Positions 1 to 64,000 of a stretch of DNA of 64,000 bases are shown here, in pieces. The stretch is from NCBI RefSeq assembly GCF_002007105.1, contig NZ_MVBC01000001.1, forward strand, positions 620,001 to 684,000. Direction: 5' to 3'. The notes under the pieces were generated by a model. It saw only the letters and a program-made list of their open reading frames with translations. It searched no databases and was not told where the DNA came from. This DNA is from Hymenobacter sp. CRA2 (GTDB taxonomy: Bacteria; Bacteroidota; Bacteroidia; Cytophagales; Hymenobacteraceae). Position numbers and translations under genes: made by a program. Every line of letters starts with the position of its first letter. Positions within the stretch are counted from its first letter, which is position 1.

Positions 1-1124
1 GACTGAACCCGGGTTACGCCCGTCAGCCCCCCATCCGGCCCGTAGAAGCGGGTGTCGTTGGCCCCCGCGTTGTGGGCCTCGCGCGCCAGGCCGCTCGCCG
101 TAACTCCTATCACCGTGCGCTTGGAGAGCGTGTAGTCCAACCCGGCCCGCCAGGTATGCGCCTGGGCCCGCAGTCGGTTGTGGCTGTCTAGGTCGCTGGT
201 GCCGAGGGGCTGCCCCCCTTGGGCAAAGTCACGGTGCGCGGTCAGGGGCAGCTGCCGGGTGCGGTCGGAATAGGCGTAGCTGCCGAAGAGGTTGACCTTG
301 TTGCGCTGGTAATTCACCGACAGGCCGGTGGTGAAGCGCCCGTGGTAACCGCGCCCGTAGGCCACGTTGGCCGAGCCGTTGGTGCCCTGGCGCTGGTCTT
401 TTTTGAGGTTGATGGCGATGATGCCGGCGCCGCCTTGGGCGTCGTAGCTGGCGGGTGGATTAGTGATAAGCTCGATGCTGCGCACCTGCTCGGCCGGCAG
501 CGCCCGCAGGTAGTCGGCCAGCTCCGCCCCGGTTAGGGGCTGGCGTTTGCCGTCGATGATGACTAGTAGCCCTTGCTTGCCGCGCAGGGCTAGATTGTCG
601 CCCGCCACCGTGACGCCCGGGGCGCGGCTGAGCACGTCGAGCGTGGTGTTGCCGGCGGCCAGCGGCGAACCGTCAACGTTCACCACCGTGCGGTCGGCCA
701 GGCGCTCAAACTGCGGCTTCCGGCCCACTACCCGCACCTCTTGCAGGGACGTGGCGGCGCTGGGGCGCAACGCAATCGGCGGCAGTTCGAGCCCATCAGC
801 CGGCAAGGCAACCGGAGCCGACCAGTAACGCTCGTAACCCACTTGCGCCGCCGACACCAGGTAGCGCCCCGCGGCCCCGACCTCAAAGCGGAAAGCGCCT
901 TGCGCGTCGCTGAACTCGCTTTTCACCACCGTTGAATCCACTGCCCGGTGCAGTGTTAGGGTAGCAAACTCTACCGGCGCGCCGGTCGGGCTTTGCACGC
1001 GGCCGGTGAGGGCAATGGCCTGCTGCGCCTGGGCAGCCAGTGGGGTACCGCCCGCTACCAGCAGGAACATAACGGCAAGGGTCGGCCAAGGGTGCCTGCT
1101 GAGCAGGCCCGATACTGGGTTCAT
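1..1124 (-). CDS. TonB-dependent receptor-like outer membrane protein (3' part cut by window edge)
   Basis: The reading frame is open from an ATG at 1124 to the left edge, giving about 374 residues. Residues 1-35 form a signal peptide (hydrophobic run FLLVAGG, then cleavage near AAQAQQ). A carboxypeptidase-regulatory-like beta-sandwich follows (about 38-120), then a plug-like domain with RPGVTV-type wording (SRAPGVTVAGDN), IIDGKRQ, and the stretch ending GAGIIAINLKK (about 135-250). After that comes the start of a barrel rich in alternating aromatic residues. This order matches the outer-membrane-beta-barrel branch of TonB-dependent receptors, whose full length is usually about 800 residues. 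The substrate cannot be told. It lies downstream of the M56/BlaI genes on the same strand, 283 bp away, so joint regulation is possible but not shown. Confidence 0.85.
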   Translation of the reverse strand, partial: MNPVSGLLSRHPWPTLAVMFLLVAGGTPLAAQAQQAIALTGRVQSPTGAPVEFATLTLHRAVDSTVVKSEFSDAQGAFRFEVGAAGRYLVSAAQVGYERYWSAPVALPADGLELPPIALRPSAATSLQEVRVVGRKPQFERLADRTVVNVDGSPLAAGNTTLDVLSRAPGVTVAGDNLALRGKQGLLVIIDGKRQPLTGAELADYLRALPAEQVRSIELITNPPASYDAQGGAGIIAINLKKDQRQGTNGSANVAYGRGYHGRFTTGLSVNYQRNKVNLFGSYAYSDRTRQLPLTAHRDFAQGGQPLGTSDLDSHNRLRAQAHTWRAGLDYTLSKRTVIGVTASGLAREAHNAGANDTRFYGPDGGLTGVTRVQ

Positions 1125-1407
1125 CAGAGAAGGGATTAAGAAGGTGTTGAGAGGTATTCGTCGGTTGCCATTGGGCACAGGGCACACATAACCCAGCTTT
1201 TCCCCAGCCAGGGGCTGGGAAGCAGGCCTGCCTGGCGGCGGTAGCTCAAGCAGAGGGGTGGCCTACCAGGCGGGACGTCGCGGAGCAACTGGCCTGCGAC
1301 AGGGCGTCGCGCAGGGCACGAGCCAGCCGTCCTGCCTCAGAGGAGACAGGCCAAATTGGTTATTGATAGTTGAGGTAGCCGGGCTAGGGGGTAGCTGCCG
1401 CACGCGG

Positions 1408-2775
1408 TTACGGAACCATAACGCTAGCCGGGCGGGTGGCCGGCGCTTCATCGTCGTGGACGTGGCGGTACAGCGACGACACTACGGGCCACATCGTTTC
1501 GCCCGATACGGCTTCGTACAGCTGGCGGTAGTGGGCGGCCACGGCGGCGGGCTGTGCTTGGCCGTTCACCACCAAGCTATTCGCCCGCAGGGTGTATTCG
1601 TAGTTCCGGGGGTTGGGTAGCAAGCCGCCCCGCTTCATGGCGTCCTCGAGCAGATCGACTGGCTTGGTGTGCCGGGCCTCTTGGTTCATAGGAGTTGGGG
1701 GTGAGGCGTGCGCCGATGCATCCAGCGCTGTTAGCGTGCAGCACGCCAGCAGCGCCGCACTGAGCAGCACCACAGCGGCTGCCCAGCAGCTTTCCCAAAA
1801 GGTAGGGGCCGCGGTCGGGCGCGTCACGAGGCGCCGCACGCGGCTCAGCAGTTCACTTTCGCCCGCGGGGCCGGTGGCAGCCAGCACCAGACGTGGGGAG
1901 CGGGCCTCGGCGTAGGCTAGTTCGGCGAGCGAGGACAGGGCCTGCGCGAGCGTGCGGGCGTCACCGCAGAGGCGGGCGGCCACGTCGTCGCAGCAATGTT
2001 CGCGCTCGGTGCGCAGGGCGGCGGAGAGAAACCAAACGGCTGGGTGGTAGAAGAACACTACCTCGACCAGCGCCTGCAGCAGGTTGACCAGGTAGTCCTG
2101 GCGCAGCACATGGGCAACTTCGTGGGCCAGAATCACCTCCAACTCGCGCGGGGTCAGTCCGGTGAGGGCGCTGAGCGGCAGCAGAACAACGGGCTTGACG
2201 TAGCCTACCACCACCGGCGAAGACACCAGGGCTGAAGCCAGCACCCGCACCGGCCGGGTCAGGCCGGCTTGCGCGCACAACGCATCCAGCCGCTGCTGCC
2301 ACGCCTCGGGCAGCGCCGCCACCCGGTAGCGCCGCAGCCGGCGCACGTAGGCCAGGCCCGCCAAGAGCCGCAGCATCATGGCTAGTATACCAAGCAGCCA
2401 GGCGCCCACCAGCAGCGGCAAGTGCTTCTCCACGTAGGTAGTGCCCACGGCCAACACGGCCTGTGCGTGGTCTGCAAAATCGGCGTGAACGGCCGGTGCC
2501 ATATTACGAGCGGCCGGCATGCTGCTGGTTGTGTCGGCCGAGGCCAGCGGCGTGGTGTGGTAGTAGCGGACAAATGTGGCGGCTGCCAACGCCACTGCTA
2601 GCAGCAAGGCCCCTAGCAACACGCGGTAGCGGACTGCGGCGCGGTGTCGGGGCATCAGCAGCAACAGGATAGCGGCGGCCAACGCTACAGCGGCGCCTTG
2701 CCAGAGCGAGTGCAGCAGGGTGAAGCCCGTGGCCCGCAACAGCGCGGGGGTAAGCAGGTCGTTAAGCGCGTTCAT
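1408..2775 (-). CDS. M56 (BlaR1/MecR1-type) integral membrane zinc metallopeptidase
   Basis: This 455-residue membrane protein has hydrophobic segments at about 20-40, 50-70 and 120-142, and another near 335-355. The metalloprotease motif HEVAH is at 218-222, and the downstream EREHCCDD stretch (257-264) supplies further metal-site residues typical of M56. In BlaR1/MecR1 the peptidase cleaves its cognate BlaI/MecI repressor after sensing a signal. Here the C-terminal 100 residues are not a penicillin-binding domain, so the signal is probably not a beta-lactam bound in the classical way. The ATG overlaps the end of the BlaI-type gene by 14 bp, so the two are translated together as a sensor-repressor pair. 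Confidence 0.9.
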   Translation of the reverse strand: MNALNDLLTPALLRATGFTLLHSLWQGAAVALAAAILLLLMPRHRAAVRYRVLLGALLLAVALAAATFVRYYHTTPLASADTTSSMPAARNMAPAVHADFADHAQAVLAVGTTYVEKHLPLLVGAWLLGILAMMLRLLAGLAYVRRLRRYRVAALPEAWQQRLDALCAQAGLTRPVRVLASALVSSPVVVGYVKPVVLLPLSALTGLTPRELEVILAHEVAHVLRQDYLVNLLQALVEVVFFYHPAVWFLSAALRTEREHCCDDVAARLCGDARTLAQALSSLAELAYAEARSPRLVLAATGPAGESELLSRVRRLVTRPTAAPTFWESCWAAAVVLLSAALLACCTLTALDASAHASPPTPMNQEARHTKPVDLLEDAMKRGGLLPNPRNYEYTLRANSLVVNGQAQPAAVAAHYRQLYEAVSGETMWPVVSSLYRHVHDDEAPATRPASVMVP

Positions 2776-3175
2776 CGTCGGCCGGGGAAGGGTTGGACGG
2801 CTCTATATCATTTAGCAGAGCCTTAATCTGATCCAGCTCTTCGCGGGTATTCTGCCCCATGCCCAGGGCGCGCAGCACCAGCTTGAGCGCAGAGCCGCCA
2901 AAGGCCGATTCAGCCAGGCGGGTCAGCAGGTGCCCCTGCGTTTCTTCTTCCCGCACCGCGGCGCGGTACACGTGCGGCCATTGCTCGTCGTCGCGCACCA
3001 CAAGCCCTTTCTCCAGCATCAACTGCATCCACTTCAACGTGGTCGTGTAGCCCACCTCCCGCTTCTGGTTGAGCTGCTCATTAACTACGCGCACCGTCAC
3101 AGGTCCGTGCTGCCACAGCACCTGCAGAATCTCTAATTCGGCGTCGGTAGGTTTGGGAATGGGGGCGTCGCTCAT
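2762..3175 (-). CDS. BlaI/MecI/CopY-family transcriptional repressor
   Basis: At 137 residues this is close to the usual BlaI length. The N-terminal winged helix reads PTDAELEILQVLW...VRVVNEQLNQ...VGYTTTLKWMQLMLEKGLV, which is the family signature for DNA binding. The second half (about 80-125) is the dimerisation helix region containing the site that an M56 partner would cleave. Two near-perfect dyads with the core TTACGAAT/ATTCGTAA flank a -7 promoter element just upstream, so the gene is very likely autoregulated. The M56 gene follows with a 14-bp overlap. The physiological signal is unknown. Confidence 0.93.
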   Translation of the reverse strand: MSDAPIPKPTDAELEILQVLWQHGPVTVRVVNEQLNQKREVGYTTTLKWMQLMLEKGLVVRDDEQWPHVYRAAVREEETQGHLLTRLAESAFGGSALKLVLRALGMGQNTREELDQIKALLNDIEPSNPSPADDERA

Positions 3176-3189
3176 AAGCCAGCAGAAGG

Positions 3190-3207
3190 TTACGAATCTA
3201 TTCGTAA
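3190..3207. promoter_or_regulatory. Operator 1 of the BlaI-type repressor
   Basis: TTACGAATCTATTCGTAA is a perfect 8-bp inverted repeat with a 2-bp centre. It sits 15 bp upstream of the repressor start codon and just downstream of the -7 element at 3210-3217, where a bound dimer would block initiation. BlaI/MecI proteins are known to bind dyads of about this size. Confidence 0.75.
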
Positions 3208-3209
3208 GT

Positions 3210-3217
3210 CAAATGTA
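3210..3217 (-). promoter_or_regulatory. Bacteroidota -7 promoter element for blaI-M56
   Basis: On the minus strand the sequence TACATTTG fits TAnnTTTG exactly and lies between the two operators, 35 bp upstream of the repressor ATG. A good TTG -33 box at 19-21 bp spacing is not evident. Confidence 0.55.
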
Positions 3218-3245
3218 AACGAACAATTCCATAATCCTATATTCA

Positions 3246-3265
3246 CTTACGAATAAATTCGTAAG
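3246..3265. promoter_or_regulatory. Operator 2 of the BlaI-type repressor
   Basis: CTTACGAATAAATTCGTAAG is a perfect 9-bp inverted repeat with a 2-bp centre and shares the TTACGAAT half-site with operator 1. The two centres are 57 bp apart, bracketing the promoter. Confidence 0.75.
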
Positions 3266-3433
3266 CTACAACCAACCAATAACATAAGGTCTCATATTGT
3301 GTGATCCTGGTCGTGCCTAGCCCTAGCTGAATGAACCTCGAACATCAATTAGAGGCACAACTTCATTTGCACGTTTTTGGGATACATTTGAGCGACCAAC
3401 CTTTGGTCTGACCTACTATCCCAAACTTTACCC

Positions 3434-3883
3434 ATGAGAAGACTGCTTCCCCATCAACTGCTGAACGCCTTATTGCTATGCGGCGTAGTTTCCAGTTGTG
3501 GCGACAAGAAAGATGACGCAAAGCCCAAGGAGCACACGGTGGAAGTGCGCTTTCAGGCAACGGCTATTCCCAGTAACTACATGGCCCAATTCTATGTGGA
3601 GGAAGACAACGGCAGCGGCGCCACGACTACATACATGGACAACCCGAGCGGTACGGAAGCGCATACGCACCAGGCCAGCCGGGCTAAGCGAACCGGGCAC
3701 ACCATCGAGGCCATGATTGGCATATCCGAAGTTACCTCGGGCACTGCCCTGCCCGCTTCCGCGAGCGTGAAGGCGGATATCGTGGTGGATGGGGCCGTGA
3801 AGCAGACGATTACCGTTGACCGGAATACAACTGCCGACCGCTACGGCGACCGGGAAAAGACGATGCTGCTTACGCTCGAATAA
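3434..3883 (+). CDS. Small lipoprotein of unknown function
   Basis: The 149-residue product begins with basic residues, a short hydrophobic stretch (LLNALLLCGVVSS) and a lipobox ending in Cys at about 22, followed by GDKKDD, as in Bacteroidota lipoproteins whose charged tail can direct surface export. The mature part (about 35-149) is rich in beta-type segments and resembles a small beta-sandwich, but no family was recognised. The gene stands alone: a strong terminator follows within 10 bp of its stop codon. Confidence 0.75.
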   Translation: MRRLLPHQLLNALLLCGVVSSCGDKKDDAKPKEHTVEVRFQATAIPSNYMAQFYVEEDNGSGATTTYMDNPSGTEAHTHQASRAKRTGHTIEAMIGISEVTSGTALPASASVKADIVVDGAVKQTITVDRNTTADRYGDREKTMLLTLE

Positions 3884-3892
3884 CCTTGATGA

Positions 3893-3933
3893 AAGCGGTG
3901 GGCTACGTAAGTGGAAGCCCACCGCTTTTTTTT
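3893..3933 (+). terminator. Intrinsic terminator after the 3434-3883 lipoprotein
   Basis: Perfect 12-bp arms AAGCGGTGGGCT (3893-3904) and AGCCCACCGCTT (3916-3927) are followed by a run of T to 3933. Confidence 0.9.
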
Positions 3934-3990
3934 ACATCGAATAGATACGAGTACCGGCGCCGCAGCCCACAGCACGCGCGGTCCAGGAGC

Positions 3991-5118
3991 ATGCACGAGG
4001 TTATGGCTTTACCGATGACTGCGCCGCGCAATCAGTTTCGCGTGGCTACGACTTCCGCCGAGCTGGCGCAATTTCGGCAGCAGGCCTGGCGCCTGTACCA
4101 GCCCGCCGCGCCGGTAGCCGTGGAGGCGTTTGGGCAAACCTGGCAGTTGCGGCCGGGCCTCACCTTCACGCCCTTTGCCAACGCGGTACGCTGCACGGCC
4201 CACTGCGCCTTTTGCTCCGAGGAGCTGCAGCGCTACGACGGACACCAGCTCACGGCCAAGCGCCTCATTGACGACTACCCGGCCTACTTTGCCCGGCTGC
4301 GGGAGTCATTGCAGCCGTTCCGGGGGCTGCCGCTGGGGTTGAGTCTCTCGGGGTTGGAAGCCACGGCCGAGCCGCAGTGGCTGCGCGAGCTGCTGGCTTG
4401 CCTGAGCGGACTGGAAGCCGAGGGCGTGGTGTTCGACGAGAAAGTGCTGTATACCAACGGCAGCGGCTTCGTGCTCAGCCCCGACCTAGGCCCGGCGCTT
4501 CAGGAATTCGGCCTAAGCCGCCTGGAACTCTCGCGCTGCCACGACGACGAAGCCGTGAATCAGCAGATCATGCGCTTCAACCGCAACCAGCCCGTGCGCC
4601 ACAACGCCGTGTACGCGGCCACGGTGCGCACGCTGCACCAGCACTTGTTCGTCAAGAACTCGTGCATCCTCACGCAGGCGGGCGTTGCTACCCTGGCTGA
4701 TGTGGAACGATATCTGGCCTGGGCCGCCGGGCTGGGCGTGCGTCGGGTCGTGTTTCGAGAGCTGAGCCGGCTGGAAGGCAGCTACCTGCCCAACGTGTTT
4801 ACCGATTGGATTGAGGCCCAGCGCGTGCCCATCGAGCCGCTGCTGACAGCCGCGGTACCCACGCTGGAACGCCCGCGCGCCGGCTGGCAGTACGCGGGCA
4901 GCACCTTCGGCTACTATTACTACAACGAGCATTACCGCTGGCAGGACACCGAGGTCATCTTCGAAACCAGCAGCTACCCCGCTCTGCAGACGGCCAATGC
5001 CACCGGCGTGCTGCAGAAGCTCATCCTGCATTCGGACGGCACTTTGGCTGGCGACTGGGACCCCGACAGCCGGGTAATCAGCCGCGCCTCGGCCCCAGCG
5101 GCAGCCCCTCCGCTATGA
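3991..5118 (+). CDS. Radical SAM protein, unknown function
   Basis: The 375-residue product carries CTAHCAFC, the CX3CX2C iron-sulfur cluster motif, at C68/C72/C75, preceded by a segment (GLTFTPFANAVR) typical of the first beta strand of the radical SAM barrel. Barrel-type segments continue to about residue 270. No extra cysteine cluster (SPASM-like) is seen near the C-terminus, which is aromatic-rich (FGYYYYNEHYRW). The open frame reaches upstream to 3886, but that would include the terminator of the preceding gene, so the start at 3991 is preferred; 4003 and 4015 are alternatives. The stop overlaps the next gene's start (ATGA), linking it to a nucleotidyltransferase-fold protein. The substrate is unknown. 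Confidence 0.85.
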   Translation: MHEVMALPMTAPRNQFRVATTSAELAQFRQQAWRLYQPAAPVAVEAFGQTWQLRPGLTFTPFANAVRCTAHCAFCSEELQRYDGHQLTAKRLIDDYPAYFARLRESLQPFRGLPLGLSLSGLEATAEPQWLRELLACLSGLEAEGVVFDEKVLYTNGSGFVLSPDLGPALQEFGLSRLELSRCHDDEAVNQQIMRFNRNQPVRHNAVYAATVRTLHQHLFVKNSCILTQAGVATLADVERYLAWAAGLGVRRVVFRELSRLEGSYLPNVFTDWIEAQRVPIEPLLTAAVPTLERPRAGWQYAGSTFGYYYYNEHYRWQDTEVIFETSSYPALQTANATGVLQKLILHSDGTLAGDWDPDSRVISRASAPAAAPPL

Positions 5119-5618
5119 CGGCGGCCCAGGAACAACGATACCTGCGCACGCTCCACCTGTTGGTAGCGGCCGGTGTGCCGTTTGTGGGGCTGGGCACCTT
5201 CGCGCTACGTCGGCAGTGCCCGCGGCTGCCCCGCCGCCTGGTGGCCGACTGCGACCTGCAGCTACCACCCGACGCGGCCGTGCTCACGCAACTAACGGAG
5301 CTGCTGCAAACGGCCGGCTGGCACGTGACCCTGTGGGAGCAACCCGTGCCGCTGCCGCTGCAAACCGCTGAACTAGTCGGCAAATACTACCTGCGCGCCC
5401 GCCGCGCCGGAGCCGTGCTCGACTGCGCCTACGAAAATGACTTCCTGAGCTGGCCCGCCTTCCTGGCCGATAGTCATTGGCACGAAGGCTTGCCCGTGCT
5501 GCGCGCTGAGGCCATTCTGCACCAGAAAGCCCAGACCGGCCGCCCCCGCGACCTGGCCCTGCTCGACTGGTGGCAGCAAACCATCCGCCCGCGCCCTAGC
5601 GGCTTAGGGGTTGGGTAG
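5115..5618 (+). CDS. Nucleotidyltransferase-fold protein paired with the radical SAM protein
   Basis: The 167-residue product has features of a minimal (MNT/AbiEii-like) nucleotidyltransferase: VGLGTFALR (about 24-32), a D-C-D pair at 45/47 in LVADCDLQL, and a third acidic residue at D103 in VLDCAY, preceded by VGKYYLRAR. The family usually transfers NMP groups to small molecules, RNA or protein, or serves as an antitoxin or toxin half. The start codon overlaps the radical SAM stop by 4 bp, so the two are translationally coupled. Its 3' end overlaps the convergent gene at 5604 by 15 bp. The functional call is inference from motifs only. Confidence 0.7.
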   Translation: MTAAQEQRYLRTLHLLVAAGVPFVGLGTFALRRQCPRLPRRLVADCDLQLPPDAAVLTQLTELLQTAGWHVTLWEQPVPLPLQTAELVGKYYLRARRAGAVLDCAYENDFLSWPAFLADSHWHEGLPVLRAEAILHQKAQTGRPRDLALLDWWQQTIRPRPSGLGVG

Positions 5619-6401
5619 GATTTCCAGTTCGGCGTAGGTGAGCGGTAATTGGGTGGCCGCCTGCACGTCGCCACCGGCATCGGCGTGGGCCTGGGCCAGC
5701 ACCACGTGGCGGGCGTCGCGCCAGCGGGCGGCGCGGGGGCCCCAGTTGGCCAGGTCGCGCGACCAGACGAGCTGGGGCCCGGCGGCGGTGCAGCGGTACA
5801 GGCTAAGATTGGTGGGGTTACTCCCGCTAGCCACATCTTCGCAGGCACTGAGCAGGTATTGCCCATCGGGCGAGACGCTGGGGGCGCCCAGCAGTTGGGT
5901 GCGGCGGCCGGTGCGCTGGTCAATGAGCAGCACCGCCGGACCTTCGTCGGTTACTACATCGATAACCCACTGCCGCGCGGCAGGCAGGCTTCCCCAGTAC
6001 AGGTAGGTGTTGTCGTTGCCTTCGGGGCCGTCGGGCGAGGGCACGGGACGCAGTGTAACGGGCGGCCCCTGGGCAGGACGCAGCACCAGCAGCCCGCCCT
6101 GGCGCTGCACCCGGCCATCAGCGGGCAGCGCGGCGTCGGATGTGTCGGTGGCGTTTACTGCATCGGAGGGGCGCAGGGGCAGCGCATCGCGCAGCTGCTG
6201 AAAGGCGGCTTGCGTGCTGGGCTGCAGCCGCAACACCCCGGCCGGGCGGCCCAGCGAATCGGCTACGTGCAGGGTATCGGTGGTAGAAGCTGGGCGCGGT
6301 GTGGCGGGGGCAGCGCCAGCGGGCTTGTCCGGGGAAGTAGTAGCGGGCTGCTCAGGCTGACCGCCCGCCAGCAGCAGCGCGGCGGCGAGGTAACGTTTCA
6401 T
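5604..6401 (-). CDS. Secreted protein, paralogue of the lipoprotein at 8098-8910; lipobox Cys absent
   Basis: Starting at the ATG at 6401 gives 265 residues with a signal peptide (KRYLAAALLLAGG). The mature protein has a Pro/Ala/Thr linker, then a domain containing YWGSLPAARQW, LLIDQRTGRR and VSPDGQYLLSA. The product of 8098-8910 contains the same order of motifs (YWGSLPQAHQW, MLVDQRTGR, ASPDGRYVLST), so the two are clearly paralogous. The SPDG repeat recalls WD40/PD40-like propeller blades, but the fold is not certain. The paralogue has a lipobox ending in TGC; here the matching place reads AGGQ with no cysteine, so this copy may be soluble periplasmic or secreted. An upstream ATG at 6449 is less likely because it precedes the signal peptide. 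Confidence 0.75.
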   Translation of the reverse strand: MKRYLAAALLLAGGQPEQPATTSPDKPAGAAPATPRPASTTDTLHVADSLGRPAGVLRLQPSTQAAFQQLRDALPLRPSDAVNATDTSDAALPADGRVQRQGGLLVLRPAQGPPVTLRPVPSPDGPEGNDNTYLYWGSLPAARQWVIDVVTDEGPAVLLIDQRTGRRTQLLGAPSVSPDGQYLLSACEDVASGSNPTNLSLYRCTAAGPQLVWSRDLANWGPRAARWRDARHVVLAQAHADAGGDVQAATQLPLTYAELEILPNP

Positions 6402-6453
6402 GCGGGGCACAACCAAGATAGAGTTGTCGGGAGGTGAAGGAAAGGCCATGGGC

Positions 6454-7044
6454 TTAGTTGGCCAAATCGAACACCTCGCCGCTGGTTAGCTCGTAGCGCA
6501 CTAGGCCGGCCTGCTGGTCCCAGTAGGCGGCGCGCAGCTGGCTACCGCGCAGGTAAATGGCGTTTTGCCCGTTGCGGATGGCGTAGGCCTGCGGGAAGCG
6601 GCGGCCGCTGCTCAGCGTCACGGGAGCCGGCAGCAGCTTGAAGACAGGGCCGCCGGGCACGTCGCTTTTGTCGCCTAGCAGGCCGGCCAGGTTAAATGAC
6701 AGCGTGGCCGCACGCTCGGGGTCCGTTTTGTCAACCACCAACGAGAAGCTCGGGTGCTCGGGGCCGCCGTAGTTGGTAGCCGACAGCAGCGCCAGCGTCA
6801 CGCGGATGGGCTGATACTTACCGGATTCCAGCTGGTTGCAGTCTTGGTTGGTATGCCACTCTTTCAGCGGCTGTACCGTCAGGGTATTGGTGGCGCCGCG
6901 GTTGCTGCGAAACGTAACCTGCTGGCCGGGCTGGTAGGCAGCGACCCAGGCCCGTTCGGCGGCCGTCAGGTCGACGGGGATACAGTCGCCGCAACCGGCA
7001 GTGGCGGCCAGCAGCGGCGAGAGCAAAGACAGGAGCTTGTGCAT
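6454..7044 (-). CDS. Lipoprotein of unknown function
   Basis: The 196-residue product from the ATG at 7044 has a signal peptide with lipobox LAATAGC and a nearby second Cys (GDC). The mature part, about 175 residues, begins IPVDLTAAERAWVAAYQPGQQVTFRSNRG, reads as beta-rich and has no family I recognise. It lies 52 bp upstream of the paralogue gene at 5604-6401 on the same strand and may be co-transcribed with it. The longer frame starting at 7089 would place charged residues before the signal peptide and is not preferred. Confidence 0.75.
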   Translation of the reverse strand: MHKLLSLLSPLLAATAGCGDCIPVDLTAAERAWVAAYQPGQQVTFRSNRGATNTLTVQPLKEWHTNQDCNQLESGKYQPIRVTLALLSATNYGGPEHPSFSLVVDKTDPERAATLSFNLAGLLGDKSDVPGGPVFKLLPAPVTLSSGRRFPQAYAIRNGQNAIYLRGSQLRAAYWDQQAGLVRYELTSGEVFDLAN

Positions 7045-7296
7045 GGTGGAGCGCCGAAGGAGAATTAGCACCGCCTCAGCGTCATGCATTTAACGGCCGA
7101 GCCAGCCCCGTGTTGGCTACCGAGCTGCCGGCCACGGGTCAACTGCCCAAACTGTATCCTTTTAGCGGCCAATTAGCAGCCTACCGCCTTTCCTTCGGCT
7201 CTGCACAGTGCTGGCTCCCCTACCCTACGTACGGATAAGCCGTGACCCTACCTTTACCTGGTGAAAGAACCTTTGTGCGCGGCTTACTAATTGAAG

Positions 7297-7905
7297 ATGA
7301 ATTTGCTACCTAAACTCCATCTGGCTTATTGCTTTATAGCATTCAGCGGCCTGCTGCCCTGCCCCGACGCCTCTGCTCAGACCTCCAGCCCCCTCAAGCT
7401 GCCTGCCGCCATTCAGCGCGCGCTGCCTGCTGGGTACCAGGTACTCGATGCCGAGCAAGGCGACCTGAACCGCGACGCATTGCCGGATTGGGCGGTGGTG
7501 CTGCATCGCGCCGATGAAGAGAAGACGTCCGACGTAGTCAACCACCCCACCAAGCGGCCCCTGCTGCTGTTTGTGGGCGGCCCCGGTGGCATCAATACCC
7601 TGGCCGCGCGCTCCGACAATGCCGTGTACTGCGTGGACTGCGGCGGCATGATGGGCGACCCGTATCAGGGACTTACGCTGAAAAACGGCTACTTCACCGT
7701 GGAGCACTACGGTGGCAGCGCTCAGCGCTGGACGCGCTTCGTGACCTTTCGCTACGATGCAGCTAGCCGTACCTGGATGCTGCACCGCGACGGGAGCGAG
7801 CAGTTTCACGCCCTGGACCCGGAGCACGGCAAAACCAGCATGCGCACCGCTAAGAACTTCGGCCGAGTGCCGTTTGCCCGCTTCGATATCTACCAGGAGA
7901 AATAG
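7297..7905 (+). CDS. Exported protein with an EF-hand-like DLNRDALPD loop
   Basis: The 202-residue product starts at the ATG at 7297 (an in-frame TTG lies two codons earlier). It has a signal peptide ending near ASAQ at about 28. The mature chain contains GDLNRDALPDWAVVL, a D-x-N-x-D-x-x-x-D calcium-loop pattern found in FG-GAP/VCBS and dockerin-type repeats, then LLLFVGG and YCVDCGGMMGDPYQG. Proteins of this sort in Bacteroidota are periplasmic or surface exposed, with unknown roles. It is a single gene: both flanking intergenic spaces are about 190-200 bp and it is not linked to neighbours. Confidence 0.75.
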   Translation: MNLLPKLHLAYCFIAFSGLLPCPDASAQTSSPLKLPAAIQRALPAGYQVLDAEQGDLNRDALPDWAVVLHRADEEKTSDVVNHPTKRPLLLFVGGPGGINTLAARSDNAVYCVDCGGMMGDPYQGLTLKNGYFTVEHYGGSAQRWTRFVTFRYDAASRTWMLHRDGSEQFHALDPEHGKTSMRTAKNFGRVPFARFDIYQEK

Positions 7906-8097
7906 GCAACCCGCCCAGCCAGCAACCGTCCTACCAACCCCGCAGTGACTTAAGTACGGTCGTCGGAGTGAGGGCTGACCCATGAGCCGTGCCGGTCTGC
8001 GACTCGTACCGTACTTTCAGGCACCTTGTAACACAACCAGTTACCACACTGCCAGCCGAGCACCGTTTGTAGTCGAGCTTTTTCGTTTAGTTACAGC

Positions 8098-8910
8098 ATG
8101 ATGACGCGTCACCATTGGGTTCGACCGGTGCTGGCAGCACTGCTGGCCGCCACCGGCTGCCGGCCCGACTCCCCTACCACTGATACCCCGGCCGCGGCTC
8201 ATACGCCCACGCCAGCTGCCTCGGCTACGGAAAACCAGCCCGCCGCGGCTGCCACGGATACGTTCCAACTACCCGACGGCCAAGTCATTGCGCTACGGCC
8301 CAGTTCGGCAGCGGTCTTCGAACGCTTAGCCGCTGCCGAAACCTTACCGCCGGACCTCGACGCCGAATCCCGCGACCAAAACCTGACCGCTACCCAGGGC
8401 CGGGTGCGCCGCGACGGCCTCGACCTGCTGCTTCAGCCCGCCCAAGGACCGGTCGTACGGCTGCATTCGACGCCTCCGGCCGAGTTTACGCTCGAGAACG
8501 GCGACGCTGTGCGCTACGTGTACTGGGGCAGCCTGCCGCAGGCCCACCAGTGGGTGGTGCAGGCCTGGTTCTGGGAATCGTCGGCGGTGATGCTGGTAGA
8601 CCAGCGCACCGGGCGTCAGCTGGAAGTAGCCGGCCGCCCCGCCGCCTCGCCCGATGGCCGCTACGTGCTCAGTACCAGCCCCGGCCTGGGCGGCGGCGAC
8701 CAGGTGAACAGCCTCAGCCTGGTGCAGATCGAAGCAGCCGGCCCGCGCCTGCTCTGGCAGCGGGAACCCGAAGCCTGGGCTCCCGAACGGGCCCGCTGGG
8801 CCGGCTCCGGCCGGGCGCTGCTCCGGATCAGCCGCGTCGACTCGGCCGGTCAGCTGCCCGAGCCACCTGCGCCCGCGTATGTCGAGCTGGCCTTGCCGGC
8901 CGCGCCCTGA
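8098..8910 (+). CDS. Lipoprotein, paralogue of the protein at 5604-6401
   Basis: The 270-residue product has a signal peptide with lipobox LLAATGC (Cys about 21), then a Pro/Thr/Ala-rich spacer to about residue 60. The folded part contains YVYWGSLPQAHQW, AVMLVDQRTGRQ and SPDGRYVLSTSP, shared in order with the minus-strand gene at 5604-6401. A role in sensing or scaffolding at the membrane is possible but not supported by any known domain. A second ATG directly follows the first. Its stop is 25 bp from the convergent MIP channel gene. Confidence 0.78.
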   Translation: MMTRHHWVRPVLAALLAATGCRPDSPTTDTPAAAHTPTPAASATENQPAAAATDTFQLPDGQVIALRPSSAAVFERLAAAETLPPDLDAESRDQNLTATQGRVRRDGLDLLLQPAQGPVVRLHSTPPAEFTLENGDAVRYVYWGSLPQAHQWVVQAWFWESSAVMLVDQRTGRQLEVAGRPAASPDGRYVLSTSPGLGGGDQVNSLSLVQIEAAGPRLLWQREPEAWAPERARWAGSGRALLRISRVDSAGQLPEPPAPAYVELALPAAP

Positions 8911-8935
8911 TCTTCGGGGGCGCATCGGTGCCATG

Positions 8936-9616
8936 CTACTCTGCAGGAGGCGTTTGCGGCGCCGCGCGCAGCTCCAGCAGCCGATCGGTGACGACGGCCA
9001 AAAGCACTCCGGCCACTGGGGCCGCCACGTACACCCAGGCCGAGGTCAGCTGGCCGCTCAGCACGGCCGGAGCCAGGGAGCGGGCAGGGTTCATGGAGGC
9101 CCCGCTCAGGGGGCCGGCCACCAGTGCCTCCAGCGCCACCGTGGCGCTGATGGTGAGGCCCACCAGCAGGCCCTGCTCGTAGTAGCTCGACGTAACGCGC
9201 AGAATCACCAGCATCAGCCAGAAGGTGAGAAACAACTCGATGGCAAAGGCTTGCGCGGCCCCGTGCGCCGGCAGGGTGGCCCCAAGCGCGGAGCCGGGCA
9301 TGGCCACCAGCTTTACCAGGGCGCTGCCGATAAAAGCTCCGGCCAGCTGCGCTGCCACGTAGGGCAGCACGCGCCGGCCCGGAAAGCGCCCGGCCGCCCA
9401 GAAGCCTAGCGTCACGGCGGGGTTGATGTGCGCCCCGCTGACGTGGCCCAGCCCCTGAATCAGCACCAGTACCACCAGCCCGAACGCGGCCGCTATGCCA
9501 CCGTGCCCGATGGCGTGGGTTTGCTCGTCGACTACTACGGCTCCTGTTCCAAAAATCATCAGCACCGCCGTGCCCAGCACCTCGGCCAGCAGGCAATGAC
9601 GCAGCGCCGTTCTCAT
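8936..9616 (-). CDS. MIP-family channel (aquaporin/aquaglyceroporin), probably AqpS-like
   Basis: The 226-residue product has six hydrophobic segments and both NPA boxes: HINPAV (Asn 65) and MNPARS (Asn 176, with the selectivity-filter Arg 179). Length and layout match bacterial MIP channels. It sits 153 bp downstream of arsS on the same strand, within a group of arsenic genes. MIP channels in ars operons (AqpS) let arsenite or methylated arsenicals cross the inner membrane; assigning that substrate here is inference from position. It could also be a general water or glycerol channel. Confidence 0.9.
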   Translation of the reverse strand: MRTALRHCLLAEVLGTAVLMIFGTGAVVVDEQTHAIGHGGIAAAFGLVVLVLIQGLGHVSGAHINPAVTLGFWAAGRFPGRRVLPYVAAQLAGAFIGSALVKLVAMPGSALGATLPAHGAAQAFAIELFLTFWLMLVILRVTSSYYEQGLLVGLTISATVALEALVAGPLSGASMNPARSLAPAVLSGQLTSAWVYVAAPVAGVLLAVVTDRLLELRAAPQTPPAE

Positions 9617-9769
9617 GCAGCCGACGCGGGGCTATCGGCCAATACCAAAACGGTCACGCTGACACGGGGCAAGCAGATGGACATAGGCAATAAGTAGAAG
9701 CCCCGCGACGAGCGGCGCCAATCAGCTGCAATATGAAACGGAAAGCGACGAGTCAGTGACCCGCTCTGG

Positions 9770-10816
<1,047 letters not shown>

Positions 10817-11066
10817 AGCGTTGCTGGTGACAGCCGCGCGGGTTGCGCCTGCCGTCGAATTATTTGCTGAGCTCCTGAGTCTGACTTATCACCGGCACCG
10901 GTGCCCAGTGCAGAAACAAATTAGAGGCGAAAAAGTAGCTACGAAAAGGTCCGTCAAGCAGATTGTTATTCGGGCTGGTATAAATCGTCACCAATCAGGC
11001 AGAATGCCCGGCGGGCAATCTTGTCCGCTCCACACGCCCGTATATGCGGGCTCAATCGTACCGCTT
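10817..11066. other. Divergent intergenic region between arsS and the DUF547-arsM genes
   Basis: This 250-bp region must hold the promoters for both directions. No exact TAnnTTTG box and no ArsR-type dyad could be identified by eye, and no ArsR gene lies in the window. Confidence 0.5.
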
Positions 11067-11849
11067 ATGCGCAAAATCCTGCTGACCGTGCTGCTGACCG
11101 GCGCCGTAGGCGCATCCCTTACCTCTTTTGTGGCCCCTGCGCCCGGTCCCGCGCGGACGGTAGTCGCATCCCCCGTCGACCACTCGGCCTACGAGCGGCT
11201 GCTGAAGAAATACGTGAACGACAAGGGCCTGGTCAACTACAAAGCGTGGAAAAATGACCAGAAAGAGCTGAACCAGTACCTGGAGCAGCTGAGCAAGAAC
11301 CCGCCGGCAGCCAGCTGGAGCAAGGCCGAGCAGATGGCCTACTGGATCAACGCCTACAACGCCTACACCATCCGGCTCATCCTCGACCACTACCCCGTCG
11401 GGAGCATCAAGGATATCGGCTCCAAGATTCAGATTCCGCTCGTGACCACGCCCTGGGCGGCGGAGTTCTTCAGCATCGGCGGGCAGAAGATGAGCCTCGA
11501 CGACATCGAGCACAACCGGCTGCGCAAGCAGTACGACGACCCGCGCGTGCACTTTGCGCTGGTGTGCGCCTCCATTTCCTGCCCGCGCCTGCGCCGCGAG
11601 GCCTACACCCCCGCCCAGCTCGACCGGCAGCTCGACGAGCAGGGCCGGGACTTTTTGAACAACCCGGCCAAAAACAAGGTTGGCAAGTCGGAAGCCCAGC
11701 TCTCCAAGTACTTCGACTGGTACAAAGGCGACTGGACCGGTAACGGGCAATCGGTGGCGAAGTGGGTAAACCGCTACTCCGCCACCAAGATGAGCGCCGA
11801 CGCCAAGGTCAGCTACCTCGACTACAACTGGAACCTCAACGCGCAATAA
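11067..11849 (+). CDS. DUF547 domain protein of the arsenosugar cluster
   Basis: The 260-residue product starts with a signal peptide (RKILLTVLLTGAVGASLTSF). DUF547 features follow: YVNDKGLVNYKAW, MAYWINAYNAYTIRLIL, and HFALVCASISCPRLRREAYTP with its conserved cysteines. DUF547 proteins are exported, of unproven chemistry, and frequently found next to arsS/arsM in Bacteroidota and other phyla. It precedes arsM by 19 bp and is surely in its operon. The long open frame reaching back to 10524 is not used; 11067 begins the signal peptide. Confidence 0.88.
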   Translation: MRKILLTVLLTGAVGASLTSFVAPAPGPARTVVASPVDHSAYERLLKKYVNDKGLVNYKAWKNDQKELNQYLEQLSKNPPAASWSKAEQMAYWINAYNAYTIRLILDHYPVGSIKDIGSKIQIPLVTTPWAAEFFSIGGQKMSLDDIEHNRLRKQYDDPRVHFALVCASISCPRLRREAYTPAQLDRQLDEQGRDFLNNPAKNKVGKSEAQLSKYFDWYKGDWTGNGQSVAKWVNRYSATKMSADAKVSYLDYNWNLNAQ

Positions 11850-11868
11850 GCCGCCTTCCTCCCACCGC

Positions 11869-12837
11869 ATGAGCTACCTAGATACCACCGCCGACGTGTA
11901 CCGCCAGGCGGCGCAAGAGCCCCAGGTGGGCCTGTGCTGCACCACCAATCCGGTGTGGCAGCTGCCCGGCCTGAGCATCCCGCAGCGCATGCTCTCGATG
12001 AACTACGGCTGCGGCAGCACCGTGAATCCGCGCGACCTGACGGGCAGCCCCACCGTGCTCTACGTGGGCGTGGGCGGCGGCATGGAGCTGCTGCAGTTTG
12101 CCTACTTCAGCCGCCGGCCCGGGGCCGTTATCGGGGTGGATGTGGTGCCCGAAATGCTGGAGGCCTCGCGCCAGAACATGCGCACGGCCGAAGCGCAGAA
12201 CGAGTGGTTCCGCAGCGAGTTCATCGACCTGCGCGCCGGCGACGCCCTGCACCTACCCGTGGCGGATGCCAGTGTGGACGTGGCCGCCCAGAACTGCCTG
12301 TTCAACATCTTTAAGCTCGACGACCTGCGCCGCGCTCTGCAGGAAACCTACCGCGTGCTCAAGCCCCACGGCCGCCTCGTGATGTCGGACCCGACCTGCG
12401 AGCAGCCCATGAGCGAGGAGCTGCGCGCCGACGAGCGGCTGCGCGCCCTGTGCCTCACCGGCTCCCTGCCCCTGCAGCAATACCTCGACCTGATTACCTC
12501 TGTGGGCTTCGGCACGGTGGAAGTACGGGCCAAGCGCGCCTACCGCGTGCTTTCGCCCCGGCACTACGCCACCGACGAGCTGATTTACATCGAGAGCGTG
12601 GAGGTGTGCGCCATCAAGGACCCCATGCACGCCGATGGCCCCTGCATTTTCACCGGCCGCACGGCTATCTATTACGGCGGCGAGGAGTACTTCGACGACC
12701 AGAAAGGCCACGTGCTTCTGCAGAATCAGCCCCTGGCCGTGTGCGACAAAACTGCCGGCGCCCTCCTCTCCCTCGGCCGCGACGACATCTTCGTGTCACC
12801 TTCGACTTACCACTACGACGGCGGCGGCTGTTGCTAG
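11869..12837 (+). CDS. arsM: Arsenite S-adenosylmethionine methyltransferase ArsM (arsenosugar type)
   Basis: The 322-residue product has a class I SAM methyltransferase core (VLYVGVGGGMELLQ, then GVDVVPEMLE) and the cysteines expected for As(III) binding: CC at 23-24, C48 in NYGCGS, and a Cys-Cys C-terminus (GGGCC). The length and start (SYLDTTADVYRQAA) match the arsenosugar-linked ArsM branch rather than the shorter volatilising type. It methylates arsenite to mono- and dimethyl species that ArsS then uses. It follows the DUF547 gene directly; the truncated acetyltransferase remnant begins at its stop codon. Confidence 0.93.
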   Translation: MSYLDTTADVYRQAAQEPQVGLCCTTNPVWQLPGLSIPQRMLSMNYGCGSTVNPRDLTGSPTVLYVGVGGGMELLQFAYFSRRPGAVIGVDVVPEMLEASRQNMRTAEAQNEWFRSEFIDLRAGDALHLPVADASVDVAAQNCLFNIFKLDDLRRALQETYRVLKPHGRLVMSDPTCEQPMSEELRADERLRALCLTGSLPLQQYLDLITSVGFGTVEVRAKRAYRVLSPRHYATDELIYIESVEVCAIKDPMHADGPCIFTGRTAIYYGGEEYFDDQKGHVLLQNQPLAVCDKTAGALLSLGRDDIFVSPSTYHYDGGGCC

Positions 12838-13259
12838 TTGCGGCTTGCTCCTGCTTTTGGGCGCCCAGCTGGGGGGAATGGAACCGGAGTCACCTGCCCC
12901 ACTGCCGCTTCGTAGCCCTTGACGGGGCCGGCCAAGTGCTGGGCTGGGCGGCTTTGTCGCCCGTGTCGAGCCGCTGCGTGTACGGCGGCGTGGCCGAGGT
13001 AAGCGTGTATGTGTCCCCTGATGCCCAGGGCCGGGGCGTGGGCCGGCAACTGCTGGCCGCACTGATCAGCGAGTCGGAACAACACGGCATGTGGACACTG
13101 CAGGCAGGCATCTTTCCCGAAAACACGACCAGTGTGCGCCTGCACGAAGGCGCGGGCTTTCGGCAAGTTGGGCGGCGGGAGCGAATCGGGAAGATGGGTA
13201 ACCAGTGGCGCGACACCCTGCTGCTGGAGCGCCGCAGCAGCGCAGTCGGCATCGACTAG
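12831..13259 (+). pseudogene. ArsN-like GNAT N-acetyltransferase lacking its N-terminal part
   Basis: From about 12864 the frame reads PSWGEWNRSHLPHCRF, GWAALSPVS, VAEVSVYV, QGRGVG (the acetyl-CoA loop), LQAGIFPENTTS and a WRDTLLLERRS tail, closely following the ArsN/phosphinothricin-type acetyltransferase layout through to its normal C-terminus. Family members have about 35-40 further residues in front (strand 1 and helix 1). Here the homology abuts the arsM stop codon, and upstream the frame only runs antisense-like through arsM. No ATG precedes the conserved part; an in-frame TTG at 12831 is the only nearby start. The likely cause is a deletion that removed the gene start. ArsN detoxifies arsinothricin or related glutamate analogues, but activity here is doubtful. 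Confidence 0.7.
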
Positions 13260-13316
13260 CATACTATTTCTCAGCTGGCGGGCTAGCTTCGTTCGGTTGC
13301 CGCATCTACCATTCGC

Positions 13317-14366
13317 ATGCAAAGTCCTCGTTTCGTTGACGTCCTAGTTATTGGGGCCGGGCAGAGCGGCCTGGCCGTCGGCTACTTCCTGCGCCGTAGC
13401 GGCTTGTCCTTCGTACTGCTCGATGCCCAACCCGCGCCCGGCGGCGCCTGGCAGCACGCCTGGGATTCGCTCCGGCTGTTCTCGCCCGCCGATGCCAGCT
13501 CGCTGCCCGGGTGGCTGATGCCCCGGCCTGCCGACGATACCTACCCCAAGCGCGACGCGGTAGTGGACTACCTGCGGCAGTACGAGCAACGCTACGCCCT
13601 GCCCATCGAGCGGCCGGTGCGGGTGGCTGAGGTGCATACTTCAGCCGATAACACCTTTATTGTCAGCACCGACCGCGGAGAGTGGCAGGCCCAGGCCGTG
13701 GTCAGCGCCACGGGCACCTGGAGCCAGCCGTTCCTGCCGGCGTATCCAGGCCAAGCCGATTTCACCGGCCGGCAGCTGCACTCGGCGGAGTACCGCAGCG
13801 CGGAGGCGTTGGCCGGGCAGCAGGTGCTCATTGTGGGCGGCAGCAACTCCGGCGCGCAGATTCTGGCCGATGTATCGCGGGTGGCCCGCACGACGTGGGT
13901 GACGGAGCAGGAGCCGCGCTTTCTGCCCGACGACGTAGATGGCCGGGTGCTCTTTGCCCAGGCCACGCAGCGCTACCAGGCCGGCTACACCGCGCCGGCC
14001 GCTTCGCTGGGCGACATCGTGATGGTCGACAGCGTGAAAGAGGCCCGCAGCCGCGGCGTCCTAAGCAGCGTGCGGCCGTTTGAACGCTTTACGCCTGCCG
14101 GGGTGCGCTGGCCCGCTGGGCAGGAGCAGGCCGTGGATACGGTCATCTGGTGCACCGGCTTCCGGCCCGCGCTCAGTCACCTGCGGCCACTCGGTGTGGT
14201 GCAGCCCGATGGCCGCGTGACCACCGAAGGCACCCGGGCCACTGCCGTGCCGGGCTTGTGGCTGGTCGGCTACGGCAGCTGGACGGGCTTTGCGTCGGCT
14301 ACCCTGATTGGCGTGGGCCGCTCGGCGAAGAGCACGGTGGCCGAAATTCAGGCGTATTTCCAGTAA
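13317..14366 (+). CDS. ArsO-like NAD(P)-dependent flavin monooxygenase
   Basis: The 349-residue product has the FAD dinucleotide fold at its start ([21 protein letters not shown]), a second nucleotide-binding fold in the middle ([17 protein letters not shown]), and the late WCTGFRP and [17 protein letters not shown] motifs of single-component flavin monooxygenases. It follows the ArsN remnant by 57 bp in the same direction. ArsO-family members are common in ars operons and oxidise organoarsenical or related substrates, though their exact reaction is uncertain. It closes the arsenic cluster before the Kdp regulator. Confidence 0.85.
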
Positions 14367-14419
14367 GTCAAATAGCACAGCACCTTGCACCAACTCCGGT
14401 AAGCAAGGCGGAAGAACCG

Positions 14420-14427
14420 TAGTTTTG
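14420..14427 (+). promoter_or_regulatory. -7 promoter element before the sigma-54-type response regulator
   Basis: TAGTTTTG fits TAnnTTTG and lies 42 bp upstream of the ATG at 14469. No clear -33 TTG is found at the usual spacing. Confidence 0.45.
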
Positions 14428-14468
14428 CGGGGCGCGGTTCCCTACCGTGCCGTTACCATCCCTGCCGA

Positions 14469-15827
14469 ATGTCTGCGGGCACAGTCCTGATTATCGACGA
14501 CGAAGCCGACCTGCGGCAGCTGCTGGCCCAGGTACTGGAGCTGGAAGACTACCACGTGCTGCAGGCCCCCGACGCCCGCCGCGGCCTGGCTTTGCTCCAG
14601 CAGCACGCCGACGAGGTGCTGGTGGTGCTGTCCGACGTGAAGCTGCCCGACGGGCACGGCGTGGAGTTGCTGCCACGCTACCAGGCCGCTGCCCCGCTGG
14701 CCGAAATCATCCTGCTAACCGCCTACGCCCGCATCCCCGACAGCGTGCAGGCCATGAAGCTGGGCGCCTTCGATTACCTGGCTAAAGGCGAGGCCGACGA
14801 GCAGATTGCGGTGGTGGTAGAACGCGCGGCCGAAAAGGCGCGGCTACAGCGGCGGGTGGCCGAACTGGAAAGCAAGGTGGGCGCCCAGTATTCCTTCGAA
14901 TCGATGATCGGTACCTCGAAGGCGCTGCGGGAAGCGCAGGAGTTGGCCCGGCAGGTAGCGCCCACCGATTCGACGGTGCTGCTGGAGGGACCGACCGGCG
15001 CCGGTAAGGAGCTGTTTGCCCAGGCCATTCACCAGGCCTCCGCGCGCCGCGGTAAGCCCTTTGTGGCGCTGAACTGTTCGGCATTTCCGAAGGATTTGCT
15101 CGAATCGGAGCTGTTCGGCTACAAGAAGGGCGCTTTCACCGGGGCCCTGACGGATAAGAAAGGTTTGCTGGCCGAAGCCCACGGTGGCACCTTGTTCCTG
15201 GACGAAATCGGGGAGCTGGAGCTGAACGTGCAGGCCAAGCTGCTGCGGGTGCTTGAAAGCCAGGTATTTATTCGCCTGGGCGACACTAAACCGACGCAGG
15301 TAAACGTGCGCATCGTGGCGGCGACTAACCGCAACCTGCGGCAGGAGGCCGACGCCGGCCACTTCCGCGCCGACCTTTACTACCGCCTCGCCGTGTTTGC
15401 CATTGCCGTGCCACCACTCAAAGAGCGCACGGCCGACATCGAGCCGCTGGCGGTGCATTTCCTGCGCTATTTCGCCGCCAAGCTGCGCAAGCGCCTGCCC
15501 GGTATCGGCCCAGAAGCTTTGCCGCTACTACAGCGCCACGACTGGCCCGGCAACGTGCGTGAACTGAAGAATGTGCTCGAGCGCGCCGCCATCCTCACCC
15601 CCGACGGGCTGCCCGTCGGGCCCGCGCAGCTGCCCGCCGAGCTACGCCTGCTGCCCGCGCCCGATGCCCCCGGCACCGACGCCACCGACCAGCGGCTAAG
15701 CGCGGTGGAAGCCCGCCACATCCTGCAGGTGCTGCAGCAGGCGGGCGGCAACAAGGCCGAAGCCGCCCGCCGCCTTGACATCGGCGTGGCTACGCTCTAC
15801 CGTAAGCTGCAGGAGTACGGCCTATAA
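14469..15827 (+). CDS. NtrC-family sigma-54-dependent response regulator (Kdp-linked)
   Basis: The 452-residue product has three domains. The receiver (1-120) has acidic residues D10-E12, phosphoacceptor D56 and K106. The AAA+ domain (about 145-380) has Walker A GPTGAGKE (174-181), the sigma-54 contact loop GAFTGA (221-226) and Walker B FLDEIGEL (243-250). A Fis-type helix-turn-helix (about 415-450) ends NKAEAARRLDIGVATLYRKL. It activates transcription from -24/-12 promoters after phosphorylation. It stands directly upstream of the kdp genes, where OmpR-family KdpE would be expected, so it probably drives kdp expression together with the kinase at 23754-25580. Confidence 0.95.
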   Translation: MSAGTVLIIDDEADLRQLLAQVLELEDYHVLQAPDARRGLALLQQHADEVLVVLSDVKLPDGHGVELLPRYQAAAPLAEIILLTAYARIPDSVQAMKLGAFDYLAKGEADEQIAVVVERAAEKARLQRRVAELESKVGAQYSFESMIGTSKALREAQELARQVAPTDSTVLLEGPTGAGKELFAQAIHQASARRGKPFVALNCSAFPKDLLESELFGYKKGAFTGALTDKKGLLAEAHGGTLFLDEIGELELNVQAKLLRVLESQVFIRLGDTKPTQVNVRIVAATNRNLRQEADAGHFRADLYYRLAVFAIAVPPLKERTADIEPLAVHFLRYFAAKLRKRLPGIGPEALPLLQRHDWPGNVRELKNVLERAAILTPDGLPVGPAQLPAELRLLPAPDAPGTDATDQRLSAVEARHILQVLQQAGGNKAEAARRLDIGVATLYRKLQEYGL

Positions 15828-15849
15828 AGCCGCTCAATTCAATAATTCA

Positions 15850-15868
15850 GCCTATCAAATTGATAGGC
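15850..15868. promoter_or_regulatory. Perfect 19-bp palindrome, candidate enhancer site for the kdp regulator
   Basis: GCCTATCAA and TTGATAGGC flank a single A. It lies between the regulator stop and its terminator, about 107 bp upstream of the -24/-12 promoter candidate, a normal distance for an NtrC-type activator site. A role as part of the termination structure is the alternative. Confidence 0.45.
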
Positions 15869-15875
15869 CCGCTTC

Positions 15876-15912
15876 CGCGTCGCGCCGGCTCATCGGCGCG
15901 ACGCGTTTTTTT
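15876..15912 (+). terminator. Intrinsic terminator after the response regulator
   Basis: Perfect 12-bp arms CGCGTCGCGCCG and CGGCGCGACGCG with a 6-nt loop are followed by seven T. Confidence 0.9.
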
Positions 15913-15975
15913 ATTTCTGATTGACAGATAATTACGCCAACAATGAGCCATTTAAGCCGCTACCCGGCGCGGGAG

Positions 15976-15991
15976 TTGGCAGTGGCTGGGC
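15976..15991 (+). promoter_or_regulatory. Candidate sigma-54 (-24/-12) promoter for the kdp operon
   Basis: TTGGCAGTGGCTGGGC has GG and GC dinucleotides at the required 10-bp spacing and a TTGGCA-type -24 box, but a weak -12 box (GGGC in place of TTGC). It is 22 bp upstream of the first small ORF of the kdp locus. Confidence 0.35.
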
Positions 15992-16013
15992 GTACCATTT
16001 CACGGTCTGCCCC

Positions 16014-16112
16014 ATGATTCATCCTCTTGTCGACTTCGCCCTGTTGCTGCTGGCGGGTCTGGCGTGCTTCGGCCTGTTCTACCGCTCCCTCGATTGGTTT
16101 GAACGCCTCTAG
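16014..16112 (+). CDS. 32-residue single-pass membrane peptide before kdp
   Basis: The ORF encodes a hydrophobic peptide with one membrane span (about 6-24, VDFALLLLAGLACFGLFY) and ends SLDWFERL. It resembles KdpF in size, but a better KdpF candidate exists at 16517-16597, so this is a second small membrane protein in the same operon. It is 11 bp ahead of the 16124 gene. No named family is recognised. Confidence 0.5.
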   Translation: MIHPLVDFALLLLAGLACFGLFYRSLDWFERL

Positions 16113-16123
16113 CCCACCGCGCC

Positions 16124-16498
16124 ATGTTCGCCCTTCATACCTGCGACGACGTGCTGCGCGAAGTGCGCCAGAGCCTGCCCGAACTAGCCACCGAGCTGGA
16201 CGCGGCTGCGGCCGAAAACCGCTGCCGCCTGCACCACTTCTTCGAGTTCTTCGCCGGCTACACCTGCCGTTTCCTCGGCCCCGACCGCGCCAGCAGCCTG
16301 CGACTGCTCGACTGCTTCGCCCTGGCTAACCGGCTGTACACGCTCGGCAGTGCCAGCCTGCGCTGCGCCATCGAAGTCACCTACCTCTACGACCTGCACC
16401 TGGACCGCAACTCGGAGCTGATGCAGCGCGCCCGCCAACTGTTGCCACCCTCGCTGCTGGCCTGCCAGCGGCGCATGCAGTGCTCCATGCTGCCCTAA
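16124..16498 (+). CDS. Conserved-looking cytoplasmic protein of the kdp operon
   Basis: The 124-residue product is helical in character, Leu/Arg/Ala-rich, with several Cys and His residues (CRLHHFFEFFAGYTCRF, LLDCFALANRLY, LRCAIEVTYLYDL). There is no signal peptide or membrane span. It lies between the 32-residue membrane peptide and kdpF on the same strand, with gaps of 11 and 18 bp, so co-expression with the potassium pump is likely. The family was not identified with confidence; a role in Kdp assembly or control is only a guess from position. Confidence 0.75.
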   Translation: MFALHTCDDVLREVRQSLPELATELDAAAAENRCRLHHFFEFFAGYTCRFLGPDRASSLRLLDCFALANRLYTLGSASLRCAIEVTYLYDLHLDRNSELMQRARQLLPPSLLACQRRMQCSMLP

Positions 16499-16516
16499 CC
16501 CCTCGCTCCGGCCCTC

Positions 16517-16597
16517 ATGATGACCGCCCTGTTCATCCTCTCCCTCGCCGCTTTCGGCTACCTCGGCTACGCGCTGCTGCGCCCCGAGAAGTTCTAA
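16517..16597 (+). CDS. kdpF: KdpF, small subunit of the Kdp potassium-transporting ATPase
   Basis: A 26-residue peptide (a second ATG follows the first) with one membrane span, ALFILSLAAFGYLGYALL, then RPEKF. The position 18 bp before kdpA, the length and the aromatic/small-residue pattern with a charged C-terminus match KdpF, which stabilises the KdpABC complex in the inner membrane. Confidence 0.8.
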   Translation: MMTALFILSLAAFGYLGYALLRPEKF

Positions 16598-16615
16598 CTC
16601 TCTGCGCTTTCCGTT

Positions 16616-18313
16616 ATGCTCACGCAATACCTCGGCGTCGCGGTGCTGTTTCTGTTTTCGGTGCTGACGGCCATTCCGCTGGGCCACTACATTGCCCGCG
16701 TCTTCGGCAACCAGCGCACCTGGACCGATTTTCTGGCCCCACTCGAACGCCTGCTTTACCGCCTCAGCGGCATCGACCCGACGCGGCAAATGAACTGGAA
16801 GCAGCACCTGCAAGCGCTGCTGACCATCAACCTGGTGTGGTTCGTCTACGCCTTCGTGCTGCTTTTCACCCAGGGCGCTCTGCCGCTCAACCCCGACGGC
16901 AACGCCTCGCAATCGGCTGATCTGGCCTGGAACACAGCCATTTCTTTTCTCGTCAACTGCAACATTCAGCACTACTCGGGCGAATCGGGTGCAACGTACC
17001 TGACGCAGATGGCGGTGCTGATGTTCCTGCAGTTCGTGACGGCCGCCACCGGCATTGCGGCCCTGGCGGTGGTATTCGAGGCCCTGCGCCAGCGCACCAC
17101 CGAGCAGCTCGGCAACTTCTGGTTTTTCTTCGTGCGCAGCATCACGCGCCTGCTGCTGCCGCTGTGCCTGCTGGTAGCCAGCGTTCTGGTGTTCAGCGGC
17201 ACGCCCAACACCCTGCAGGGCAAGGCCGAGTTCGTGAGCCTGGAGGGCGACACCGTGCAGGTGTCGCGCGGGCCGGTGGCGGCTTTCGTGGCCATCAAGG
17301 AGCTGGGCACCAACGGCGGCGGCTTCATGGGCGCCAACGGCGCGCACCCACTCGAAAACCCCACGTACTTCACCAACCTCGTCGAAACCTGGGCCCACCT
17401 GATCATCCCGTTCGCGGTGGTTTTCGCCCTGGGCTACTACCTGCAGCGCCGGCGCCTGGCCTGGATGATTTTCGGCACGATGACGGCGGGCTTCCTGATG
17501 CTGCTCGCGCCCACGCTGTACTTTGAAACGCACGGCTCGCCCACGCTCAGCAGCCTCGGCGTCGATCAGGCCCTGGGCGCGCTGGAAGGCAAGGAAATGC
17601 GCATCGGTGCCGTCGGTTCGGCCTTCTGGGGCATCACGAGCACCATTATTTCGGTGGGCTCGGTGAACAGCATGCACGACTCCTGGATGCCCATTTCGGG
17701 GGCCATGGCGCAGCTGGGCATGATGATCAACGCCTTCTACGGCGGCTGCGGCGTGGGCGTGCTCAACTTCCTGGTATACCTCATCATCGCCGTGTTCATT
17801 GCCGGGCTGATGGTGGGCCGCACGCCTGAGTTTCTGGGCAAAAAGGTGGAGGCCTCGGAAGTTAAAATTGCCATCATCATTGCCCTGCTGCACCCGCTGC
17901 TCATTCTGGCGGGCACGGCCCTGGCCACCTACGGCTACAACCACGACCCGGAAGGCCTGAGCGGCTGGCTGGCCAACCCCGGCGCGCACGGCTTCTCGGA
18001 AATGCTCTACGAGTACACCTCCGCCTCGGCCAACAACGGCTCCGGCTTCGAGGGCCTGGGCGACAACACGCCCTGGTGGAACGTGAGCATTGGCTTCGTC
18101 CTCATCCTCGCCCGCTTCCTGCCCATTATCGGCCCGGTGGCTATTGCCGGCCTGCTGGCCCGCAAGAAGCTGGTGCCCGAATCGGCCGGCACGCTGCGCA
18201 CCGACACCGGCACCTTCGCCGTGATGATCCTGGCCGTCATCTGGATTATAGCCGCCCTGGCCTTCTTCCCGGCCCTCACGCTGGGCCCGCTGGCCGAGCA
18301 TTTCTCGCTGTAG
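16616..18313 (+). CDS. kdpA: KdpA, potassium-translocating subunit of the Kdp ATPase
   Basis: The 565-residue product is close to the usual 557-residue length. It is almost wholly membrane-embedded, with about ten hydrophobic segments. Selectivity-filter loops are recognisable: FLVNCNIQHYSGE, ELGTNGGGFMGANGAHPLENP, GAMAQLGMMINAFYGGCGVG and TSASANNGSGFEGLGDNTP. KdpA belongs to the SKT superfamily and provides the high-affinity K+ filter and tunnel to KdpB. kdpF lies 18 bp before it. Unusually, 169 bp containing a repeat element separate it from kdpB. Confidence 0.98.
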   Translation: MLTQYLGVAVLFLFSVLTAIPLGHYIARVFGNQRTWTDFLAPLERLLYRLSGIDPTRQMNWKQHLQALLTINLVWFVYAFVLLFTQGALPLNPDGNASQSADLAWNTAISFLVNCNIQHYSGESGATYLTQMAVLMFLQFVTAATGIAALAVVFEALRQRTTEQLGNFWFFFVRSITRLLLPLCLLVASVLVFSGTPNTLQGKAEFVSLEGDTVQVSRGPVAAFVAIKELGTNGGGFMGANGAHPLENPTYFTNLVETWAHLIIPFAVVFALGYYLQRRRLAWMIFGTMTAGFLMLLAPTLYFETHGSPTLSSLGVDQALGALEGKEMRIGAVGSAFWGITSTIISVGSVNSMHDSWMPISGAMAQLGMMINAFYGGCGVGVLNFLVYLIIAVFIAGLMVGRTPEFLGKKVEASEVKIAIIIALLHPLLILAGTALATYGYNHDPEGLSGWLANPGAHGFSEMLYEYTSASANNGSGFEGLGDNTPWWNVSIGFVLILARFLPIIGPVAIAGLLARKKLVPESAGTLRTDTGTFAVMILAVIWIIAALAFFPALTLGPLAEHFSL

Positions 18314-18320
18314 CCTCGTG

Positions 18321-18473
18321 CGCCTCACCCCTAGCCCCTCTCCAAAAAAGGAGAGGGGACCTAGCCTAGCATTTTGTCCTGGCCTTTTTACGCCCGTACT
18401 CCCCTGAACTAGCATCTAGAATTAGAGCTAGTTCCCGCTCTCCTTTTCGGAGAGGGGCCAGGGGGTAAGGCGC
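18321..18473. mobile_element. MITE-like inverted-repeat element between kdpA and kdpB
   Basis: About 153 bp bounded by imperfect terminal inverted repeats of roughly 23 bp: left CGCCTCACCCCTAGCC... and right complement CGCCTTACCCCCTGGCC..., both running into CCCTCTCC. Each end itself folds, with CCCCTCTCC/GGAGAGGGG around A6 at 18336-18358 and CTCTCC/GGAGAG around 18438-18455. The middle is AT-richer than its surroundings and has no ORF. No target duplication is visible. It could instead be an expressed RNA hairpin within the kdp transcript. Confidence 0.55.
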
Positions 18474-18482
18474 CCCATTCTC

Positions 18483-20546
18483 ATGCCTACTCAATCTCCT
18501 TCCCTTTTCCAGCCCGAGCTGGTGCGCGAGGCGCTGAAGCAGAGCTTCGTGAAGCTCGACCCGCGGCTGATGATCAAAAACCCGGTGATGTTCACCGTGG
18601 AGCTGGGCACCGTAGTCATGCTCGTCGTGTCCGTTTTGGTGCTCGTGACGCCCGGCGCCGAGCGTACCCAGGGCTCGGCGGGCTACAACGTGGCCATCTT
18701 CCTGCTGCTGCTGGCCACGCTGCTCTTCGCCAACTTTGCCGAGGCCATTGCCGAGGCCCGCGGCAAGGCCCAGGCTGATTCGCTGCGCAAAACCCGCCAG
18801 GACACACCCGCCAAAGTGCGCCGCAAGGACGGCCACTTCGACGTCATCAGCTCGGCGCAGCTCCAAAAGGGCGACGTGTTCGTGGTGGAAGCCGGCGAAA
18901 TCATTCCCACCGACGGCGAAATCATCGAAGGCCTGGCCACCATCGACGAGTCGGCCATTACGGGCGAGTCGGCGCCGGTTATCCGCGAGGCGGGCGGCGA
19001 CAAATCGTCCGTAACAGGCGGCACCAAGGTGCTGTCGGACCGCATCGTGGTGCTGGTGACCACCGCGCCGGGCGAGTCGTTTCTGGACAAGATGATTGCG
19101 CTGGTGGAAGGCGCTTCGCGGCAGAAAACGCCCAACGAAATTGCCCTGACCATTTTGCTGGCGGGCTTCACGCTGGTGTTTCTCATCGTGTGCGTAACGC
19201 TGGTGCCCTTCGCCAACTACGCCAAAGCCACGCTGACGGTGGCCGCGCTGGTGAGTTTGTTCGTGTGCCTGATTCCGACCACCATCGGCGGGCTGCTCTC
19301 GGCCATCGGCATTGCGGGCATGGACCGCGCCCTGCGCGCCAACGTCATCACCAAGTCGGGCAAGGCCGTGGAAACCGCCGGTGACATAGATGTGCTGCTG
19401 CTCGACAAGACGGGCACCATCACCATCGGTAACCGCAAGGCCACGCACTTCTGGCCCGCGCCGGGCGTGGCGGAGCGCACCTTCGTGGAAGCCGCCACGC
19501 TGGCCTCGCTCACCGACGAAACGCCCGAAGGCAAGAGCATCGTGGAGCTGGCCGCCGCCACCCGCCACAGCGACGATGCCCGGCTGCGCCAGCGCATCGA
19601 GGGCGCTCAGCTGATTCAGTTCACGGCCGAAACCCGCTCCTCGGGGGTAGACCTGCCCCAGGCGCACGGCGGGCTGCGGCTGCGCAAAGGCGCCACCGAT
19701 GCCATCCGTCGCCTGGTGGAAAAAGCCGGCAACCCGTTTCCGCCACAGGTGCTACAGCGCGTGGAAACCGTGGCCAGCAACGGCGGCACCCCGCTGGTAG
19801 TGAGCCAGAACGAGCAGGTGCTGGGTGTGGTGGAGCTGCAGGACATCATCAAGCCCGGCATTCAGGAACGCTTTGAGCGCCTGCGCCGCATGGGCGTAAA
19901 GACGGTGATGGTGACCGGCGACAACCCGCTCACGGCGAAGTACATCGCCGAAAAAGCCGGCGTCGACGACTTCATTGCCGAAGCCAGGCCCGAGGACAAG
20001 ATGCACTACATCCGGCAGGAACAGCAGGCCGGTAAGCTGGTGGCCATGATGGGCGACGGCACCAACGACGCCCCCGCCCTGGCCCAGGCCGACGTGGGCG
20101 TGGCCATGAACTCGGGCACGCAGGCCGCCAAGGAAGCCGGCAACATGGTCGACCTCGACAACGACCCCACCAAGCTCATCGAGGTGGTCGAAATCGGCAA
20201 GCAGCTGCTCATCACGCGCGGCACGCTCACCACCTTCAGCATCGCCAACGACGTGGCCAAGTACTTCGCCATCGTGCCGGCGCTGTTCGTGGCCTCCATC
20301 CCGGCCTTGCAGGGGCTGAACATCATGCGGCTGCACTCGCCGGAGTCGGCCATTCTGAGCGCAGTGATTTTCAACGCCATCATCATTCCGGCGCTGATTC
20401 CGCTGGCCTTGCGCGGGGTACAGTACACGCCGGTGGGCGCCTCGCAGCTTTTGCGCCGCAACCTGCTCCTCTACGGCCTGGGCGGCGTGGTGGTACCCTT
20501 CGTCGGCATCAAGCTGATCGACCTGCTGGTCAGCGCCTTCGTGTAA
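18483..20546 (+). CDS. kdpB: KdpB, P-type ATPase subunit of the Kdp potassium transporter
   Basis: The 687-residue product is a full P-type ATPase: TGES actuator motif (160-163), catalytic DKTGT with phosphorylated D308, ATP-binding KGAT motif, TGDNPLTA, and the [10 protein letters not shown] hinge. Membrane segments lie near 35-60, 68-90, 220-270 and the C-terminus. It hydrolyses ATP to drive K+ through KdpA. kdpC begins 74 bp downstream across a GC-rich inverted repeat. Confidence 0.98.
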
Positions 20547-20552
20547 ACCCCT

Positions 20553-20599
20553 GAGCCGGCGCCGGTTTGGTCGCGCAGCGCCGTACGGGGCGCCGGCTC
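20553..20599. repeat. GC-rich inverted repeat between kdpB and kdpC
   Basis: Perfect 11-bp arms GAGCCGGCGCC (20553-20563) and GGCGCCGGCTC (20589-20599) enclose a 25-nt loop with no T run. It may adjust relative expression or mRNA stability inside the operon. Confidence 0.6.
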
Positions 20600-20620
20600 T
20601 ACCCTTTCTTGTCTCGTCGT

Positions 20621-21193
20621 ATGAAACTCCTGCGTCAATCCCTGATGCTTACCCTGCTGCTGATTGTGCTGTGCAGCGTCATTTATCCACTGATCATCCT
20701 CGGCATCGGCCGCCTGGCGCCGGGTGCCGGCGAGGGCCAGACCCTGACCCGCAACGGGCGTGTGGTCGGCTACGCCCGCATCGGGCAGCGCTTTCAGCGG
20801 CCCGAGTACTTCAACTCCCGTCCTTCGGCCGTCGACTACAACGCGGCCGGCTCGGGCGGCTCCAACAAAGCGCCGTCGAACCCTGAATACCAGGCGTTGG
20901 TAAAAGCCCGGCTCGATACCTTCCTGCTCCACAACCCAGAGGTAAAAGCCAGCGAAGTGCCGGCCGAGCTACTGACGGCCTCCGGCTCGGGCCTCGACCC
21001 GGACCTTTCGCCGCAGGGCGCGCTGGTGCAGGTAGCGCGTATTGCCCGGCGGCGCGGCGTGGATGCCAGCCGCCTGCGCGAGCTGGTGCGGCAGCAAACC
21101 GAAGGCCCCTTGCTGGGCTGCCTGGGCCCCGCACGCGTGAACGTGCTACAGCTGAATCTGGCCCTGGACGAGCTGGCCCCACGGCCTCACTAA
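20621..21193 (+). CDS. kdpC: KdpC, chaperone-like subunit of the Kdp ATPase
   Basis: The 190-residue product has one N-terminal membrane span (LMLTLLLIVLCSVIYPLIILGIG) and the KdpC periplasmic domain, with FQRPEYFNSRPSAVDYNA, GSGLDPDLSPQGALVQVARIA and the late NVLQLNLALD segment. Length matches the family (about 190). The start at 20621 puts the membrane span at the N-terminus; the longer open frame from 20567 covers the intergenic hairpin and is rejected. Confidence 0.97.
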   Translation: MKLLRQSLMLTLLLIVLCSVIYPLIILGIGRLAPGAGEGQTLTRNGRVVGYARIGQRFQRPEYFNSRPSAVDYNAAGSGGSNKAPSNPEYQALVKARLDTFLLHNPEVKASEVPAELLTASGSGLDPDLSPQGALVQVARIARRRGVDASRLRELVRQQTEGPLLGCLGPARVNVLQLNLALDELAPRPH

Positions 21194-21200
21194 GCCGCCA

Positions 21201-21320
21201 ATGCTGCCGACCAGCCCGAAACCGCCCGCTACCCCGCCACCGGCCGATGAACCTACCAGCTACGGCTGGCTGATGTGGGCTATTGTAGCCGCCGCTTTGC
21301 TGCTCGCTCTCTGCCTGTGA
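21201..21320 (+). CDS. 39-residue proline-rich single-pass membrane peptide after kdpC
   Basis: The ORF begins 8 bp after kdpC and encodes a proline/threonine-rich start (LPTSPKPPATPPPADEP) followed by one membrane span (YGWLMWAIVAAALLLALCL) at the C-terminus, a tail-anchored layout. Position and spacing place it in the kdp operon. No known family; it may be a small Kdp-associated peptide or a chance ORF. Confidence 0.45.
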   Translation: MLPTSPKPPATPPPADEPTSYGWLMWAIVAAALLLALCL

Positions 21321-21380
21321 CGGCTCTTTTTTCCTGATTTTTCAGTGGCGCTGCGTAGCTGATCATGCTACCGTCCCGCC

Positions 21381-22526
21381 ATGCACTCACTTGCTTCGAT
21401 GAAAGCTCTTTTTGCCCTTTCCCTGAGCCTGCTGGCGACTACTGCCGCCCTGGGCCAGAATACCACGCCTGGTACCACAGACTCCACCGCCGCTGCTACT
21501 CCGGCCGCTGCGCCCGTCGCCAACCGCCTGACGGTGTACGGCTTCGTGGATGGCTACTATGGCTACGACTTCACCGGCAAAAGCCAGACGCGGCCGGGCT
21601 TTCTGTACTCGCACAGCCGCGCCAACGAGTTTGCGCTGAACAACGCCATCATCGGCCTGCGCTACCAGGACGAGCAGGTGCGCGGGGCCCTGGGGCTGCA
21701 CGCGGGGACCTACGTGGAAGCCAACTACGCCGCCGAGCCGCCGGTGCTCCGGCACGTGTACGAGGCTTATGCTGGCTTCCGGCCCCTGCCCAAAACCTGG
21801 CTCGACCTGGGTATTTTCTCCTCGCACATCGGGTTTGAGTCGGCCATCAGCAAGGACAACTGGACGCTCACGCGCTCCTTTATGGCCGAAAACTCGCCCT
21901 ACTACGAGGCCGGGGCACGCTTCACCTACGAAGCCGACCCCAAGCTGACGCTGACGGCGCTGGCCCTGAACGGCTGGCAGAACCTGCGCGACAACAACCG
22001 CGCGAAGGCCCTGGGCACGCAGATTCAGTGGAAGCCCACCGACAAGCTGCTGGTAAATAGCAGCACGTTCTACGGCAACGAGCAGCCCACCGACTCAGTA
22101 CGGCGCCGCCGCTACTTCCACAATTTCTACGTGACCTACACCGCCACCAACCGGCTCAACCTGGCCCTGGTGTTCGATGTGGGCAAGCAGGAACGGGCCG
22201 CCCGCGGCAGCAAGGCCGATACCTGGCACACCGGCGCGGCCTTCGTGCGCTACAAGCTCACCGAAAAATGGGCCGCCACCGCCCGCTATGAATACTACTA
22301 CGCCGACCGCGGCGTCATCATCCGCAGCATCATGCCCGCGGCCTCCGACGCTAACTTTCACGTGCATGGCGGCTCCCTCAACTTTGACTACGCCCCGACC
22401 GCCAACGTGCTGGTACGTGTGGAAGGCCGGGTACTGCGCAGCCGCGACGCCCAGTTCACCGACGAAGCGGGCCAGCCGACCAAGACCTACGGCAACCTGA
22501 CCAGCAGCATCGCGCTGAGCTTTTAA
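21381..22526 (+). CDS. Outer membrane porin (OmpL-like beta-barrel) of the kdp locus
   Basis: The 381-residue product has a signal peptide (cleavage near ALGQ; ATG at 21399 is an alternative start), a low-complexity Thr/Ala/Pro stretch to about 47, then continuous amphipathic beta strands ending in Phe (SIALSF), the usual barrel end signal. RLTVYGFVDGYYGYDF and NEFALNNAIIGLRYQ resemble the putative beta-barrel porin-2 family. Such porins often follow kdpC in Bacteroidota and presumably let K+ cross the outer membrane; that role is inference. Confidence 0.85.
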   Translation: MHSLASMKALFALSLSLLATTAALGQNTTPGTTDSTAAATPAAAPVANRLTVYGFVDGYYGYDFTGKSQTRPGFLYSHSRANEFALNNAIIGLRYQDEQVRGALGLHAGTYVEANYAAEPPVLRHVYEAYAGFRPLPKTWLDLGIFSSHIGFESAISKDNWTLTRSFMAENSPYYEAGARFTYEADPKLTLTALALNGWQNLRDNNRAKALGTQIQWKPTDKLLVNSSTFYGNEQPTDSVRRRRYFHNFYVTYTATNRLNLALVFDVGKQERAARGSKADTWHTGAAFVRYKLTEKWAATARYEYYYADRGVIIRSIMPAASDANFHVHGGSLNFDYAPTANVLVRVEGRVLRSRDAQFTDEAGQPTKTYGNLTSSIALSF

Positions 22527-22587
22527 CTGCTTAACCAATAGAAGCCAGCCTGTTTCTTCGGAAGCGGACCACAAGTGAGGCGCTACC

Positions 22588-23751
22588 ATGAGCGAGCCGG
22601 AAGAACAGTTGCGCGACCAATCGGCCGAACGGTTTTTGCGCCTGGTGCAGCAGAAGCGCCGCGGCACGCTCAAGGTGTACCTGGGCCTGGCCGCCGGCGT
22701 GGGCAAAACCTACCGCCTGCTGCAGGAAGCCCGCGACCTGCTGCAGCACGGCGTCGACGTAGTCATCGGCTACGTGGAAACGCACGGCCGCACCGACACC
22801 GTAGCCCAGCTGCAGGGGCTGCCGCTGCTGCCGCGCAAGAGCGTGTTCTACCGCGGCCGGGCGCTGGAAGAGCTGGACCTGCAAGCCGTGCTGCAGCGCC
22901 GCCCGCAGGTAGTCATCGTCGATGAGCTGGCCCACACCAACGTGCCGGGCTCCAGCAACGAAAAACGGTGGCAGGACGTGGAGCAGCTGGTGCAGGCGGG
23001 CATTTCCGTCATCACCGCCCTGAACGTGCAGCACCTGGAAAGCCTGCACGACCAGGTGCTCAAAATCACCGGTCAGGATGTGCAGGAGCGCGTGCCCGAC
23101 CAGGTATTGCGCCAGGCCGACGAAGTGGTCAATGTGGACCTGACCGTAGCCGAGCTGCGCCGCCGGCTGGAAGAAGGCAAAATCTATGACCTACAGAAGG
23201 CGCCTACGGCTCTGCGGCACTTCTTCCGGACCGAGAACCTGGCGCAGCTGCGCGAGCTGGCTTTGCGCGAAGTGGCCAACCAGCTCGGCCAGCAGATCGA
23301 CCGCGGGCAGCAGGCCGTGGTAGCCCCGGACCGCCGCAACCAGGACCGACTGCTGGCCTGCATCAACACCAACGCGCCGGCGGCCCGCGAAATCATCCGC
23401 AAAACCTTACGCCTGGCCGACCGCCTCGGGGCCGCTGCCTGGTACGTGCTCTACGTGCAGACGCCCGCCGAAGCCGCCGACCGCATCGGGCTGGCCCAGC
23501 AGCGGCACCTGATCAACAACCTGCAGCTGGCCACTGAGCTGGGCGCCCAGATATTGCGCGTGAAAAGCCCGGACGTGGTCGGGACAGTGCTGCGCGTGGC
23601 CGCCGAAAAAAACGCTTCCCTGCTCATTTGCGGCGTCACCCGCGACAAAGGCTTTTGGGCGCCTGTAGTACGCCGGGGCGTGACCTTTGAGCTGGTGCGC
23701 ACCGTGGCCCGCGCCGGCCGCGACCTGGACCTGTTTCTCGTCAGTTATTGA
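22588..23751 (+). CDS. Free-standing KdpD N-terminal domain with universal-stress domain
   Basis: The 387-residue product matches the cytoplasmic N-terminal half of KdpD only: Walker A GLAAGVGKTY (33-42), then VDELAHTNVPGS, ALNVQHLESLHD and the KdpD-type EGKIYD segment, followed by a universal stress protein-like domain (about 240-387). Full KdpD is about 900 residues with a four-helix membrane part and kinase; all that is missing here. The next gene encodes a separate kinase starting 3 bp after this stop, so the two probably act as one split sensor. Confidence 0.92.
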   Translation: MSEPEEQLRDQSAERFLRLVQQKRRGTLKVYLGLAAGVGKTYRLLQEARDLLQHGVDVVIGYVETHGRTDTVAQLQGLPLLPRKSVFYRGRALEELDLQAVLQRRPQVVIVDELAHTNVPGSSNEKRWQDVEQLVQAGISVITALNVQHLESLHDQVLKITGQDVQERVPDQVLRQADEVVNVDLTVAELRRRLEEGKIYDLQKAPTALRHFFRTENLAQLRELALREVANQLGQQIDRGQQAVVAPDRRNQDRLLACINTNAPAAREIIRKTLRLADRLGAAAWYVLYVQTPAEAADRIGLAQQRHLINNLQLATELGAQILRVKSPDVVGTVLRVAAEKNASLLICGVTRDKGFWAPVVRRGVTFELVRTVARAGRDLDLFLVSY

Positions 23752-23753
23752 CC

Positions 23754-25580
23754 ATGACCTTAAAAACGAAAATCACGCTGGGCTTTGTGGCCATGCTGCT
23801 GTTGCTGGTGGCCATCGGCGGCTACGCGTACTACACCGTGGGGCAGTTCGACCGCTCGTCGCGCGCCGCGCTGCGGGCCAACTTTCAGTCGGTGGAGTAC
23901 GGCCAGCGGATGCTGCGTGCCCTCGACGTGATGGAGCGCAACCCGTGGACCGACACCGCGGCCACGCAGCAGTTCGGGCGGGCCCTGGTCGATGAAACGG
24001 CCAACGTCACCGAGCCCGGCGAGCAGCACGTGGTGGAAAGGCTCGGAGAGGTGTTCGGGCAGTTTAAGCACTACCAACGGGCCCGCGTACGCGGCGACGC
24101 TCCGTCCGACGCCGAGGGCGGGCCTCCTGAAGCAAACCCCGAACTAACCAACGAGTTGCGCAACCTTACGCACCGCATGATTGACCTCAACGTGCGGGCG
24201 CTGACAGCTAAGAACTCCGCTTCCAACCGCGGCGCCGAGCGCGCCCGCAATTACCTACTGGCCGCCGGGGCGCTGGCCGTGCTGCTGGGCCTGGGCCTGG
24301 TGCTGAGCGTGCCCGAAGCGGCGGTGATGCCCCTGCGCAAGCTCACGGCCGCCATTGGGCACGCCAGTCAAAGCCAATTTCGCTCCAGCATCCCGGTAGA
24401 AAGTCACGACGAATTCGGCACCGTGGCGCGGGCCTTCAACCAGCTGCTGGTGCAGTTGCAGGACTTCCGCTCCTCCACCACCGCCGAGCTGATTACCGAG
24501 CGCAACCGCATGGCCAGCCTCGTCAATAGCCTCGACGAGGGCCTACTGCTTATCGACCAGCACCGGCGCATCCTGCTGGCCAACCCCACCGCCGCCGAGC
24601 TGCTGGGGCAGCCCGTGGCGCAGCTGCTCGGCCAGCCCGCCGACGAGCTGGCGGCCCAAAACGACCTGCTGCGCGCCATGCTGGCCCCCCTCGAGGCGCC
24701 GCGCCGGCAACAGGCCGTGGCCGAGGTGCCGCTGTTTACCATTGCCCAGGGCGGCGAAGAGGCCTATTACCGCCTCGCCGTGCACGACATCGTTTCCTTC
24801 AACGAAGCGGTGGACGAAATGCAGTTCGTGGGCCACATCCTGGCTCTGCGCAACGTGTCGGAGTTCAAGCGGCTGGATCAGGTGAAGTCGGGCTTTCTGG
24901 CCACCGTTTCGCACGAGCTCAAGACGCCGCTGGCCAGCCTCAACCTCAGCCTGAAGCTGCTGCAGGATGAGCGCACTTCCGCCGACAAGCGCCAGAGCGT
25001 AATGCAGAGCATGCGCCAGCAGACGCAGCGCCTGCAGCGCATGGTGGGCGAGCTGCTCGATGTATCGCGCCTGGAAGCCGGGGCCGGCATTCAGCTCGAT
25101 GTGCGCCCCACCGACCTGCGCGACGTGGTGCGCTACGCCACCGATACGGTGCAGGCCCAGCTGCTCGACAAGCAGCTTCACCTCGACGTGCAACTCCCCG
25201 CCGACCTGCCTCCGGCTGCTGCCGACGTGGAAAAAACCACCTGGGTACTTATCAACCTGCTGGCCAACGCCATCCGCTACTCGCCCGTGGGCGAAACCCT
25301 CACGGTGCGGGCGGGCACAGTTGCCAATGCGCTGGAGCTGAGCGTGCAGGACCGCGGCCCGGGCATAGCCCCGGAATACCACGAGCGGATCTTTCAGCGC
25401 TTCGCTCAGGTGCCCAACAAAACCGAGTACCGCGGCGGCTCGGGCCTGGGCCTGAGCATCGCCCGCGAGTTCATTGCCGGGCAGGGCGGCCGGCTGTGGG
25501 TCGAGAGCGAGCTGGGCAGCGGCAGCCGCTTTGCCTTTACCTTGCCGATTGCTGATCCGGCGCTGGTTTCTCCGGCCTAA
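23754..25580 (+). CDS. Membrane histidine kinase of the kdp locus (HAMP-PAS-HisKA-HATPase)
   Basis: The 608-residue product has a membrane span at about 6-28, an extracytoplasmic region, a second span near 165-185, HAMP (to about 245), PAS (about 255-370), the HisKA box VSHELKTPLASL with the phosphoacceptor His near 385, and an ATPase domain with NLLANAIRYSP, DRGPGIAP and GGSGLGLSIA. It is not the kinase half of KdpD: its input is HAMP/PAS with a periplasmic loop. It begins 3 bp after the KdpD-N gene and is the likely partner of the sigma-54-type regulator at 14469-15827. Confidence 0.92.
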   Translation: MTLKTKITLGFVAMLLLLVAIGGYAYYTVGQFDRSSRAALRANFQSVEYGQRMLRALDVMERNPWTDTAATQQFGRALVDETANVTEPGEQHVVERLGEVFGQFKHYQRARVRGDAPSDAEGGPPEANPELTNELRNLTHRMIDLNVRALTAKNSASNRGAERARNYLLAAGALAVLLGLGLVLSVPEAAVMPLRKLTAAIGHASQSQFRSSIPVESHDEFGTVARAFNQLLVQLQDFRSSTTAELITERNRMASLVNSLDEGLLLIDQHRRILLANPTAAELLGQPVAQLLGQPADELAAQNDLLRAMLAPLEAPRRQQAVAEVPLFTIAQGGEEAYYRLAVHDIVSFNEAVDEMQFVGHILALRNVSEFKRLDQVKSGFLATVSHELKTPLASLNLSLKLLQDERTSADKRQSVMQSMRQQTQRLQRMVGELLDVSRLEAGAGIQLDVRPTDLRDVVRYATDTVQAQLLDKQLHLDVQLPADLPPAAADVEKTTWVLINLLANAIRYSPVGETLTVRAGTVANALELSVQDRGPGIAPEYHERIFQRFAQVPNKTEYRGGSGLGLSIAREFIAGQGGRLWVESELGSGSRFAFTLPIADPALVSPA

Positions 25581-25702
25581 CCAGCCAACTTTGACGCCCC
25601 TGACCGCAATGCCCGCCGCAGCATACCCGTTCTAAGTCGACCTAGTGTAGGCGGAACTTTTGGCTAGACTTCGGTTGTATAACCGGTCTTGCATATTACC
25701 CT

Positions 25703-27847
25703 ATGCCCGCCGCTACTCCGACGCCTGCCGCTGTTCCAAACGACCTCCTGCCCGCGCTACTTGATTTTTCGCTGGCGGGCATTGGGTGCTATGCGCCCGT
25801 TACCGATGCCGTGGGGCAGGTAATAGACTTTACCTTTCTCTATCTCAATCCCGCCGCACAGCACCTGCTGGGCTTGCCGGCGCAGCCTGCGGGCACGTTT
25901 GGTCAGCAATTTCCCCAGGCCATGCGCAGCGGCGGGTTTGCCTTCCTGCGCGACGCTTTCACCAGCGGCGCCGCGGCCGAACAGGTGGAGCAGTATCAGG
26001 TAGCCGGCCAGGCCGTGGCGCTGCGCGTAGCGGCCCGGCGCCAGCAGGATTACCTGCTGGTCAGCTTCGCTGCCCTGCCCGACGAGCAGCTGCTGCGCGC
26101 CACCTTCGAGCGGGAAGCCGAAGTTCGGGAACAAGCCGCCTACGACGAGGCCCTGCGCCAGCGGGAACACCTGTACCGCATCCTGGAGCAGGCCCCGGCC
26201 ATGATTTGCGTGTTCAATGGCCCGCAGCACATCTTCCAGTTCGTCAATTCCTCCTACCAGGCACTGGTGGGGCAGCGGCCGCTGCTGGGCCTGACCATCG
26301 CCGAAGCCATGCCCGAGTTGGCCGGCCAGCCCATCTTCGGGCTGCTCGACCGCGTCTACACCACCGGCGAGACGTATTACGCCCACGAGATGCTGGTGCA
26401 GCTGGACCACGCCAACGAGGGCCCTGCGGAGCTGGAAAAACGGTACTACAACTTCATCTACCAGGCCCGTCGCAACGCCGTGGGGGCCGTGGATGGCATT
26501 TTTGTCTTCGCCTACGAGGTAACGGCGCAGGTACTGGCGCGGCAGCAGGTGCAGGAGCTCAATCAGCAGTTGGCCGTGGCCAACGAGCAACTACAAGCCG
26601 CCAACGACGTGCTGGAAGCCCGCGTGACCGAGCGCACCCGCGCCGTGGAGCTGGCCAAGCTCACCGCCGAGCAGCAGCGGGCCCAGCTCGATCAGCTGTT
26701 TATGCAAGCGCCGGCCGCTATCTGCGTGCTCGATGGCCCCGACTGGGTGTACCGACTCGTCAACCCCGTGTACCAGCGCGCGTTTCCCGGGCGGGCACTG
26801 CTTGGCAAGCCTTTGCTGGAAGCCCTGCCCGAGCTGCGCGACTCCTCCATTCCCAGCATCATGGCCCAGGTGTACACCACCGGCATGCCCTACCAGGCGC
26901 TGGAGTTGCCGGTGCGGCTGGCCCGCTTCACCGACAGTCCGCTGGAAGACACCTTCTGGACGTTCACCTACCATCCGCGCCACGACGCGGCGGGTGACGT
27001 GGACGGGATAATGGTGTTTGCCTACGAAGTCACCGAGCAGGTGCGGGCCCGGCAGGCCGTCGAAGCCACCCAGCGCCAGACCCAGACGCTGGCCGACGAG
27101 CTGGCGCAGACCAACGAGCGGCTGACGCGGGCCAACAACGACCTGGACAGCTTTGTCTACACGGCCTCGCACGACCTGAAGGCGCCCATTATCAACATTG
27201 AGGGGCTGCTGCAGGCGTTGCGCCAGGACCTGGCGCTGACCTCCACCGACGCGCACCTGGAGCCCTTGCTGCACCTGATGCAGGATTCCATCGGGCGCTT
27301 CCGCCGCACCATCAAGTACCTCACGGATGTGTCGCGTCTGCAAAACGCGCAGCCCGAGCAGGCTACGCCCGTGGTGCTGACCGAGCTGCTGGACGGCGTC
27401 TGCCTGGATGTATCGCCGCTGCTGGCCGTCAGCGGCGGCCAGATTACGCTGGCCCCAGACAGCTGCCCCACCATCACCTTCGCCGAGAAAAACCTACGCA
27501 GCATTGTGTACAACCTCGTCAGCAACGCGCTGAAGTACCGCTCGCCCGAGCGCCCGCCGCGGGTGCAGGTGCGCTGCCACACCGATGCCACCGGCGCCGC
27601 CGTGCTCGAAGTGCAGGACAACGGCCTGGGGCTCACCAATGAGCAGCGAGAAAAGGTATTCGGCATGTTTCAGCGCCTGCACGACCACGTGGAGGGCTCC
27701 GGCATTGGTCTGTTTTTGGTCAAGAAAATCGTGGAAAACGCCGGCGGCCGCATCACCGTCGTCAGCCGCCAGGGCGAGGGTTCCACGTTCCAGGTGGTAT
27801 TGCCGCAGGGCCCGGCCGCGGCCGTTGCCGCCGCCGAACCTGACTAG
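25703..27847 (+). CDS. Soluble PAS-domain histidine kinase
   Basis: The 714-residue product has no membrane span. PAS domains occupy about 10-130, 155-280 and 330-455; the second and third share ...ICVFNGPQHIFQFVN and ...ICVLDGPDWVYRLVN openings, indicating an internal duplication. Coiled-coil linkers rich in Glu/Gln/Ala follow each. HisKA has ASHDLKAPIINIEG (His near 490) and the ATPase domain has NLVSNALKY, DNGLGL and GSGIGLFLVKK. No receiver domain is attached and no regulator gene is adjacent, so its partner is unknown. It follows the kdp kinase by 122 bp and has its own promoter region. Confidence 0.9.
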   Translation: MPAATPTPAAVPNDLLPALLDFSLAGIGCYAPVTDAVGQVIDFTFLYLNPAAQHLLGLPAQPAGTFGQQFPQAMRSGGFAFLRDAFTSGAAAEQVEQYQVAGQAVALRVAARRQQDYLLVSFAALPDEQLLRATFEREAEVREQAAYDEALRQREHLYRILEQAPAMICVFNGPQHIFQFVNSSYQALVGQRPLLGLTIAEAMPELAGQPIFGLLDRVYTTGETYYAHEMLVQLDHANEGPAELEKRYYNFIYQARRNAVGAVDGIFVFAYEVTAQVLARQQVQELNQQLAVANEQLQAANDVLEARVTERTRAVELAKLTAEQQRAQLDQLFMQAPAAICVLDGPDWVYRLVNPVYQRAFPGRALLGKPLLEALPELRDSSIPSIMAQVYTTGMPYQALELPVRLARFTDSPLEDTFWTFTYHPRHDAAGDVDGIMVFAYEVTEQVRARQAVEATQRQTQTLADELAQTNERLTRANNDLDSFVYTASHDLKAPIINIEGLLQALRQDLALTSTDAHLEPLLHLMQDSIGRFRRTIKYLTDVSRLQNAQPEQATPVVLTELLDGVCLDVSPLLAVSGGQITLAPDSCPTITFAEKNLRSIVYNLVSNALKYRSPERPPRVQVRCHTDATGAAVLEVQDNGLGLTNEQREKVFGMFQRLHDHVEGSGIGLFLVKKIVENAGGRITVVSRQGEGSTFQVVLPQGPAAAVAAAEPD

Positions 27848-27977
27848 CGGCTAGCAGGCTCCTGCTTTGATTGCTCTTCTTCTCCGGCAGGGCAATGACG
27901 ATTTTGGCCTGCTTGGCGCCTAATCGTCATCTTAGCCGCGGTTGTTGCCGTTACAGCACCGGTACACAACCCTTTCG

Positions 27978-29441
27978 ATGAGCAATCCTGATTACGACGC
28001 CGTGGTGGTGGGCTCCGGTCCCAACGGCCTGGCCGCCGCTATTGCGCTGCAGCAGAGCGGCTTGTCGGTACTGCTGCTGGAGGGAAAAGACCAACTGGGG
28101 GGCGGCCTGCGCACGGCCGAGCTAACCCTACCCGGTTTCCGCCACGACGTATGCTCAGCCATTCACCCGCTGGCTGCCGGCTCGCCCTTTTTCCAGACGC
28201 TCCCGCTGGAGCGCTACGGCCTGCAGTACCTCACGCCGCCCATAGCCGCCGCCCACCCCTTCGATGACGGCACGGCCGCCGCAGTCGTTAACTCACTGGC
28301 CGACACCGCCCGCAGCCTCGGAGCCGACGAGCAGAGCTACCGCCAGCTGTTGGCGCCGCTGGTGGCCAGCTGGCCCGGCATCGTAACCGATGTACTAGGC
28401 CCGCTGCAGGTGCCGAAGCACCCGCTGGACATGGCGCAGTTTGGCCTCTCGGCCCTGCAGCCGGCCACGCTGCTGACCAAACGCTTCCGGACCGCAGCGG
28501 CCAAGGCGCTGTTTGCCGGCATGGCGGCGCACGCCATTCAGCCGCTGGAAAATGTAGCCACCTCGGCCATTGGGTTGGTGCTGCTGGTGGCGGCGCACCG
28601 CCGGGGCTGGCCGCTGCCCCAAGGCGGCTCCCAAAGCATTGCCGACGCGCTGGCAGCGCACTTTGTGGCGCTGGGCGGCCGCATCGAAACCGGCACGTAC
28701 GTCCGCTCCTTGCAGCAGCTGCCCGCCGCCCGGGCCGTGCTCTTCGACGTGACGCCGGCGCAGCTGCTGCAGATTGCCGGCCACAGCCTCTCCACGGTGT
28801 ACCAGTGGCAGCTGCGCCGCTACCGCTACGGCATGGGCGTGTTCAAGGTCGATTGGGCGCTGGACGGCCCCATTCCCTGGACCGCCGACGCCTGCCACCA
28901 AGCCGGCACGGTACACCTGGGCGGCACGCTGGAGGAAATTGCGGCGAGCGAACGGGACGCAGCCCGCGGCCAGCACCCCGAGCGACCCTTCGTGCTGCTG
29001 GCCCAGCAAAGCCTGTTCGACGCCACGCGGGCCCCGGCGGGCCAGCACACGGCCTGGGCGTATTGCCACGTGCCCAACGGCTCGAAAACGGATATGACCG
29101 CAGCCATCGAGCAGCAGATAGAGCGGTTCGCGCCTAGCTTTCGGGAGCGAGTCATCGGCCGCCACACCTTCGATACGGCCCAGCTGGAAGCCTACAACCC
29201 CAACTACGTCGGCGGCGACATCAACGGCGGCCTGCTCGACCTCTCGCAGCTGTTCACGCGCCCAGCCCTGCGGGCCTCGCCTTACCGCACCTCCAAGCCC
29301 GGCCTGTACCTGTGTTCCTCGGCCACTCCCCCCGGCGGCGGCGTGCACGGCATGTGCGGCTACCATGCCGCCCGCCGCGCCCTGCGCGACGTATTCGGGC
29401 TATCTGCGCCCCCTCTCCACCACGAAGAGGCGGCCTCCTGA
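27978..29441 (+). CDS. FAD-dependent oxidoreductase, phytoene-desaturase-like
   Basis: The 487-residue product begins with the FAD-binding fold VVVGSGPNGLAAAIALQQSGLSVLLLEGKDQLGGGLRT and ends with LYLCSSATPPGGGVHGMCGYHAAR, the C-terminal FAD contact of the CrtI/phytoene dehydrogenase-related family. No carotenoid genes are nearby, and members of this branch act on varied or unknown substrates, so a pigment role is not claimed. The ATG at 27978 places the FAD motif at residue 8; the longer frame from 27942 is less likely. It converges on the DnaJ-TPR gene across 43 bp. Confidence 0.85.
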   Translation: MSNPDYDAVVVGSGPNGLAAAIALQQSGLSVLLLEGKDQLGGGLRTAELTLPGFRHDVCSAIHPLAAGSPFFQTLPLERYGLQYLTPPIAAAHPFDDGTAAAVVNSLADTARSLGADEQSYRQLLAPLVASWPGIVTDVLGPLQVPKHPLDMAQFGLSALQPATLLTKRFRTAAAKALFAGMAAHAIQPLENVATSAIGLVLLVAAHRRGWPLPQGGSQSIADALAAHFVALGGRIETGTYVRSLQQLPAARAVLFDVTPAQLLQIAGHSLSTVYQWQLRRYRYGMGVFKVDWALDGPIPWTADACHQAGTVHLGGTLEEIAASERDAARGQHPERPFVLLAQQSLFDATRAPAGQHTAWAYCHVPNGSKTDMTAAIEQQIERFAPSFRERVIGRHTFDTAQLEAYNPNYVGGDINGGLLDLSQLFTRPALRASPYRTSKPGLYLCSSATPPGGGVHGMCGYHAARRALRDVFGLSAPPLHHEEAAS

Positions 29442-29484
29442 TGCTTTACCTATCCGCCCTTAGCAGCTGACCCAGCAAGTGCCT

Positions 29485-30627
29485 TCAGCTGCCGCAGGTG
29501 CTGCGCCGCCGGGCATCTTCGGCCGGCAGGTAGCCTAGCCGCGCACCGCGTCGAAAAAACTCGCAGGCGTCTGTCTTGCGTCCTTGCTGCTGAGCCAGGC
29601 GCCCCAGCAGGAAATAGATCTGCCCGCTGCGTGGGTTCAGCAGCAATACCTGCTGGTAATCGGCCTGTGCCGACGGATACTGCCCGGCCTTGAAGTAAGC
29701 CAGCCCGCGGTACGTCAGCCACTTAGCCGACGGCGCGTAGTGCGCCGTTCGTTGGCGCAGCCCCGCACTCAGGTCACTGGCCGCCGATAGATACAGCCGC
29801 TGCTCAAACAAGCGAATTTCGCCCCGGGCCAGCCAGGCCGCGCTCAGGGTCGAATCGAGTAGCAGCGCCCGGGAGAAGCTGTTGAGCGCCGGCCGGTGCT
29901 GCTTCAGCCCGGCCTGGCACTGCCCGATGCGGTAGAGCAGTTGCGCTGCGTCGCGGCGCTTGCGGGTCAGGTGTAGCGCGGCCGTGTAGTCGATTGAGGC
30001 CTGGGCATAGTTGTGGTACACCAGCTGCTCGATTTCGGCCCGGCGGCGCCAGGCGCCCACGTGCTCGGGCTTGAAGTGCAGCGTCTCGCTGAAAAAGCCG
30101 TGCGCCGAGCCCCACTGCCGCTGTGTGTAGGCTTTCAGTCCGTCGCGGTAGTTGCTGCTGGCCGCCACCTGGTCCATCACCAGCTTGATGCCAAAGCCCA
30201 ACAGCACCAGCCCCACCAGGATGCTGATGGCCAGAATCCAGTCGCGGCGGGTAAAGCGCACGTTGGCTTGGTGGCGCACGTAGTGCCGCTCAGCCGACGA
30301 GGCCGGCCGGCGCGTGCGCAGCGGCTCGGGCGGAGGCATGGGCACGCCGTACACGTGCTGGTTTTGGGGACGGTAGGTCTGGGCCCGCTTGGCTTCTTCG
30401 CCCCGCAGCCGGGCCAGGTGCAGCTGGTGGTCGTAGTGCGCCCGCCGGCCCGCATCCGACAGCACCTCGTAGGCGGCGGCCACGGCCTTGAACTGGTCTT
30501 CGTAGAGGCGGCTGCCGCCGTGGCGGTCGGGGTGGTAGCGCAGCGCCAGCTGTTTGTAGGCCTGCTTGATGTCGGCCAGCGGGGCCGTGGGCGCAACGCC
30601 CAGCACCTGGTAAAGAGTTTGGCTCAC
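29485..30627 (-). CDS. DnaJ-domain membrane protein with TPR repeats
   Basis: A GTG start at 30627 gives 380 residues with the J domain at 1-70 (LYQVLGVAPTA, HPD at 32-34, FKAVAAAYEVLSD). A charged linker is followed by one membrane span (WILAISILVGLVLLGFGIKLV, about 145-165) and then a TPR region to the C-terminus (YRDGLKAYTQRQWGSAHGFF, ALNSFSRALLLD, YFKAGQYPSAQADYQQVLLLNP). The open frame starts at 30714, but that adds a basic stretch not seen in J proteins. It probably recruits DnaK at the membrane; the client is unknown. Confidence 0.85.
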   Translation of the reverse strand: MSQTLYQVLGVAPTAPLADIKQAYKQLALRYHPDRHGGSRLYEDQFKAVAAAYEVLSDAGRRAHYDHQLHLARLRGEEAKRAQTYRPQNQHVYGVPMPPPEPLRTRRPASSAERHYVRHQANVRFTRRDWILAISILVGLVLLGFGIKLVMDQVAASSNYRDGLKAYTQRQWGSAHGFFSETLHFKPEHVGAWRRRAEIEQLVYHNYAQASIDYTAALHLTRKRRDAAQLLYRIGQCQAGLKQHRPALNSFSRALLLDSTLSAAWLARGEIRLFEQRLYLSAASDLSAGLRQRTAHYAPSAKWLTYRGLAYFKAGQYPSAQADYQQVLLLNPRSGQIYFLLGRLAQQQGRKTDACEFFRRGARLGYLPAEDARRRSTCGS

Positions 30628-30791
30628 GATGGCGGACGGGGGTGACGGTAAAAATACGACGAAGTTCAGACGCCGGCTGTCCTTTTCCGTAGAAACCCAC
30701 GTCCTGCTGAACATCAGTTCACCGTATCAGGTTCGGTCAGGCGTCTGCTACCGCTTTTGTCTTCTTTTCCAAACTCAATCCCCGCCGCTGC

Positions 30792-31157
30792 ATGGCTACC
30801 GAAGATCCAACGCCCCGCAACGACTCGTTGATGAAGAATCTGATGGGCTACATCGACACGCGCATCGACCTGGTGCGCTTGGAGGTGCAGGAAAAAGTCA
30901 AGACCATCTTCGTCGGCGTGGCCCAAGGCGCTACCCTGGCCATTCTCGGCCTGCTATTCGTAGTTTTCCTGAGCATCTTCGCCGGGCTGGCCCTCAACGA
31001 TGCTCTCGATAGCCCTTATTGGGGTTTTGGCATCGTGGCCGGCTTCTATTTGCTGCTGCTTATCATCTTTGTGGTGGGCGTTGGCAAGAAGCTTTACCAA
31101 GGTCTGGCTGATAAGATCCTGACCGACACCATCTACAAATCGGACAAGCGCCAATAG
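30792..31157 (+). CDS. Phage holin superfamily III-type (holin-X) membrane protein
   Basis: The 121-residue product has a helical N-terminus (SLMKNLMGYIDTRIDLVRLEVQEKV) then two membrane spans (about 42-65 and 76-100). This is the layout of the chromosomal PF07332-type family, annotated as a phage holin but usually encoded by non-phage genes with YtxH-like or envelope proteins. No phage genes surround it. It precedes the 31178 gene by 20 bp and is likely in one transcription unit with it and the GGGP synthase. Confidence 0.8.
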   Translation: MATEDPTPRNDSLMKNLMGYIDTRIDLVRLEVQEKVKTIFVGVAQGATLAILGLLFVVFLSIFAGLALNDALDSPYWGFGIVAGFYLLLLIIFVVGVGKKLYQGLADKILTDTIYKSDKRQ

Positions 31158-31177
31158 TCCCCACACCTTTTAGCGCG

Positions 31178-31909
31178 ATGAGCGAACTACACAACCCGCT
31201 GTTCGACGACGAACGAGAGTTTCTGGAACGCCAGAAACTGGAATACGAGCGCGCCCTGCTGGGCGACGTGGACCATATCAAGGAGCAAACTTCCCGCGTG
31301 GGCAAGTACGTAGCCATTGGCGCGGCTTTGCTCGGCGGGTTCTGGCTGGTCAGCAAGGTTATCGGCCGCGGCGACGAGGACGATGAGGAGGGCTACCGCC
31401 CGCGTCGCAAGGTGAAGGGTAAGAAAGGCAAGCGCAAAGCGCACCTGGTGGCCCATTCCGAGGATTACGAGTTCGGCTCCGGGCGCACCGATGTGCACCC
31501 GCGCGCCCACTTGGCACCGCCCGTGTACCACGCCACCGCTGCTGCCGACTCCGATCCGTTCCCAGCCTTTGACGCGGCCGATGAGTCAGCACCGGCGCGT
31601 AGCCTGGTGCCCGCCGCTGCTCCCACCGGCTATCAGTCGCGCGGCTACCGCGCGGCCCCGCAGCCCGAGCCGCAAAGCTCCCTGCTCTGGGACACCGTGC
31701 AGGCCTTCGCCGCTTCCGATACTGGCAAGATGATTATCGGGCAGGTTTCGGGAGTATTGATTGCCCTCGTCACGCGCAAGCTCAATGAGGTGATGGATGT
31801 GCACAAAAATTCGGACCTTGCAGCTTCGGCCACTGAGCCGGAAACCAAGGATATCGACTTTGTCATCCACCACGACGACGCGCATGCGCCCGACGCCCCT
31901 GCTCGATGA
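31178..31909 (+). CDS. Membrane protein of unknown function, operon partner of GGGP synthase
   Basis: The 243-residue product has an amphipathic start (ELHNPLFDDEREFLERQKLEYERALL), one membrane span (about 47-63, VAIGAALLGGFWLVSKVI), a basic patch (RRKVKGKKGKRKAH), a long Ala/Pro-rich linker and a second weakly hydrophobic segment near 185-205 (MIIGQVSGVLIALVTRKL). No named family is recognised. Its last 26 bp overlap the GGGP synthase start. Membrane topology and linkage to the lipid enzyme suggest an envelope role. Confidence 0.78.
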   Translation: MSELHNPLFDDEREFLERQKLEYERALLGDVDHIKEQTSRVGKYVAIGAALLGGFWLVSKVIGRGDEDDEEGYRPRRKVKGKKGKRKAHLVAHSEDYEFGSGRTDVHPRAHLAPPVYHATAAADSDPFPAFDAADESAPARSLVPAAAPTGYQSRGYRAAPQPEPQSSLLWDTVQAFAASDTGKMIIGQVSGVLIALVTRKLNEVMDVHKNSDLAASATEPETKDIDFVIHHDDAHAPDAPAR

Positions 31910-32657
31910 CCTGTGCCACCGCCGCCGCCACGCCCTAAAGGCGCTGGCCGTGCTGCTCGACCCCGACGACCTCGACGAGGCCGGCGCGCGCCGCATTCTG
32001 GCGCTGAGCGAGGCACACGCCGTGGATTTCTTTTTCGTAGGGGGCAGCCTGGTGACGTCGCAGCACCAAGCTGCCCTTCTGCGTTTGCTCAAGGCCCACT
32101 CGCAGGTACCGGTGGTGCTCTTCCCCAGCAACAGCCTGCACATCGACCCGCAGGCTGATGCTATCCTGCTGCTGAGCCTCATTTCAGGCCGCAACCCTGA
32201 TTTCCTGATCGGCCAGCACGTGGTAGCCGCCCCGCTGCTGCGCGCCAGCCAGCTCGAAGTTTTGCCCACCGGCTACATGCTCGTCGACTCAGGCCGGCAG
32301 ACTACCGCCAGCTACATGAGCGGCACCACGCCCCTGCCCCACGACAAGCCCACCATTGCGGCCTGCACGGCCCTGGCCGGGGAGCAGCTCGGCCTACGCC
32401 TCATCTACCTCGACGGCGGCAGCGGCGCCCAGCAGCCCGTATCAGCGGCCATGATCAAAGCCGTACGCCAGGCCGTAGAGACGCCCATCATCGTCGGCGG
32501 TGGCATCAACACCGCCGAAAAAGCCCACACTGCCCTGGCTGCCGGTGCCGACGTTATCGTGGTCGGCAACAAGATCGAGAAGGACCCAGAGTTCTTATCC
32601 GAGGTTTCGCGTGTGGTACGCGCCTTCAATACCGTCCGCAGCGCCGCTCTGAACTAA
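31884..32657 (+). CDS. Geranylgeranylglyceryl/heptaprenylglyceryl phosphate synthase family protein
   Basis: The 257-residue product is a PcrB/GGGP synthase TIM barrel: LAVLLDPDDLD, VDFFFVGGSLVT, PVVLFPSNSLHIDPQADAILLLSLISGRNPDFLIGQHV, YLDGGSGA and the phosphate-binding IIVGGGINT and ADVIVVGNKI. The enzyme links sn-glycerol-1-phosphate to a polyprenyl diphosphate to form an archaeal-type ether lipid precursor. Bacteroidota are known to carry the group II enzyme. No sn-glycerol-1-phosphate dehydrogenase is in the window. The ATG at 31884 lies inside the previous gene (26-bp overlap), so translation is coupled. A strong terminator follows. Confidence 0.92.
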   Translation: MRPTPLLDDLCHRRRHALKALAVLLDPDDLDEAGARRILALSEAHAVDFFFVGGSLVTSQHQAALLRLLKAHSQVPVVLFPSNSLHIDPQADAILLLSLISGRNPDFLIGQHVVAAPLLRASQLEVLPTGYMLVDSGRQTTASYMSGTTPLPHDKPTIAACTALAGEQLGLRLIYLDGGSGAQQPVSAAMIKAVRQAVETPIIVGGGINTAEKAHTALAAGADVIVVGNKIEKDPEFLSEVSRVVRAFNTVRSAALN

Positions 32658-32705
32658 GCGCACCGCAGCTTTCCGGAAGCTTGGCCCCGCGCCATCAAAA
32701 CGCTC

Positions 32706-32748
32706 AAACGCAACAGCCCCGACCTGATTGGCCGGGGCTGTTGCGTTT
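32706..32748. terminator. Terminator after the GGGP synthase
   Basis: Perfect 16-bp arms AAACGCAACAGCCCCG (32706-32721) and CGGGGCTGTTGCGTTT (32733-32748). It can act on both strands and also stops the convergent AraC gene. Confidence 0.85.
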
Positions 32749-32762
32749 AGATCGTCCACGAA

Positions 32763-32796
32763 ATCCGTGTAATCTAAAAAATCCGTCTAAATCCGT
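32763..32796. repeat. Short ATCCGT repeat cluster
   Basis: Three copies of ATCCGT (32763, 32781, 32791) lie in an AT-rich 40-bp stretch between the terminator and the AraC gene end. Function unknown; possibly a decayed intergenic repeat. Confidence 0.4.
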
Positions 32797-32798
32797 GA

Positions 32799-33722
32799 TT
32801 AGATGTTCATGGCCGACTCGCGGCGACGCATCTTACCGGCCGGAATGCCGAACATCATTTTGAAGCGACGGCAGAAGTACGCGGTGTCCTTGTAGCCCAC
32901 TTCTTTGCCGATGTCGCGGATGCTCTTCTTGGTGGTACGCAGCAGGAACACGGCGCGCTCCATGCGCTGGTACTCGATGTAGTCCTGCGGGTTGATGCCC
33001 GTCAGCATCTTGAAGTACTGGCCCACGTAGTCTTCCGACACGTTCGCCACACCCGACAGCACCTTGTTCGACAGGTCGCCGCCAAGGTTCTCCTTGATGT
33101 AGTTGAACAGGTCGATGAGGCGCGGGTCCTTGAAGTAAGTGCTGTTCGTGGCCAGTTGCTCCACAAACATCTTGTTCTTCAGGATGTAGCGAATAATCTC
33201 GACCACGATATTCTCCGTGTAAATCGAAATCAGACGCTCGCGGCCCGGCAGCTCCTGCAGGCTCTCCTCCACCACCTTGATGACCAGGTTGGCCAGCTTG
33301 GAGTTGCCGCTGATCAGGAAGGCCGGCACGTCCAGCGAAGCGAAGAAGTTCACCGAGTCGAACACCTTGGCCTCAAACGACACGAACGAGTGGCTTTCCT
33401 CCGCGTCCGAAATCAAATCGAGGTCGGCGTTGGAGTGGAAGAACTTGTCCTTGTTGCTGATCAGGTCGTCGTTGGTGATGGTCTTGCCACCCGTCTCGCC
33501 GTAGGTCACGCGGGTCGCGCGGCCGCCGGGGATGAACAACATGTCGCCTTCTTCCACCACCTGGTCGTCTTCGCCAAACGAAACACGGCCCTTGTGTAGC
33601 AGAATAATGTTGTTTCCAACGTCGTAGTAGTTGCGCACCGTAAAAGGCTGCTGCAACACTAGATTTTTGGCTTTGATGTAACGAACCCCAAGGGATTCTA
33701 TCACTTTATTGTAATCTTCCAT
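32799..33722 (-). CDS. AraC-family transcriptional regulator with cupin-like sensory domain
   Basis: The 307-residue product has a cupin-like N-terminal part (about 20-75, NIILLHKGRVSFGEDDQVVEEGDMLFIPGG), a helical middle, and two AraC helix-turn-helix motifs at about 205-300 (VLSGVANVSEDYVGQYFKML, SIRDIGKEVGYKDTAYFCRRFK). The ATG at 33722 is chosen because it precedes the first conserved-looking residues; the longer frame starts in a Pro/Arg-rich extension. Fewer Ala/Gly/Pro residues than its neighbours suggest strong protein conservation. It is transcribed alone. The target genes are not apparent. Confidence 0.88.
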   Translation of the reverse strand: MEDYNKVIESLGVRYIKAKNLVLQQPFTVRNYYDVGNNIILLHKGRVSFGEDDQVVEEGDMLFIPGGRATRVTYGETGGKTITNDDLISNKDKFFHSNADLDLISDAEESHSFVSFEAKVFDSVNFFASLDVPAFLISGNSKLANLVIKVVEESLQELPGRERLISIYTENIVVEIIRYILKNKMFVEQLATNSTYFKDPRLIDLFNYIKENLGGDLSNKVLSGVANVSEDYVGQYFKMLTGINPQDYIEYQRMERAVFLLRTTKKSIRDIGKEVGYKDTAYFCRRFKMMFGIPAGKMRRRESAMNI

Positions 33723-33817
33723 ATTCGGGTACGCAGGTGGGTGGCTCAGTATCAGCGGACTATCCCACGTCCGCCTTCTTGACAATGCAAATTAAGATAT
33801 AAAAATTCACAAAAACG

Positions 33818-33847
33818 AAAACCCAGCCGAAAAATCGACTGGGTTTT
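33818..33847 (-). terminator. Terminator after the acyl-CoA dehydrogenase
   Basis: On the minus strand AAAACCCAGTCGA pairs with TCGGCTGGGTTTT (one G-T pair) and is followed by a T-rich run. Confidence 0.85.
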
Positions 33848-33881
33848 GTGCAAGCTTTCTGACTTTAAGGCAATTCCGAAC

Positions 33882-35021
33882 TTACTTCAGAATTTCCCGC
33901 GAGATTACAATTTTCTGAATCTCAGAAGTTCCCTCGTAAATCTGGGTGATTTTGGCGTCGCGCATCATGCGCTCCACGTGGAATTCTTTTACGAAGCCGT
34001 AGCCCCCGTGCACCTGTACGGCTTCCACCGTAGTTTCCATGGCCACCTTCGAGGCGAAGAGCTTAGCCATAGCACCCGACTTGGCGTAATCGAGGTGCGC
34101 GTCCTTGTCGTGGGCGGCCTGTAGGCACAGCAGACGAGCCGCGTCGATATTCGTGGCCATATCGGCCAGCTTAAACTGGATGGCTTGGTGCTGCGAAATC
34201 GGCACCCCGAAGGCCTTACGCTCCTTGGAGTACTTCACGGCTAGTTCATAGGCGCCCGAAGCAATGCCCAGAGCCTGCGCCGCAATACCGATACGGCCGC
34301 CGGCCAGCACCTGCATGGCGAACTTGAAGCCGAAGCCGTCCTCGCCGATACGGTTTTCCTTGGGCACTTTCACGTCCGTGAACATGAGCGAGTGCGTGTC
34401 GGAGCCGCGGATGCCGAGCTTGTTCTCTTTCGGACCTACCACGAAGCCGGGCGTGTCGCGCTCTACGATCAGGGCGTTGATGCCGCGGTGCTTCTTGGCG
34501 GGGTCCGTCTGGGCAATAACCAGGTACACCGAAGCCGACGAGCCGTTGGTAATCCAGTTCTTGGTGCCGTTGAGCAGGTAATAGTCGCCCATATCCTCGG
34601 CCGTGGTGCTCTGCGAGGTAGCATCCGAGCCAGCCTCAGGCTCCGACAAGGCGAAGGCGCCAATCATTTCGCCCGTGGTCAGCTTAGTCAGGTATTTCTG
34701 CTTCTGCTCCTCGGTACCGTATTTCTCCAGGCCCCAGCACACCAGCGAGTTGTTCACCGACATGATAACCGAGCAGGAGGCGTCCACCTTGCTGATTTCC
34801 TCCATAGCCAACACGTACGACACGGTGTCCATGCCGCCGCCGCCGTACTCGGGGCTCACCATCATGCCCAGAAAGCCCAGCTCGCCCATCTTCTTGACCT
34901 GCTCGGCGGGAAACTTCTGGTGCTCGTCGCGCTCGATTACGCCGGCCCACAACTCGTTCTGGGCAAAGTCACGAGCAGCAGCCTGAACGGCGAGTTGTTC
35001 TTCGGTGAACTGGAAATTCAT
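33882..35021 (-). CDS. Acyl-CoA dehydrogenase (short-chain/butyryl-CoA type)
   Basis: The 379-residue product is full length for the family. It has GAFALSEPEAGSDA (FAD/substrate loop), YLLNGTKNWITNG, the family signature LAGGRIGIAAQALGIA, QVHGGYGFVKEFHVERMMRDAKI and the catalytic glutamate in IYEGTSEIQ (about E363). It oxidises acyl-CoA to 2-enoyl-CoA, passing electrons to ETF, in fatty-acid or branched-chain amino-acid breakdown. It is transcribed alone with a terminator right behind it. Confidence 0.96.
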   Translation of the reverse strand: MNFQFTEEQLAVQAAARDFAQNELWAGVIERDEHQKFPAEQVKKMGELGFLGMMVSPEYGGGGMDTVSYVLAMEEISKVDASCSVIMSVNNSLVCWGLEKYGTEEQKQKYLTKLTTGEMIGAFALSEPEAGSDATSQSTTAEDMGDYYLLNGTKNWITNGSSASVYLVIAQTDPAKKHRGINALIVERDTPGFVVGPKENKLGIRGSDTHSLMFTDVKVPKENRIGEDGFGFKFAMQVLAGGRIGIAAQALGIASGAYELAVKYSKERKAFGVPISQHQAIQFKLADMATNIDAARLLCLQAAHDKDAHLDYAKSGAMAKLFASKVAMETTVEAVQVHGGYGFVKEFHVERMMRDAKITQIYEGTSEIQKIVISREILK

Positions 35022-35220
35022 GTGGGAATGGGGAGTTGTAAGGCTGGTGAACGTTCGTTAGCCTGGTGGTAAACGTACCGCGAAAGTAGGTAGTTGCCCG
35101 AAGGTTATCAACCTGAAGCTGAGAATTCCTTGCGGGCAGACTCTAGCTGTACGCTGCATGCCTAACAAATTCTGGCAGCTAAAGTTTTCTTTCTCCGCAG
35201 TTAGGGCCTGCTGAAATGTA

Positions 35221-35247
35221 AAACGCCCGGCTAGGCCGGGCGTTTTT
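35221..35247 (-). terminator. Terminator after the zinc metallopeptidase
   Basis: Perfect 11-bp arms AAACGCCCGGC and GCCGGGCGTTT with a 3-nt loop; U-rich on both sides, so probably bidirectional. Confidence 0.85.
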
Positions 35248-35266
35248 GGCAATAACAAGCCGTTGG

Positions 35267-35953
35267 TTAACTGCTGCGGCGGCCGCCCAGCAGGAAGCTG
35301 GCGTAGTAAAGCAGCGTGGCCAGCGAGCTGATAGCCGCCACCACGTAGGTCATGGCCGCCCAGCGCAGGCCGTCCTTGGCAATGGCGTATTCCTGCGACG
35401 TAACGATGCCGCGACGCTCGATCCAGGCCAGAGCCCGCTTGGAGGCGTCGAACTCCACTGGCAGCGTGATAAAGCTGAACAGCGTCGTCAGGGCGAACAG
35501 AGCAACGCCCAGGCCCAGCGGAATGATGGAAACGTTGATGAGGAAGATACCTGCTATCAGCAGCAGGGGCATAAAGCGGGATACCGCACTCAGCGCCGGC
35601 ACCATAGCCGAGCGGAACTTTAGCATGCCGTAGGCCGTGGCGTGCTGCACGGCGTGGCCGCACTCGTGGGCAGCCACCGCCGCTGACATGGCCGAGCGAC
35701 CTTGGTAAACCTCAGCGCTGAGGTTCACCGTTTTATCAGCGGGGTTGTAGTGGTCGGACAGCATGCCGTCGGTGGAAATCACGCGCACGTCGTGGATACC
35801 GTTGTCGGAAAGCATCATCTCGGCCACTTGACGACCCGAGAGGTTGGATTGCAGCGCAATGTGCGAGTACTGGGAAAACTTACTGCGCAGACGCCACTGG
35901 ATGAAGAAGCTGACGAGCATCAGCGCAATCATCAGCAAATAGAACGGGTTCAT
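35267..35953 (-). CDS. YugP-like membrane zinc metallopeptidase
   Basis: The 228-residue product has an N-terminal membrane span (FYLLMIALMLVSFFIQW), the zinc-binding HECGHAVQHA motif near 112-121, preceded by SDHYNPADKTVNLSAEVYQGRSAMSAAVAAHE, and three further spans (about 130-150, 155-180 and 205-225). This matches the PF04298 zinc metallopeptidase family, whose substrates are unproven. It is separated by 100 bp from rfaE2, which lies upstream on the same strand. Confidence 0.93.
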   Translation of the reverse strand: MNPFYLLMIALMLVSFFIQWRLRSKFSQYSHIALQSNLSGRQVAEMMLSDNGIHDVRVISTDGMLSDHYNPADKTVNLSAEVYQGRSAMSAAVAAHECGHAVQHATAYGMLKFRSAMVPALSAVSRFMPLLLIAGIFLINVSIIPLGLGVALFALTTLFSFITLPVEFDASKRALAWIERRGIVTSQEYAIAKDGLRWAAMTYVVAAISSLATLLYYASFLLGGRRSS

Positions 35954-36053
35954 GGAGCAGAGAGAAAAGCAAGAGCAGTGGAAAAACCGTGGAAACTTCG
36001 CGCCAGCCGGGGCAGTGGGCGAAGCTTGCCGGTTGCTGCTCGGCGGCTCTGCC

Positions 36054-36539
36054 CTACTCGGTCATGGTTTGGCGCACGCGCTCCACAATGCGCGTGGTGC
36101 TGTAGCCCTGTACCAGGGGTACGGTGAGCACCTGCCCGCCGTTATTCAACACAAACTCGTGGCCAACGATTCCGCTGATGGCGTAGTCGTCGCCTTTGAC
36201 CAGCACCTCGGGGCGCACAAGCTGGATGAGTTCTAGCGGGGTAGGCTCGTCGAACAACACCACGGCATCCACAAACAAAAGCGAGGCCAGCACCCGGGCG
36301 CGTGACACTTCGTCTTGCAGCGGACGGCCGGGTTTGAGGCGGCTCACCGAGCTGTCGGTGTTCAGACCAACCACCAAGGCGTCGCCTAGCTCGCGGGCCT
36401 TTTCCAGGTAGTCTACGTGGCCCAGGTGCAGCAAATCGAAGCAGCCGTTGGTGAAGACCACGCGGCGGCTCTGCTGGCGCCAGCCGTCGAGCACAGCGGG
36501 CAACTGCTCGCGCGTCAGGATTTTATCTTTCGTCGGCAT
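36054..36539 (-). CDS. rfaE2: D-glycero-beta-D-manno-heptose 1-phosphate adenylyltransferase
   Basis: The 161-residue product is the stand-alone adenylyltransferase domain of HldE: VVFTNGCFDLLHLGHVDYL with the HxGH nucleotide-binding site near residue 38, GLNTDSSVSRLK, VLVKGDDYA and the closing GYSTTRIVERVR. It activates heptose-1-phosphate to ADP-heptose for lipopolysaccharide core. Its start overlaps the end of the flippase-like gene by 17 bp, so the two are coupled. The kinase partner (RfaE1) is not in the window. Confidence 0.95.
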   Translation of the reverse strand: MPTKDKILTREQLPAVLDGWRQQSRRVVFTNGCFDLLHLGHVDYLEKARELGDALVVGLNTDSSVSRLKPGRPLQDEVSRARVLASLLFVDAVVLFDEPTPLELIQLVRPEVLVKGDDYAISGIVGHEFVLNNGGQVLTVPLVQGYSTTRIVERVRQTMTE

Positions 36540-37593
36540 ATGCTACGGACAGTTCGTCAGGGTCGGTGGTAAGCAGGCCTGCTTTGGCGCGGCGGCCGGT
36601 CTGCAGCATACTAATCAAGAAGCTGATGCCGCCCATGATTACTACCAGAATGGTTTGGGAGCCGTGCACCACCAGCGCGTAGGCAATGCCGGCTTCGGGC
36701 GAGACGCCAAATACCAGCAGGATACTCTGTACCAGCAGGTGAAAGGTGCCGATGCCACCCGATACCGGGGCGGCCATTCCGAAAGCGCCAAACGTGAGCA
36801 CGGCCAGGCCCGCCCGCATGCCGAGGGTATAGGTTTCGTGGAAAGCGAAGAAGGCCAGATAATCCATCAGGAAATACACCAGCCAGGTAAAGAACGAGTG
36901 AAAGAGAAAGGACCACTTGTTCTCCAGCTGCCGGATGCTGAAGATGCCCGCCAGCAGCCCTTTCAGGAAGACCATCAGGCGGTTGAAGAGTTTGTTCTGC
37001 CGCAGCCGCTCCAGATTGCGAAACAGCGTGTAGCCCACGATGAGCAGCAACACCACGGCAATGACGGCCGCCCAGAGCAACGGGGTACGGTTGCGGGCCA
37101 GAGCGTCGACGCGGGCGGTGCCGCCCAGCAGCTTATCCACCGCGAAGGCCCAGAACTTGTGAAAGTCGAGCAGCAAGGTGGAGCCCAGCAGCGCCAGCAG
37201 CACCAGCACGTCGATAACGCGCTCGGTGATGACCGTGCCCACGGCCACCTGCACCGGCACGCCGCTGGAGCGCCGCAGCACCGAGCAACGAATGACCTCG
37301 CCCATGCGCGGCAGCACCAGGTTGGCCAGGTAGCCCACCATCATGGCGTGGTATACCTGCCAGAACGTGGTGCGCTGGCCGGCCGCATCGAGCTGCATCT
37401 TCCAGCGGTAAGTGCGGCTGAAGTAGCCCAGCACCGAGAGCAGCATGGTCAGGCCCATCCAGCCGTAGTTGGCCTCGCGCAGGTAGTGCCCGATGCGGCT
37501 CAGGTCCTGGTCCTTGACGGCGTACACCATCAACGCCCCGGAAAACGCCAGCAGCAGGGCGTATTTCAGGATATTCAGCAGCTTCTTGCCCAT
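36523..37593 (-). CDS. Lysylphosphatidylglycerol-synthase-TM/UPF0104 flippase-like membrane protein
   Basis: The 356-residue product has about eight hydrophobic segments and the family pattern: SRTYRWKMQL, MMVGYLANLVLPRMGEVIRCSVL, TVITERVIDVLVLL and the late GGIGTFHLLVQSILL. These proteins are related to the flippase part of MprF and to hopanoid or glycolipid enzymes. The overlap with rfaE2 suggests a link to lipopolysaccharide precursor handling, but its substrate is unknown. Confidence 0.88.
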   Translation of the reverse strand: MGKKLLNILKYALLLAFSGALMVYAVKDQDLSRIGHYLREANYGWMGLTMLLSVLGYFSRTYRWKMQLDAAGQRTTFWQVYHAMMVGYLANLVLPRMGEVIRCSVLRRSSGVPVQVAVGTVITERVIDVLVLLALLGSTLLLDFHKFWAFAVDKLLGGTARVDALARNRTPLLWAAVIAVVLLLIVGYTLFRNLERLRQNKLFNRLMVFLKGLLAGIFSIRQLENKWSFLFHSFFTWLVYFLMDYLAFFAFHETYTLGMRAGLAVLTFGAFGMAAPVSGGIGTFHLLVQSILLVFGVSPEAGIAYALVVHGSQTILVVIMGGISFLISMLQTGRRAKAGLLTTDPDELSVAYADER

Positions 37594-37629
37594 CGGGTGC
37601 GGCGGGTGGTTCGAGGAAATAACAACAAG

Positions 37630-37657
37630 AAAGCCAGCGCCCTGGGCCGCTGGCTTT
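37630..37657 (-). terminator. Terminator-like hairpin after panD
   Basis: Perfect 10-bp arms AAAGCCAGCG and CGCTGGCTTT with an 8-nt loop in the gap between panD and the flippase-like gene; the T run on the minus strand is interrupted. Confidence 0.65.
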
Positions 37658-37674
37658 GCTGTCGGGTATCGGAA

Positions 37675-38022
37675 TTAGACTAAGCGGTTGTGCTGGTCGG
37701 GGAATACCACCGTGGGCTTATGCTCGCGCGCCACGGCAAAGTCGATGAGCGCGTAGGAGAAGATGATGACGATGTCGCCCACGGCCACGCGGCGGGCGGC
37801 CGGGCCGTTCAGGCAGATCATGCCCGAGCCCCGCTCCCCCTTGATGGTGTAGGTTTCAAGCCGCTCCCCGTTGTTCACATTTACCACCGTCACCTTCTCG
37901 TTCTCCACCATGCCGGCGGCGTCGAGCAGGTCCTCGTCGATGGTGATGCTGCCCACGTAGTGCAGCTCCGCCTGGGTGACTTTGGCGCGGTGAATTTTCG
38001 ATTTGAGAACCTCGATGTGCAT
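37675..38022 (-). CDS. panD: Aspartate 1-decarboxylase
   Basis: The 115-residue product has the self-cleavage site Gly24-Ser25 (HYVGSITID), which yields the pyruvoyl group, plus [24 protein letters not shown] and the YALID tail. It makes beta-alanine for pantothenate. panC, the enzyme using beta-alanine, lies 187 bp upstream on the same strand; the intervening space holds a separate promoter and an inverted repeat. Confidence 0.98.
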
Positions 38023-38051
38023 GGAAAAAACGAGCCGGTGATTTTGGGGCG

Positions 38052-38059
38052 CAAAGATA
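38052..38059 (-). promoter_or_regulatory. -7 promoter element for panD
   Basis: TATCTTTG on the minus strand fits TAnnTTTG and is 30 bp upstream of the panD start. Confidence 0.55.
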
Positions 38060-38071
38060 CAACACTAGGGT

Positions 38072-38213
38072 GTGAGGGTAAGAGGGTTTGAGTTTGGGAT
38101 GGCAGAATGCTGTGGAAATGCACCCGCATAGCAGCCGCTGGGAAGTCAAAAAGTCCCCAAAAGCTATAAGCCAGCCGCAATTTCTTTCTAAACTCCTGCC
38201 CTCTTACCCTCAC
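38072..38213. repeat. Long inverted repeat reaching into the panC stop codon
   Basis: Perfect 15-bp arms GTGAGGGTAAGAGGG (38072-38086) and CCCTCTTACCCTCAC (38199-38213) enclose 112 bp; pairing continues inward with mismatches. The right arm contains the panC stop codon. No ORF is inside. Confidence 0.7.
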
Positions 38214-39058
38214 GGAGCCAGCACGTTGTCAATCAGGCGCACGCCCCCCAGCCAAGCCGCTAGGCAAAGCACCAGCTGCCGCTCGGGCGAGGGGCCGGCC
38301 CAGGCCGGTTCCAGGGTGCGGGCGTCGGCCACTTCCAGGTACTCCAGCTCGATTTCGGGAAACTGCCGCAGCCACTCCGCTGCCTGCTGCTGGGCGTCGC
38401 CGGGGCTGGCGCCGTCTTGCAGCGCGGCGGCCGTCAGCTGCAGCGCTTCGTGCAGACGCGGCGCCAGGGCGCGGGCTTCGGGCGAGAGGCGGCGGTTGCG
38501 CGAGGACATGGCCAAGCCGTCTTCTTCCCGGATGGTAGGGCAGGTAACAAGTTCTAGATCGAAGCTCAGGTCGGCCAGCAGCTGGCGCACCACGGCCACC
38601 TGCTGCCAGTCTTTCTGCCCGAAGTAGGCCCGGTGCGGGCGCGCCAAATGAAACAGCTTGCTTACCACGATGCCCACGCCGTTGAAGTGCCCAGGGCGCT
38701 TGGCGCCTTCCATCACCCGCTCCAGCGCCCCGAAATCGAAGCGCAACGCGGTCGGCTGGGGGTACATCTGCTCCACCGTCGGGGCAAAAATTACCGCCGC
38801 GCCCGTGTCGCGCAGCAGCTGCGCATCCGATTCGAGGGTGCGGGGATATAATTTGAAGTCTTCGGTGTTATTGAACTGCGTGGGATTGACGAAGATGCTT
38901 ACCACCACCACGTCGTTTTCGGCTACGGCACGCCGTACCAGCTGCAAATGCCCCTCGTGTAAGGCCCCCATGGTGGGCACCAGCCCGATGCGGCGGCCTT
39001 CGCGGCGCCAGGTTTCGGTGAGGGTTTGCAACCCGGCGGCGGATTCAAGTATCTCCAT
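38210..39058 (-). CDS. panC: Pantoate--beta-alanine ligase
   Basis: The 282-residue product has LVPTMGALHEGHLQLVRRA (HxGH ATP site), VVVSIFVNPTQFNNTEDFKLYPRTLESD, GHFNGVGIVVSKLFHLARPHRAYFGQKDWQQ and AMSSRNRRLSPEAR, all hallmarks of PanC. It joins pantoate and beta-alanine to pantothenate in the cytoplasm. The start at 39058 gives the normal length; a longer open frame to 39721 runs through the divergent gene and is ignored. A GC-rich hairpin lies 13 bp upstream of its start. Confidence 0.98.
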   Translation of the reverse strand: MEILESAAGLQTLTETWRREGRRIGLVPTMGALHEGHLQLVRRAVAENDVVVVSIFVNPTQFNNTEDFKLYPRTLESDAQLLRDTGAAVIFAPTVEQMYPQPTALRFDFGALERVMEGAKRPGHFNGVGIVVSKLFHLARPHRAYFGQKDWQQVAVVRQLLADLSFDLELVTCPTIREEDGLAMSSRNRRLSPEARALAPRLHEALQLTAAALQDGASPGDAQQQAAEWLRQFPEIELEYLEVADARTLEPAWAGPSPERQLVLCLAAWLGGVRLIDNVLAP

Positions 39059-39070
39059 GTCAGCGAGACG

Positions 39071-39089
39071 CCCCCGGAAGGTCCGGGGG
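39071..39089. repeat. GC-rich hairpin in the panC leader
   Basis: CCCCCGGA (39071-39078) and TCCGGGGG (39082-39089) with a 3-nt loop, 13 bp upstream of the panC ATG; it could hide the translation start region or end transcripts running through. Confidence 0.5.
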
Positions 39090-39120
39090 GAGTATAATGG
39101 ATTTATCGGGCAAAATTGTT

Positions 39121-39128
39121 TAATTTTG
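39121..39128 (+). promoter_or_regulatory. -7 promoter element for the GT5-like/DUF4270 genes
   Basis: TAATTTTG fits TAnnTTTG and lies 48 bp before the ATG at 39176. Confidence 0.55.
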
Positions 39129-39175
39129 TGCAGCCCAATGGTGTTTCCTTTTTCTAACCTCTCCATTACCCCCGT

Positions 39176-39988
39176 ATGTCGAAGCTGAGAATCCTCTACG
39201 CTGCCACGGAAATCAACCCGTTTCTGCAAACGACCCGGGTAGCAGAGTTCCTGCGGCGCCTGCCTCAAGGAATGCAGGAAATGGGGATGGAAATCCGCAT
39301 TTTCGTGCCCCGCTTCGGCATCATCAACGAACGGAAAAACCGCTTGCACGAAGTAGTGCGCCTCTCGGGCATCAACATCGCCGTGGGCGAGGATGAGAAG
39401 CCGCTCATCATCAAAGTTGCTTCGATTCCGAACGCCAAGCTGCAAGTATACTTCATCGACAACGAAGACTACTTCCACCGCAAGTCGGTGCTGCGCGACA
39501 AGAACGACCAGTTCCACGCCGACAACGACGAGCGCGCCATCTTCTTCTGCAAGGGCGTGCTCGAAACAGTGAAGAAGCTCGGCTGGTCGCCGGACATCGT
39601 GCACTGCAACGACTGGATGACGGGCCTGATGCCCCTGTACCTGAAAACGACCTACAAGAAGGACCCGATTTTCAAGGACGCCAAGTCGATTTTCACGGTC
39701 TACAACAACGAATTTGACCACAAATTCGAAGGCAACATCATCGAGAAGGCCAAGATGCTCGACATCGACGACTCGATGCTGACCGCTCTAAGCTCGGCTG
39801 ACTTTGCCGGCTTCGTGAAGATTGGCATGGAGTACGCCGACTCGGTGGTGCGCTCCGACGAAGATTTCAGCGACGACCTGAACGCTATGTTCCAGGAATA
39901 CGCGACCCGTCACCGTCTCGGCCAAGTGGCTGATGATGAGAACCTGCTCAGCTCTTACTACGCCCTGTATAATGAACTGGCCAACTAG
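39176..39988 (+). CDS. Single-domain glycogen/starch synthase (GT5) homologue
   Basis: The 270-residue product corresponds only to the N-terminal Rossmann domain of GT5 glycogen synthases: LRILYAATEINPF, VAEFLRRLPQGMQEMGMEIRIFVPRFG, DNEDYFHRK, ERAIFFCKGVLETVKKLGWSPDIVHCNDWMTGLMPLYLKT. The usual KVGGL substrate loop near the start is replaced by FLQTTRVAEF, and the C-terminal nucleotide-sugar domain (about 200 residues) is absent. Catalysis as a normal synthase is therefore doubtful. It overlaps the DUF4270 gene by 17 bp. Such short forms occur in Bacteroidota and may have an exopolymer or regulatory role. Confidence 0.85.
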   Translation: MSKLRILYAATEINPFLQTTRVAEFLRRLPQGMQEMGMEIRIFVPRFGIINERKNRLHEVVRLSGINIAVGEDEKPLIIKVASIPNAKLQVYFIDNEDYFHRKSVLRDKNDQFHADNDERAIFFCKGVLETVKKLGWSPDIVHCNDWMTGLMPLYLKTTYKKDPIFKDAKSIFTVYNNEFDHKFEGNIIEKAKMLDIDDSMLTALSSADFAGFVKIGMEYADSVVRSDEDFSDDLNAMFQEYATRHRLGQVADDENLLSSYYALYNELAN

Positions 39989-41468
39989 GCTGTTTTCCCT
40001 TCGGACGTCTACGGCCCTGCTGTTGACGTCCGCTTTGTTTTCGCTCGGTTCGTGTGAAGAAGACGTCACGGACCTCGGCGTAAACCTGCCCGGCACTACG
40101 CCCATCAGCACGACTTACGAGGACTTTGCGGCGACGCCCATTCAGGCCTCTACGGTGCTGCAAACCGGGCTACCAACCGCGCTTAAGGACCACTACATCG
40201 TGGGGCGCCTGCAGGATGGCAACACGCGCGGCCAACTGGAAGCCAAAGCCTTTTTGCAGCTTACCCAACTGGCTTCGCCTACCTCGCTTGGCGACCTGCT
40301 GCCTTCCAAGTACGCAGCTCAGAACCCACGTCTGGACTCGGTGGTGCTGTTTGCGGGCTTCGATCAGGTGTACGGCAGTGCCCGAGACAACATAAGCATC
40401 AGCGTGTACAACCTGGCGCAGCCACTGGACGAACGTGCCTCGTACAACTCTGCCAGCACGGTTCCGCTGGGTCAGCCTGTTCGCACAGCCATTCCGGCGC
40501 TGATCAACCGAGTCATCCGCAACAAGGCTGGCAATCAGGACAGCATTCTGCTGCCGCTGCGCCTGCCGCTGAAAAAAACGGGGACGGAATCGTCGCCGTT
40601 CGTAGACGATTTCTTCAACAATTTCCTGAAGACGACAACGTCGGAGCGCATTACGGATCAGCAGCTGGAAAGCAAGTGGCCTGGAATCGCACTGCTGCCG
40701 GCTTCCAGCGGCACCGCCATTGGGTTTAACCGGTCGCCGGCTTCCAAAATTGTCTTCTACTACCGGGTGACCCCTACTGCGACGGATACCATGACGCGCA
40801 GAACGTACAATTTGTACTTCAACGACCCCGGCACGTTGGGAAACGCTTCTCCGCGTTACTTCACCAACATCAACTACGACCTGACGGGCGCTGGCTCGCC
40901 GTTTGGCGTACTGCAGGGCAATAGCACGGCGGAGGTGCCTTTCATCAACTCCGGGGGTACGACCTACGCTCAGGAAGGGACCGGTCTGGCCACCAAGCTG
41001 GTTATTCCGGGCCTGGAGACACTGCGCATCCGTCAGCAAACCGAAAACCTGATCATTAACCGCGCTGAGTTGATTATTCCGGCTCGGCCGTATAGCACAG
41101 GGCAGTTCAGCGCGCCGGCCCAGCTGTACCTGTACGAACTTGGCTCCGACAACAGCGTGCTGACCTACCTCAACGGCGTTACGCCTACGGAACGGGCGGT
41201 GCAGCAGGACGGATACAGCGTTACGACGGCGGGCAAAGAGGAGCCCTTTGTGCTGCGCGATACCAGCGCCACCAGCAAGTACTACACCGGGCTGATGACG
41301 TCTTACGTGCAGGCCTACGCCAAAAACCAATTGGCCGGGCCGCTGCCGGCAGCGTTCCTGCTTTCGCCCACGCTGCGCCGTGGTGGCACGCTGTCGCTGA
41401 ACCGGGCGGCCCTCGATGCCTCCAACATCCGCCTGCGGGTGTACTACTCCAAGCCGGCGGCGCGCTAA
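39972..41468 (+). CDS. DUF4270 lipoprotein
   Basis: The 498-residue product has a signal peptide with lipobox SLGSC (Cys near 26) followed by EEDVTDLG, then a long beta-rich region typical of DUF4270: LDSVVLFAGFDQVYGS, KIVFYYRVTP, LIINRAELIIPARP and a C-terminal RLRVYYSKP. These Bacteroidota lipoproteins are outer-membrane or surface anchored and of unknown function. The ATG at 39972 lies inside the preceding GT5-like gene (17-bp overlap), indicating coupled translation. Confidence 0.9.
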   Translation: MNWPTRLFSLRTSTALLLTSALFSLGSCEEDVTDLGVNLPGTTPISTTYEDFAATPIQASTVLQTGLPTALKDHYIVGRLQDGNTRGQLEAKAFLQLTQLASPTSLGDLLPSKYAAQNPRLDSVVLFAGFDQVYGSARDNISISVYNLAQPLDERASYNSASTVPLGQPVRTAIPALINRVIRNKAGNQDSILLPLRLPLKKTGTESSPFVDDFFNNFLKTTTSERITDQQLESKWPGIALLPASSGTAIGFNRSPASKIVFYYRVTPTATDTMTRRTYNLYFNDPGTLGNASPRYFTNINYDLTGAGSPFGVLQGNSTAEVPFINSGGTTYAQEGTGLATKLVIPGLETLRIRQQTENLIINRAELIIPARPYSTGQFSAPAQLYLYELGSDNSVLTYLNGVTPTERAVQQDGYSVTTAGKEEPFVLRDTSATSKYYTGLMTSYVQAYAKNQLAGPLPAAFLLSPTLRRGGTLSLNRAALDASNIRLRVYYSKPAAR

Positions 41469-41472
41469 GCTT

Positions 41473-41480
41473 TACCTTTG
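41473..41480 (+). promoter_or_regulatory. -7 promoter element for glmS
   Basis: TACCTTTG fits TAnnTTTG and lies 74 bp upstream of the glmS ATG. Confidence 0.55.
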
Positions 41481-41553
41481 CGAATACGGCACGCCCTTTG
41501 CCATAGGGCGGCGCTTTCCATTCCCTGACATTTTACTTTCTTCCTGACACGCT

Positions 41554-43389
<1,836 letters not shown>

Positions 43390-43412
43390 GCGCTTCGGCT
43401 ACCTGCCATAAG

Positions 43413-43447
43413 AAAAGGCCGCTCCGGAATTCCGGGGCGGCCTTTTT
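43413..43447. terminator. Bidirectional terminator between glmS and the convergent gene
   Basis: AAAAGGCCGCTCCGGAA and TTCCGGGGCGGCCTTTTT form a long GC stem with A and T tails (one mismatch). Confidence 0.9.
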
Positions 43448-43473
43448 GCGCTTGCGCGGGCGGGCAGTACAGG

Positions 43474-44160
43474 CTACACGTTGAAGGATCCCCCGCGCAG
43501 GGCCATGCGCTTGAGAAGTGGGCAGATATGGTAGCGCGGGTCGTGGGTGTCTTCCCAAAGCATGCTGAGCACGTCGTGAATGCGCCCCACACCCACCGCG
43601 TTGGCCCGAGCCAGCACGTTGCCCAATACGGGCTCCAGCACTGCTCCGGCGCCTGATGGAGTGATAATACCCTCCTGCAGCGCGAAGCAGGCTTCATTGA
43701 CGGCAAGCGCCAGTAGCCGCGGCGTGAACAGGCCCACGCGGTCGGCCACCAAGCAATGCGCAGTGCCAAGACGGGCACATACATCGGCCAGCTGCTCCGC
43801 ATCTGCTTCGTCGTAGACGCTGACTTCGAGCAGCGGCCTGTTTAGCAGGGTGGGCAGCCCACTGAACCCAAATACCGAGTAGGCTGGTTTATCGGTCCCG
43901 AAGCGGCCGGCCAGGGACTCGGTGGCCGCCTCCACGAAGGCAATGATGCCCTCCTTTTCTTCGTAGAGGGGGCCGTAGTTGCCGAAATCGAACACGACAT
44001 CCGCCGTAGGCAGGGCGTCGTCGAGCAGGGGCATGGCGGCCTCAATCTCATCGACGAGGCGGCCCGGACCGGCTGGCACGAAGGTGTACTGGTGCGCGGC
44101 GCCGAACTTCTGGCGGAATTCGGCTTCGAGGTGCTGGCCGTCGAGGATGAGCAGATGCAT
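43474..44160 (-). CDS. Protein resembling 3-hydroxyacyl-CoA dehydrogenase C-terminal domains
   Basis: The 228-residue product has a short, altered N-terminal alpha/beta part (HLLILDGQHLEAEF, ADVVFDFGNY) without a normal GxGxxG NAD loop. A helical C-terminal part (about 125-228) contains LVADRVGLFTPRLLALAVNEACFALQEGIITPSGAGAVLEPVLG, which matches the 3HCDH C-terminal repeat style (VNRxLxPxxNEAxxLxEEG). It is probably a degenerate or repurposed member of that family. It converges on glmS and diverges from ridA (58-bp gap). Confidence 0.7.
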   Translation of the reverse strand: MHLLILDGQHLEAEFRQKFGAAHQYTFVPAGPGRLVDEIEAAMPLLDDALPTADVVFDFGNYGPLYEEKEGIIAFVEAATESLAGRFGTDKPAYSVFGFSGLPTLLNRPLLEVSVYDEADAEQLADVCARLGTAHCLVADRVGLFTPRLLALAVNEACFALQEGIITPSGAGAVLEPVLGNVLARANAVGVGRIHDVLSMLWEDTHDPRYHICPLLKRMALRGGSFNV

Positions 44161-44218
44161 GGTTTTGGGTAAGTTCAGGCCCCGAAATTAGGGCTTCGGC
44201 CCGCTCTACCTTTTCCCC

Positions 44219-44605
44219 ATGGCAAACACCATCATCAACTCGCCGGACGCACCGGCTCCCATCGGTCCGTACAGCCAAGCCGTGCAGGCCGGCAACACCA
44301 TTTACGTCTCGGGCCAGATTGCGCTGGACGCCTCGGGCGGGCAGCTCATCGGTGAAGGCGACGTGCAGGCCCAAACCCACCAAGTGATGCGCAACGTGCA
44401 GGCCGTGCTGGCAGCCGGCGGCTACTCGCTGCAGGACGTGGTGAAGTGCAGCATCTTCGTGAAGGACCTCGGCCACTTTGGCACCATCAACGAAATCTAC
44501 GGCTCCTACTTCGGTGCCGGACCCTACCCCGCCCGTGAAACCGTGGAAGTAGCCCGTCTGCCCAAGGACGTACTGGTCGAAATTTCCTGCATTGCCGTCA
44601 AGTAG
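44219..44605 (+). CDS. ridA: RidA family 2-iminobutanoate/2-iminopropanoate deaminase
   Basis: The 128-residue product has the RidA pattern PIGPYSQAVQAGNTIYVSGQIALD, NVQAVLAAGGYSLQDVVKCSIFV and PARETVEVARLPKDVLVEI, with the substrate-binding Arg106. It hydrolyses reactive enamine/imine intermediates released by PLP enzymes. Length is typical. The space downstream holds a long inverted repeat. Confidence 0.95.
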   Translation: MANTIINSPDAPAPIGPYSQAVQAGNTIYVSGQIALDASGGQLIGEGDVQAQTHQVMRNVQAVLAAGGYSLQDVVKCSIFVKDLGHFGTINEIYGSYFGAGPYPARETVEVARLPKDVLVEISCIAVK

Positions 44606-44612
44606 TGAATTT

Positions 44613-44692
44613 GTGAAAGGTGAAGTTGTGAAGTACTGAGTGCGGTCAAACAGCCGTTGATGCATTCACAACCTCTCAACTTCACCTTTCAC
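44613..44692. repeat. Inverted repeat between ridA and the small membrane protein
   Basis: Perfect 16-bp arms GTGAAAGGTGAAGTTG (44613-44628) and CAACTTCACCTTTCAC (44677-44692); TTGTGAA/TTCACAA adds further partial pairing inside. The arms are built from repeated GTGAA/TGAAG words. It ends 11 bp before the next start codon. Confidence 0.7.
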
Positions 44693-44703
44693 CATTTGAC
44701 TTT

Positions 44704-44889
44704 ATGAAAGAACTCGGACTCGGCCTGCTGCTCATCGGACTGGTATCCATGATTCTGCCCTTGGTCAACATGAACTTCATGTTCCTGGGCTGGATCAATA
44801 ACTGGGGCCCCACGGCGGCCTGGGGTATCCGGGGTGGCATTACGCTGCTGGGGCTGGTGCTCTGGCTGGTCTTCCGCAACCGCGACTGA
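44704..44889 (+). CDS. 61-residue membrane protein
   Basis: Two hydrophobic segments (about 5-28, LGLGLLLIGLVSMILPLVNMNFMFLG, and 40-57, GIRGGITLLGLVLWLVF) separated by INNWGPTAAW. No named family is recognised. It sits between two intergenic inverted repeats upstream of gltX and is probably an independent small gene. Confidence 0.65.
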   Translation: MKELGLGLLLIGLVSMILPLVNMNFMFLGWINNWGPTAAWGIRGGITLLGLVLWLVFRNRD

Positions 44890-44907
44890 ATCCAGTTTAA
44901 GCGTTGG

Positions 44908-44980
44908 GGAGTTTAAGCGTTAAGGAGTTGCGGAGTTGGGCGTCCCCCTAAACTCTCAAACTTCTTAACGCTTAAACTCC
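44908..44980. repeat. Inverted repeat upstream of the gltX promoter
   Basis: Perfect 17-bp arms GGAGTTTAAGCGTTAAG (44908-44924) and CTTAACGCTTAAACTCC (44964-44980), with partial pairing further in. A 12-bp direct repeat AGTTTAAGCGTT (44894 and 44910) overlaps the left arm. It ends 13 bp before the -7 element of gltX. Confidence 0.7.
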
Positions 44981-44993
44981 TTAACCCTTTCCC

Positions 44994-45001
44994 TACCTTT
45001 G
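44994..45001 (+). promoter_or_regulatory. -7 promoter element for gltX
   Basis: TACCTTTG fits TAnnTTTG and is 52 bp upstream of the ATG at 45053. Confidence 0.6.
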
Positions 45002-45012
45002 CGCCGCGTTTT

Positions 45013-45035
45013 GGCCCCGGCAATTAGGCGGGGCC
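45013..45035 (+). other. Hairpin in the gltX leader
   Basis: GGCCCCG and CGGGGCC with a 9-nt AT-rich loop lie between the expected transcription start and the start codon. Confidence 0.5.
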
Positions 45036-45052
45036 GGAAATTGTCGTTTCGT

Positions 45053-46609
45053 ATGGAAAGAGAAGTTCGGGTGCGTTTTGCGCCCAGCCCCACCGGGCCG
45101 CTGCACATCGGCGGCGTGCGCACCGCGCTGTATAACTACCTGCTGGCCCGCAAACTGGGCGGCAAGATGCTGCTGCGCATCGAGGACACCGACCAGAACC
45201 GCTTCGTACCCGGCGCCGAGCAGTACATCATGGACTCGCTGCGCTGGTGCGGCATCGTCATCGACGAAGGCCCCGAGCAGGGCGGCCCGCACGCGCCCTA
45301 CCGGCAGAGCGAGCGGAAGCCCATGTACATGCAGTATGCCCAGCAGCTCATCGACAGCGGCGCGGCCTACTACGCCTTCGATACGCCTGAGGAGCTGGAT
45401 GCCATGCGCGCCCGCCTGACGGCCGCCAAAGTGCCCAACCCGCAGTACAACAGCATCACGCGCACGCAGATGCGCAACTCGCTGACGCTGCCCGAGGAGG
45501 AAGTAAAGCAGCTGCTGGAAAGCGGCGCGCCCTACGTCATCCGCCTGAAGGTGCCGCGCAAGGAAGAAGTGCGCTTCAACGACCTGATCCGCGGCTGGGT
45601 GGTGGTGCACTCCTCCTCCATCGACGACAAGGTGCTGATGAAGTCGGACGGCATGCCGACCTACCACCTGGCCAACATCGTGGACGACCACCTGATGGAA
45701 ATCACCCACGTGATTCGCGGTGAAGAGTGGCTGCCCTCGGCCCCGCTGCACGTGCTGCTGTACCGCTACCTGGGCTGGGAAGACACCATGCCGCAGTTTG
45801 CCCACCTGCCCCTGCTGCTCAAGCCCGACGGCACCGGCAAGCTCTCGAAGCGCGACGGCGATAAGCTGGGCTTCCCGGTCTTCCCGCTGGAGTTTCATGG
45901 CAAAGACAGCGAAACCGGCGAGCCGACGGTGAGCAGCGGCTACCGCGAATCGGGCTACCTGCCCGAGGCCTTTATCAACTTTCTGGCTTTCCTGGGCTGG
46001 AACCCCGGCACCACGCAGGAAATCTTCTCCATGCCCGAGCTGATTGAGGCCTTCTCGATTGAGCGCGTGAGCAAGTCGCCGGCGCGGTTCGACCAAAACA
46101 AAGTGCGCTGGTACAACGAGCAATACCTGCGCGCCAAGCCCGACAGCGAGCTGGCCCAGTACCTCACCGACGCGCTGCAGCAGCAAGGCATCAGCGCCGA
46201 GCTGCCGGCCGAGAAGGCCGAGCAGATTGCCGGCCTGGTGAAGGAGCGCGCCACCTTCCCGGCCGATCTGGCCCGCGAAGCCCGCCTGTTTTTCGAGCGG
46301 CCCACCAGCTACGACGAGCAGATCATCAGCAAGAAGTGGAACGCGCAGGTAGCCGACGCCCTGGCGACCTTCGCCCAGGAGCTGCCGACTGCGGCTGATA
46401 CCACGCCCGACGGCATCAAGGCGCTGCTGACGCAGGTGCTGGAGAGCAAGGGCATCAAAATCGGGCAGGTGCTGCAGGCCCTGCGCGTAGCCGTGACGGG
46501 TGCCGGCGCCGGCCCCGATCTGATGCACATCATGCACATTCTCGGGCCGCAGGAAACGGCGGAGCGTATTCAGGCGGCCGTGTCGGCCCTGACGCGGCAA
46601 GCAAGCTAG
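45053..46609 (+). CDS. gltX: Glutamyl-tRNA synthetase
   Basis: The 518-residue product has a class I signature VRFAPSPTGPLHIGG (HIGH-type motif at H18), RTALYNYLLAR, LLRIEDTDQNRF, the HVIRGEEWLPSAPLH segment and the KMSKS-type KLSKRDGDK near 262. The all-helical C-terminal anticodon-binding part covers about 320-518. It charges tRNA-Glu. The start at 45053 places the HIGH motif correctly; the longer open frame from 44999 only adds an Arg-rich extension covering the leader hairpin. Confidence 0.98.
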   Translation: MEREVRVRFAPSPTGPLHIGGVRTALYNYLLARKLGGKMLLRIEDTDQNRFVPGAEQYIMDSLRWCGIVIDEGPEQGGPHAPYRQSERKPMYMQYAQQLIDSGAAYYAFDTPEELDAMRARLTAAKVPNPQYNSITRTQMRNSLTLPEEEVKQLLESGAPYVIRLKVPRKEEVRFNDLIRGWVVVHSSSIDDKVLMKSDGMPTYHLANIVDDHLMEITHVIRGEEWLPSAPLHVLLYRYLGWEDTMPQFAHLPLLLKPDGTGKLSKRDGDKLGFPVFPLEFHGKDSETGEPTVSSGYRESGYLPEAFINFLAFLGWNPGTTQEIFSMPELIEAFSIERVSKSPARFDQNKVRWYNEQYLRAKPDSELAQYLTDALQQQGISAELPAEKAEQIAGLVKERATFPADLAREARLFFERPTSYDEQIISKKWNAQVADALATFAQELPTAADTTPDGIKALLTQVLESKGIKIGQVLQALRVAVTGAGAGPDLMHIMHILGPQETAERIQAAVSALTRQAS

Positions 46610-46639
46610 AACTGCGGTACTTACCGCCTGATTAGTAGC

Positions 46640-46683
46640 AAGTGCCGCTTCGCGTAACTGCGGAGCGGCACTTTGTTTTTTTA
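46640..46683 (+). terminator. Terminator after gltX
   Basis: AAGTGCCGCT (46640-46649) and AGCGGCACTT (46664-46673), with further inner pairing, are followed by a T-rich run. Confidence 0.88.
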
Positions 46684-46824
46684 TATCTTGGTCCGGATTA
46701 ATTACCACCCGCCTGCGGAGCTTGCCGTACAAAGCCAACGCGTGGGTGCTGGCCCTATTGCCCTACTGGCCAGCCGCTTGTCTCCCCGGATTCTTCAGTC
46801 GTTCTACCTTATTCCCAGCTTTCA

Positions 46825-48525
46825 ATGAAACACTTGTTACGCTCTTGGGGTGGCCTGCTCGGCGCGCTGCTCATGACCGGCAGCGCTACCGGGCAAACCT
46901 TTACGGCCGCACGGCTTCAGCCCAGCACCCGCAGCATTGCGGTAGACGCCGCCGGCAACAGCTACGTGGCCGGGCGCATCCTGCGTCCCACCCAGTTTGG
47001 AAATATTACCCTTATCCCCGCTTCCAGCACCAATAGCGGCGTCGGCCAGGATGTGTTCGTGGCCAAGCTGGACCGGCAGGGCAACTACCTCTGGGCTGTG
47101 CGCGCTGGCGGCAACAGCGACGACGAAGCCACAACGCTGGCTCTCGACCAGAGCGGGCACGTGTACCTAGGTGGTATCTTCCGGGGTACGGCGCGTTTTG
47201 GCGACACCAACATTACGGCCCCGCCCAACGGCTCCGCCCCGGGCATCGACGTGTTTGTGGCCCGCCTCGACGCCAGCACGGGTGACTGGCAGTGGGCCGT
47301 GCAAGCCGGTGGAGCGCCTGCCGCAGCTCCCAACGGCATCGGCGTGGATGCCAGCGGCAACGTATACCTGGGCGGTTATTTTGAGGCTCCTACGGTCAAA
47401 TTTGGCGCTACAGTGCTCGATAATCCGCCGGTCAGCAACCCGCCTTACTACACCAACTCGCGCGACGGGTACGTAGCCAAGCTCAGCCCTACCGGCGCCT
47501 GGCTGTGGGCTGTGCAGGCGGGCGGCAACGGCTCCAACTTTGCCGAGCACCGCGACATGGCCGTGGATGCGGCGGGCAATTGTTACCTCACCGGCACGTT
47601 TCAGGGGCAAGTCGGCTTCGGTGCTACTACCCTGACCAGCGCCCCGAGCTACAACACCGGCTACGTAGCCAAGCTCAGCCCCGCTGGTACCTGGCTCTGG
47701 GCTTCTACGGCTGGCTCCACCGCTTTTCCCAACCGGACAATGCCCACCAGCATTGCCATCGACGCCAGCGGTAATGCCTGCATTACAGGCGAAATGTCGG
47801 GCTCCGAAGCCACATTCGGCACCACCACGCTTCCGCTTACCCCTGCGTTCAACGCCCTGTCCCACCTGTTTGTGGCCAAAATTAACGCCGCGGGTACGTG
47901 GCTCTGGGCGGCACACACGCCCAACAGCAACCGCGACTATGGCAACGACGTGGCTATGGATGCGGCCGGCAACGTCTACGTAACGGGCGGATTCCTGAAT
48001 CAGACCTCCTTTGGCACCACCACGCTTACCAGCACCCCCACGGGCGCTATCAGCCCCGCCGACGATGCCTTCGTGGCCAAGCTGAACAACAGCGGCACTT
48101 TCCAGTGGGCTGTTCGGGCCGGTGGCAATGGCGACGATGCCGGCATGGGCCTTGCCGCCGACAACCAAGGCATCCTTTACGTAACTGGCGGTGCCTCCTC
48201 TTCCGCCGCCGATTTCGGCAGTACCACTCTGCCCGGCTCTACAACCGTTGGAGGCTTTTGGGCGCGCTTGGCCGATGTCGCGCTGGCAGCCCAACCCGCG
48301 CAGCCGCACCCTGAATTTGGGATTTATCCGAACCCTGCCCATACCTCCGTCACCGTCACCGGGCTGCCCAGTCAGCACCCGCTTACCCTGCACGACGCCC
48401 GGGGGCGTCTGGTAGGCAACTTAGCAGTACCGGCTACCGGGAAGCTGGCCCTGCCGGCTGGCCTGCCCGCCGGACTTTACCTGCTGCGTGTCGGCGCGGC
48501 TACTCGCTCGCTGGTGGTCGAATAG
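46825..48525 (+). CDS. Secreted SBBP-type beta-propeller protein with type IX sorting domain
   Basis: The 566-residue product has a signal peptide (cleavage near ATGQ) and about seven repeats of the form VDAAGNSYVAGxF...FG...L...DVFVAKLDxxGxxxWAVRAGG, the SBBP (beta-propeller repeat) family. The C-terminal 75 residues (PEFGIYPNPAHTSVTVTG..., GRLVGNLAVPATG, LYLLRVGAATRSLVVE) form a type A T9SS sorting domain, so the protein is exported through the type IX system and attached to or released from the cell surface. The repeats are recent enough to share near-identical blocks. Its ligand is unknown; it is a single gene. Confidence 0.92.
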   Translation: MKHLLRSWGGLLGALLMTGSATGQTFTAARLQPSTRSIAVDAAGNSYVAGRILRPTQFGNITLIPASSTNSGVGQDVFVAKLDRQGNYLWAVRAGGNSDDEATTLALDQSGHVYLGGIFRGTARFGDTNITAPPNGSAPGIDVFVARLDASTGDWQWAVQAGGAPAAAPNGIGVDASGNVYLGGYFEAPTVKFGATVLDNPPVSNPPYYTNSRDGYVAKLSPTGAWLWAVQAGGNGSNFAEHRDMAVDAAGNCYLTGTFQGQVGFGATTLTSAPSYNTGYVAKLSPAGTWLWASTAGSTAFPNRTMPTSIAIDASGNACITGEMSGSEATFGTTTLPLTPAFNALSHLFVAKINAAGTWLWAAHTPNSNRDYGNDVAMDAAGNVYVTGGFLNQTSFGTTTLTSTPTGAISPADDAFVAKLNNSGTFQWAVRAGGNGDDAGMGLAADNQGILYVTGGASSSAADFGSTTLPGSTTVGGFWARLADVALAAQPAQPHPEFGIYPNPAHTSVTVTGLPSQHPLTLHDARGRLVGNLAVPATGKLALPAGLPAGLYLLRVGAATRSLVVE

Positions 48526-48642
48526 GCGGGCGCAAATCCGGGCATCCGTAACCCCGAATGCCGCGTATCTAGCAGCTACGCGACGGCCCAATGCCTTTAC
48601 CGCCGGGCTCCCCGTTGCCAGACCCCTCAGGCGCGACGCACC

Positions 48643-49014
48643 ATGGCTAAGAAACCCGTTAAAAAGAAGCAGCAGGACCCGGAAAAGAAGCCCCGGGTGC
48701 ACAAAGAGCTGGAAGGCTTTGAAATCAAGGTGAACCCCTTGGGCGAAATCACCTCCACCTACAGCATCGAGCAGATCAACGAATTCCTGAACCGGCACGT
48801 GCGCGACAAAAAGCTGGTGAACCGCGACGGACAGTTCGGGGAGAAAACAGCCGAGGAGCCCCTGGAAACCGACGAGGACTTCCCGCTGGAGGAAGGTGCC
48901 GCCGAGGAGCCGGAGGAATCCGACGAAGACTTCATGCGGCGCAGCTCGCGCGAGGCCAAGCGCCCCAAGAAAGCCGACGACGAGTCGCTGCCTGCGCCCG
49001 ACGCCGAGGAGTAA
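48643..49014 (+). CDS. Charged cytoplasmic protein of unknown function
   Basis: The 123-residue product has a lysine-rich start (KKPVKKKQQDPEKKPR), a compact middle (about 24-65, LEGFEIKVNPLGEITSTYSIEQINEFLNRHVRDKKLVNRDG) that looks like a folded helix-containing domain, and an acidic Glu/Asp tail with one basic patch. No signal peptide or membrane span. A terminator follows 22 bp after the stop. No family is recognised. Confidence 0.75.
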   Translation: MAKKPVKKKQQDPEKKPRVHKELEGFEIKVNPLGEITSTYSIEQINEFLNRHVRDKKLVNRDGQFGEKTAEEPLETDEDFPLEEGAAEEPEESDEDFMRRSSREAKRPKKADDESLPAPDAEE

Positions 49015-49036
49015 CTTCCCGAACGATTTATCTGAG

Positions 49037-49086
49037 CCGCCGGCCGGGTTTTTCTGCACGCAGGAAAGCTCGGCCGGCGGTGTTTT
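49037..49086 (+). terminator. Terminator after the 48643-49014 gene
   Basis: Perfect 10-bp arms CCGCCGGCCG (49037-49046) and CGGCCGGCGG (49071-49080) with a short T run after. Confidence 0.8.
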
Positions 49087-49134
49087 ACTACCAGCTTCGC
49101 TATACTTGCCAGCGGTATTAACCCGCTTCCTCCC

Positions 49135-49917
49135 ATGCAGTCACACGACGTCGATTACCGCATTTACGGCCACGATATTCAGGTCCTGGAAATAGAGCTG
49201 GACCCCGGCGAAACCGTTATTGCCGAGGCCGGCACGATGGTGTACATGGAAGAAGCCATTGCCTGGGACACGCGAATGGGCGACGGCTCGGCGCCCGACC
49301 AAGGCTTCTTCGGCAAGCTGATGCAGGCCGGTTCCCGGCTGATTACCGGCGAATCGCTCTTTATGACGCACTTCACCCACGGCGGCCGCCACGGCAAGGC
49401 CCGCGTGGGTTTCTCCGCCCCCTACCCCGGCACCATCATGCCGCTGGATCTGCGCACGCTGCCCCAGGGCCTCATCGTGCAGAAGGACGGCTTTCTGGCG
49501 GCGGCGCGCGGCACCAAGCTCGCCATTCACTTCAACCAGCGGCTGGGCTCGGGCTTTTTTGGGGGCGAAGGCTTCATCCTGCAGAAGCTGACCGGCGACG
49601 GCAAGGCCTTTATCCACGCCGGCGGTACCGTCATCGAGCGGCAGCTCAACAACGAGGTGCTGCGCGTCGATACCGGCTGCGTGGTGGCCTTCGAACCGGG
49701 CATTGACTTCAGCGTGGCGCGAGCCGGTAACCTCAAATCGATGATTTTCGGCGGCGAGGGGCTGCTGCTGGCCACGCTGCGCGGCACGGGCCGGGTGTGG
49801 CTGCAATCCATGCCAGTGAAAAAGCTCATTCAGGCGCTGATGCCGAACGGGGCCAATGCCCGCAAGGAAAGCGGCGGGGTACTCGGCAACCTCGTCGGCG
49901 GCATCCTCGACGAGTAG
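49135..49917 (+). CDS. TIGR00266/AIM24 family protein
   Basis: The 260-residue product is built of repeated beta-segment units typical of the AIM24 family: [27 protein letters not shown] near the start, [98 protein letters not shown], and a glycine-rich end ([12 protein letters not shown]). No catalytic residues are known for the family; in yeast mitochondria AIM24 affects cristae. A long inverted repeat follows the stop. Confidence 0.93.
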
Positions 49918-49930
49918 CACTTTTGCTCAC

Positions 49931-49980
49931 ACGCACGACGCGGCCCTACTTCGATAGTGAAGCGGGGCCGCGTCGTGCGT
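49931..49980. terminator. Strong hairpin between convergent genes at 49.9 kb
   Basis: Perfect 16-bp arms ACGCACGACGCGGCCC (49931-49946) and GGGCCGCGTCGTGCGT (49965-49980), with a short inner stem CTTC/GAAG. No T run, so termination is probable rather than certain. Confidence 0.65.
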
Positions 49981-49992
49981 ATGTGGGGGTAA

Positions 49993-50250
49993 TTAATTGA
50001 GGTAGGCCGTGTCGGCGGCGGTGCTTACCGGGTCTTCGCCGCCCAGCTGGGAGGCAATGACGCCGATGCTGACGAGCAGCACCAAGACCAGAAAACCCAG
50101 CACACCCAGTACCGAACGGGTGCTCAGCAGTTGCTCCAACCTGGAGCGGGAACGACGTGGCCGCTTTTTACGCCGCGAAACGTACGGCTTGGCAGCAGCT
50201 TCAGAAACAGTAAAAGTGGGCAATGGGCGGTAGGTAAGGAGGGACAACAA
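49993..50250 (-). CDS. 85-residue single-pass membrane protein with a basic N-terminus
   Basis: The N-terminal 45 residues are rich in Arg/Lys (VSRRKKRPRRSRSRLEQL), followed by one membrane span (about 48-67, VLGVLGFLVLVLLVSIGVIA) and a short acidic tail. This looks like a type II membrane protein. No family is recognised. An AT-rich dyad (50263-50280) precedes the start. Confidence 0.65.
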   Translation of the reverse strand: MLSLLTYRPLPTFTVSEAAAKPYVSRRKKRPRRSRSRLEQLLSTRSVLGVLGFLVLVLLVSIGVIASQLGGEDPVSTAADTAYLN

Positions 50251-50262
50251 TAGGCTAATATA

Positions 50263-50280
50263 TAATTATTAAGATAATTA
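50263..50280. promoter_or_regulatory. AT-rich perfect dyad before the 49993-50250 gene
   Basis: TAATTAT and ATAATTA flank TAAG, 13 bp upstream of the start codon of the small membrane protein; candidate regulator site. Confidence 0.4.
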
Positions 50281-50319
50281 ATCCAATAACCTTGCTGGTA
50301 TATTTCCGTAGTCTGCCGC

Positions 50320-50787
50320 TCACTTATTACTGCGTAGTGGCTTGGGTGCGGTAGTTCCGCGGGCCGCGCGCCAACCGTTTTGGTATAACTCCCAGCCATT
50401 TTCCCGGCCCGTGGTGTCGTACAGGCGCCAGGTGCCGTACCAGTAGAAATGCATAGTGTCGGGCAGCACCTCAATGCGCGCCTGTCCTTGGCTGGCCAGC
50501 TTCCCGTTGGGGTGGAAGTAGCGCAGGCGCATCTCCCCGTGGCGGTGGTAACGCTCCGTGTGCTCCAGGGAACCATCATAGCGGTAGTAGCGCCAGTAGC
50601 CCACGGGACGGTCGTGCCGGTAATGCCCGCGCGTGCCCACGTGGGTATCGGCCGCATCCAGGTACGTACGCCATGGCCCCCGTCGCTCGTTGTGTACCAA
50701 GCGGTTGCGAGACCAAAATCCTACCGGGCCGCGCTGCACGGAGCAGCCGGTTATCAGTAACAACACTGCCAGAAATAGCCAACGCAT
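50320..50787 (-). CDS. MORN-repeat lipoprotein
   Basis: The 155-residue product has a signal peptide with lipobox LLITGC (Cys near 15). The mature chain contains several MORN/YwqK-type blades, each with a G-x-W/Y-x-x-Y core: GPWRTYLDAADT, GHYRHDRPVGYWRYYRYDGSLEH, HGEMRLRYFHPNGKLASQG, GTWRLYDTTGRENG. In Bacteroidota such proteins are exported and of unknown role. Two dyads lie directly upstream of the start codon, so its expression may be regulated. Confidence 0.8.
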   Translation of the reverse strand: MRWLFLAVLLLITGCSVQRGPVGFWSRNRLVHNERRGPWRTYLDAADTHVGTRGHYRHDRPVGYWRYYRYDGSLEHTERYHRHGEMRLRYFHPNGKLASQGQARIEVLPDTMHFYWYGTWRLYDTTGRENGWELYQNGWRAARGTTAPKPLRSNK

Positions 50788-50788
50788 A

Positions 50789-50834
50789 CCTCAATAGACT
50801 AGATTGAGGCGTTAAACTAAATATTTAGTTTAAC
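50789..50834. promoter_or_regulatory. Two stacked dyads upstream of the MORN lipoprotein
   Basis: First dyad: CCTCAAT/ATTGAGG around a 7-nt centre (50789-50809), only 2 bp before the ATG. Second: a perfect 24-bp palindrome (50811-50834) with half GTTAAACTAAAT. They could be operators, a hairpin over the ribosome site, or the terminator of the upstream GH3 gene. Confidence 0.5.
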
Positions 50835-50850
50835 TTTTGGGCAGCTATTT

Positions 50851-52365
50851 TCAGCTCAGCAGCTCGTCAAGCAGTTCGCGCGAATTGCTGAGTCGAGGCA
50901 CCTTATGCTGGCCACCGAGCTTGCCTTTGCGGGCCAGCCACTGCTCAAACGTGCCCGCTGTGGCTACCGTCAGCACGGGCGGCTGCAGGGCAATGTCGCG
51001 GTAGCGCTTGGCGTCGTAGTCGGAGTTAAGCGCGCGCAGGGTTTCGTCGAGCACCTGCACGAAGCGGTTTTGGTCGTCGGGAGCCTGCGCAAACTCGATC
51101 AGCCACTGGTGCCCGCCGCGTGACTCACGGCCGCTGCCGAAGTAAATCGGCGCGGCGGTGTAGTCGCGTACCAGGGCCCCGGTAGCGGTGGCGGCAGCAG
51201 CTACGGCGGCTTCGGCGTTTTCCACCACCACTTCTTCCCCGAAGGCGTTCAGGAAATGCTTGGTGCGGCCGGCAATGCGGATGCGGTAGGGCGCCAGCGA
51301 AGTAAAGCGCACCGTGTCGCCGATCTGGTAGCGCCACAGGCCGGCGTTGGTGCTGATAACTAAGGCGTAGCTCGGGCCGATTTCTACTTCTTCCAGCGTG
51401 AGGGTGCGCGGGTATTCCTTGCCCACTTCTTCGGCAGGCAGGAATTCGTAGTAGATGCCGTGGTCGAGCAGCAGCAGCAGGTCCTGCGAGTCTGGCTGGT
51501 CCTGAAACGCCAGGTAGCCTTCCGAGGCGTTGTAGATTTCGAGGTAGCGCATCCGCTCATCGGGGATGAGCTGCCGGAACAGCTCGCGGTAGGGCCCGAA
51601 GGCCACCGCCCCGTGCATAAACAGGCGCAGGTTCGGCCACACTTCCGTGATGGGTGCCCCCCCGGCCAGCTCCGACACGCGCCGCAGCAGCACGATCATC
51701 CAGGTGGGTACACCGGCGAGGCAGGACACATTTTCGGTGAGCACCTGCCGGGCCATACGCTCCAGTTTTTCCTCCCACTCGCCCAGCAGGGCCACGTCCA
51801 ACGAGGGCGTACGCCGCGACTCGGCCCAGGCCGGCAGGTTCTGCATAATCACGGCCGAGACGTCGCCGATGTGGGAGGCCGGGTCATCGGGGCGGAAGGT
51901 ATTCGGGCCGAGCGTGCCGCCCAGGGCCAGCGTTTTGCCGCGCAGCACCCCGGCATCGGGGTACAGCGTCTGGGCCACGGCCACCATGTCGCGGCCGGCG
52001 CGGTAATGGCAGTCTTCCAACGATTGTGCCGTGACGGGAATGTACTTGCTGCGGGCGTTGGTGGTGCCGCTGCTCTTGGCAAACCACTGCACGCGGCCGG
52101 GCCAGAGCACGTCATCCTCCCCGCGCAGCACCCGCTCGATCCACGGGTACAGCTGCTCGTAGCTGCTCACCGGCACGCGCTGCGTGAGTTCCCGGGCCGA
52201 AAGGCCGTCGGCGTACCCGTGTTGGCGGCCCCAGTCGGTGTGGCGGGCGCTGTGCACCAGGTGCTCCAGCAGCTCGGCCTGCACGGCGTGGGGCTCGGTG
52301 CGGATGCGCTCCAGCCGGGCCAGGCGCGGCTTGACCATCCAGGTGAGCAACGTGTCAACAATCAC
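50851..52365 (-). CDS. GH3-family acyl-acid adenylating protein
   Basis: The 504-residue product is full length for the bacterial GH3 family: WFAKSSGTTNARSKYIPVT (ATP/AMP motif 1), YLEIYNASEGYLAFQD (motif 2), GLWRYQIGDTVRFTS, YRIRIAGRTKHFLNAFGEEVVVENAE and a C-terminal domain beginning near 400. In plants GH3 enzymes conjugate amino acids to jasmonate or auxin through acyl-AMP. In Bacteroidota the acyl and amine substrates are unknown. It lies downstream of lptB on the same strand, separated by 201 bp, and is likely independently expressed. Confidence 0.92.
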   Translation of the reverse strand: MIVDTLLTWMVKPRLARLERIRTEPHAVQAELLEHLVHSARHTDWGRQHGYADGLSARELTQRVPVSSYEQLYPWIERVLRGEDDVLWPGRVQWFAKSSGTTNARSKYIPVTAQSLEDCHYRAGRDMVAVAQTLYPDAGVLRGKTLALGGTLGPNTFRPDDPASHIGDVSAVIMQNLPAWAESRRTPSLDVALLGEWEEKLERMARQVLTENVSCLAGVPTWMIVLLRRVSELAGGAPITEVWPNLRLFMHGAVAFGPYRELFRQLIPDERMRYLEIYNASEGYLAFQDQPDSQDLLLLLDHGIYYEFLPAEEVGKEYPRTLTLEEVEIGPSYALVISTNAGLWRYQIGDTVRFTSLAPYRIRIAGRTKHFLNAFGEEVVVENAEAAVAAAATATGALVRDYTAAPIYFGSGRESRGGHQWLIEFAQAPDDQNRFVQVLDETLRALNSDYDAKRYRDIALQPPVLTVATAGTFEQWLARKGKLGGQHKVPRLSNSRELLDELLS

Positions 52366-52477
52366 GGATATTCGGGCGGGTGTTGGAGGTGATTCGGATC
52401 AGGAGGGCGGCCAGAACGGAAAGATAGGCCACGGCGCGCCGCATCCCCATACGGCTACCGCGGGCCCAAGGCTACAT

Positions 52478-52508
52478 TGCCGGGCCCGGACCATCACCAG
52501 GCCCGGCA
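52478..52508. other. GC-rich hairpin between lptB and the GH3 gene
   Basis: TGCCGGGCC (52478-52486) and GGCCCGGCA (52500-52508) with a 13-nt loop; it may end lptB transcripts, but there is no T run. Confidence 0.45.
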
Positions 52509-52566
52509 GGCACCCGATACCGGCTCCGAAAAACCAGCCAATAAGGCTACTGCGGCGCCCGGCCGG

Positions 52567-53298
52567 CTAAATTTTGCGCTTCAGCTCGAAGTGCTTGCCC
52601 AGATACACGCGGCGCACCATTTCGTCGGCGGCCAGCTCTTCGGCGGTGCCAGCCTTGAGAAGCTTGCCCTCGAAGAGCAGGTAGGCGCGGTCGACGATGC
52701 TGAGCGTCTCGTTCACGTTGTGGTCGGTGATGAGGATGCCGATGTTTTTGTGCTTGAGCTTGGCCACGATGCCCTGGATTTCCTCCACGGCAATGGGGTC
52801 GACGCCGGCGAAGGGCTCGTCGAGAAGCACAAACTTGGGGTCGACGGCCAGAGCGCGCGCAATTTCGGTGCGCCGCCGCTCCCCGCCCGACAATACCCGC
52901 CCGAGGTTTTTGCGCACGTGCGTGAGGCTGAACTCGTTGAGCAGCTCCTCCACTTTGTCGTGCTGGGCTTTCTTGGGCAGCGTGGTCATCTCCAGCACCG
53001 AGAGGATGTTCTCCTCCACCGTCAGGTCGCGGAACACGGAGGCTTCCTGGGCCAGGTAGCCGATGCCGCGGCGGGCGCGCTGGTAAATGGGCAGCGTGGT
53101 GATGTCCTCGTCGTCGAGGAAGATGCGGCCCTCGTTGGGCTTGACCATGCCCACCGTCATGTAGAACGAGGTGGTTTTGCCCGCACCATTGGGCCCGAGC
53201 AGGCCCACGATTTCGCCCTGCTCCACGTGCAGGGACATGTCGTTGACGACGGTGCGTTGCTTGTATTTCTTGACGAGGTGTTCGGCGCGCAGAATCAT
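52567..53298 (-). CDS. lptB: LPS export ABC transporter ATP-binding protein
   Basis: The 243-residue product has Walker A GPNGAGKT (35-42), the Q loop, signature LSGGERRR, Walker [14 protein letters not shown] and the H loop ITDHNV. The layout and [30 protein letters not shown] wording are those of LptB, which powers LptFGC extraction of lipopolysaccharide from the inner membrane. The start at 53298 gives the normal length; a longer open frame to 53364 adds only an Arg/Pro-rich stretch. A -7 element ends just 8 bp before the ATG. Confidence 0.95.
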
Positions 53299-53306
53299 GC
53301 TGGTAA

Positions 53307-53314
53307 CAAAGGTA
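53307..53314 (-). promoter_or_regulatory. -7 promoter element close to the lptB start codon
   Basis: TACCTTTG on the minus strand ends 8 bp before the ATG, implying a leaderless or very short leader transcript if used. Confidence 0.45.
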
Positions 53315-53405
53315 AGACCTCGGCGGGGATGAGGCCGGGCGCGGGGGCCCTGGGGACTTGGCAACGTATTTGCGCTGCGGGCGGCTTCACCCTAACGCAT
53401 TATTT

Positions 53406-53927
53406 ATGCACTTGATTACTCGTTACGGCTTGGTACTTGCCACGTGTCTGCTCCCGCTGCTGGCCCCGGCCCAGGTTATTACCGATGCTACCCGCGCCGC
53501 TGCCGCCCGCGATTCAGTGCTGCACCAGGCTACTGCTATCCGCCAGAACCTGGAAAGCCACACCTCATCCTTTCGGATGCAAGCCCGGCGGCTGGGTACC
53601 CGCCGCACCATCACCCGGGGCTACGCAGCCCTCAGCCAAGCCTCCAACACGTCTATGGGCGAAGGCCGCCTCAGCAAGCGGGTGCTGCTGTGGAAGCAGA
53701 CGGTCGTACACCGCCGCGGGGGCAGCACCGTCGAAACGTTTCGCGGCTTCAGCAACAGGCAGCCGGTGCTGTGGGAAACCCGGCACAACGGGCGTGTAAC
53801 ATACCAGCGGCTACTCCAGCTCAAAGGCAACACCCCGACTTCTAATAAGGGAGGGTACGGGGTGCTGAATGGCAGCTACGTGCACTGGAACCGGGAGCAA
53901 TTTATCCTCCCCGCCCCCAGCATTTAA
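53406..53927 (+). CDS. Exported protein of unknown function
   Basis: The 173-residue product has a signal peptide (RYGLVLATCLLPLLAPAQ). The mature part is Arg/Thr/Gln-rich with a helical stretch (ATRAAAARDSVLHQATAIRQNLESHTSSFRMQARRLG) and a beta-rich second half (LWKQTVVHRRGGSTVETF, LWETRHNGRVTYQRLLQLKG). No family is recognised. The start at 53406 is the second in-frame ATG of a longer frame and fits the signal peptide. It ends in a strong convergent terminator. Confidence 0.7.
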   Translation: MHLITRYGLVLATCLLPLLAPAQVITDATRAAAARDSVLHQATAIRQNLESHTSSFRMQARRLGTRRTITRGYAALSQASNTSMGEGRLSKRVLLWKQTVVHRRGGSTVETFRGFSNRQPVLWETRHNGRVTYQRLLQLKGNTPTSNKGGYGVLNGSYVHWNREQFILPAPSI

Positions 53928-53937
53928 CGACGCTGGT

Positions 53938-53998
53938 AAAAAGCAGCACCCCGCCGGTGTTTCCTCGTGCAGAGGCCTCGGCGGGGTGCTGCTTTTTT
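53938..53998. terminator. Bidirectional terminator between the exported protein and the M61 peptidase
   Basis: A long perfect stem (about 19 bp): AAAAAGCAGCACCCCGCCG (53938-53956) with CGGCGGGGTGCTGCTTTTTT (53979-53998). Confidence 0.92.
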
Positions 53999-54001
53999 GC
54001 T

Positions 54002-55870
54002 TTAGCCCTTCGTGTTCAGCAATTGCTGACGCAGGGCCTGCTGGGCCGGCGTGGCCGCAGCACTGGGCTTGAGGTAGTAGCGGATTTCCACTTCGTACTC
54101 GCGCGGCACGGCCTTGGCCTCGGTGGTGGTGGTGCCGCGGCGCACCGTCAGGCGCACGGGCGTTTTGGCATCGGGCTCTTCCACCAGAGGGCGCAGCTGC
54201 CGCTCGGCGTTTTGCAGCGTCACCGGCTGGCCATCCACGGCCACGATGACGTCGCCGTTCTGCAGCCCGAAGGCGTTGGTTTGCGGTGTCACTTCGGCGG
54301 CCTGGAATTCCTGCTTTTTCTCATCGTAGCGGAAGCCCAGCTGGCCGAAAGCCAGCACCTTGGCCGGGGCGCGGTCGGCGTAGTTCCAGCCGATTTTGCT
54401 CAGGTACTCGGCCAGCGGCAGCGGCTCGGTGCCCACCACGTAGCGGTCGAAAAACTGCTGCACGTCGGGGTGCGTGAGGGCTACCACCTCCGGGATGAGC
54501 TGCGCGTCCTCGAAGGAGCGCGAGGGGCCGTACTTATCACGCAGCGCCAGCATCACGTCGCGCAGGGTCTTTTTGCCGCTGGTCAGCTCCTGAATGCGGA
54601 TGTCGAGCAGCAGGCCGATGAGGGCGCCCTTCTTGTACACGTTCTCGTACATCTTGTCGTAGGGCGACTCCAGGATGCGGCGGCTCATTTCGGTGAACGA
54701 CACGCCGGCCGGGTACTTGTCGGCGTCGCGGATTTTCTCCTGCATCGTTTCGCGGAACTGCTCCTCGGTGGTGAGGCCAGCGCGCACCTGCACCAGGTGG
54801 GCGAAGTACTCCGTCACACCTTCGTACAGCCACAGGTGCTGCGACATTTTCGGGTCGCGGAAGTCAAACTCGCCGATTTCGCGAGAGTGGATGTTGAGCG
54901 GGGCCAGCATGTGCAGAAACTCATGCGAGGCCACCTCGCGCACCATGTCGTTGAGGGCCGCCGTGTCGTCGCGCTCGGGCAAGAAGTACACCGAGGAATA
55001 CGAGTGTTCCATGGCCCCAAAGCCGCCGGTTTTGCGGTTGATGACGGTCGAAGTCTGGAAGTCGGGGAAGTACATCAGGAACTCGTAGCGCGGCACCGGC
55101 ATCTTGCCGAAAAACTGGCCCAGCGCCTCGGCCATCGGCCGCATGGTTTCGGCGACCTGCCGGGCCTTTACCTTACCCATTTCCGATACTACGGCCACGC
55201 CGATGCGGGCGCCGCCGGCCACGAAGCTGGTGGTATCGGGCTTGCTGTAGAGAATAGGGCCATCGGCCAGGCTCACGTAGCTATCGGCGGTGAAGGTGTC
55301 CTCCGTGCTCGTACGGCGGGCGGGCAACCCGGTAGCGGCGTACAACTCGGGGGCGTGCTGCACTTTCACCTCGTAGGGCAGCATTTTGTAGCCTTCGAGG
55401 TAGCCGTAGAGGCCGTAGTGGTTCAGCACAAAATTCGGGTGGGCCGTGCCCCCATCGAAGTTGGTCCCGCCGGGCTGAAATATGTAGCTATCATCCTGCT
55501 TGGCGTCCCAGGTGTCGTCCACGCTGTACTCCAGCCGGGCCAGCTTTTTAGCCTTGTCGATGACGAACAGATTGTCGCCTTCGCGCTTCACTTTCAGCTT
55601 CTTGCCCTTGTCGTCGTAGGCCACGAAGTCCTGCACGAAGCGGCCGTAATCCTTTTTCGAGTAGGAGCCCGGCACCACGCTCGGCATCACGTACGTCACC
55701 TGGTCTTCGCGCACCGGTGGGGTATTGACGACGATGCGCAGCTGATCGGAACTGGCGGCGGGCTGGGTAGCCACGTTGATGCGGTAAGCGCCGGCCGGAG
55801 CAGCCGTCTGGGCCTGGGCGGTGAGGGTGAATAGCGCGCCGACTGCGGCGCCGAATAGCGGGTGTCTCAT
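54002..55870 (-). CDS. M61-family glycyl aminopeptidase with PDZ domain
   Basis: The 622-residue product has a signal peptide (cleavage near AQAQ), a beta-rich N-terminal domain (to about 200), then the metalloprotease core with HEFLH at about 316-320 and the downstream WLYEGVTEYFAHL carrying the third zinc ligand Glu. A PDZ domain (about 510-585, NAFGLQNGDVIVAVDGQPV) is near the C-terminus. M61 peptidases of Bacteroidota are periplasmic or surface aminopeptidases. The start at 55870 puts the signal peptide first. An array of three dyads lies 104-168 bp upstream. Confidence 0.93.
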   Translation of the reverse strand: MRHPLFGAAVGALFTLTAQAQTAAPAGAYRINVATQPAASSDQLRIVVNTPPVREDQVTYVMPSVVPGSYSKKDYGRFVQDFVAYDDKGKKLKVKREGDNLFVIDKAKKLARLEYSVDDTWDAKQDDSYIFQPGGTNFDGGTAHPNFVLNHYGLYGYLEGYKMLPYEVKVQHAPELYAATGLPARRTSTEDTFTADSYVSLADGPILYSKPDTTSFVAGGARIGVAVVSEMGKVKARQVAETMRPMAEALGQFFGKMPVPRYEFLMYFPDFQTSTVINRKTGGFGAMEHSYSSVYFLPERDDTAALNDMVREVASHEFLHMLAPLNIHSREIGEFDFRDPKMSQHLWLYEGVTEYFAHLVQVRAGLTTEEQFRETMQEKIRDADKYPAGVSFTEMSRRILESPYDKMYENVYKKGALIGLLLDIRIQELTSGKKTLRDVMLALRDKYGPSRSFEDAQLIPEVVALTHPDVQQFFDRYVVGTEPLPLAEYLSKIGWNYADRAPAKVLAFGQLGFRYDEKKQEFQAAEVTPQTNAFGLQNGDVIVAVDGQPVTLQNAERQLRPLVEEPDAKTPVRLTVRRGTTTTEAKAVPREYEVEIRYYLKPSAAATPAQQALRQQLLNTKG

Positions 55871-55974
55871 CGAAAACAGCAATGAAAAAATATGCTAACG
55901 GCGAAGGTAGCCTTCAGCGTGCTACCCACGCGGAAAAGCCGCGCGAACTGCCAGCGGGACTCCTGGGCCTGATA

Positions 55975-56038
55975 CCGGACAACGGTATGTCCGGGCGCGG
56001 ACATACCGTTGTCCGGGCGCGGACATCCTGTTGTCCGG
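55975..56038. promoter_or_regulatory. Array of three CGGACA-N6-TGTCCG dyads
   Basis: Three 18-bp dyads start at 55976, 55998 and 56020, exactly 22 bp apart. The first two are mirror images and form a perfect 19-bp stem (arms 55975-55993 and 55998-56016) with a 4-nt loop; the third differs only in the spacer. They lie between the end of the AraC gene and the start of the M61 gene. Confidence 0.75.
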
Positions 56039-56058
56039 GTATAAACCGGCGCAGGGGC

Positions 56059-56895
56059 TCAGCGCCGCTGCATGTGGCGGCTCTGCTTGCGCTCCTGCGG
56101 GATGAAGTCGGTGGGGCGGCGGCTGGTGAGCTGGTAGAAAGTGTTGCTGAAGGCCGAGAGGCTGTTGTAGCCCACGGCGTAGGCTATTTCGCTGATGCTC
56201 ATCTTGGTTTGGAGCAGCATTTCCATGGCCGCTACCACGCGCCGCAGCTTCAGGTACTGCACGAAGGTCAGGCTCATGGTCTGCTGAAACAGCCGCGAGA
56301 GGTTGCGGGTGCTGAAGCCGAACTGCCGCGCCACCCCGGGCAGGCTCAGCGGCTCGGCCAGGTGCTGAAACAGGTAGGTGAGCACCGGGCGCAGGCGCGG
56401 GTCGTCGGTGGTGGGTAGCACGATGGGCAGCGGGTGGCGGCTGATTTCGGGCAGCACCAGCTTCAAGGACTTCAGAAAGAGAAACTTGTCCTCATCATTG
56501 GGGCCGATGTGGCCGTCCCACCGCTCGGTGTAAATGAGCATTTCGTAGAGCAGCGTGGTGACGGGGTAGATGCCCAACCGGCTGAAAAACGGGTGGCTCA
56601 GGTCGTCGTGGGTATCGGCGAAGCAGAGGTTGTGCAGCAGCCCGCGCGGCGTGCGCACCTGGATGAAGTGGTCGAGCCGGGGTGGAATCCAGACGTAGTG
56701 CCGGGCCGGCAGGAAGTAGGTCTTGTCGGTGGTGTTCAGGAAGGCCAGCCCCTCCTCTACGTACAGCAGCTGCCCCTTTTGGTGGTGGTGCAGGGGGTAG
56801 TTGTGCTCGGTGCGCTCGTGCTGCACGAACATGGTTTCGGGCCGGCTGTCGATGTCGGCGTTCTGCTGCAGGAAGGCTTCGGGGGAGGCGGGCAT
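56059..56895 (-). CDS. AraC-family regulator divergent from the efflux operon
   Basis: The 278-residue product has a cupin-like sensor (about 25-80, HNYPLHHHQKGQLLYVEEG...YVWIPP) and two helix-turn-helix motifs at about 185-270 (LSLPGVARQFGFSTRNLSRLFQQT, SISEIAYAVGYNSLSAFSNTFYQL). This is the AraC type with a small-ligand sensor. It diverges across 100 bp from TolC-HlyD-MFS genes, so it probably controls their expression in response to an exported compound; that is inference from position. Confidence 0.9.
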   Translation of the reverse strand: MPASPEAFLQQNADIDSRPETMFVQHERTEHNYPLHHHQKGQLLYVEEGLAFLNTTDKTYFLPARHYVWIPPRLDHFIQVRTPRGLLHNLCFADTHDDLSHPFFSRLGIYPVTTLLYEMLIYTERWDGHIGPNDEDKFLFLKSLKLVLPEISRHPLPIVLPTTDDPRLRPVLTYLFQHLAEPLSLPGVARQFGFSTRNLSRLFQQTMSLTFVQYLKLRRVVAAMEMLLQTKMSISEIAYAVGYNSLSAFSNTFYQLTSRRPTDFIPQERKQSRHMQRR

Positions 56896-56966
56896 GGGCC
56901 GTATACGTTGGCTGAATCGAGCAAATCTATGGCAGATTATAAAAAGCCTATGCTTTGGGGGTAGGG

Positions 56967-56974
56967 TACCTTTG
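56967..56974 (+). promoter_or_regulatory. -7 promoter element for the efflux operon
   Basis: TACCTTTG fits TAnnTTTG and is 22 bp upstream of the tolC-type ATG. Confidence 0.6.
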
Positions 56975-56995
56975 CGTCGTCAAAAAACACCAACG

Positions 56996-58339
56996 ATGAA
57001 CTACCGTAGTTGGGCTTGCCGCGGTTTGGTAAGCCTCTTACTGTTTGCCACTTACCCCCTATCCGCCCAGACGCCGCCTACCGCTCAGCCACTCACGCTG
57101 CAGCAGGCCTGGCAACAGGCCGAAGTCCACAACCACGACATCGAGCTGCAACGCCGGCAGGTGGGCATCAGCGAGGAGCTGGTGCAGGACCGCGCTGCCC
57201 AGCGCCTGCCCAAGGTGGAAGCTGGCGGCGAATACGCTTACCTGGCCGGCCTTTACGCCTTCGAGCCCAACGCCGGCCTGCACCACGGCGAGGCCGTGCC
57301 GGTGCCGCCGGGCCCGCACGCCTACAACGTGCACCTCGACGCCTCGCTGAACCTGTACAGCGGCGGCCGGGTGAAAAAGCAGATCGAGGAGCAGCACCTC
57401 TCGGCCGAAGTCGAGACCGAGCGGCTGCACCTCACGCAGAACGACGTGCGCCTGCGCGTGGCCCTGGCCTACCTCGACCTGCAGCGCAACCTGGCCAACC
57501 AGCAGCTGGCCGACAACTCCATCCGGGAGTCGGAGAAGCGGCTGCGGCAGATCCAGGCGCTGTTTCGGCGCGGCGTGGTGCTGCGCAGCGACGTGCTGCG
57601 CGCCGAGCTGCAGCACTCCCGGCAGCAGCTTTTGCTCACCGAAATCAAGAACAACATCACCTTGGCCAACCAGCGCCTGAACCTGCTGCTGGGCGCGCCC
57701 GAGGAGCAGCTGAACCAGCCCGCGCCGGAAATTTTGCCCACGGGCGGCCCCGCCGTGCCCACCGATTACGCAGCCTCCGCCGCCCAGGCCCAGCAGGCCC
57801 CCGAGCTGAAGATTGCCGGGCTGCAAACCAAAATCAGCGAAAACAAGCTGGAGCAGACCGAGGCGGCCAAGAAACCGCACGTCGGGGCATTCGCCGAGTA
57901 CGGCTACACCTACCCCAACCGGCTGGTCTTCCCCAACGTGGCCCAGATATACAGCATCGGACAGGTGGGCGTGCGCGTGGGTTACGACCTCTCGGCGCAC
58001 TACATCGACCGCCACGCCGAGAAAGCCGCCGCCCTCACCGTGCAGCGGCAGCAAGTAGCCGAGCAGGCCGCCCTGGACCGCAAGAAGGAGGAAGTCAACA
58101 CGGCTTACGTGCGCTACCAGGAAACGCAGGAACGCATTCGCGTGGCCGAGCAGAGCATCCGGCAGGCCGCGGAAAACTACCGCATCGTCAATAGCACCTA
58201 CTTCAACCAGCTGGCCCTGCTCACCGACCTGCTCGACGCCGACAACCAGCTGCTGCAGGCACGCATCGACCTGGTGACGGCCCAAACGCAGGCCGCCGCC
58301 CACTACTATCAGCTACAAAAGGCCCTGGGCCAGCTGTAA
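56996..58339 (+). CDS. TolC-family outer membrane efflux protein
   Basis: The 447-residue product has a signal peptide (cleavage near PLSAQ) and two OEP repeats (about 25-225 and 235-445), each opening with a helical segment (LTLQQAWQQAEVHNHDIELQRRQ) and containing LNLYSGGRVKKQIEEQ. It forms the outer-membrane channel of a tripartite pump. It is the first gene of the operon; the adaptor starts 15 bp after its stop. The longer frame from 56801 reads through the AraC promoter region and is rejected. Confidence 0.93.
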   Translation: MNYRSWACRGLVSLLLFATYPLSAQTPPTAQPLTLQQAWQQAEVHNHDIELQRRQVGISEELVQDRAAQRLPKVEAGGEYAYLAGLYAFEPNAGLHHGEAVPVPPGPHAYNVHLDASLNLYSGGRVKKQIEEQHLSAEVETERLHLTQNDVRLRVALAYLDLQRNLANQQLADNSIRESEKRLRQIQALFRRGVVLRSDVLRAELQHSRQQLLLTEIKNNITLANQRLNLLLGAPEEQLNQPAPEILPTGGPAVPTDYAASAAQAQQAPELKIAGLQTKISENKLEQTEAAKKPHVGAFAEYGYTYPNRLVFPNVAQIYSIGQVGVRVGYDLSAHYIDRHAEKAAALTVQRQQVAEQAALDRKKEEVNTAYVRYQETQERIRVAEQSIRQAAENYRIVNSTYFNQLALLTDLLDADNQLLQARIDLVTAQTQAAAHYYQLQKALGQL

Positions 58340-58354
58340 CCGCCTTATCCCGAC

Positions 58355-59410
58355 ATGAAACCGAAGAATACCGAGGTGCGGGCCGACCGCATCATCACCC
58401 GTTTTACCACCTGGATTGCCGGCCTGCTGCTGCTGGGCCTCATTGGCTGGGGCAGCACTCTGGGCTGGCGCCTGCTGCAGTACGAAGAAACCAACGACGC
58501 GCAGGTGGAAGAGTACATCAACCCCATCAACGCCAAGGTCGGCGGCTTTATCCGGCAGGTGCGCTACCGCGAAAACCAGGCCGTGCACGCCGGCGACACG
58601 CTGGTCGTGCTCGACAACCGCGACTACCTGGTGCCGGTGGCCGAGGCCGAAGCCGCCCTGGCCAATGCCCAGGCGCAGCTGCAAGTGCTGGGCTCGAACG
58701 TGCAGACCTCGGAGCGCAGCTCCCAGGTCTGCCAGGCCCAGATCGGGGCCGCCCGGGCCCGCCTGGCCCAGCAGCAGCAGGAGTACGAGCGGTACCACCA
58801 GCTGCTCGCCGACGAGGCCGTGACGGCCCAGCAGTTTGAGCGCGTGCAAACGGCCCTGGCCGTGGCCCGCTCCGAGTACGAAGCGCTGCAGAACGGCTAC
58901 GCCTCATCCTTGTCGAAGGTGAGCGAAGTGCAAAGCCAGCGGCCGGTGCTGCTGGCCGAAGTGAAGCGCCGCCAGGCCATGCTGCAGAAAGCCCGCCTCG
59001 ACCTCTCCTACACGGTGGTGACGGCGCCCTACAGCGGCAAAATGGGCCGCCTGAGCATTCAGGAAGGCCAGCTGGTGCAGCCTGGCGCGCCCCTGGCGTA
59101 CATCGTGAATGAGGAAGCCGGCAAGTGGGTGACGGCCAACTTCAAGGAAACCCAGCTGCGCCACATGCACGTGGGCCAGCCGGTGAGCATCGAAACCGAC
59201 GCCTACCCCGGCCAGCAGTTTCACGGCCGCATCGAGTCCCTGGCGCCGGCCACCGGGGCGCGCTTTGCCCTGCTCCCGCCCGACAACGCCACCGGCAACT
59301 TCATCAAGGTCACGCAGCGCATTCCAGTCCGCATTCAGCTCACCGACGCAGCCCCGCTGACGGCCCGGCTGGCGGCGGGCATGAACGCGCTGGTTACCGT
59401 CGCCAAGTAA
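58355..59410 (+). CDS. HlyD/EmrA-family membrane fusion protein
   Basis: The 351-residue product has one N-terminal membrane span (about 20-40, TTWIAGLLLLGLIGWG), a lipoyl-like half (AKVGGFIRQVRYRENQAVHAGDTLVVLDNRDYL), a long helical hairpin (about 85-205, LAQQQQEYERYHQLL...) and the second lipoyl half with APYSGKMGRLSIQEGQLVQPGAPLAYI. EmrA-type adaptors couple an inner-membrane MFS pump to TolC. It begins 15 bp after the tolC-type gene and ends 10 bp before the MFS gene. Confidence 0.95.
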   Translation: MKPKNTEVRADRIITRFTTWIAGLLLLGLIGWGSTLGWRLLQYEETNDAQVEEYINPINAKVGGFIRQVRYRENQAVHAGDTLVVLDNRDYLVPVAEAEAALANAQAQLQVLGSNVQTSERSSQVCQAQIGAARARLAQQQQEYERYHQLLADEAVTAQQFERVQTALAVARSEYEALQNGYASSLSKVSEVQSQRPVLLAEVKRRQAMLQKARLDLSYTVVTAPYSGKMGRLSIQEGQLVQPGAPLAYIVNEEAGKWVTANFKETQLRHMHVGQPVSIETDAYPGQQFHGRIESLAPATGARFALLPPDNATGNFIKVTQRIPVRIQLTDAAPLTARLAAGMNALVTVAK

Positions 59411-59420
59411 GCCCGCTGGC

Positions 59421-61001
59421 ATGGACGCTTCGCAATCCGTCTTTAAGTCCTGGGCGCCGGAGTGGCTGGTGCGCACGGCGTTGTTTGCGGCCCTGCTGCC
59501 CTCGGTGGCGCTGCTGGGCCTCTACATGGGCAGCCCCGCCGACGCGGCCGGCTACTACGGCATCGAGCCGGCCGACGTGCAGTTCTCGGTGCTGGTGTAC
59601 TACGCCGGGCTGGCGGCTTTCTTCCCCCTCGACCCGCGCTTCTCCAGCTACTTCGCCCCGCGGCAGTATTTCCTCGTCTGCCTGCTGCTGCTCATCGGCA
59701 GCGTGTGGCTCTGCACCTTCGTGCACCAGCTGCCCCTGTTCCTATTCATCCGCTTCTGTCAGGGCCTGGTGGCCGGGGCCATCGGCAGCCCCTGCCTCAC
59801 GCTCATCTTCGCCCGCCTCGATTCGGCGCGGGCACGGGCCATGGGCTACACGGTGTTCTACGGCATCTTCCTCGCGGCCGGGCCGCTGACCACGGCGTTG
59901 TCGGGGCTGGCGCTGGAGCACTTCAACTTCCAGATGCTCTACAGCCTGTACATGCTGCTGGAGCTGCCGGGCGGCCTGCTGCTGGTGCTGCTGCTCAACA
60001 ACGTGCGGCTGAAAAAGCGCGTGCCGCTCTACCAACTCGACTGGCCCAGCTTCGTGCTGCTGGCTCTGGCCCTGGAACTCCTCGCCTACTGCGCCGCCTA
60101 CGGGCAGCAGCTGTACTGGCTGCAGGATACCGGCATCGGGCTGGCCGTGCTCGGGGCCGGGGTGTTCGGCGGGCTGTTTGTGCTGCGGCAGCGGCACCAG
60201 AAGCGGCCCTACATCAACCTCAGCGTATTCCGCTACCGCAACTTCCGCCTGGGCCTGGGGGTGTTCTTCGTGTTCTACCTCTGCCGCGGCACCAGCAGCA
60301 TTGCCACCAGCTACTTCGTGACGGTGCTGCGCCTGGATGCGGCCCACTTGGCCCTGCTGCAGCTGGCTACGCTGCTGGGCCTGGTGCTGGCCATGAGCCT
60401 GGCGGTGCGCTTCGTGCTGGTGGGCACGCCCATGCGCCGCATCTGGCTCACGGGCTTCGGTCTGCTGCTGCTCTACCACGGCTGGATGTACTTCCTTTTC
60501 GGTCCCGGCCAGAGCGTGGAGGCGTTCTTCGTCCCGATGTTTGTGCAGGGCCTGGGCACCGGCGCGCTCATGGTCCCGATTACCGTCTTTACCCTCTCGT
60601 CGCTGCCGGCCAACATCAGCGTGTCGGGCTCATTTATGGCCGTCATCACCCGTTTTCTGGCCTTTAGCACGTCCATGGCGCTGGTCAGCTTCTTCCAGCT
60701 GCTGTGGCGCGCCGACAACCAGAACCGCTTCGCCCAGGAAGCCACTGCCACCAACGGCCTGCTCACCACACGCCTGCAGGGCTACCAGCAGACCTTGCAA
60801 GGCAAAGGGCTGGCGCTGGAAACGGCTCAGCACGCGGCCGTCAAGCTGCTGGCCGGCGCCACGGAGGTACAGGCGCAGCTGCGCTACGCCATGAGCTATT
60901 ACGGCATGGTCAGCGTGGCACTGATGGGCCTGCTGGTACTGCTATTGCTCATGCCTCACCTGCGCCAGGGCATGTTGTCGTTCCGGCAGCGGCCCCTGTA
61001 A
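59421..61001 (+). CDS. MFS efflux pump (EmrB/DHA2-like)
   Basis: The 526-residue product has about 14 membrane segments, matching the DHA2 drug:H+ antiporter group that works with EmrA-type adaptors. The first segments, DPRFSSYFAPRQYFLVCLLLLIGSVWLCTFV and FIRFCQGLVAGAIGSPCLTLIFARLD, resemble the motif A/C layout. Together with the two preceding genes it forms an inner-membrane to outer-membrane exporter; the substrate is unknown and may be the AraC regulator's ligand. Confidence 0.92.
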   Translation: MDASQSVFKSWAPEWLVRTALFAALLPSVALLGLYMGSPADAAGYYGIEPADVQFSVLVYYAGLAAFFPLDPRFSSYFAPRQYFLVCLLLLIGSVWLCTFVHQLPLFLFIRFCQGLVAGAIGSPCLTLIFARLDSARARAMGYTVFYGIFLAAGPLTTALSGLALEHFNFQMLYSLYMLLELPGGLLLVLLLNNVRLKKRVPLYQLDWPSFVLLALALELLAYCAAYGQQLYWLQDTGIGLAVLGAGVFGGLFVLRQRHQKRPYINLSVFRYRNFRLGLGVFFVFYLCRGTSSIATSYFVTVLRLDAAHLALLQLATLLGLVLAMSLAVRFVLVGTPMRRIWLTGFGLLLLYHGWMYFLFGPGQSVEAFFVPMFVQGLGTGALMVPITVFTLSSLPANISVSGSFMAVITRFLAFSTSMALVSFFQLLWRADNQNRFAQEATATNGLLTTRLQGYQQTLQGKGLALETAQHAAVKLLAGATEVQAQLRYAMSYYGMVSVALMGLLVLLLLMPHLRQGMLSFRQRPL

Positions 61002-61094
61002 CGGCGGCCTCGCCAGCATGGTGGCTGCTGCCAGCCGGACCAACATTGCCACCGACTACGCGTAGCAGGAGCACCAACCAACCTCGCTCCTGCT

Positions 61095-61514
61095 ATGGCT
61101 TACCCCGATACCTCTTCTCCCCTGGCCGGCTGGGCGCCGCGGATGCTCAGCGTGCTGCGCATCGTCGCCGGTTTTCTGTTCATGCTGCACGGCGCGCAGA
61201 AGCTGTTCAACTTTCCGCCCGGCGACAACGGCGGCACCGTGGAGCTGCTGTCCCTGATGGGCTTTGCGGGCATCCTAGAGTTTGCCGGCGGCCTGCTGAT
61301 TCTCTTCGGTCTGGTTACGCGCCCCGTGGCCTTCCTGCTGGCCGGCGAAATGGCCGTGGCCTACTTCATGGCCCACTTTCCCAAGGGTCCGCTGCCCGTG
61401 CAGAACGGCGGCGACCATACCGTGCTCTTCTGCTTTATCTTCCTTTACCTGTCGGTAGCCGGCCCCGGCCCCTGGAGCCTCGACGCCTGGCGGCAACGGG
61501 CCATCCGCAGGTAG
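61095..61514 (+). CDS. DoxX-family membrane protein
   Basis: The 139-residue product has four hydrophobic segments and the DoxX wording LRIVAGFLFMLHGAQKLF, GFAGILEFAGGLLILFGLVTRPVAFLLAGEMAVAYFMAH and a conserved NGGDHTVLFCFIFLYL. DoxX proteins are of varied or unproven function (some linked to thiol or quinone redox). It follows the MFS gene by 93 bp and may be independently expressed. A terminator follows. Confidence 0.92.
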   Translation: MAYPDTSSPLAGWAPRMLSVLRIVAGFLFMLHGAQKLFNFPPGDNGGTVELLSLMGFAGILEFAGGLLILFGLVTRPVAFLLAGEMAVAYFMAHFPKGPLPVQNGGDHTVLFCFIFLYLSVAGPGPWSLDAWRQRAIRR

Positions 61515-61560
61515 CCTGACTTAGCGCAGCCTTCGCCATCTGTTTGCCCTGCGGCCTACG

Positions 61561-61602
61561 ACAACGGGCCTACGACTTTGACGTCGTAGGCCCGTTGTAT
61601 TT
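61561..61602. terminator. Bidirectional terminator between doxX and recJ
   Basis: Perfect 16-bp arms ACAACGGGCCTACGAC (61561-61576) and GTCGTAGGCCCGTTGT (61583-61598) with a 6-nt loop and a T-rich end. Confidence 0.88.
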
Positions 61603-61659
61603 TAAGCCAACCTGCTGGTTAACAACCCATATCTACGGATCAAGGCAACCCGAAAAGTA

Positions 61660-63387
61660 TTACTGGTTTTCCCAGCCGATGTCTTTCAGCCGCAATTGCA
61701 GGGACTTTTGCCCGCGCCACTCGTTCACGTCCACATTATAGCACACGCTGAAGGGCTGGCCCTTGGCAATGCGCGCAAAATGCTCGGCCAGCCCGAAGCC
61801 GATGGCCTCGATGGGGCTGGAATCCTCCTGCATGAGGGTGAGCTTGAGGTGGGAGTTGCCCACGATTTTGGCCGAGCCCGGCACCGCGTACACCTGCTCC
61901 GACACGAACACGGGGCTGCTGTTGCCCGGGCCGAAGGGCTCCATCTGCCGCAGCAGGTTGAAGAAGCTCCACGTCACCTCGCGCAGGCGCAGTGGCAGGT
62001 CAATGTCGACGGGCGGAATCATCTGCTCGTCGGTGAGGCGGGAGGACACCACGGCTTCGAAGCGGCGGCGGAACTCGGGCACGTTTTCCAGCGGCAGCGT
62101 CAGGCCCGCAGCGTACATGTGCCCGCCGAACTGATCCAGCAGATCGGAGCACTCCAGAATGGCCTGGTGCACGTCGAAGCCCACCACCGAGCGGGCCGAG
62201 CCGGTGGCCTTGCCGTTGGATTCGGTCAGAATGACAGTGGGCCGGTAGTACTTATCGAGGCAGCGCGAGGCCACGATGCCGATGACGCCCTTGTGCCAGT
62301 CCTGCTTGAAGAGCACCGTGGAGCGGGAGTTACGCAGCAGCTCATCCGTCTCGATCATCTGCAGCGCCTCTTCCGTGATGCGCGTATCGAAGCCGCGGCG
62401 CTCGGTGTTGGTCTGATCCACCACCGAGGCGGTGGCCAAAGCCTGCTCGGCGGTTTCGCTCAGCAGCATGGCCACCGAGCGTTTGGCGTCGCCGAGGCGG
62501 CCGGCGGCGTTAATGCGCGGCGCGAAGCCGAACACCAGGCTGCTCACCGTCAGCGGCCCCTCGCGCAGGCCAGCCAGCTGCCGCAGCGCGTACAGGCCCG
62601 GCCGCGTCTCAATGGCTGGGTCGTTCAGGCGCTTCAGGCCGTGGTACATCAGCAGGCGGTTTTCGCCGGTGATGGGCACGATATCCGCTGCGATGCTGAC
62701 GGCCAGCAGGTCCATCAGCTCCAGCAGCGGCTCCTCATCAAAGCCCTGGCTCTGGCACAGTGCCTGCATCAGCTTGAAGCCCACGCCGCAGCCCGACAGC
62801 TCCTTGTAGGGGTACGGGCAGTCGGGGCGCTTGGGGTCGAGCACAGCCACGGCCGGCGGCAGCTCGTCACCGGGCAAGTGGTGGTCACACACGATGAAGT
62901 CCACGCCCTGCTCCACGGCGTAGGTGATTTTGTCCACGGACTTCACGCCGCAGTCCAGCGCCACGATGAGCTTGAAGCCGTTTTTGGCCGCCCAGTCGAT
63001 GCCCTGCGTGGAAATGCCGTAACCTTCCACGTAGCGGTCCGGGATGTAATAATCGATGCGGGCCGGGCCGAAGAGCGTGCGCAGGTAGGAGTACACCAGC
63101 GCCACGGAGGTGGTGCCGTCCACGTCGTAGTCGCCGTACACCAGCACTTTTTCCTCGTGAAAAAGGGCGTTGGTGAGGCGCTGCACGGCCTTGTCCATGT
63201 CGCGCATGAGCATGGGGTCGGGCAGCTCCGTCAGGTCGGGACGGAAGTAGGATTTGGCCGCGTCGAAGGTGCAGATACCGCGCTGGCACAGCAGGCTGAT
63301 AATGGCTTCGTTGACGCGCAGGGCTTCCGAGAGGTGCCGGACCTGGGCGGGGTCAGGCGCGGGCTTGCGAATCCAACGTTTCAGCAT
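61660..63387 (-). CDS. recJ: Single-stranded-DNA-specific exonuclease RecJ
   Basis: The 575-residue product has the DHH phosphoesterase motifs YGDYDVDGTT (D86, D88, D90), LDCGV and CDHHLPGD (166-168), the DHHA1 substrate segment with RINAAGRLGDA and GSARSV, and a C-terminal OB-like part. RecJ degrades single-stranded DNA 5'-3' in recombination and mismatch repair. The start at 63387 gives the usual length of about 570; the frame to 63438 adds a non-conserved extension. A -7 element lies 20 bp upstream. Confidence 0.97.
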   Translation of the reverse strand: MLKRWIRKPAPDPAQVRHLSEALRVNEAIISLLCQRGICTFDAAKSYFRPDLTELPDPMLMRDMDKAVQRLTNALFHEEKVLVYGDYDVDGTTSVALVYSYLRTLFGPARIDYYIPDRYVEGYGISTQGIDWAAKNGFKLIVALDCGVKSVDKITYAVEQGVDFIVCDHHLPGDELPPAVAVLDPKRPDCPYPYKELSGCGVGFKLMQALCQSQGFDEEPLLELMDLLAVSIAADIVPITGENRLLMYHGLKRLNDPAIETRPGLYALRQLAGLREGPLTVSSLVFGFAPRINAAGRLGDAKRSVAMLLSETAEQALATASVVDQTNTERRGFDTRITEEALQMIETDELLRNSRSTVLFKQDWHKGVIGIVASRCLDKYYRPTVILTESNGKATGSARSVVGFDVHQAILECSDLLDQFGGHMYAAGLTLPLENVPEFRRRFEAVVSSRLTDEQMIPPVDIDLPLRLREVTWSFFNLLRQMEPFGPGNSSPVFVSEQVYAVPGSAKIVGNSHLKLTLMQEDSSPIEAIGFGLAEHFARIAKGQPFSVCYNVDVNEWRGQKSLQLRLKDIGWENQ

Positions 63388-63407
63388 GGTGGGGCGGGCA
63401 GTATCTT

Positions 63408-63415
63408 CAAAAGTA
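63408..63415 (-). promoter_or_regulatory. -7 promoter element for recJ
   Basis: TACTTTTG on the minus strand fits TAnnTTTG, 20 bp upstream of the recJ start. Confidence 0.5.
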
Positions 63416-63501
63416 AGAAGAAAACCGCGTGATTCCACCCCTTGCCGGCCTGCCCGCAGGCCAAAGGCCGTAACTTTACCGGCGCACCACGCCCTTCGCC
63501 C

Positions 63502-63615
63502 ATGCAGCGCCTCCGCGACTTTTACCGCCGCTACCGGCAGTACATCCTCTCCGACGGGCTGATGTACCTGGTGTTTATCGTGGCGCTGGCGCTGATGTTC
63601 ATCTTCTTCAGCTAA
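63502..63615 (+). CDS. 37-residue single-pass membrane peptide
   Basis: An ORF divergent from recJ encodes a basic, aromatic start (QRLRDFYRRYRQYILSDG) and one membrane span (LMYLVFIVALALMFIFFS). Composition and the basic-then-hydrophobic layout are those of a genuine small membrane protein, but it has no known family. It converges on the TPR gene. Confidence 0.5.
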   Translation: MQRLRDFYRRYRQYILSDGLMYLVFIVALALMFIFFS

Positions 63616-63624
63616 CGGCCCGGC

Positions 63625-64000
63625 TTAGATGGCTTCGCCGCGCAGCCGGCGCACCCGCTTGCGGGCCTCCGCCGCGTAAATGCTGCCCGAGTACTTGGTG
63701 AGCAGGCGGGTGTAGAGCTCCTGGGCCTTCACCTTGTCTTTGCGGTTCTGCTCCTCGATTTCGGCCGTCAGGAACAGCGCGTCATCGGAGAGGATATCGT
63801 ACTTCGGGTTTTCGGTGATGCGCGCCAGCGTCTGCACGGCGCCGGCGTAGTCGCCGGTGCGGCGCTGCAACTGGCCCTTCAGGAACCAAGTTTCGTCGGT
63901 GAGGGCGTGGCCAGGGTACTTGGTGAGCAGCTGGTCTAGCGCCTGCATGGCCTGCGGCAGCTTGTTCTGAAACACCAGTAGCTCGGCCGCGGCGTAGTCC
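63625..64000 (-). CDS. Tetratricopeptide-repeat protein (5' part cut by window edge)
   Basis: The last 125 codons are present; the frame is open to the right edge (reading ...DYAAAELLVFQNKLPQAM). TPR-type units are visible: AMQALDQLLTKYPGHALTDETWFLKGQLQRRTGDYAGAVQTLARI and LFLTAEIEEQNRKDKVKAQELYTRLLTKYSGSIYAAEARKRVRRLRG, the style of BamD/YbgF-like or Bacteroidota TPR proteins. The stop is 10 bp from the end of the small ORF at 63502-63615. Full function cannot be judged from the fragment. Confidence 0.85.
   Translation of the reverse strand, partial: DYAAAELLVFQNKLPQAMQALDQLLTKYPGHALTDETWFLKGQLQRRTGDYAGAVQTLARITENPKYDILSDDALFLTAEIEEQNRKDKVKAQELYTRLLTKYSGSIYAAEARKRVRRLRGEAI

Follow-up and report, generated by a model that had tools for sequence, protein, structure and literature searches.

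Symmetric DNA sites repeated in phase are familiar from the tandem repressor operators of phage lambda, where several of them stand about two helical turns apart, an arrangement suited to cooperative dimers; indeed, symmetric, phased, multi-site layouts are typical of cooperative repressor operators. HU proteins, to our knowledge, are usually not sequence-specific, and the HU-like proteins that have multiplied in Bacteroidetes have roles that are little known. A further class of symmetric elements comprises the REP, BIME and REPIN repeats of the GTAG and CGTC families, short palindromes between genes that tend to cluster and occur in either orientation (PMC3733652, PMC6006769), a REP being recognized by its terminal tag, the tetranucleotide GTAG or CGTC (PMC3733652).

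The array considered here lies in a stretch of 64,000 nucleotides of Hymenobacter sp. CRA2 (hereafter the window), and it has counterparts elsewhere in this genome and in its relatives. These arrays are likewise short palindromes between genes, frequently grouped and facing either way, and, as in the REP class, the loci of one genome have words in common; they differ from that class in occupying few loci per genome, in keeping a near-constant period of 22 bp and in being coupled to HU genes instead of a Y1 transposase. Read by eye, the ends of the window array and of its units carry no GTAG or CGTC tag, an observation that concerns this array only. A REP borne by a RAYT (Y1) transposase was rejected, as this genome has no match to PF01797 and as 30 Y1 loci from other genomes showed no array, either to a covariance model (R2, see below) or by the 22-bp score. 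Like the lambda operators, the arrays place symmetric sites about two turns apart; unlike them, they do not stand by the promoter of their regulator, they are scattered and their words vary from species to species. As for the HU-HIG or HU_rel family (PF18291, TIGR01201), the protein linked to the arrays matches both profiles, and what sets it apart is the palindrome array after its gene. We found no description of such arrays, nor of an array placed after an HU-HIG or HU_rel gene, in the open-access literature, most subscription papers being outside the scope of the search.

A tandem array of perfect dyads

The first-pass annotation had reported three CGGACA-N6-TGTCCG dyads at exact 22-bp intervals, the first two being mirror images, and all of this holds. 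Sites without mismatch were found by exact pattern search only at 55976..55993 (unit 1, CGGACAACGGTATGTCCG), 55998..56015 (unit 2, CGGACATACCGTTGTCCG, the exact reverse complement of unit 1) and 56020..56037 (unit 3, CGGACATCCTGTTGTCCG), none of them having a strand. The whole array, as the covariance-model match G000:C11:675974-676039, covers 66 positions (55974..56039, again with no strand), the window array itself having been used to train both models, R1 and R2. Tandem Repeats Finder places a repeat of period 22 at 55976-56039, with a score of 91, the top of its 13 rows.

The genome-wide search that had been proposed as a check returned the exact dyad three times in the 5.88-Mb genome, all at the window array, and the pattern read backwards, used as a control, did not occur there. 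The dyad is absent from seven other genomes of the genus that were searched; among 118 relatives, the genome itself being counted, 17 hold at least one exact copy, single except in this genome and in G087. A regulon defined by the exact dyad is therefore rejected: the only copies are those of the window, and with two mismatches allowed the 324 matches are no more than background, the backwards control giving 362.

When the window was scored for triplets of palindromes sharing a period, over periods 14-32, 17 out of 21 was reached only at this array and only at period 22. The best among 200 letter shuffles of the window was 18, so that chance is not negligible on this score alone, and it is the repeated words and the evidence from relatives that speak against a chance origin. 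With its three palindromic units at 22-bp steps, the window array is almost certainly a member of a Hymenobacter family of 22-bp palindrome arrays.

A dispersed family of arrays

The 16-mer GGACATACCGTTGTCC, core of units 1 and 2, recurs exactly at C14:25196, in the gap between genes named trpB and trpA by eye, where it opens a second 22-bp array with a degenerate middle unit; through it, unit words are common to the window array and another array of the same genome. Another array met in the search with GGACATACCGTTGTCC, at C5 of this genome, has AGACA arms, and a pattern of two units at 22 bp led to a further array at C43 and to two more in another genus (G016), with matches in 2 of 58 genomes and none for the control. 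Directly before the trp array stand palindromes of another word (AAATCGACCTATCGATTT, AAAACGACCTGTCGTTTT; L117 ~1435-1496, G000:C14).

A covariance model built from eight arrays (R1) found arrays in 6 of 118 relatives, among them a weak match in G030 that was not confirmed by a wider model built from 14 arrays (R2); with the latter, 16 of 204 family genomes, belonging to two of six genera, proved to be carriers, and a run with a laxer filter gave 6 genomes with arrays out of 39, one of them weak (G017, E 0.026), all these carrier counts being lower bounds biased to GACA-type words, because the arrays of the models had been found through such words. Arrays usually have three units, up to about six, and carrier genomes have one to six detected array loci. 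Across 38 loci, 76 of 77 steps between units are of 22 bp, in a chaining of units that favoured 22.

R1 detects four arrays in this genome, and the four that it detects in H. jeollabukensis (G004) stand at matching sites: an HU-like gene, M61, trpB/trpA and a gene of peroxidase type; R2 finds a fifth in G004 (C24), and other array places recur in further species. The loci are scattered and unrelated, and their neighbours have no obvious common function, going by names given by eye, such as peroxidase (gpx), RlmD, RecQ, isocitrate lyase, coaD, rfaE, trpB and trpA. These neighbours are a simple pick of the longest open reading frame, frames across arrays having been judged spurious by eye, and our impression is that the arrays are intergenic. 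In a comparison of 41 arrays (the 38 and three with other words after HU genes), arrays of one genome have a mean longest run in common of 11.8 against 9.8 (permutation p 0.007), and arrays at the same place in different genomes one of 9.3 against 9.8 for different places. Sharing is thus higher within genomes and not between same places: an array stays put and keeps its frame as its letters change. Words differ between species, period and symmetry persist, and the case shows how the architecture of an array can be held at one place during this turnover.

It is here that the main rival to binding by an HU-like protein must be considered, a passive repeat akin to REP or BIME, maintained and spread between genes by copying or template switching with no dedicated binder, the HU locus being its long-standing residence. 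The scatter over unrelated loci, the words common within a genome and the patchy distribution of arrays among genomes would all be expected from such a repeat, and a dedicated transposase is missing in some REP families (PMC3733652). Yet the detected loci are few, the period is nearly constant, the same places are kept between species and the coupling to HU genes is repeated while the words change; moreover, the presence of a Y1 transposase, not found in this genome, is no predictor (11 of 16 carriers, 13 of 18 non-carriers). We consider a passive repeat rather unlikely. The arrays form a new and unusual family, well supported, with a likely protein partner.

Neighbours of the window array

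As annotated, the array separates an AraC-family gene, which is upstream of it, from an M61 peptidase gene downstream; both genes are on the minus strand. The M61 gene (domain matches to PF17899, PF05299 and PDZ) covers 54002..55870 on that strand, and TACCTTCG (55902..55909, minus strand), about 65 bp downstream of the array, is a possible -7 element of its promoter. The array lies about 20 bp beyond the stop codon of the AraC-family gene (56059..56895, minus strand; HTH_18 and AraC_binding). A block of AraC, outer-membrane efflux, HlyD-like and MFS genes occupies 56059-61001 of the window, between M61 and DoxX.

In G001, G002 and G004 (H. jeollabukensis) M61 has a DoxX-like gene as its immediate divergent neighbour; in the last of these an array stands between the two genes, and in G001 and G002 there is none at that place. 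Conservation across species was another of the proposed checks: among 27 named M61 loci in which the stretch around the gene start was read by eye, only that of H. jeollabukensis has an array. The gap upstream of M61 is occupied in other Hymenobacter species by different long inverted repeats, around GAACGTCATTC and similar words (L037, L039, L041, L043, L046).

The annotation had seen in the array a cooperative operator, with the neighbouring AraC protein as a possible binder, or else a double hairpin ending the AraC transcript. Adjacency to the AraC stop codon speaks for both. No relative of the window AraC protein (E 1e-3) was found at any of the 27 M61 loci, 4 kb on each side, that of the H. 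jeollabukensis array included, and at the 37 other array loci the single match is weak (25%, E 0.001), some 3 kb from the trp array. With arrays at unrelated loci, which do not go with an AraC gene, the AraC-operator reading was rejected; the AraC neighbour is secondary, because G004 has its array between divergent genes without it, and its presence beside the window array is incidental. As for the end of the transcript, a terminator scan found no terminator-like site on the minus strand between 55800 and 57100, and no T-run follows the hairpins of the array, so that an intrinsic terminator was rejected as well. An array serving the AraC gene in either way is very improbable.

Double-stranded DNA or RNA

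The two arms of the palindromes change together: 45 double-change cells were counted against 18.1 in shuffles, none of 500 shuffles being as high, an excess that is not to be read as a probability because the aligned arrays are kin and had been picked for being palindromic. Such compensatory changes would also be made by an RNA element, in the form of tandem hairpins in the 3' regions of messengers, stabilizing transcripts or aiding termination. At HU loci the array does come after the stop codon and before a terminator-like hairpin, and the strand of the window array folds far better than shuffles (z -7), although a stable RNA fold is uninformative, as any strong palindrome gives one. Now, an RNA hairpin tolerates G-U and should therefore display an excess of G-T; none is seen, since the sense strands of HU-locus stems have 18 G-T against 17 A-C mismatches (an approximate count, as the unit picker took another register in L258 and L264 and non-array units as the third units of L256, L260 and L262), without strand bias. 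Hairpins, besides, do not need a fixed spacing, and the window has no Rfam match at gathering score, which rejects identity with an Rfam family. An RNA element is quite unlikely. The absence of a G-T excess, the helical spacing and the position of the H. jeollabukensis array between divergent genes favour double-stranded DNA. Of the cooperative operator first proposed, the two-turn layout on one face of the helix fits the near-constant 22-bp steps, the paired arm changes and the lack of strand bias; the link to AraC is unsupported.

An HU-like gene precedes many arrays

Because many arrays directly follow an HU-like gene, the distribution of that gene was surveyed. In this genome it occupies 24180-24611 of C5, on the minus strand. 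Its product belongs to HU-HIG or HU_rel (PF18291, E 1.9e-30; TIGR01201, 79.8 bits for a cut-off of 68.6), and among solved structures a single chain, that of the HU 1b8z, passes the cut-off with the HU profile. In 34 genomes a query of 60 residues found the gene in 12 of 16 carriers and in none of 18 others. The whole protein, used as a query against 204 genomes, gave 20 genes in 19 genomes, that is, in 12 of the 16 array carriers and 7 of the 188 others (Fisher p 1e-11, kinship being ignored); no such gene was found at cut-off in the carriers G001, G142, G158 and G195. In a RecJ tree of 30 genomes carriers are interspersed with non-carriers, and kinship-independent pairs, too few for significance, go the same way in 3.4 cases, the opposite way in none and show no difference in 1.6 (2.3, 0 and 2.7 when only arrays away from HU loci are taken). 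Once kinship is corrected, the association is not significant.

The DNA after the 20 HU stop codons is more telling, as it holds arrays also in genomes missed by R2, with words such as AAATCGACGGGACGATTT and ACTCTTCCGCAACAGT. By a score blind to words, 22 is the best or joint-best of 19 palindrome periods after 18 of the 20 genes (13 alone, 5 tied), against 7 of 60 RecJ flanks taken as a control, and the mean palindrome score is 16.45 in HU tails and 10.95 in RecJ flanks. Compared with 100 shuffles, 15 of the 20 tails beat all, two were reached once and three (L260, L265, L269) are in the range of the shuffles. A score of at least 17 at period 22 is met in 9 of 20 HU tails and nowhere in 503,801 control bases (four times at other periods), a cut-off that misses imperfect arrays, the control loci L021 and L222 holding a true array below it. 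With an array after nearly every HU gene that was read, the HU-like protein is a candidate reader of the arrays.

Outside the family, none of six Bacteroidales plasmid relatives of the HU protein had a raised 22-bp score, and the pairing was rejected there on the 6 of 14 matches that were read, L271 having 22 as its best period with a score of 13, not raised. A viral source of the gene was rejected too, no relative having been confirmed in a scan of viral contigs. At L269 (G004:C12) a second HU-like gene, 49% identical, is followed by GCTCGTGCGCAC-type words spaced by 22 bp. Directly past the HU-like gene and its array in this genome (L175:1498-3863, G000:C5) stands a Septu-type pair, PtuA and PtuB (PADLOC E 3.6e-125 and 9.9e-75; below the NCBIfam cut-offs). 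A similar ATPase gene follows the HU locus in several other species and different genes do so in others, so that the site may be a defence hot spot.

HU type and array word

HU type and array word are inherited jointly. On the HU tree, where support is low (strong for 2 of 17 inner branches), GACA-type words accompany one set of HU proteins, other words occurring mostly outside that set, the exception being G170, with AACATCAGGAGGTT among GACA-type relatives. On this same tree G128 groups with G156, whose word resembles its own; by RecJ it goes with G129 and G130. Comparison of G128 with G129 in steps of 60 bases shows 54 identities directly before the HU start and 57 directly after it, then 36-47 over the HU body and 20-31 over the tail and array, then 58 and 59 in the next two stretches past the array, identity dropping again further out; the immediate flanks of HU body and array are 90-98% identical. 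G129 and G130, over the same HU body, are identical at 54-58 positions out of 60. So HU body and array, both divergent between near-identical flanks, were exchanged together in G128. Linkage of two adjacent elements could by itself produce this, and the joint exchange supports, without proving, a co-adaptation of HU and array.

Speaking against such a co-adaptation, the arrays first detected away from the HU gene in G128 and G146 do not carry the word of the HU locus. G128 also has a second 22-bp array beside the first (L154 ~4181-4246), with words like ACTCTTGGGCAACAGT, the type that follows the G135 and G198 HU genes; this being yet another word, several word types stand side by side.

We may tentatively propose, as a reading that is possible rather than probable, that Hymenobacter HU-type proteins are encoded with their own cognate DNA address, the array after the gene and a few chromosomal copies, protein and address changing together and being exchangeable from species to species as one cassette. 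If so, these would be sequence-specific, rapidly re-addressed nucleoid proteins. An HU-type gene travelling with a matching array would make a private, evolving DNA target of an HU-fold protein accessible to test, and the natural exchange between G128 and G129 offers a ready matched pair of alleles.

A proposed mode of action

We may thus picture the window array as an inherited, fast-evolving member of its Hymenobacter family, most likely acting as double-stranded DNA. Each symmetric unit would hold a single symmetric dimer of protein; two turns apart, such dimers would be aligned on one face of the helix, allowing cooperative binding. For the binder, the HU-like protein is the best candidate, its own gene elsewhere preceding such an array; the M61 array would be a secondary site, where this protein would shape or regulate the region upstream of M61. 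That a protein binds, which protein it is and what it may do to M61 we infer from the layout and context of the arrays, and we hold cooperative binding of the HU-like protein at the window array to be evenly poised between right and wrong. The position upstream of M61 and the symmetric, phased layout would also suit an operator array for some other sequence-specific regulator, neither AraC nor HU-like; words that change completely between related species, and neighbour genes without obvious common function, make such a regulator hard to credit.

Other repeats in the window

Two further features are worth mentioning. Two stretches of 16-bp tandem repeats, apparently inverted copies of each other, are present at 44894-44989, and a perfect hairpin with 16-bp arms lies downstream of DoxX, at 61561-61598.
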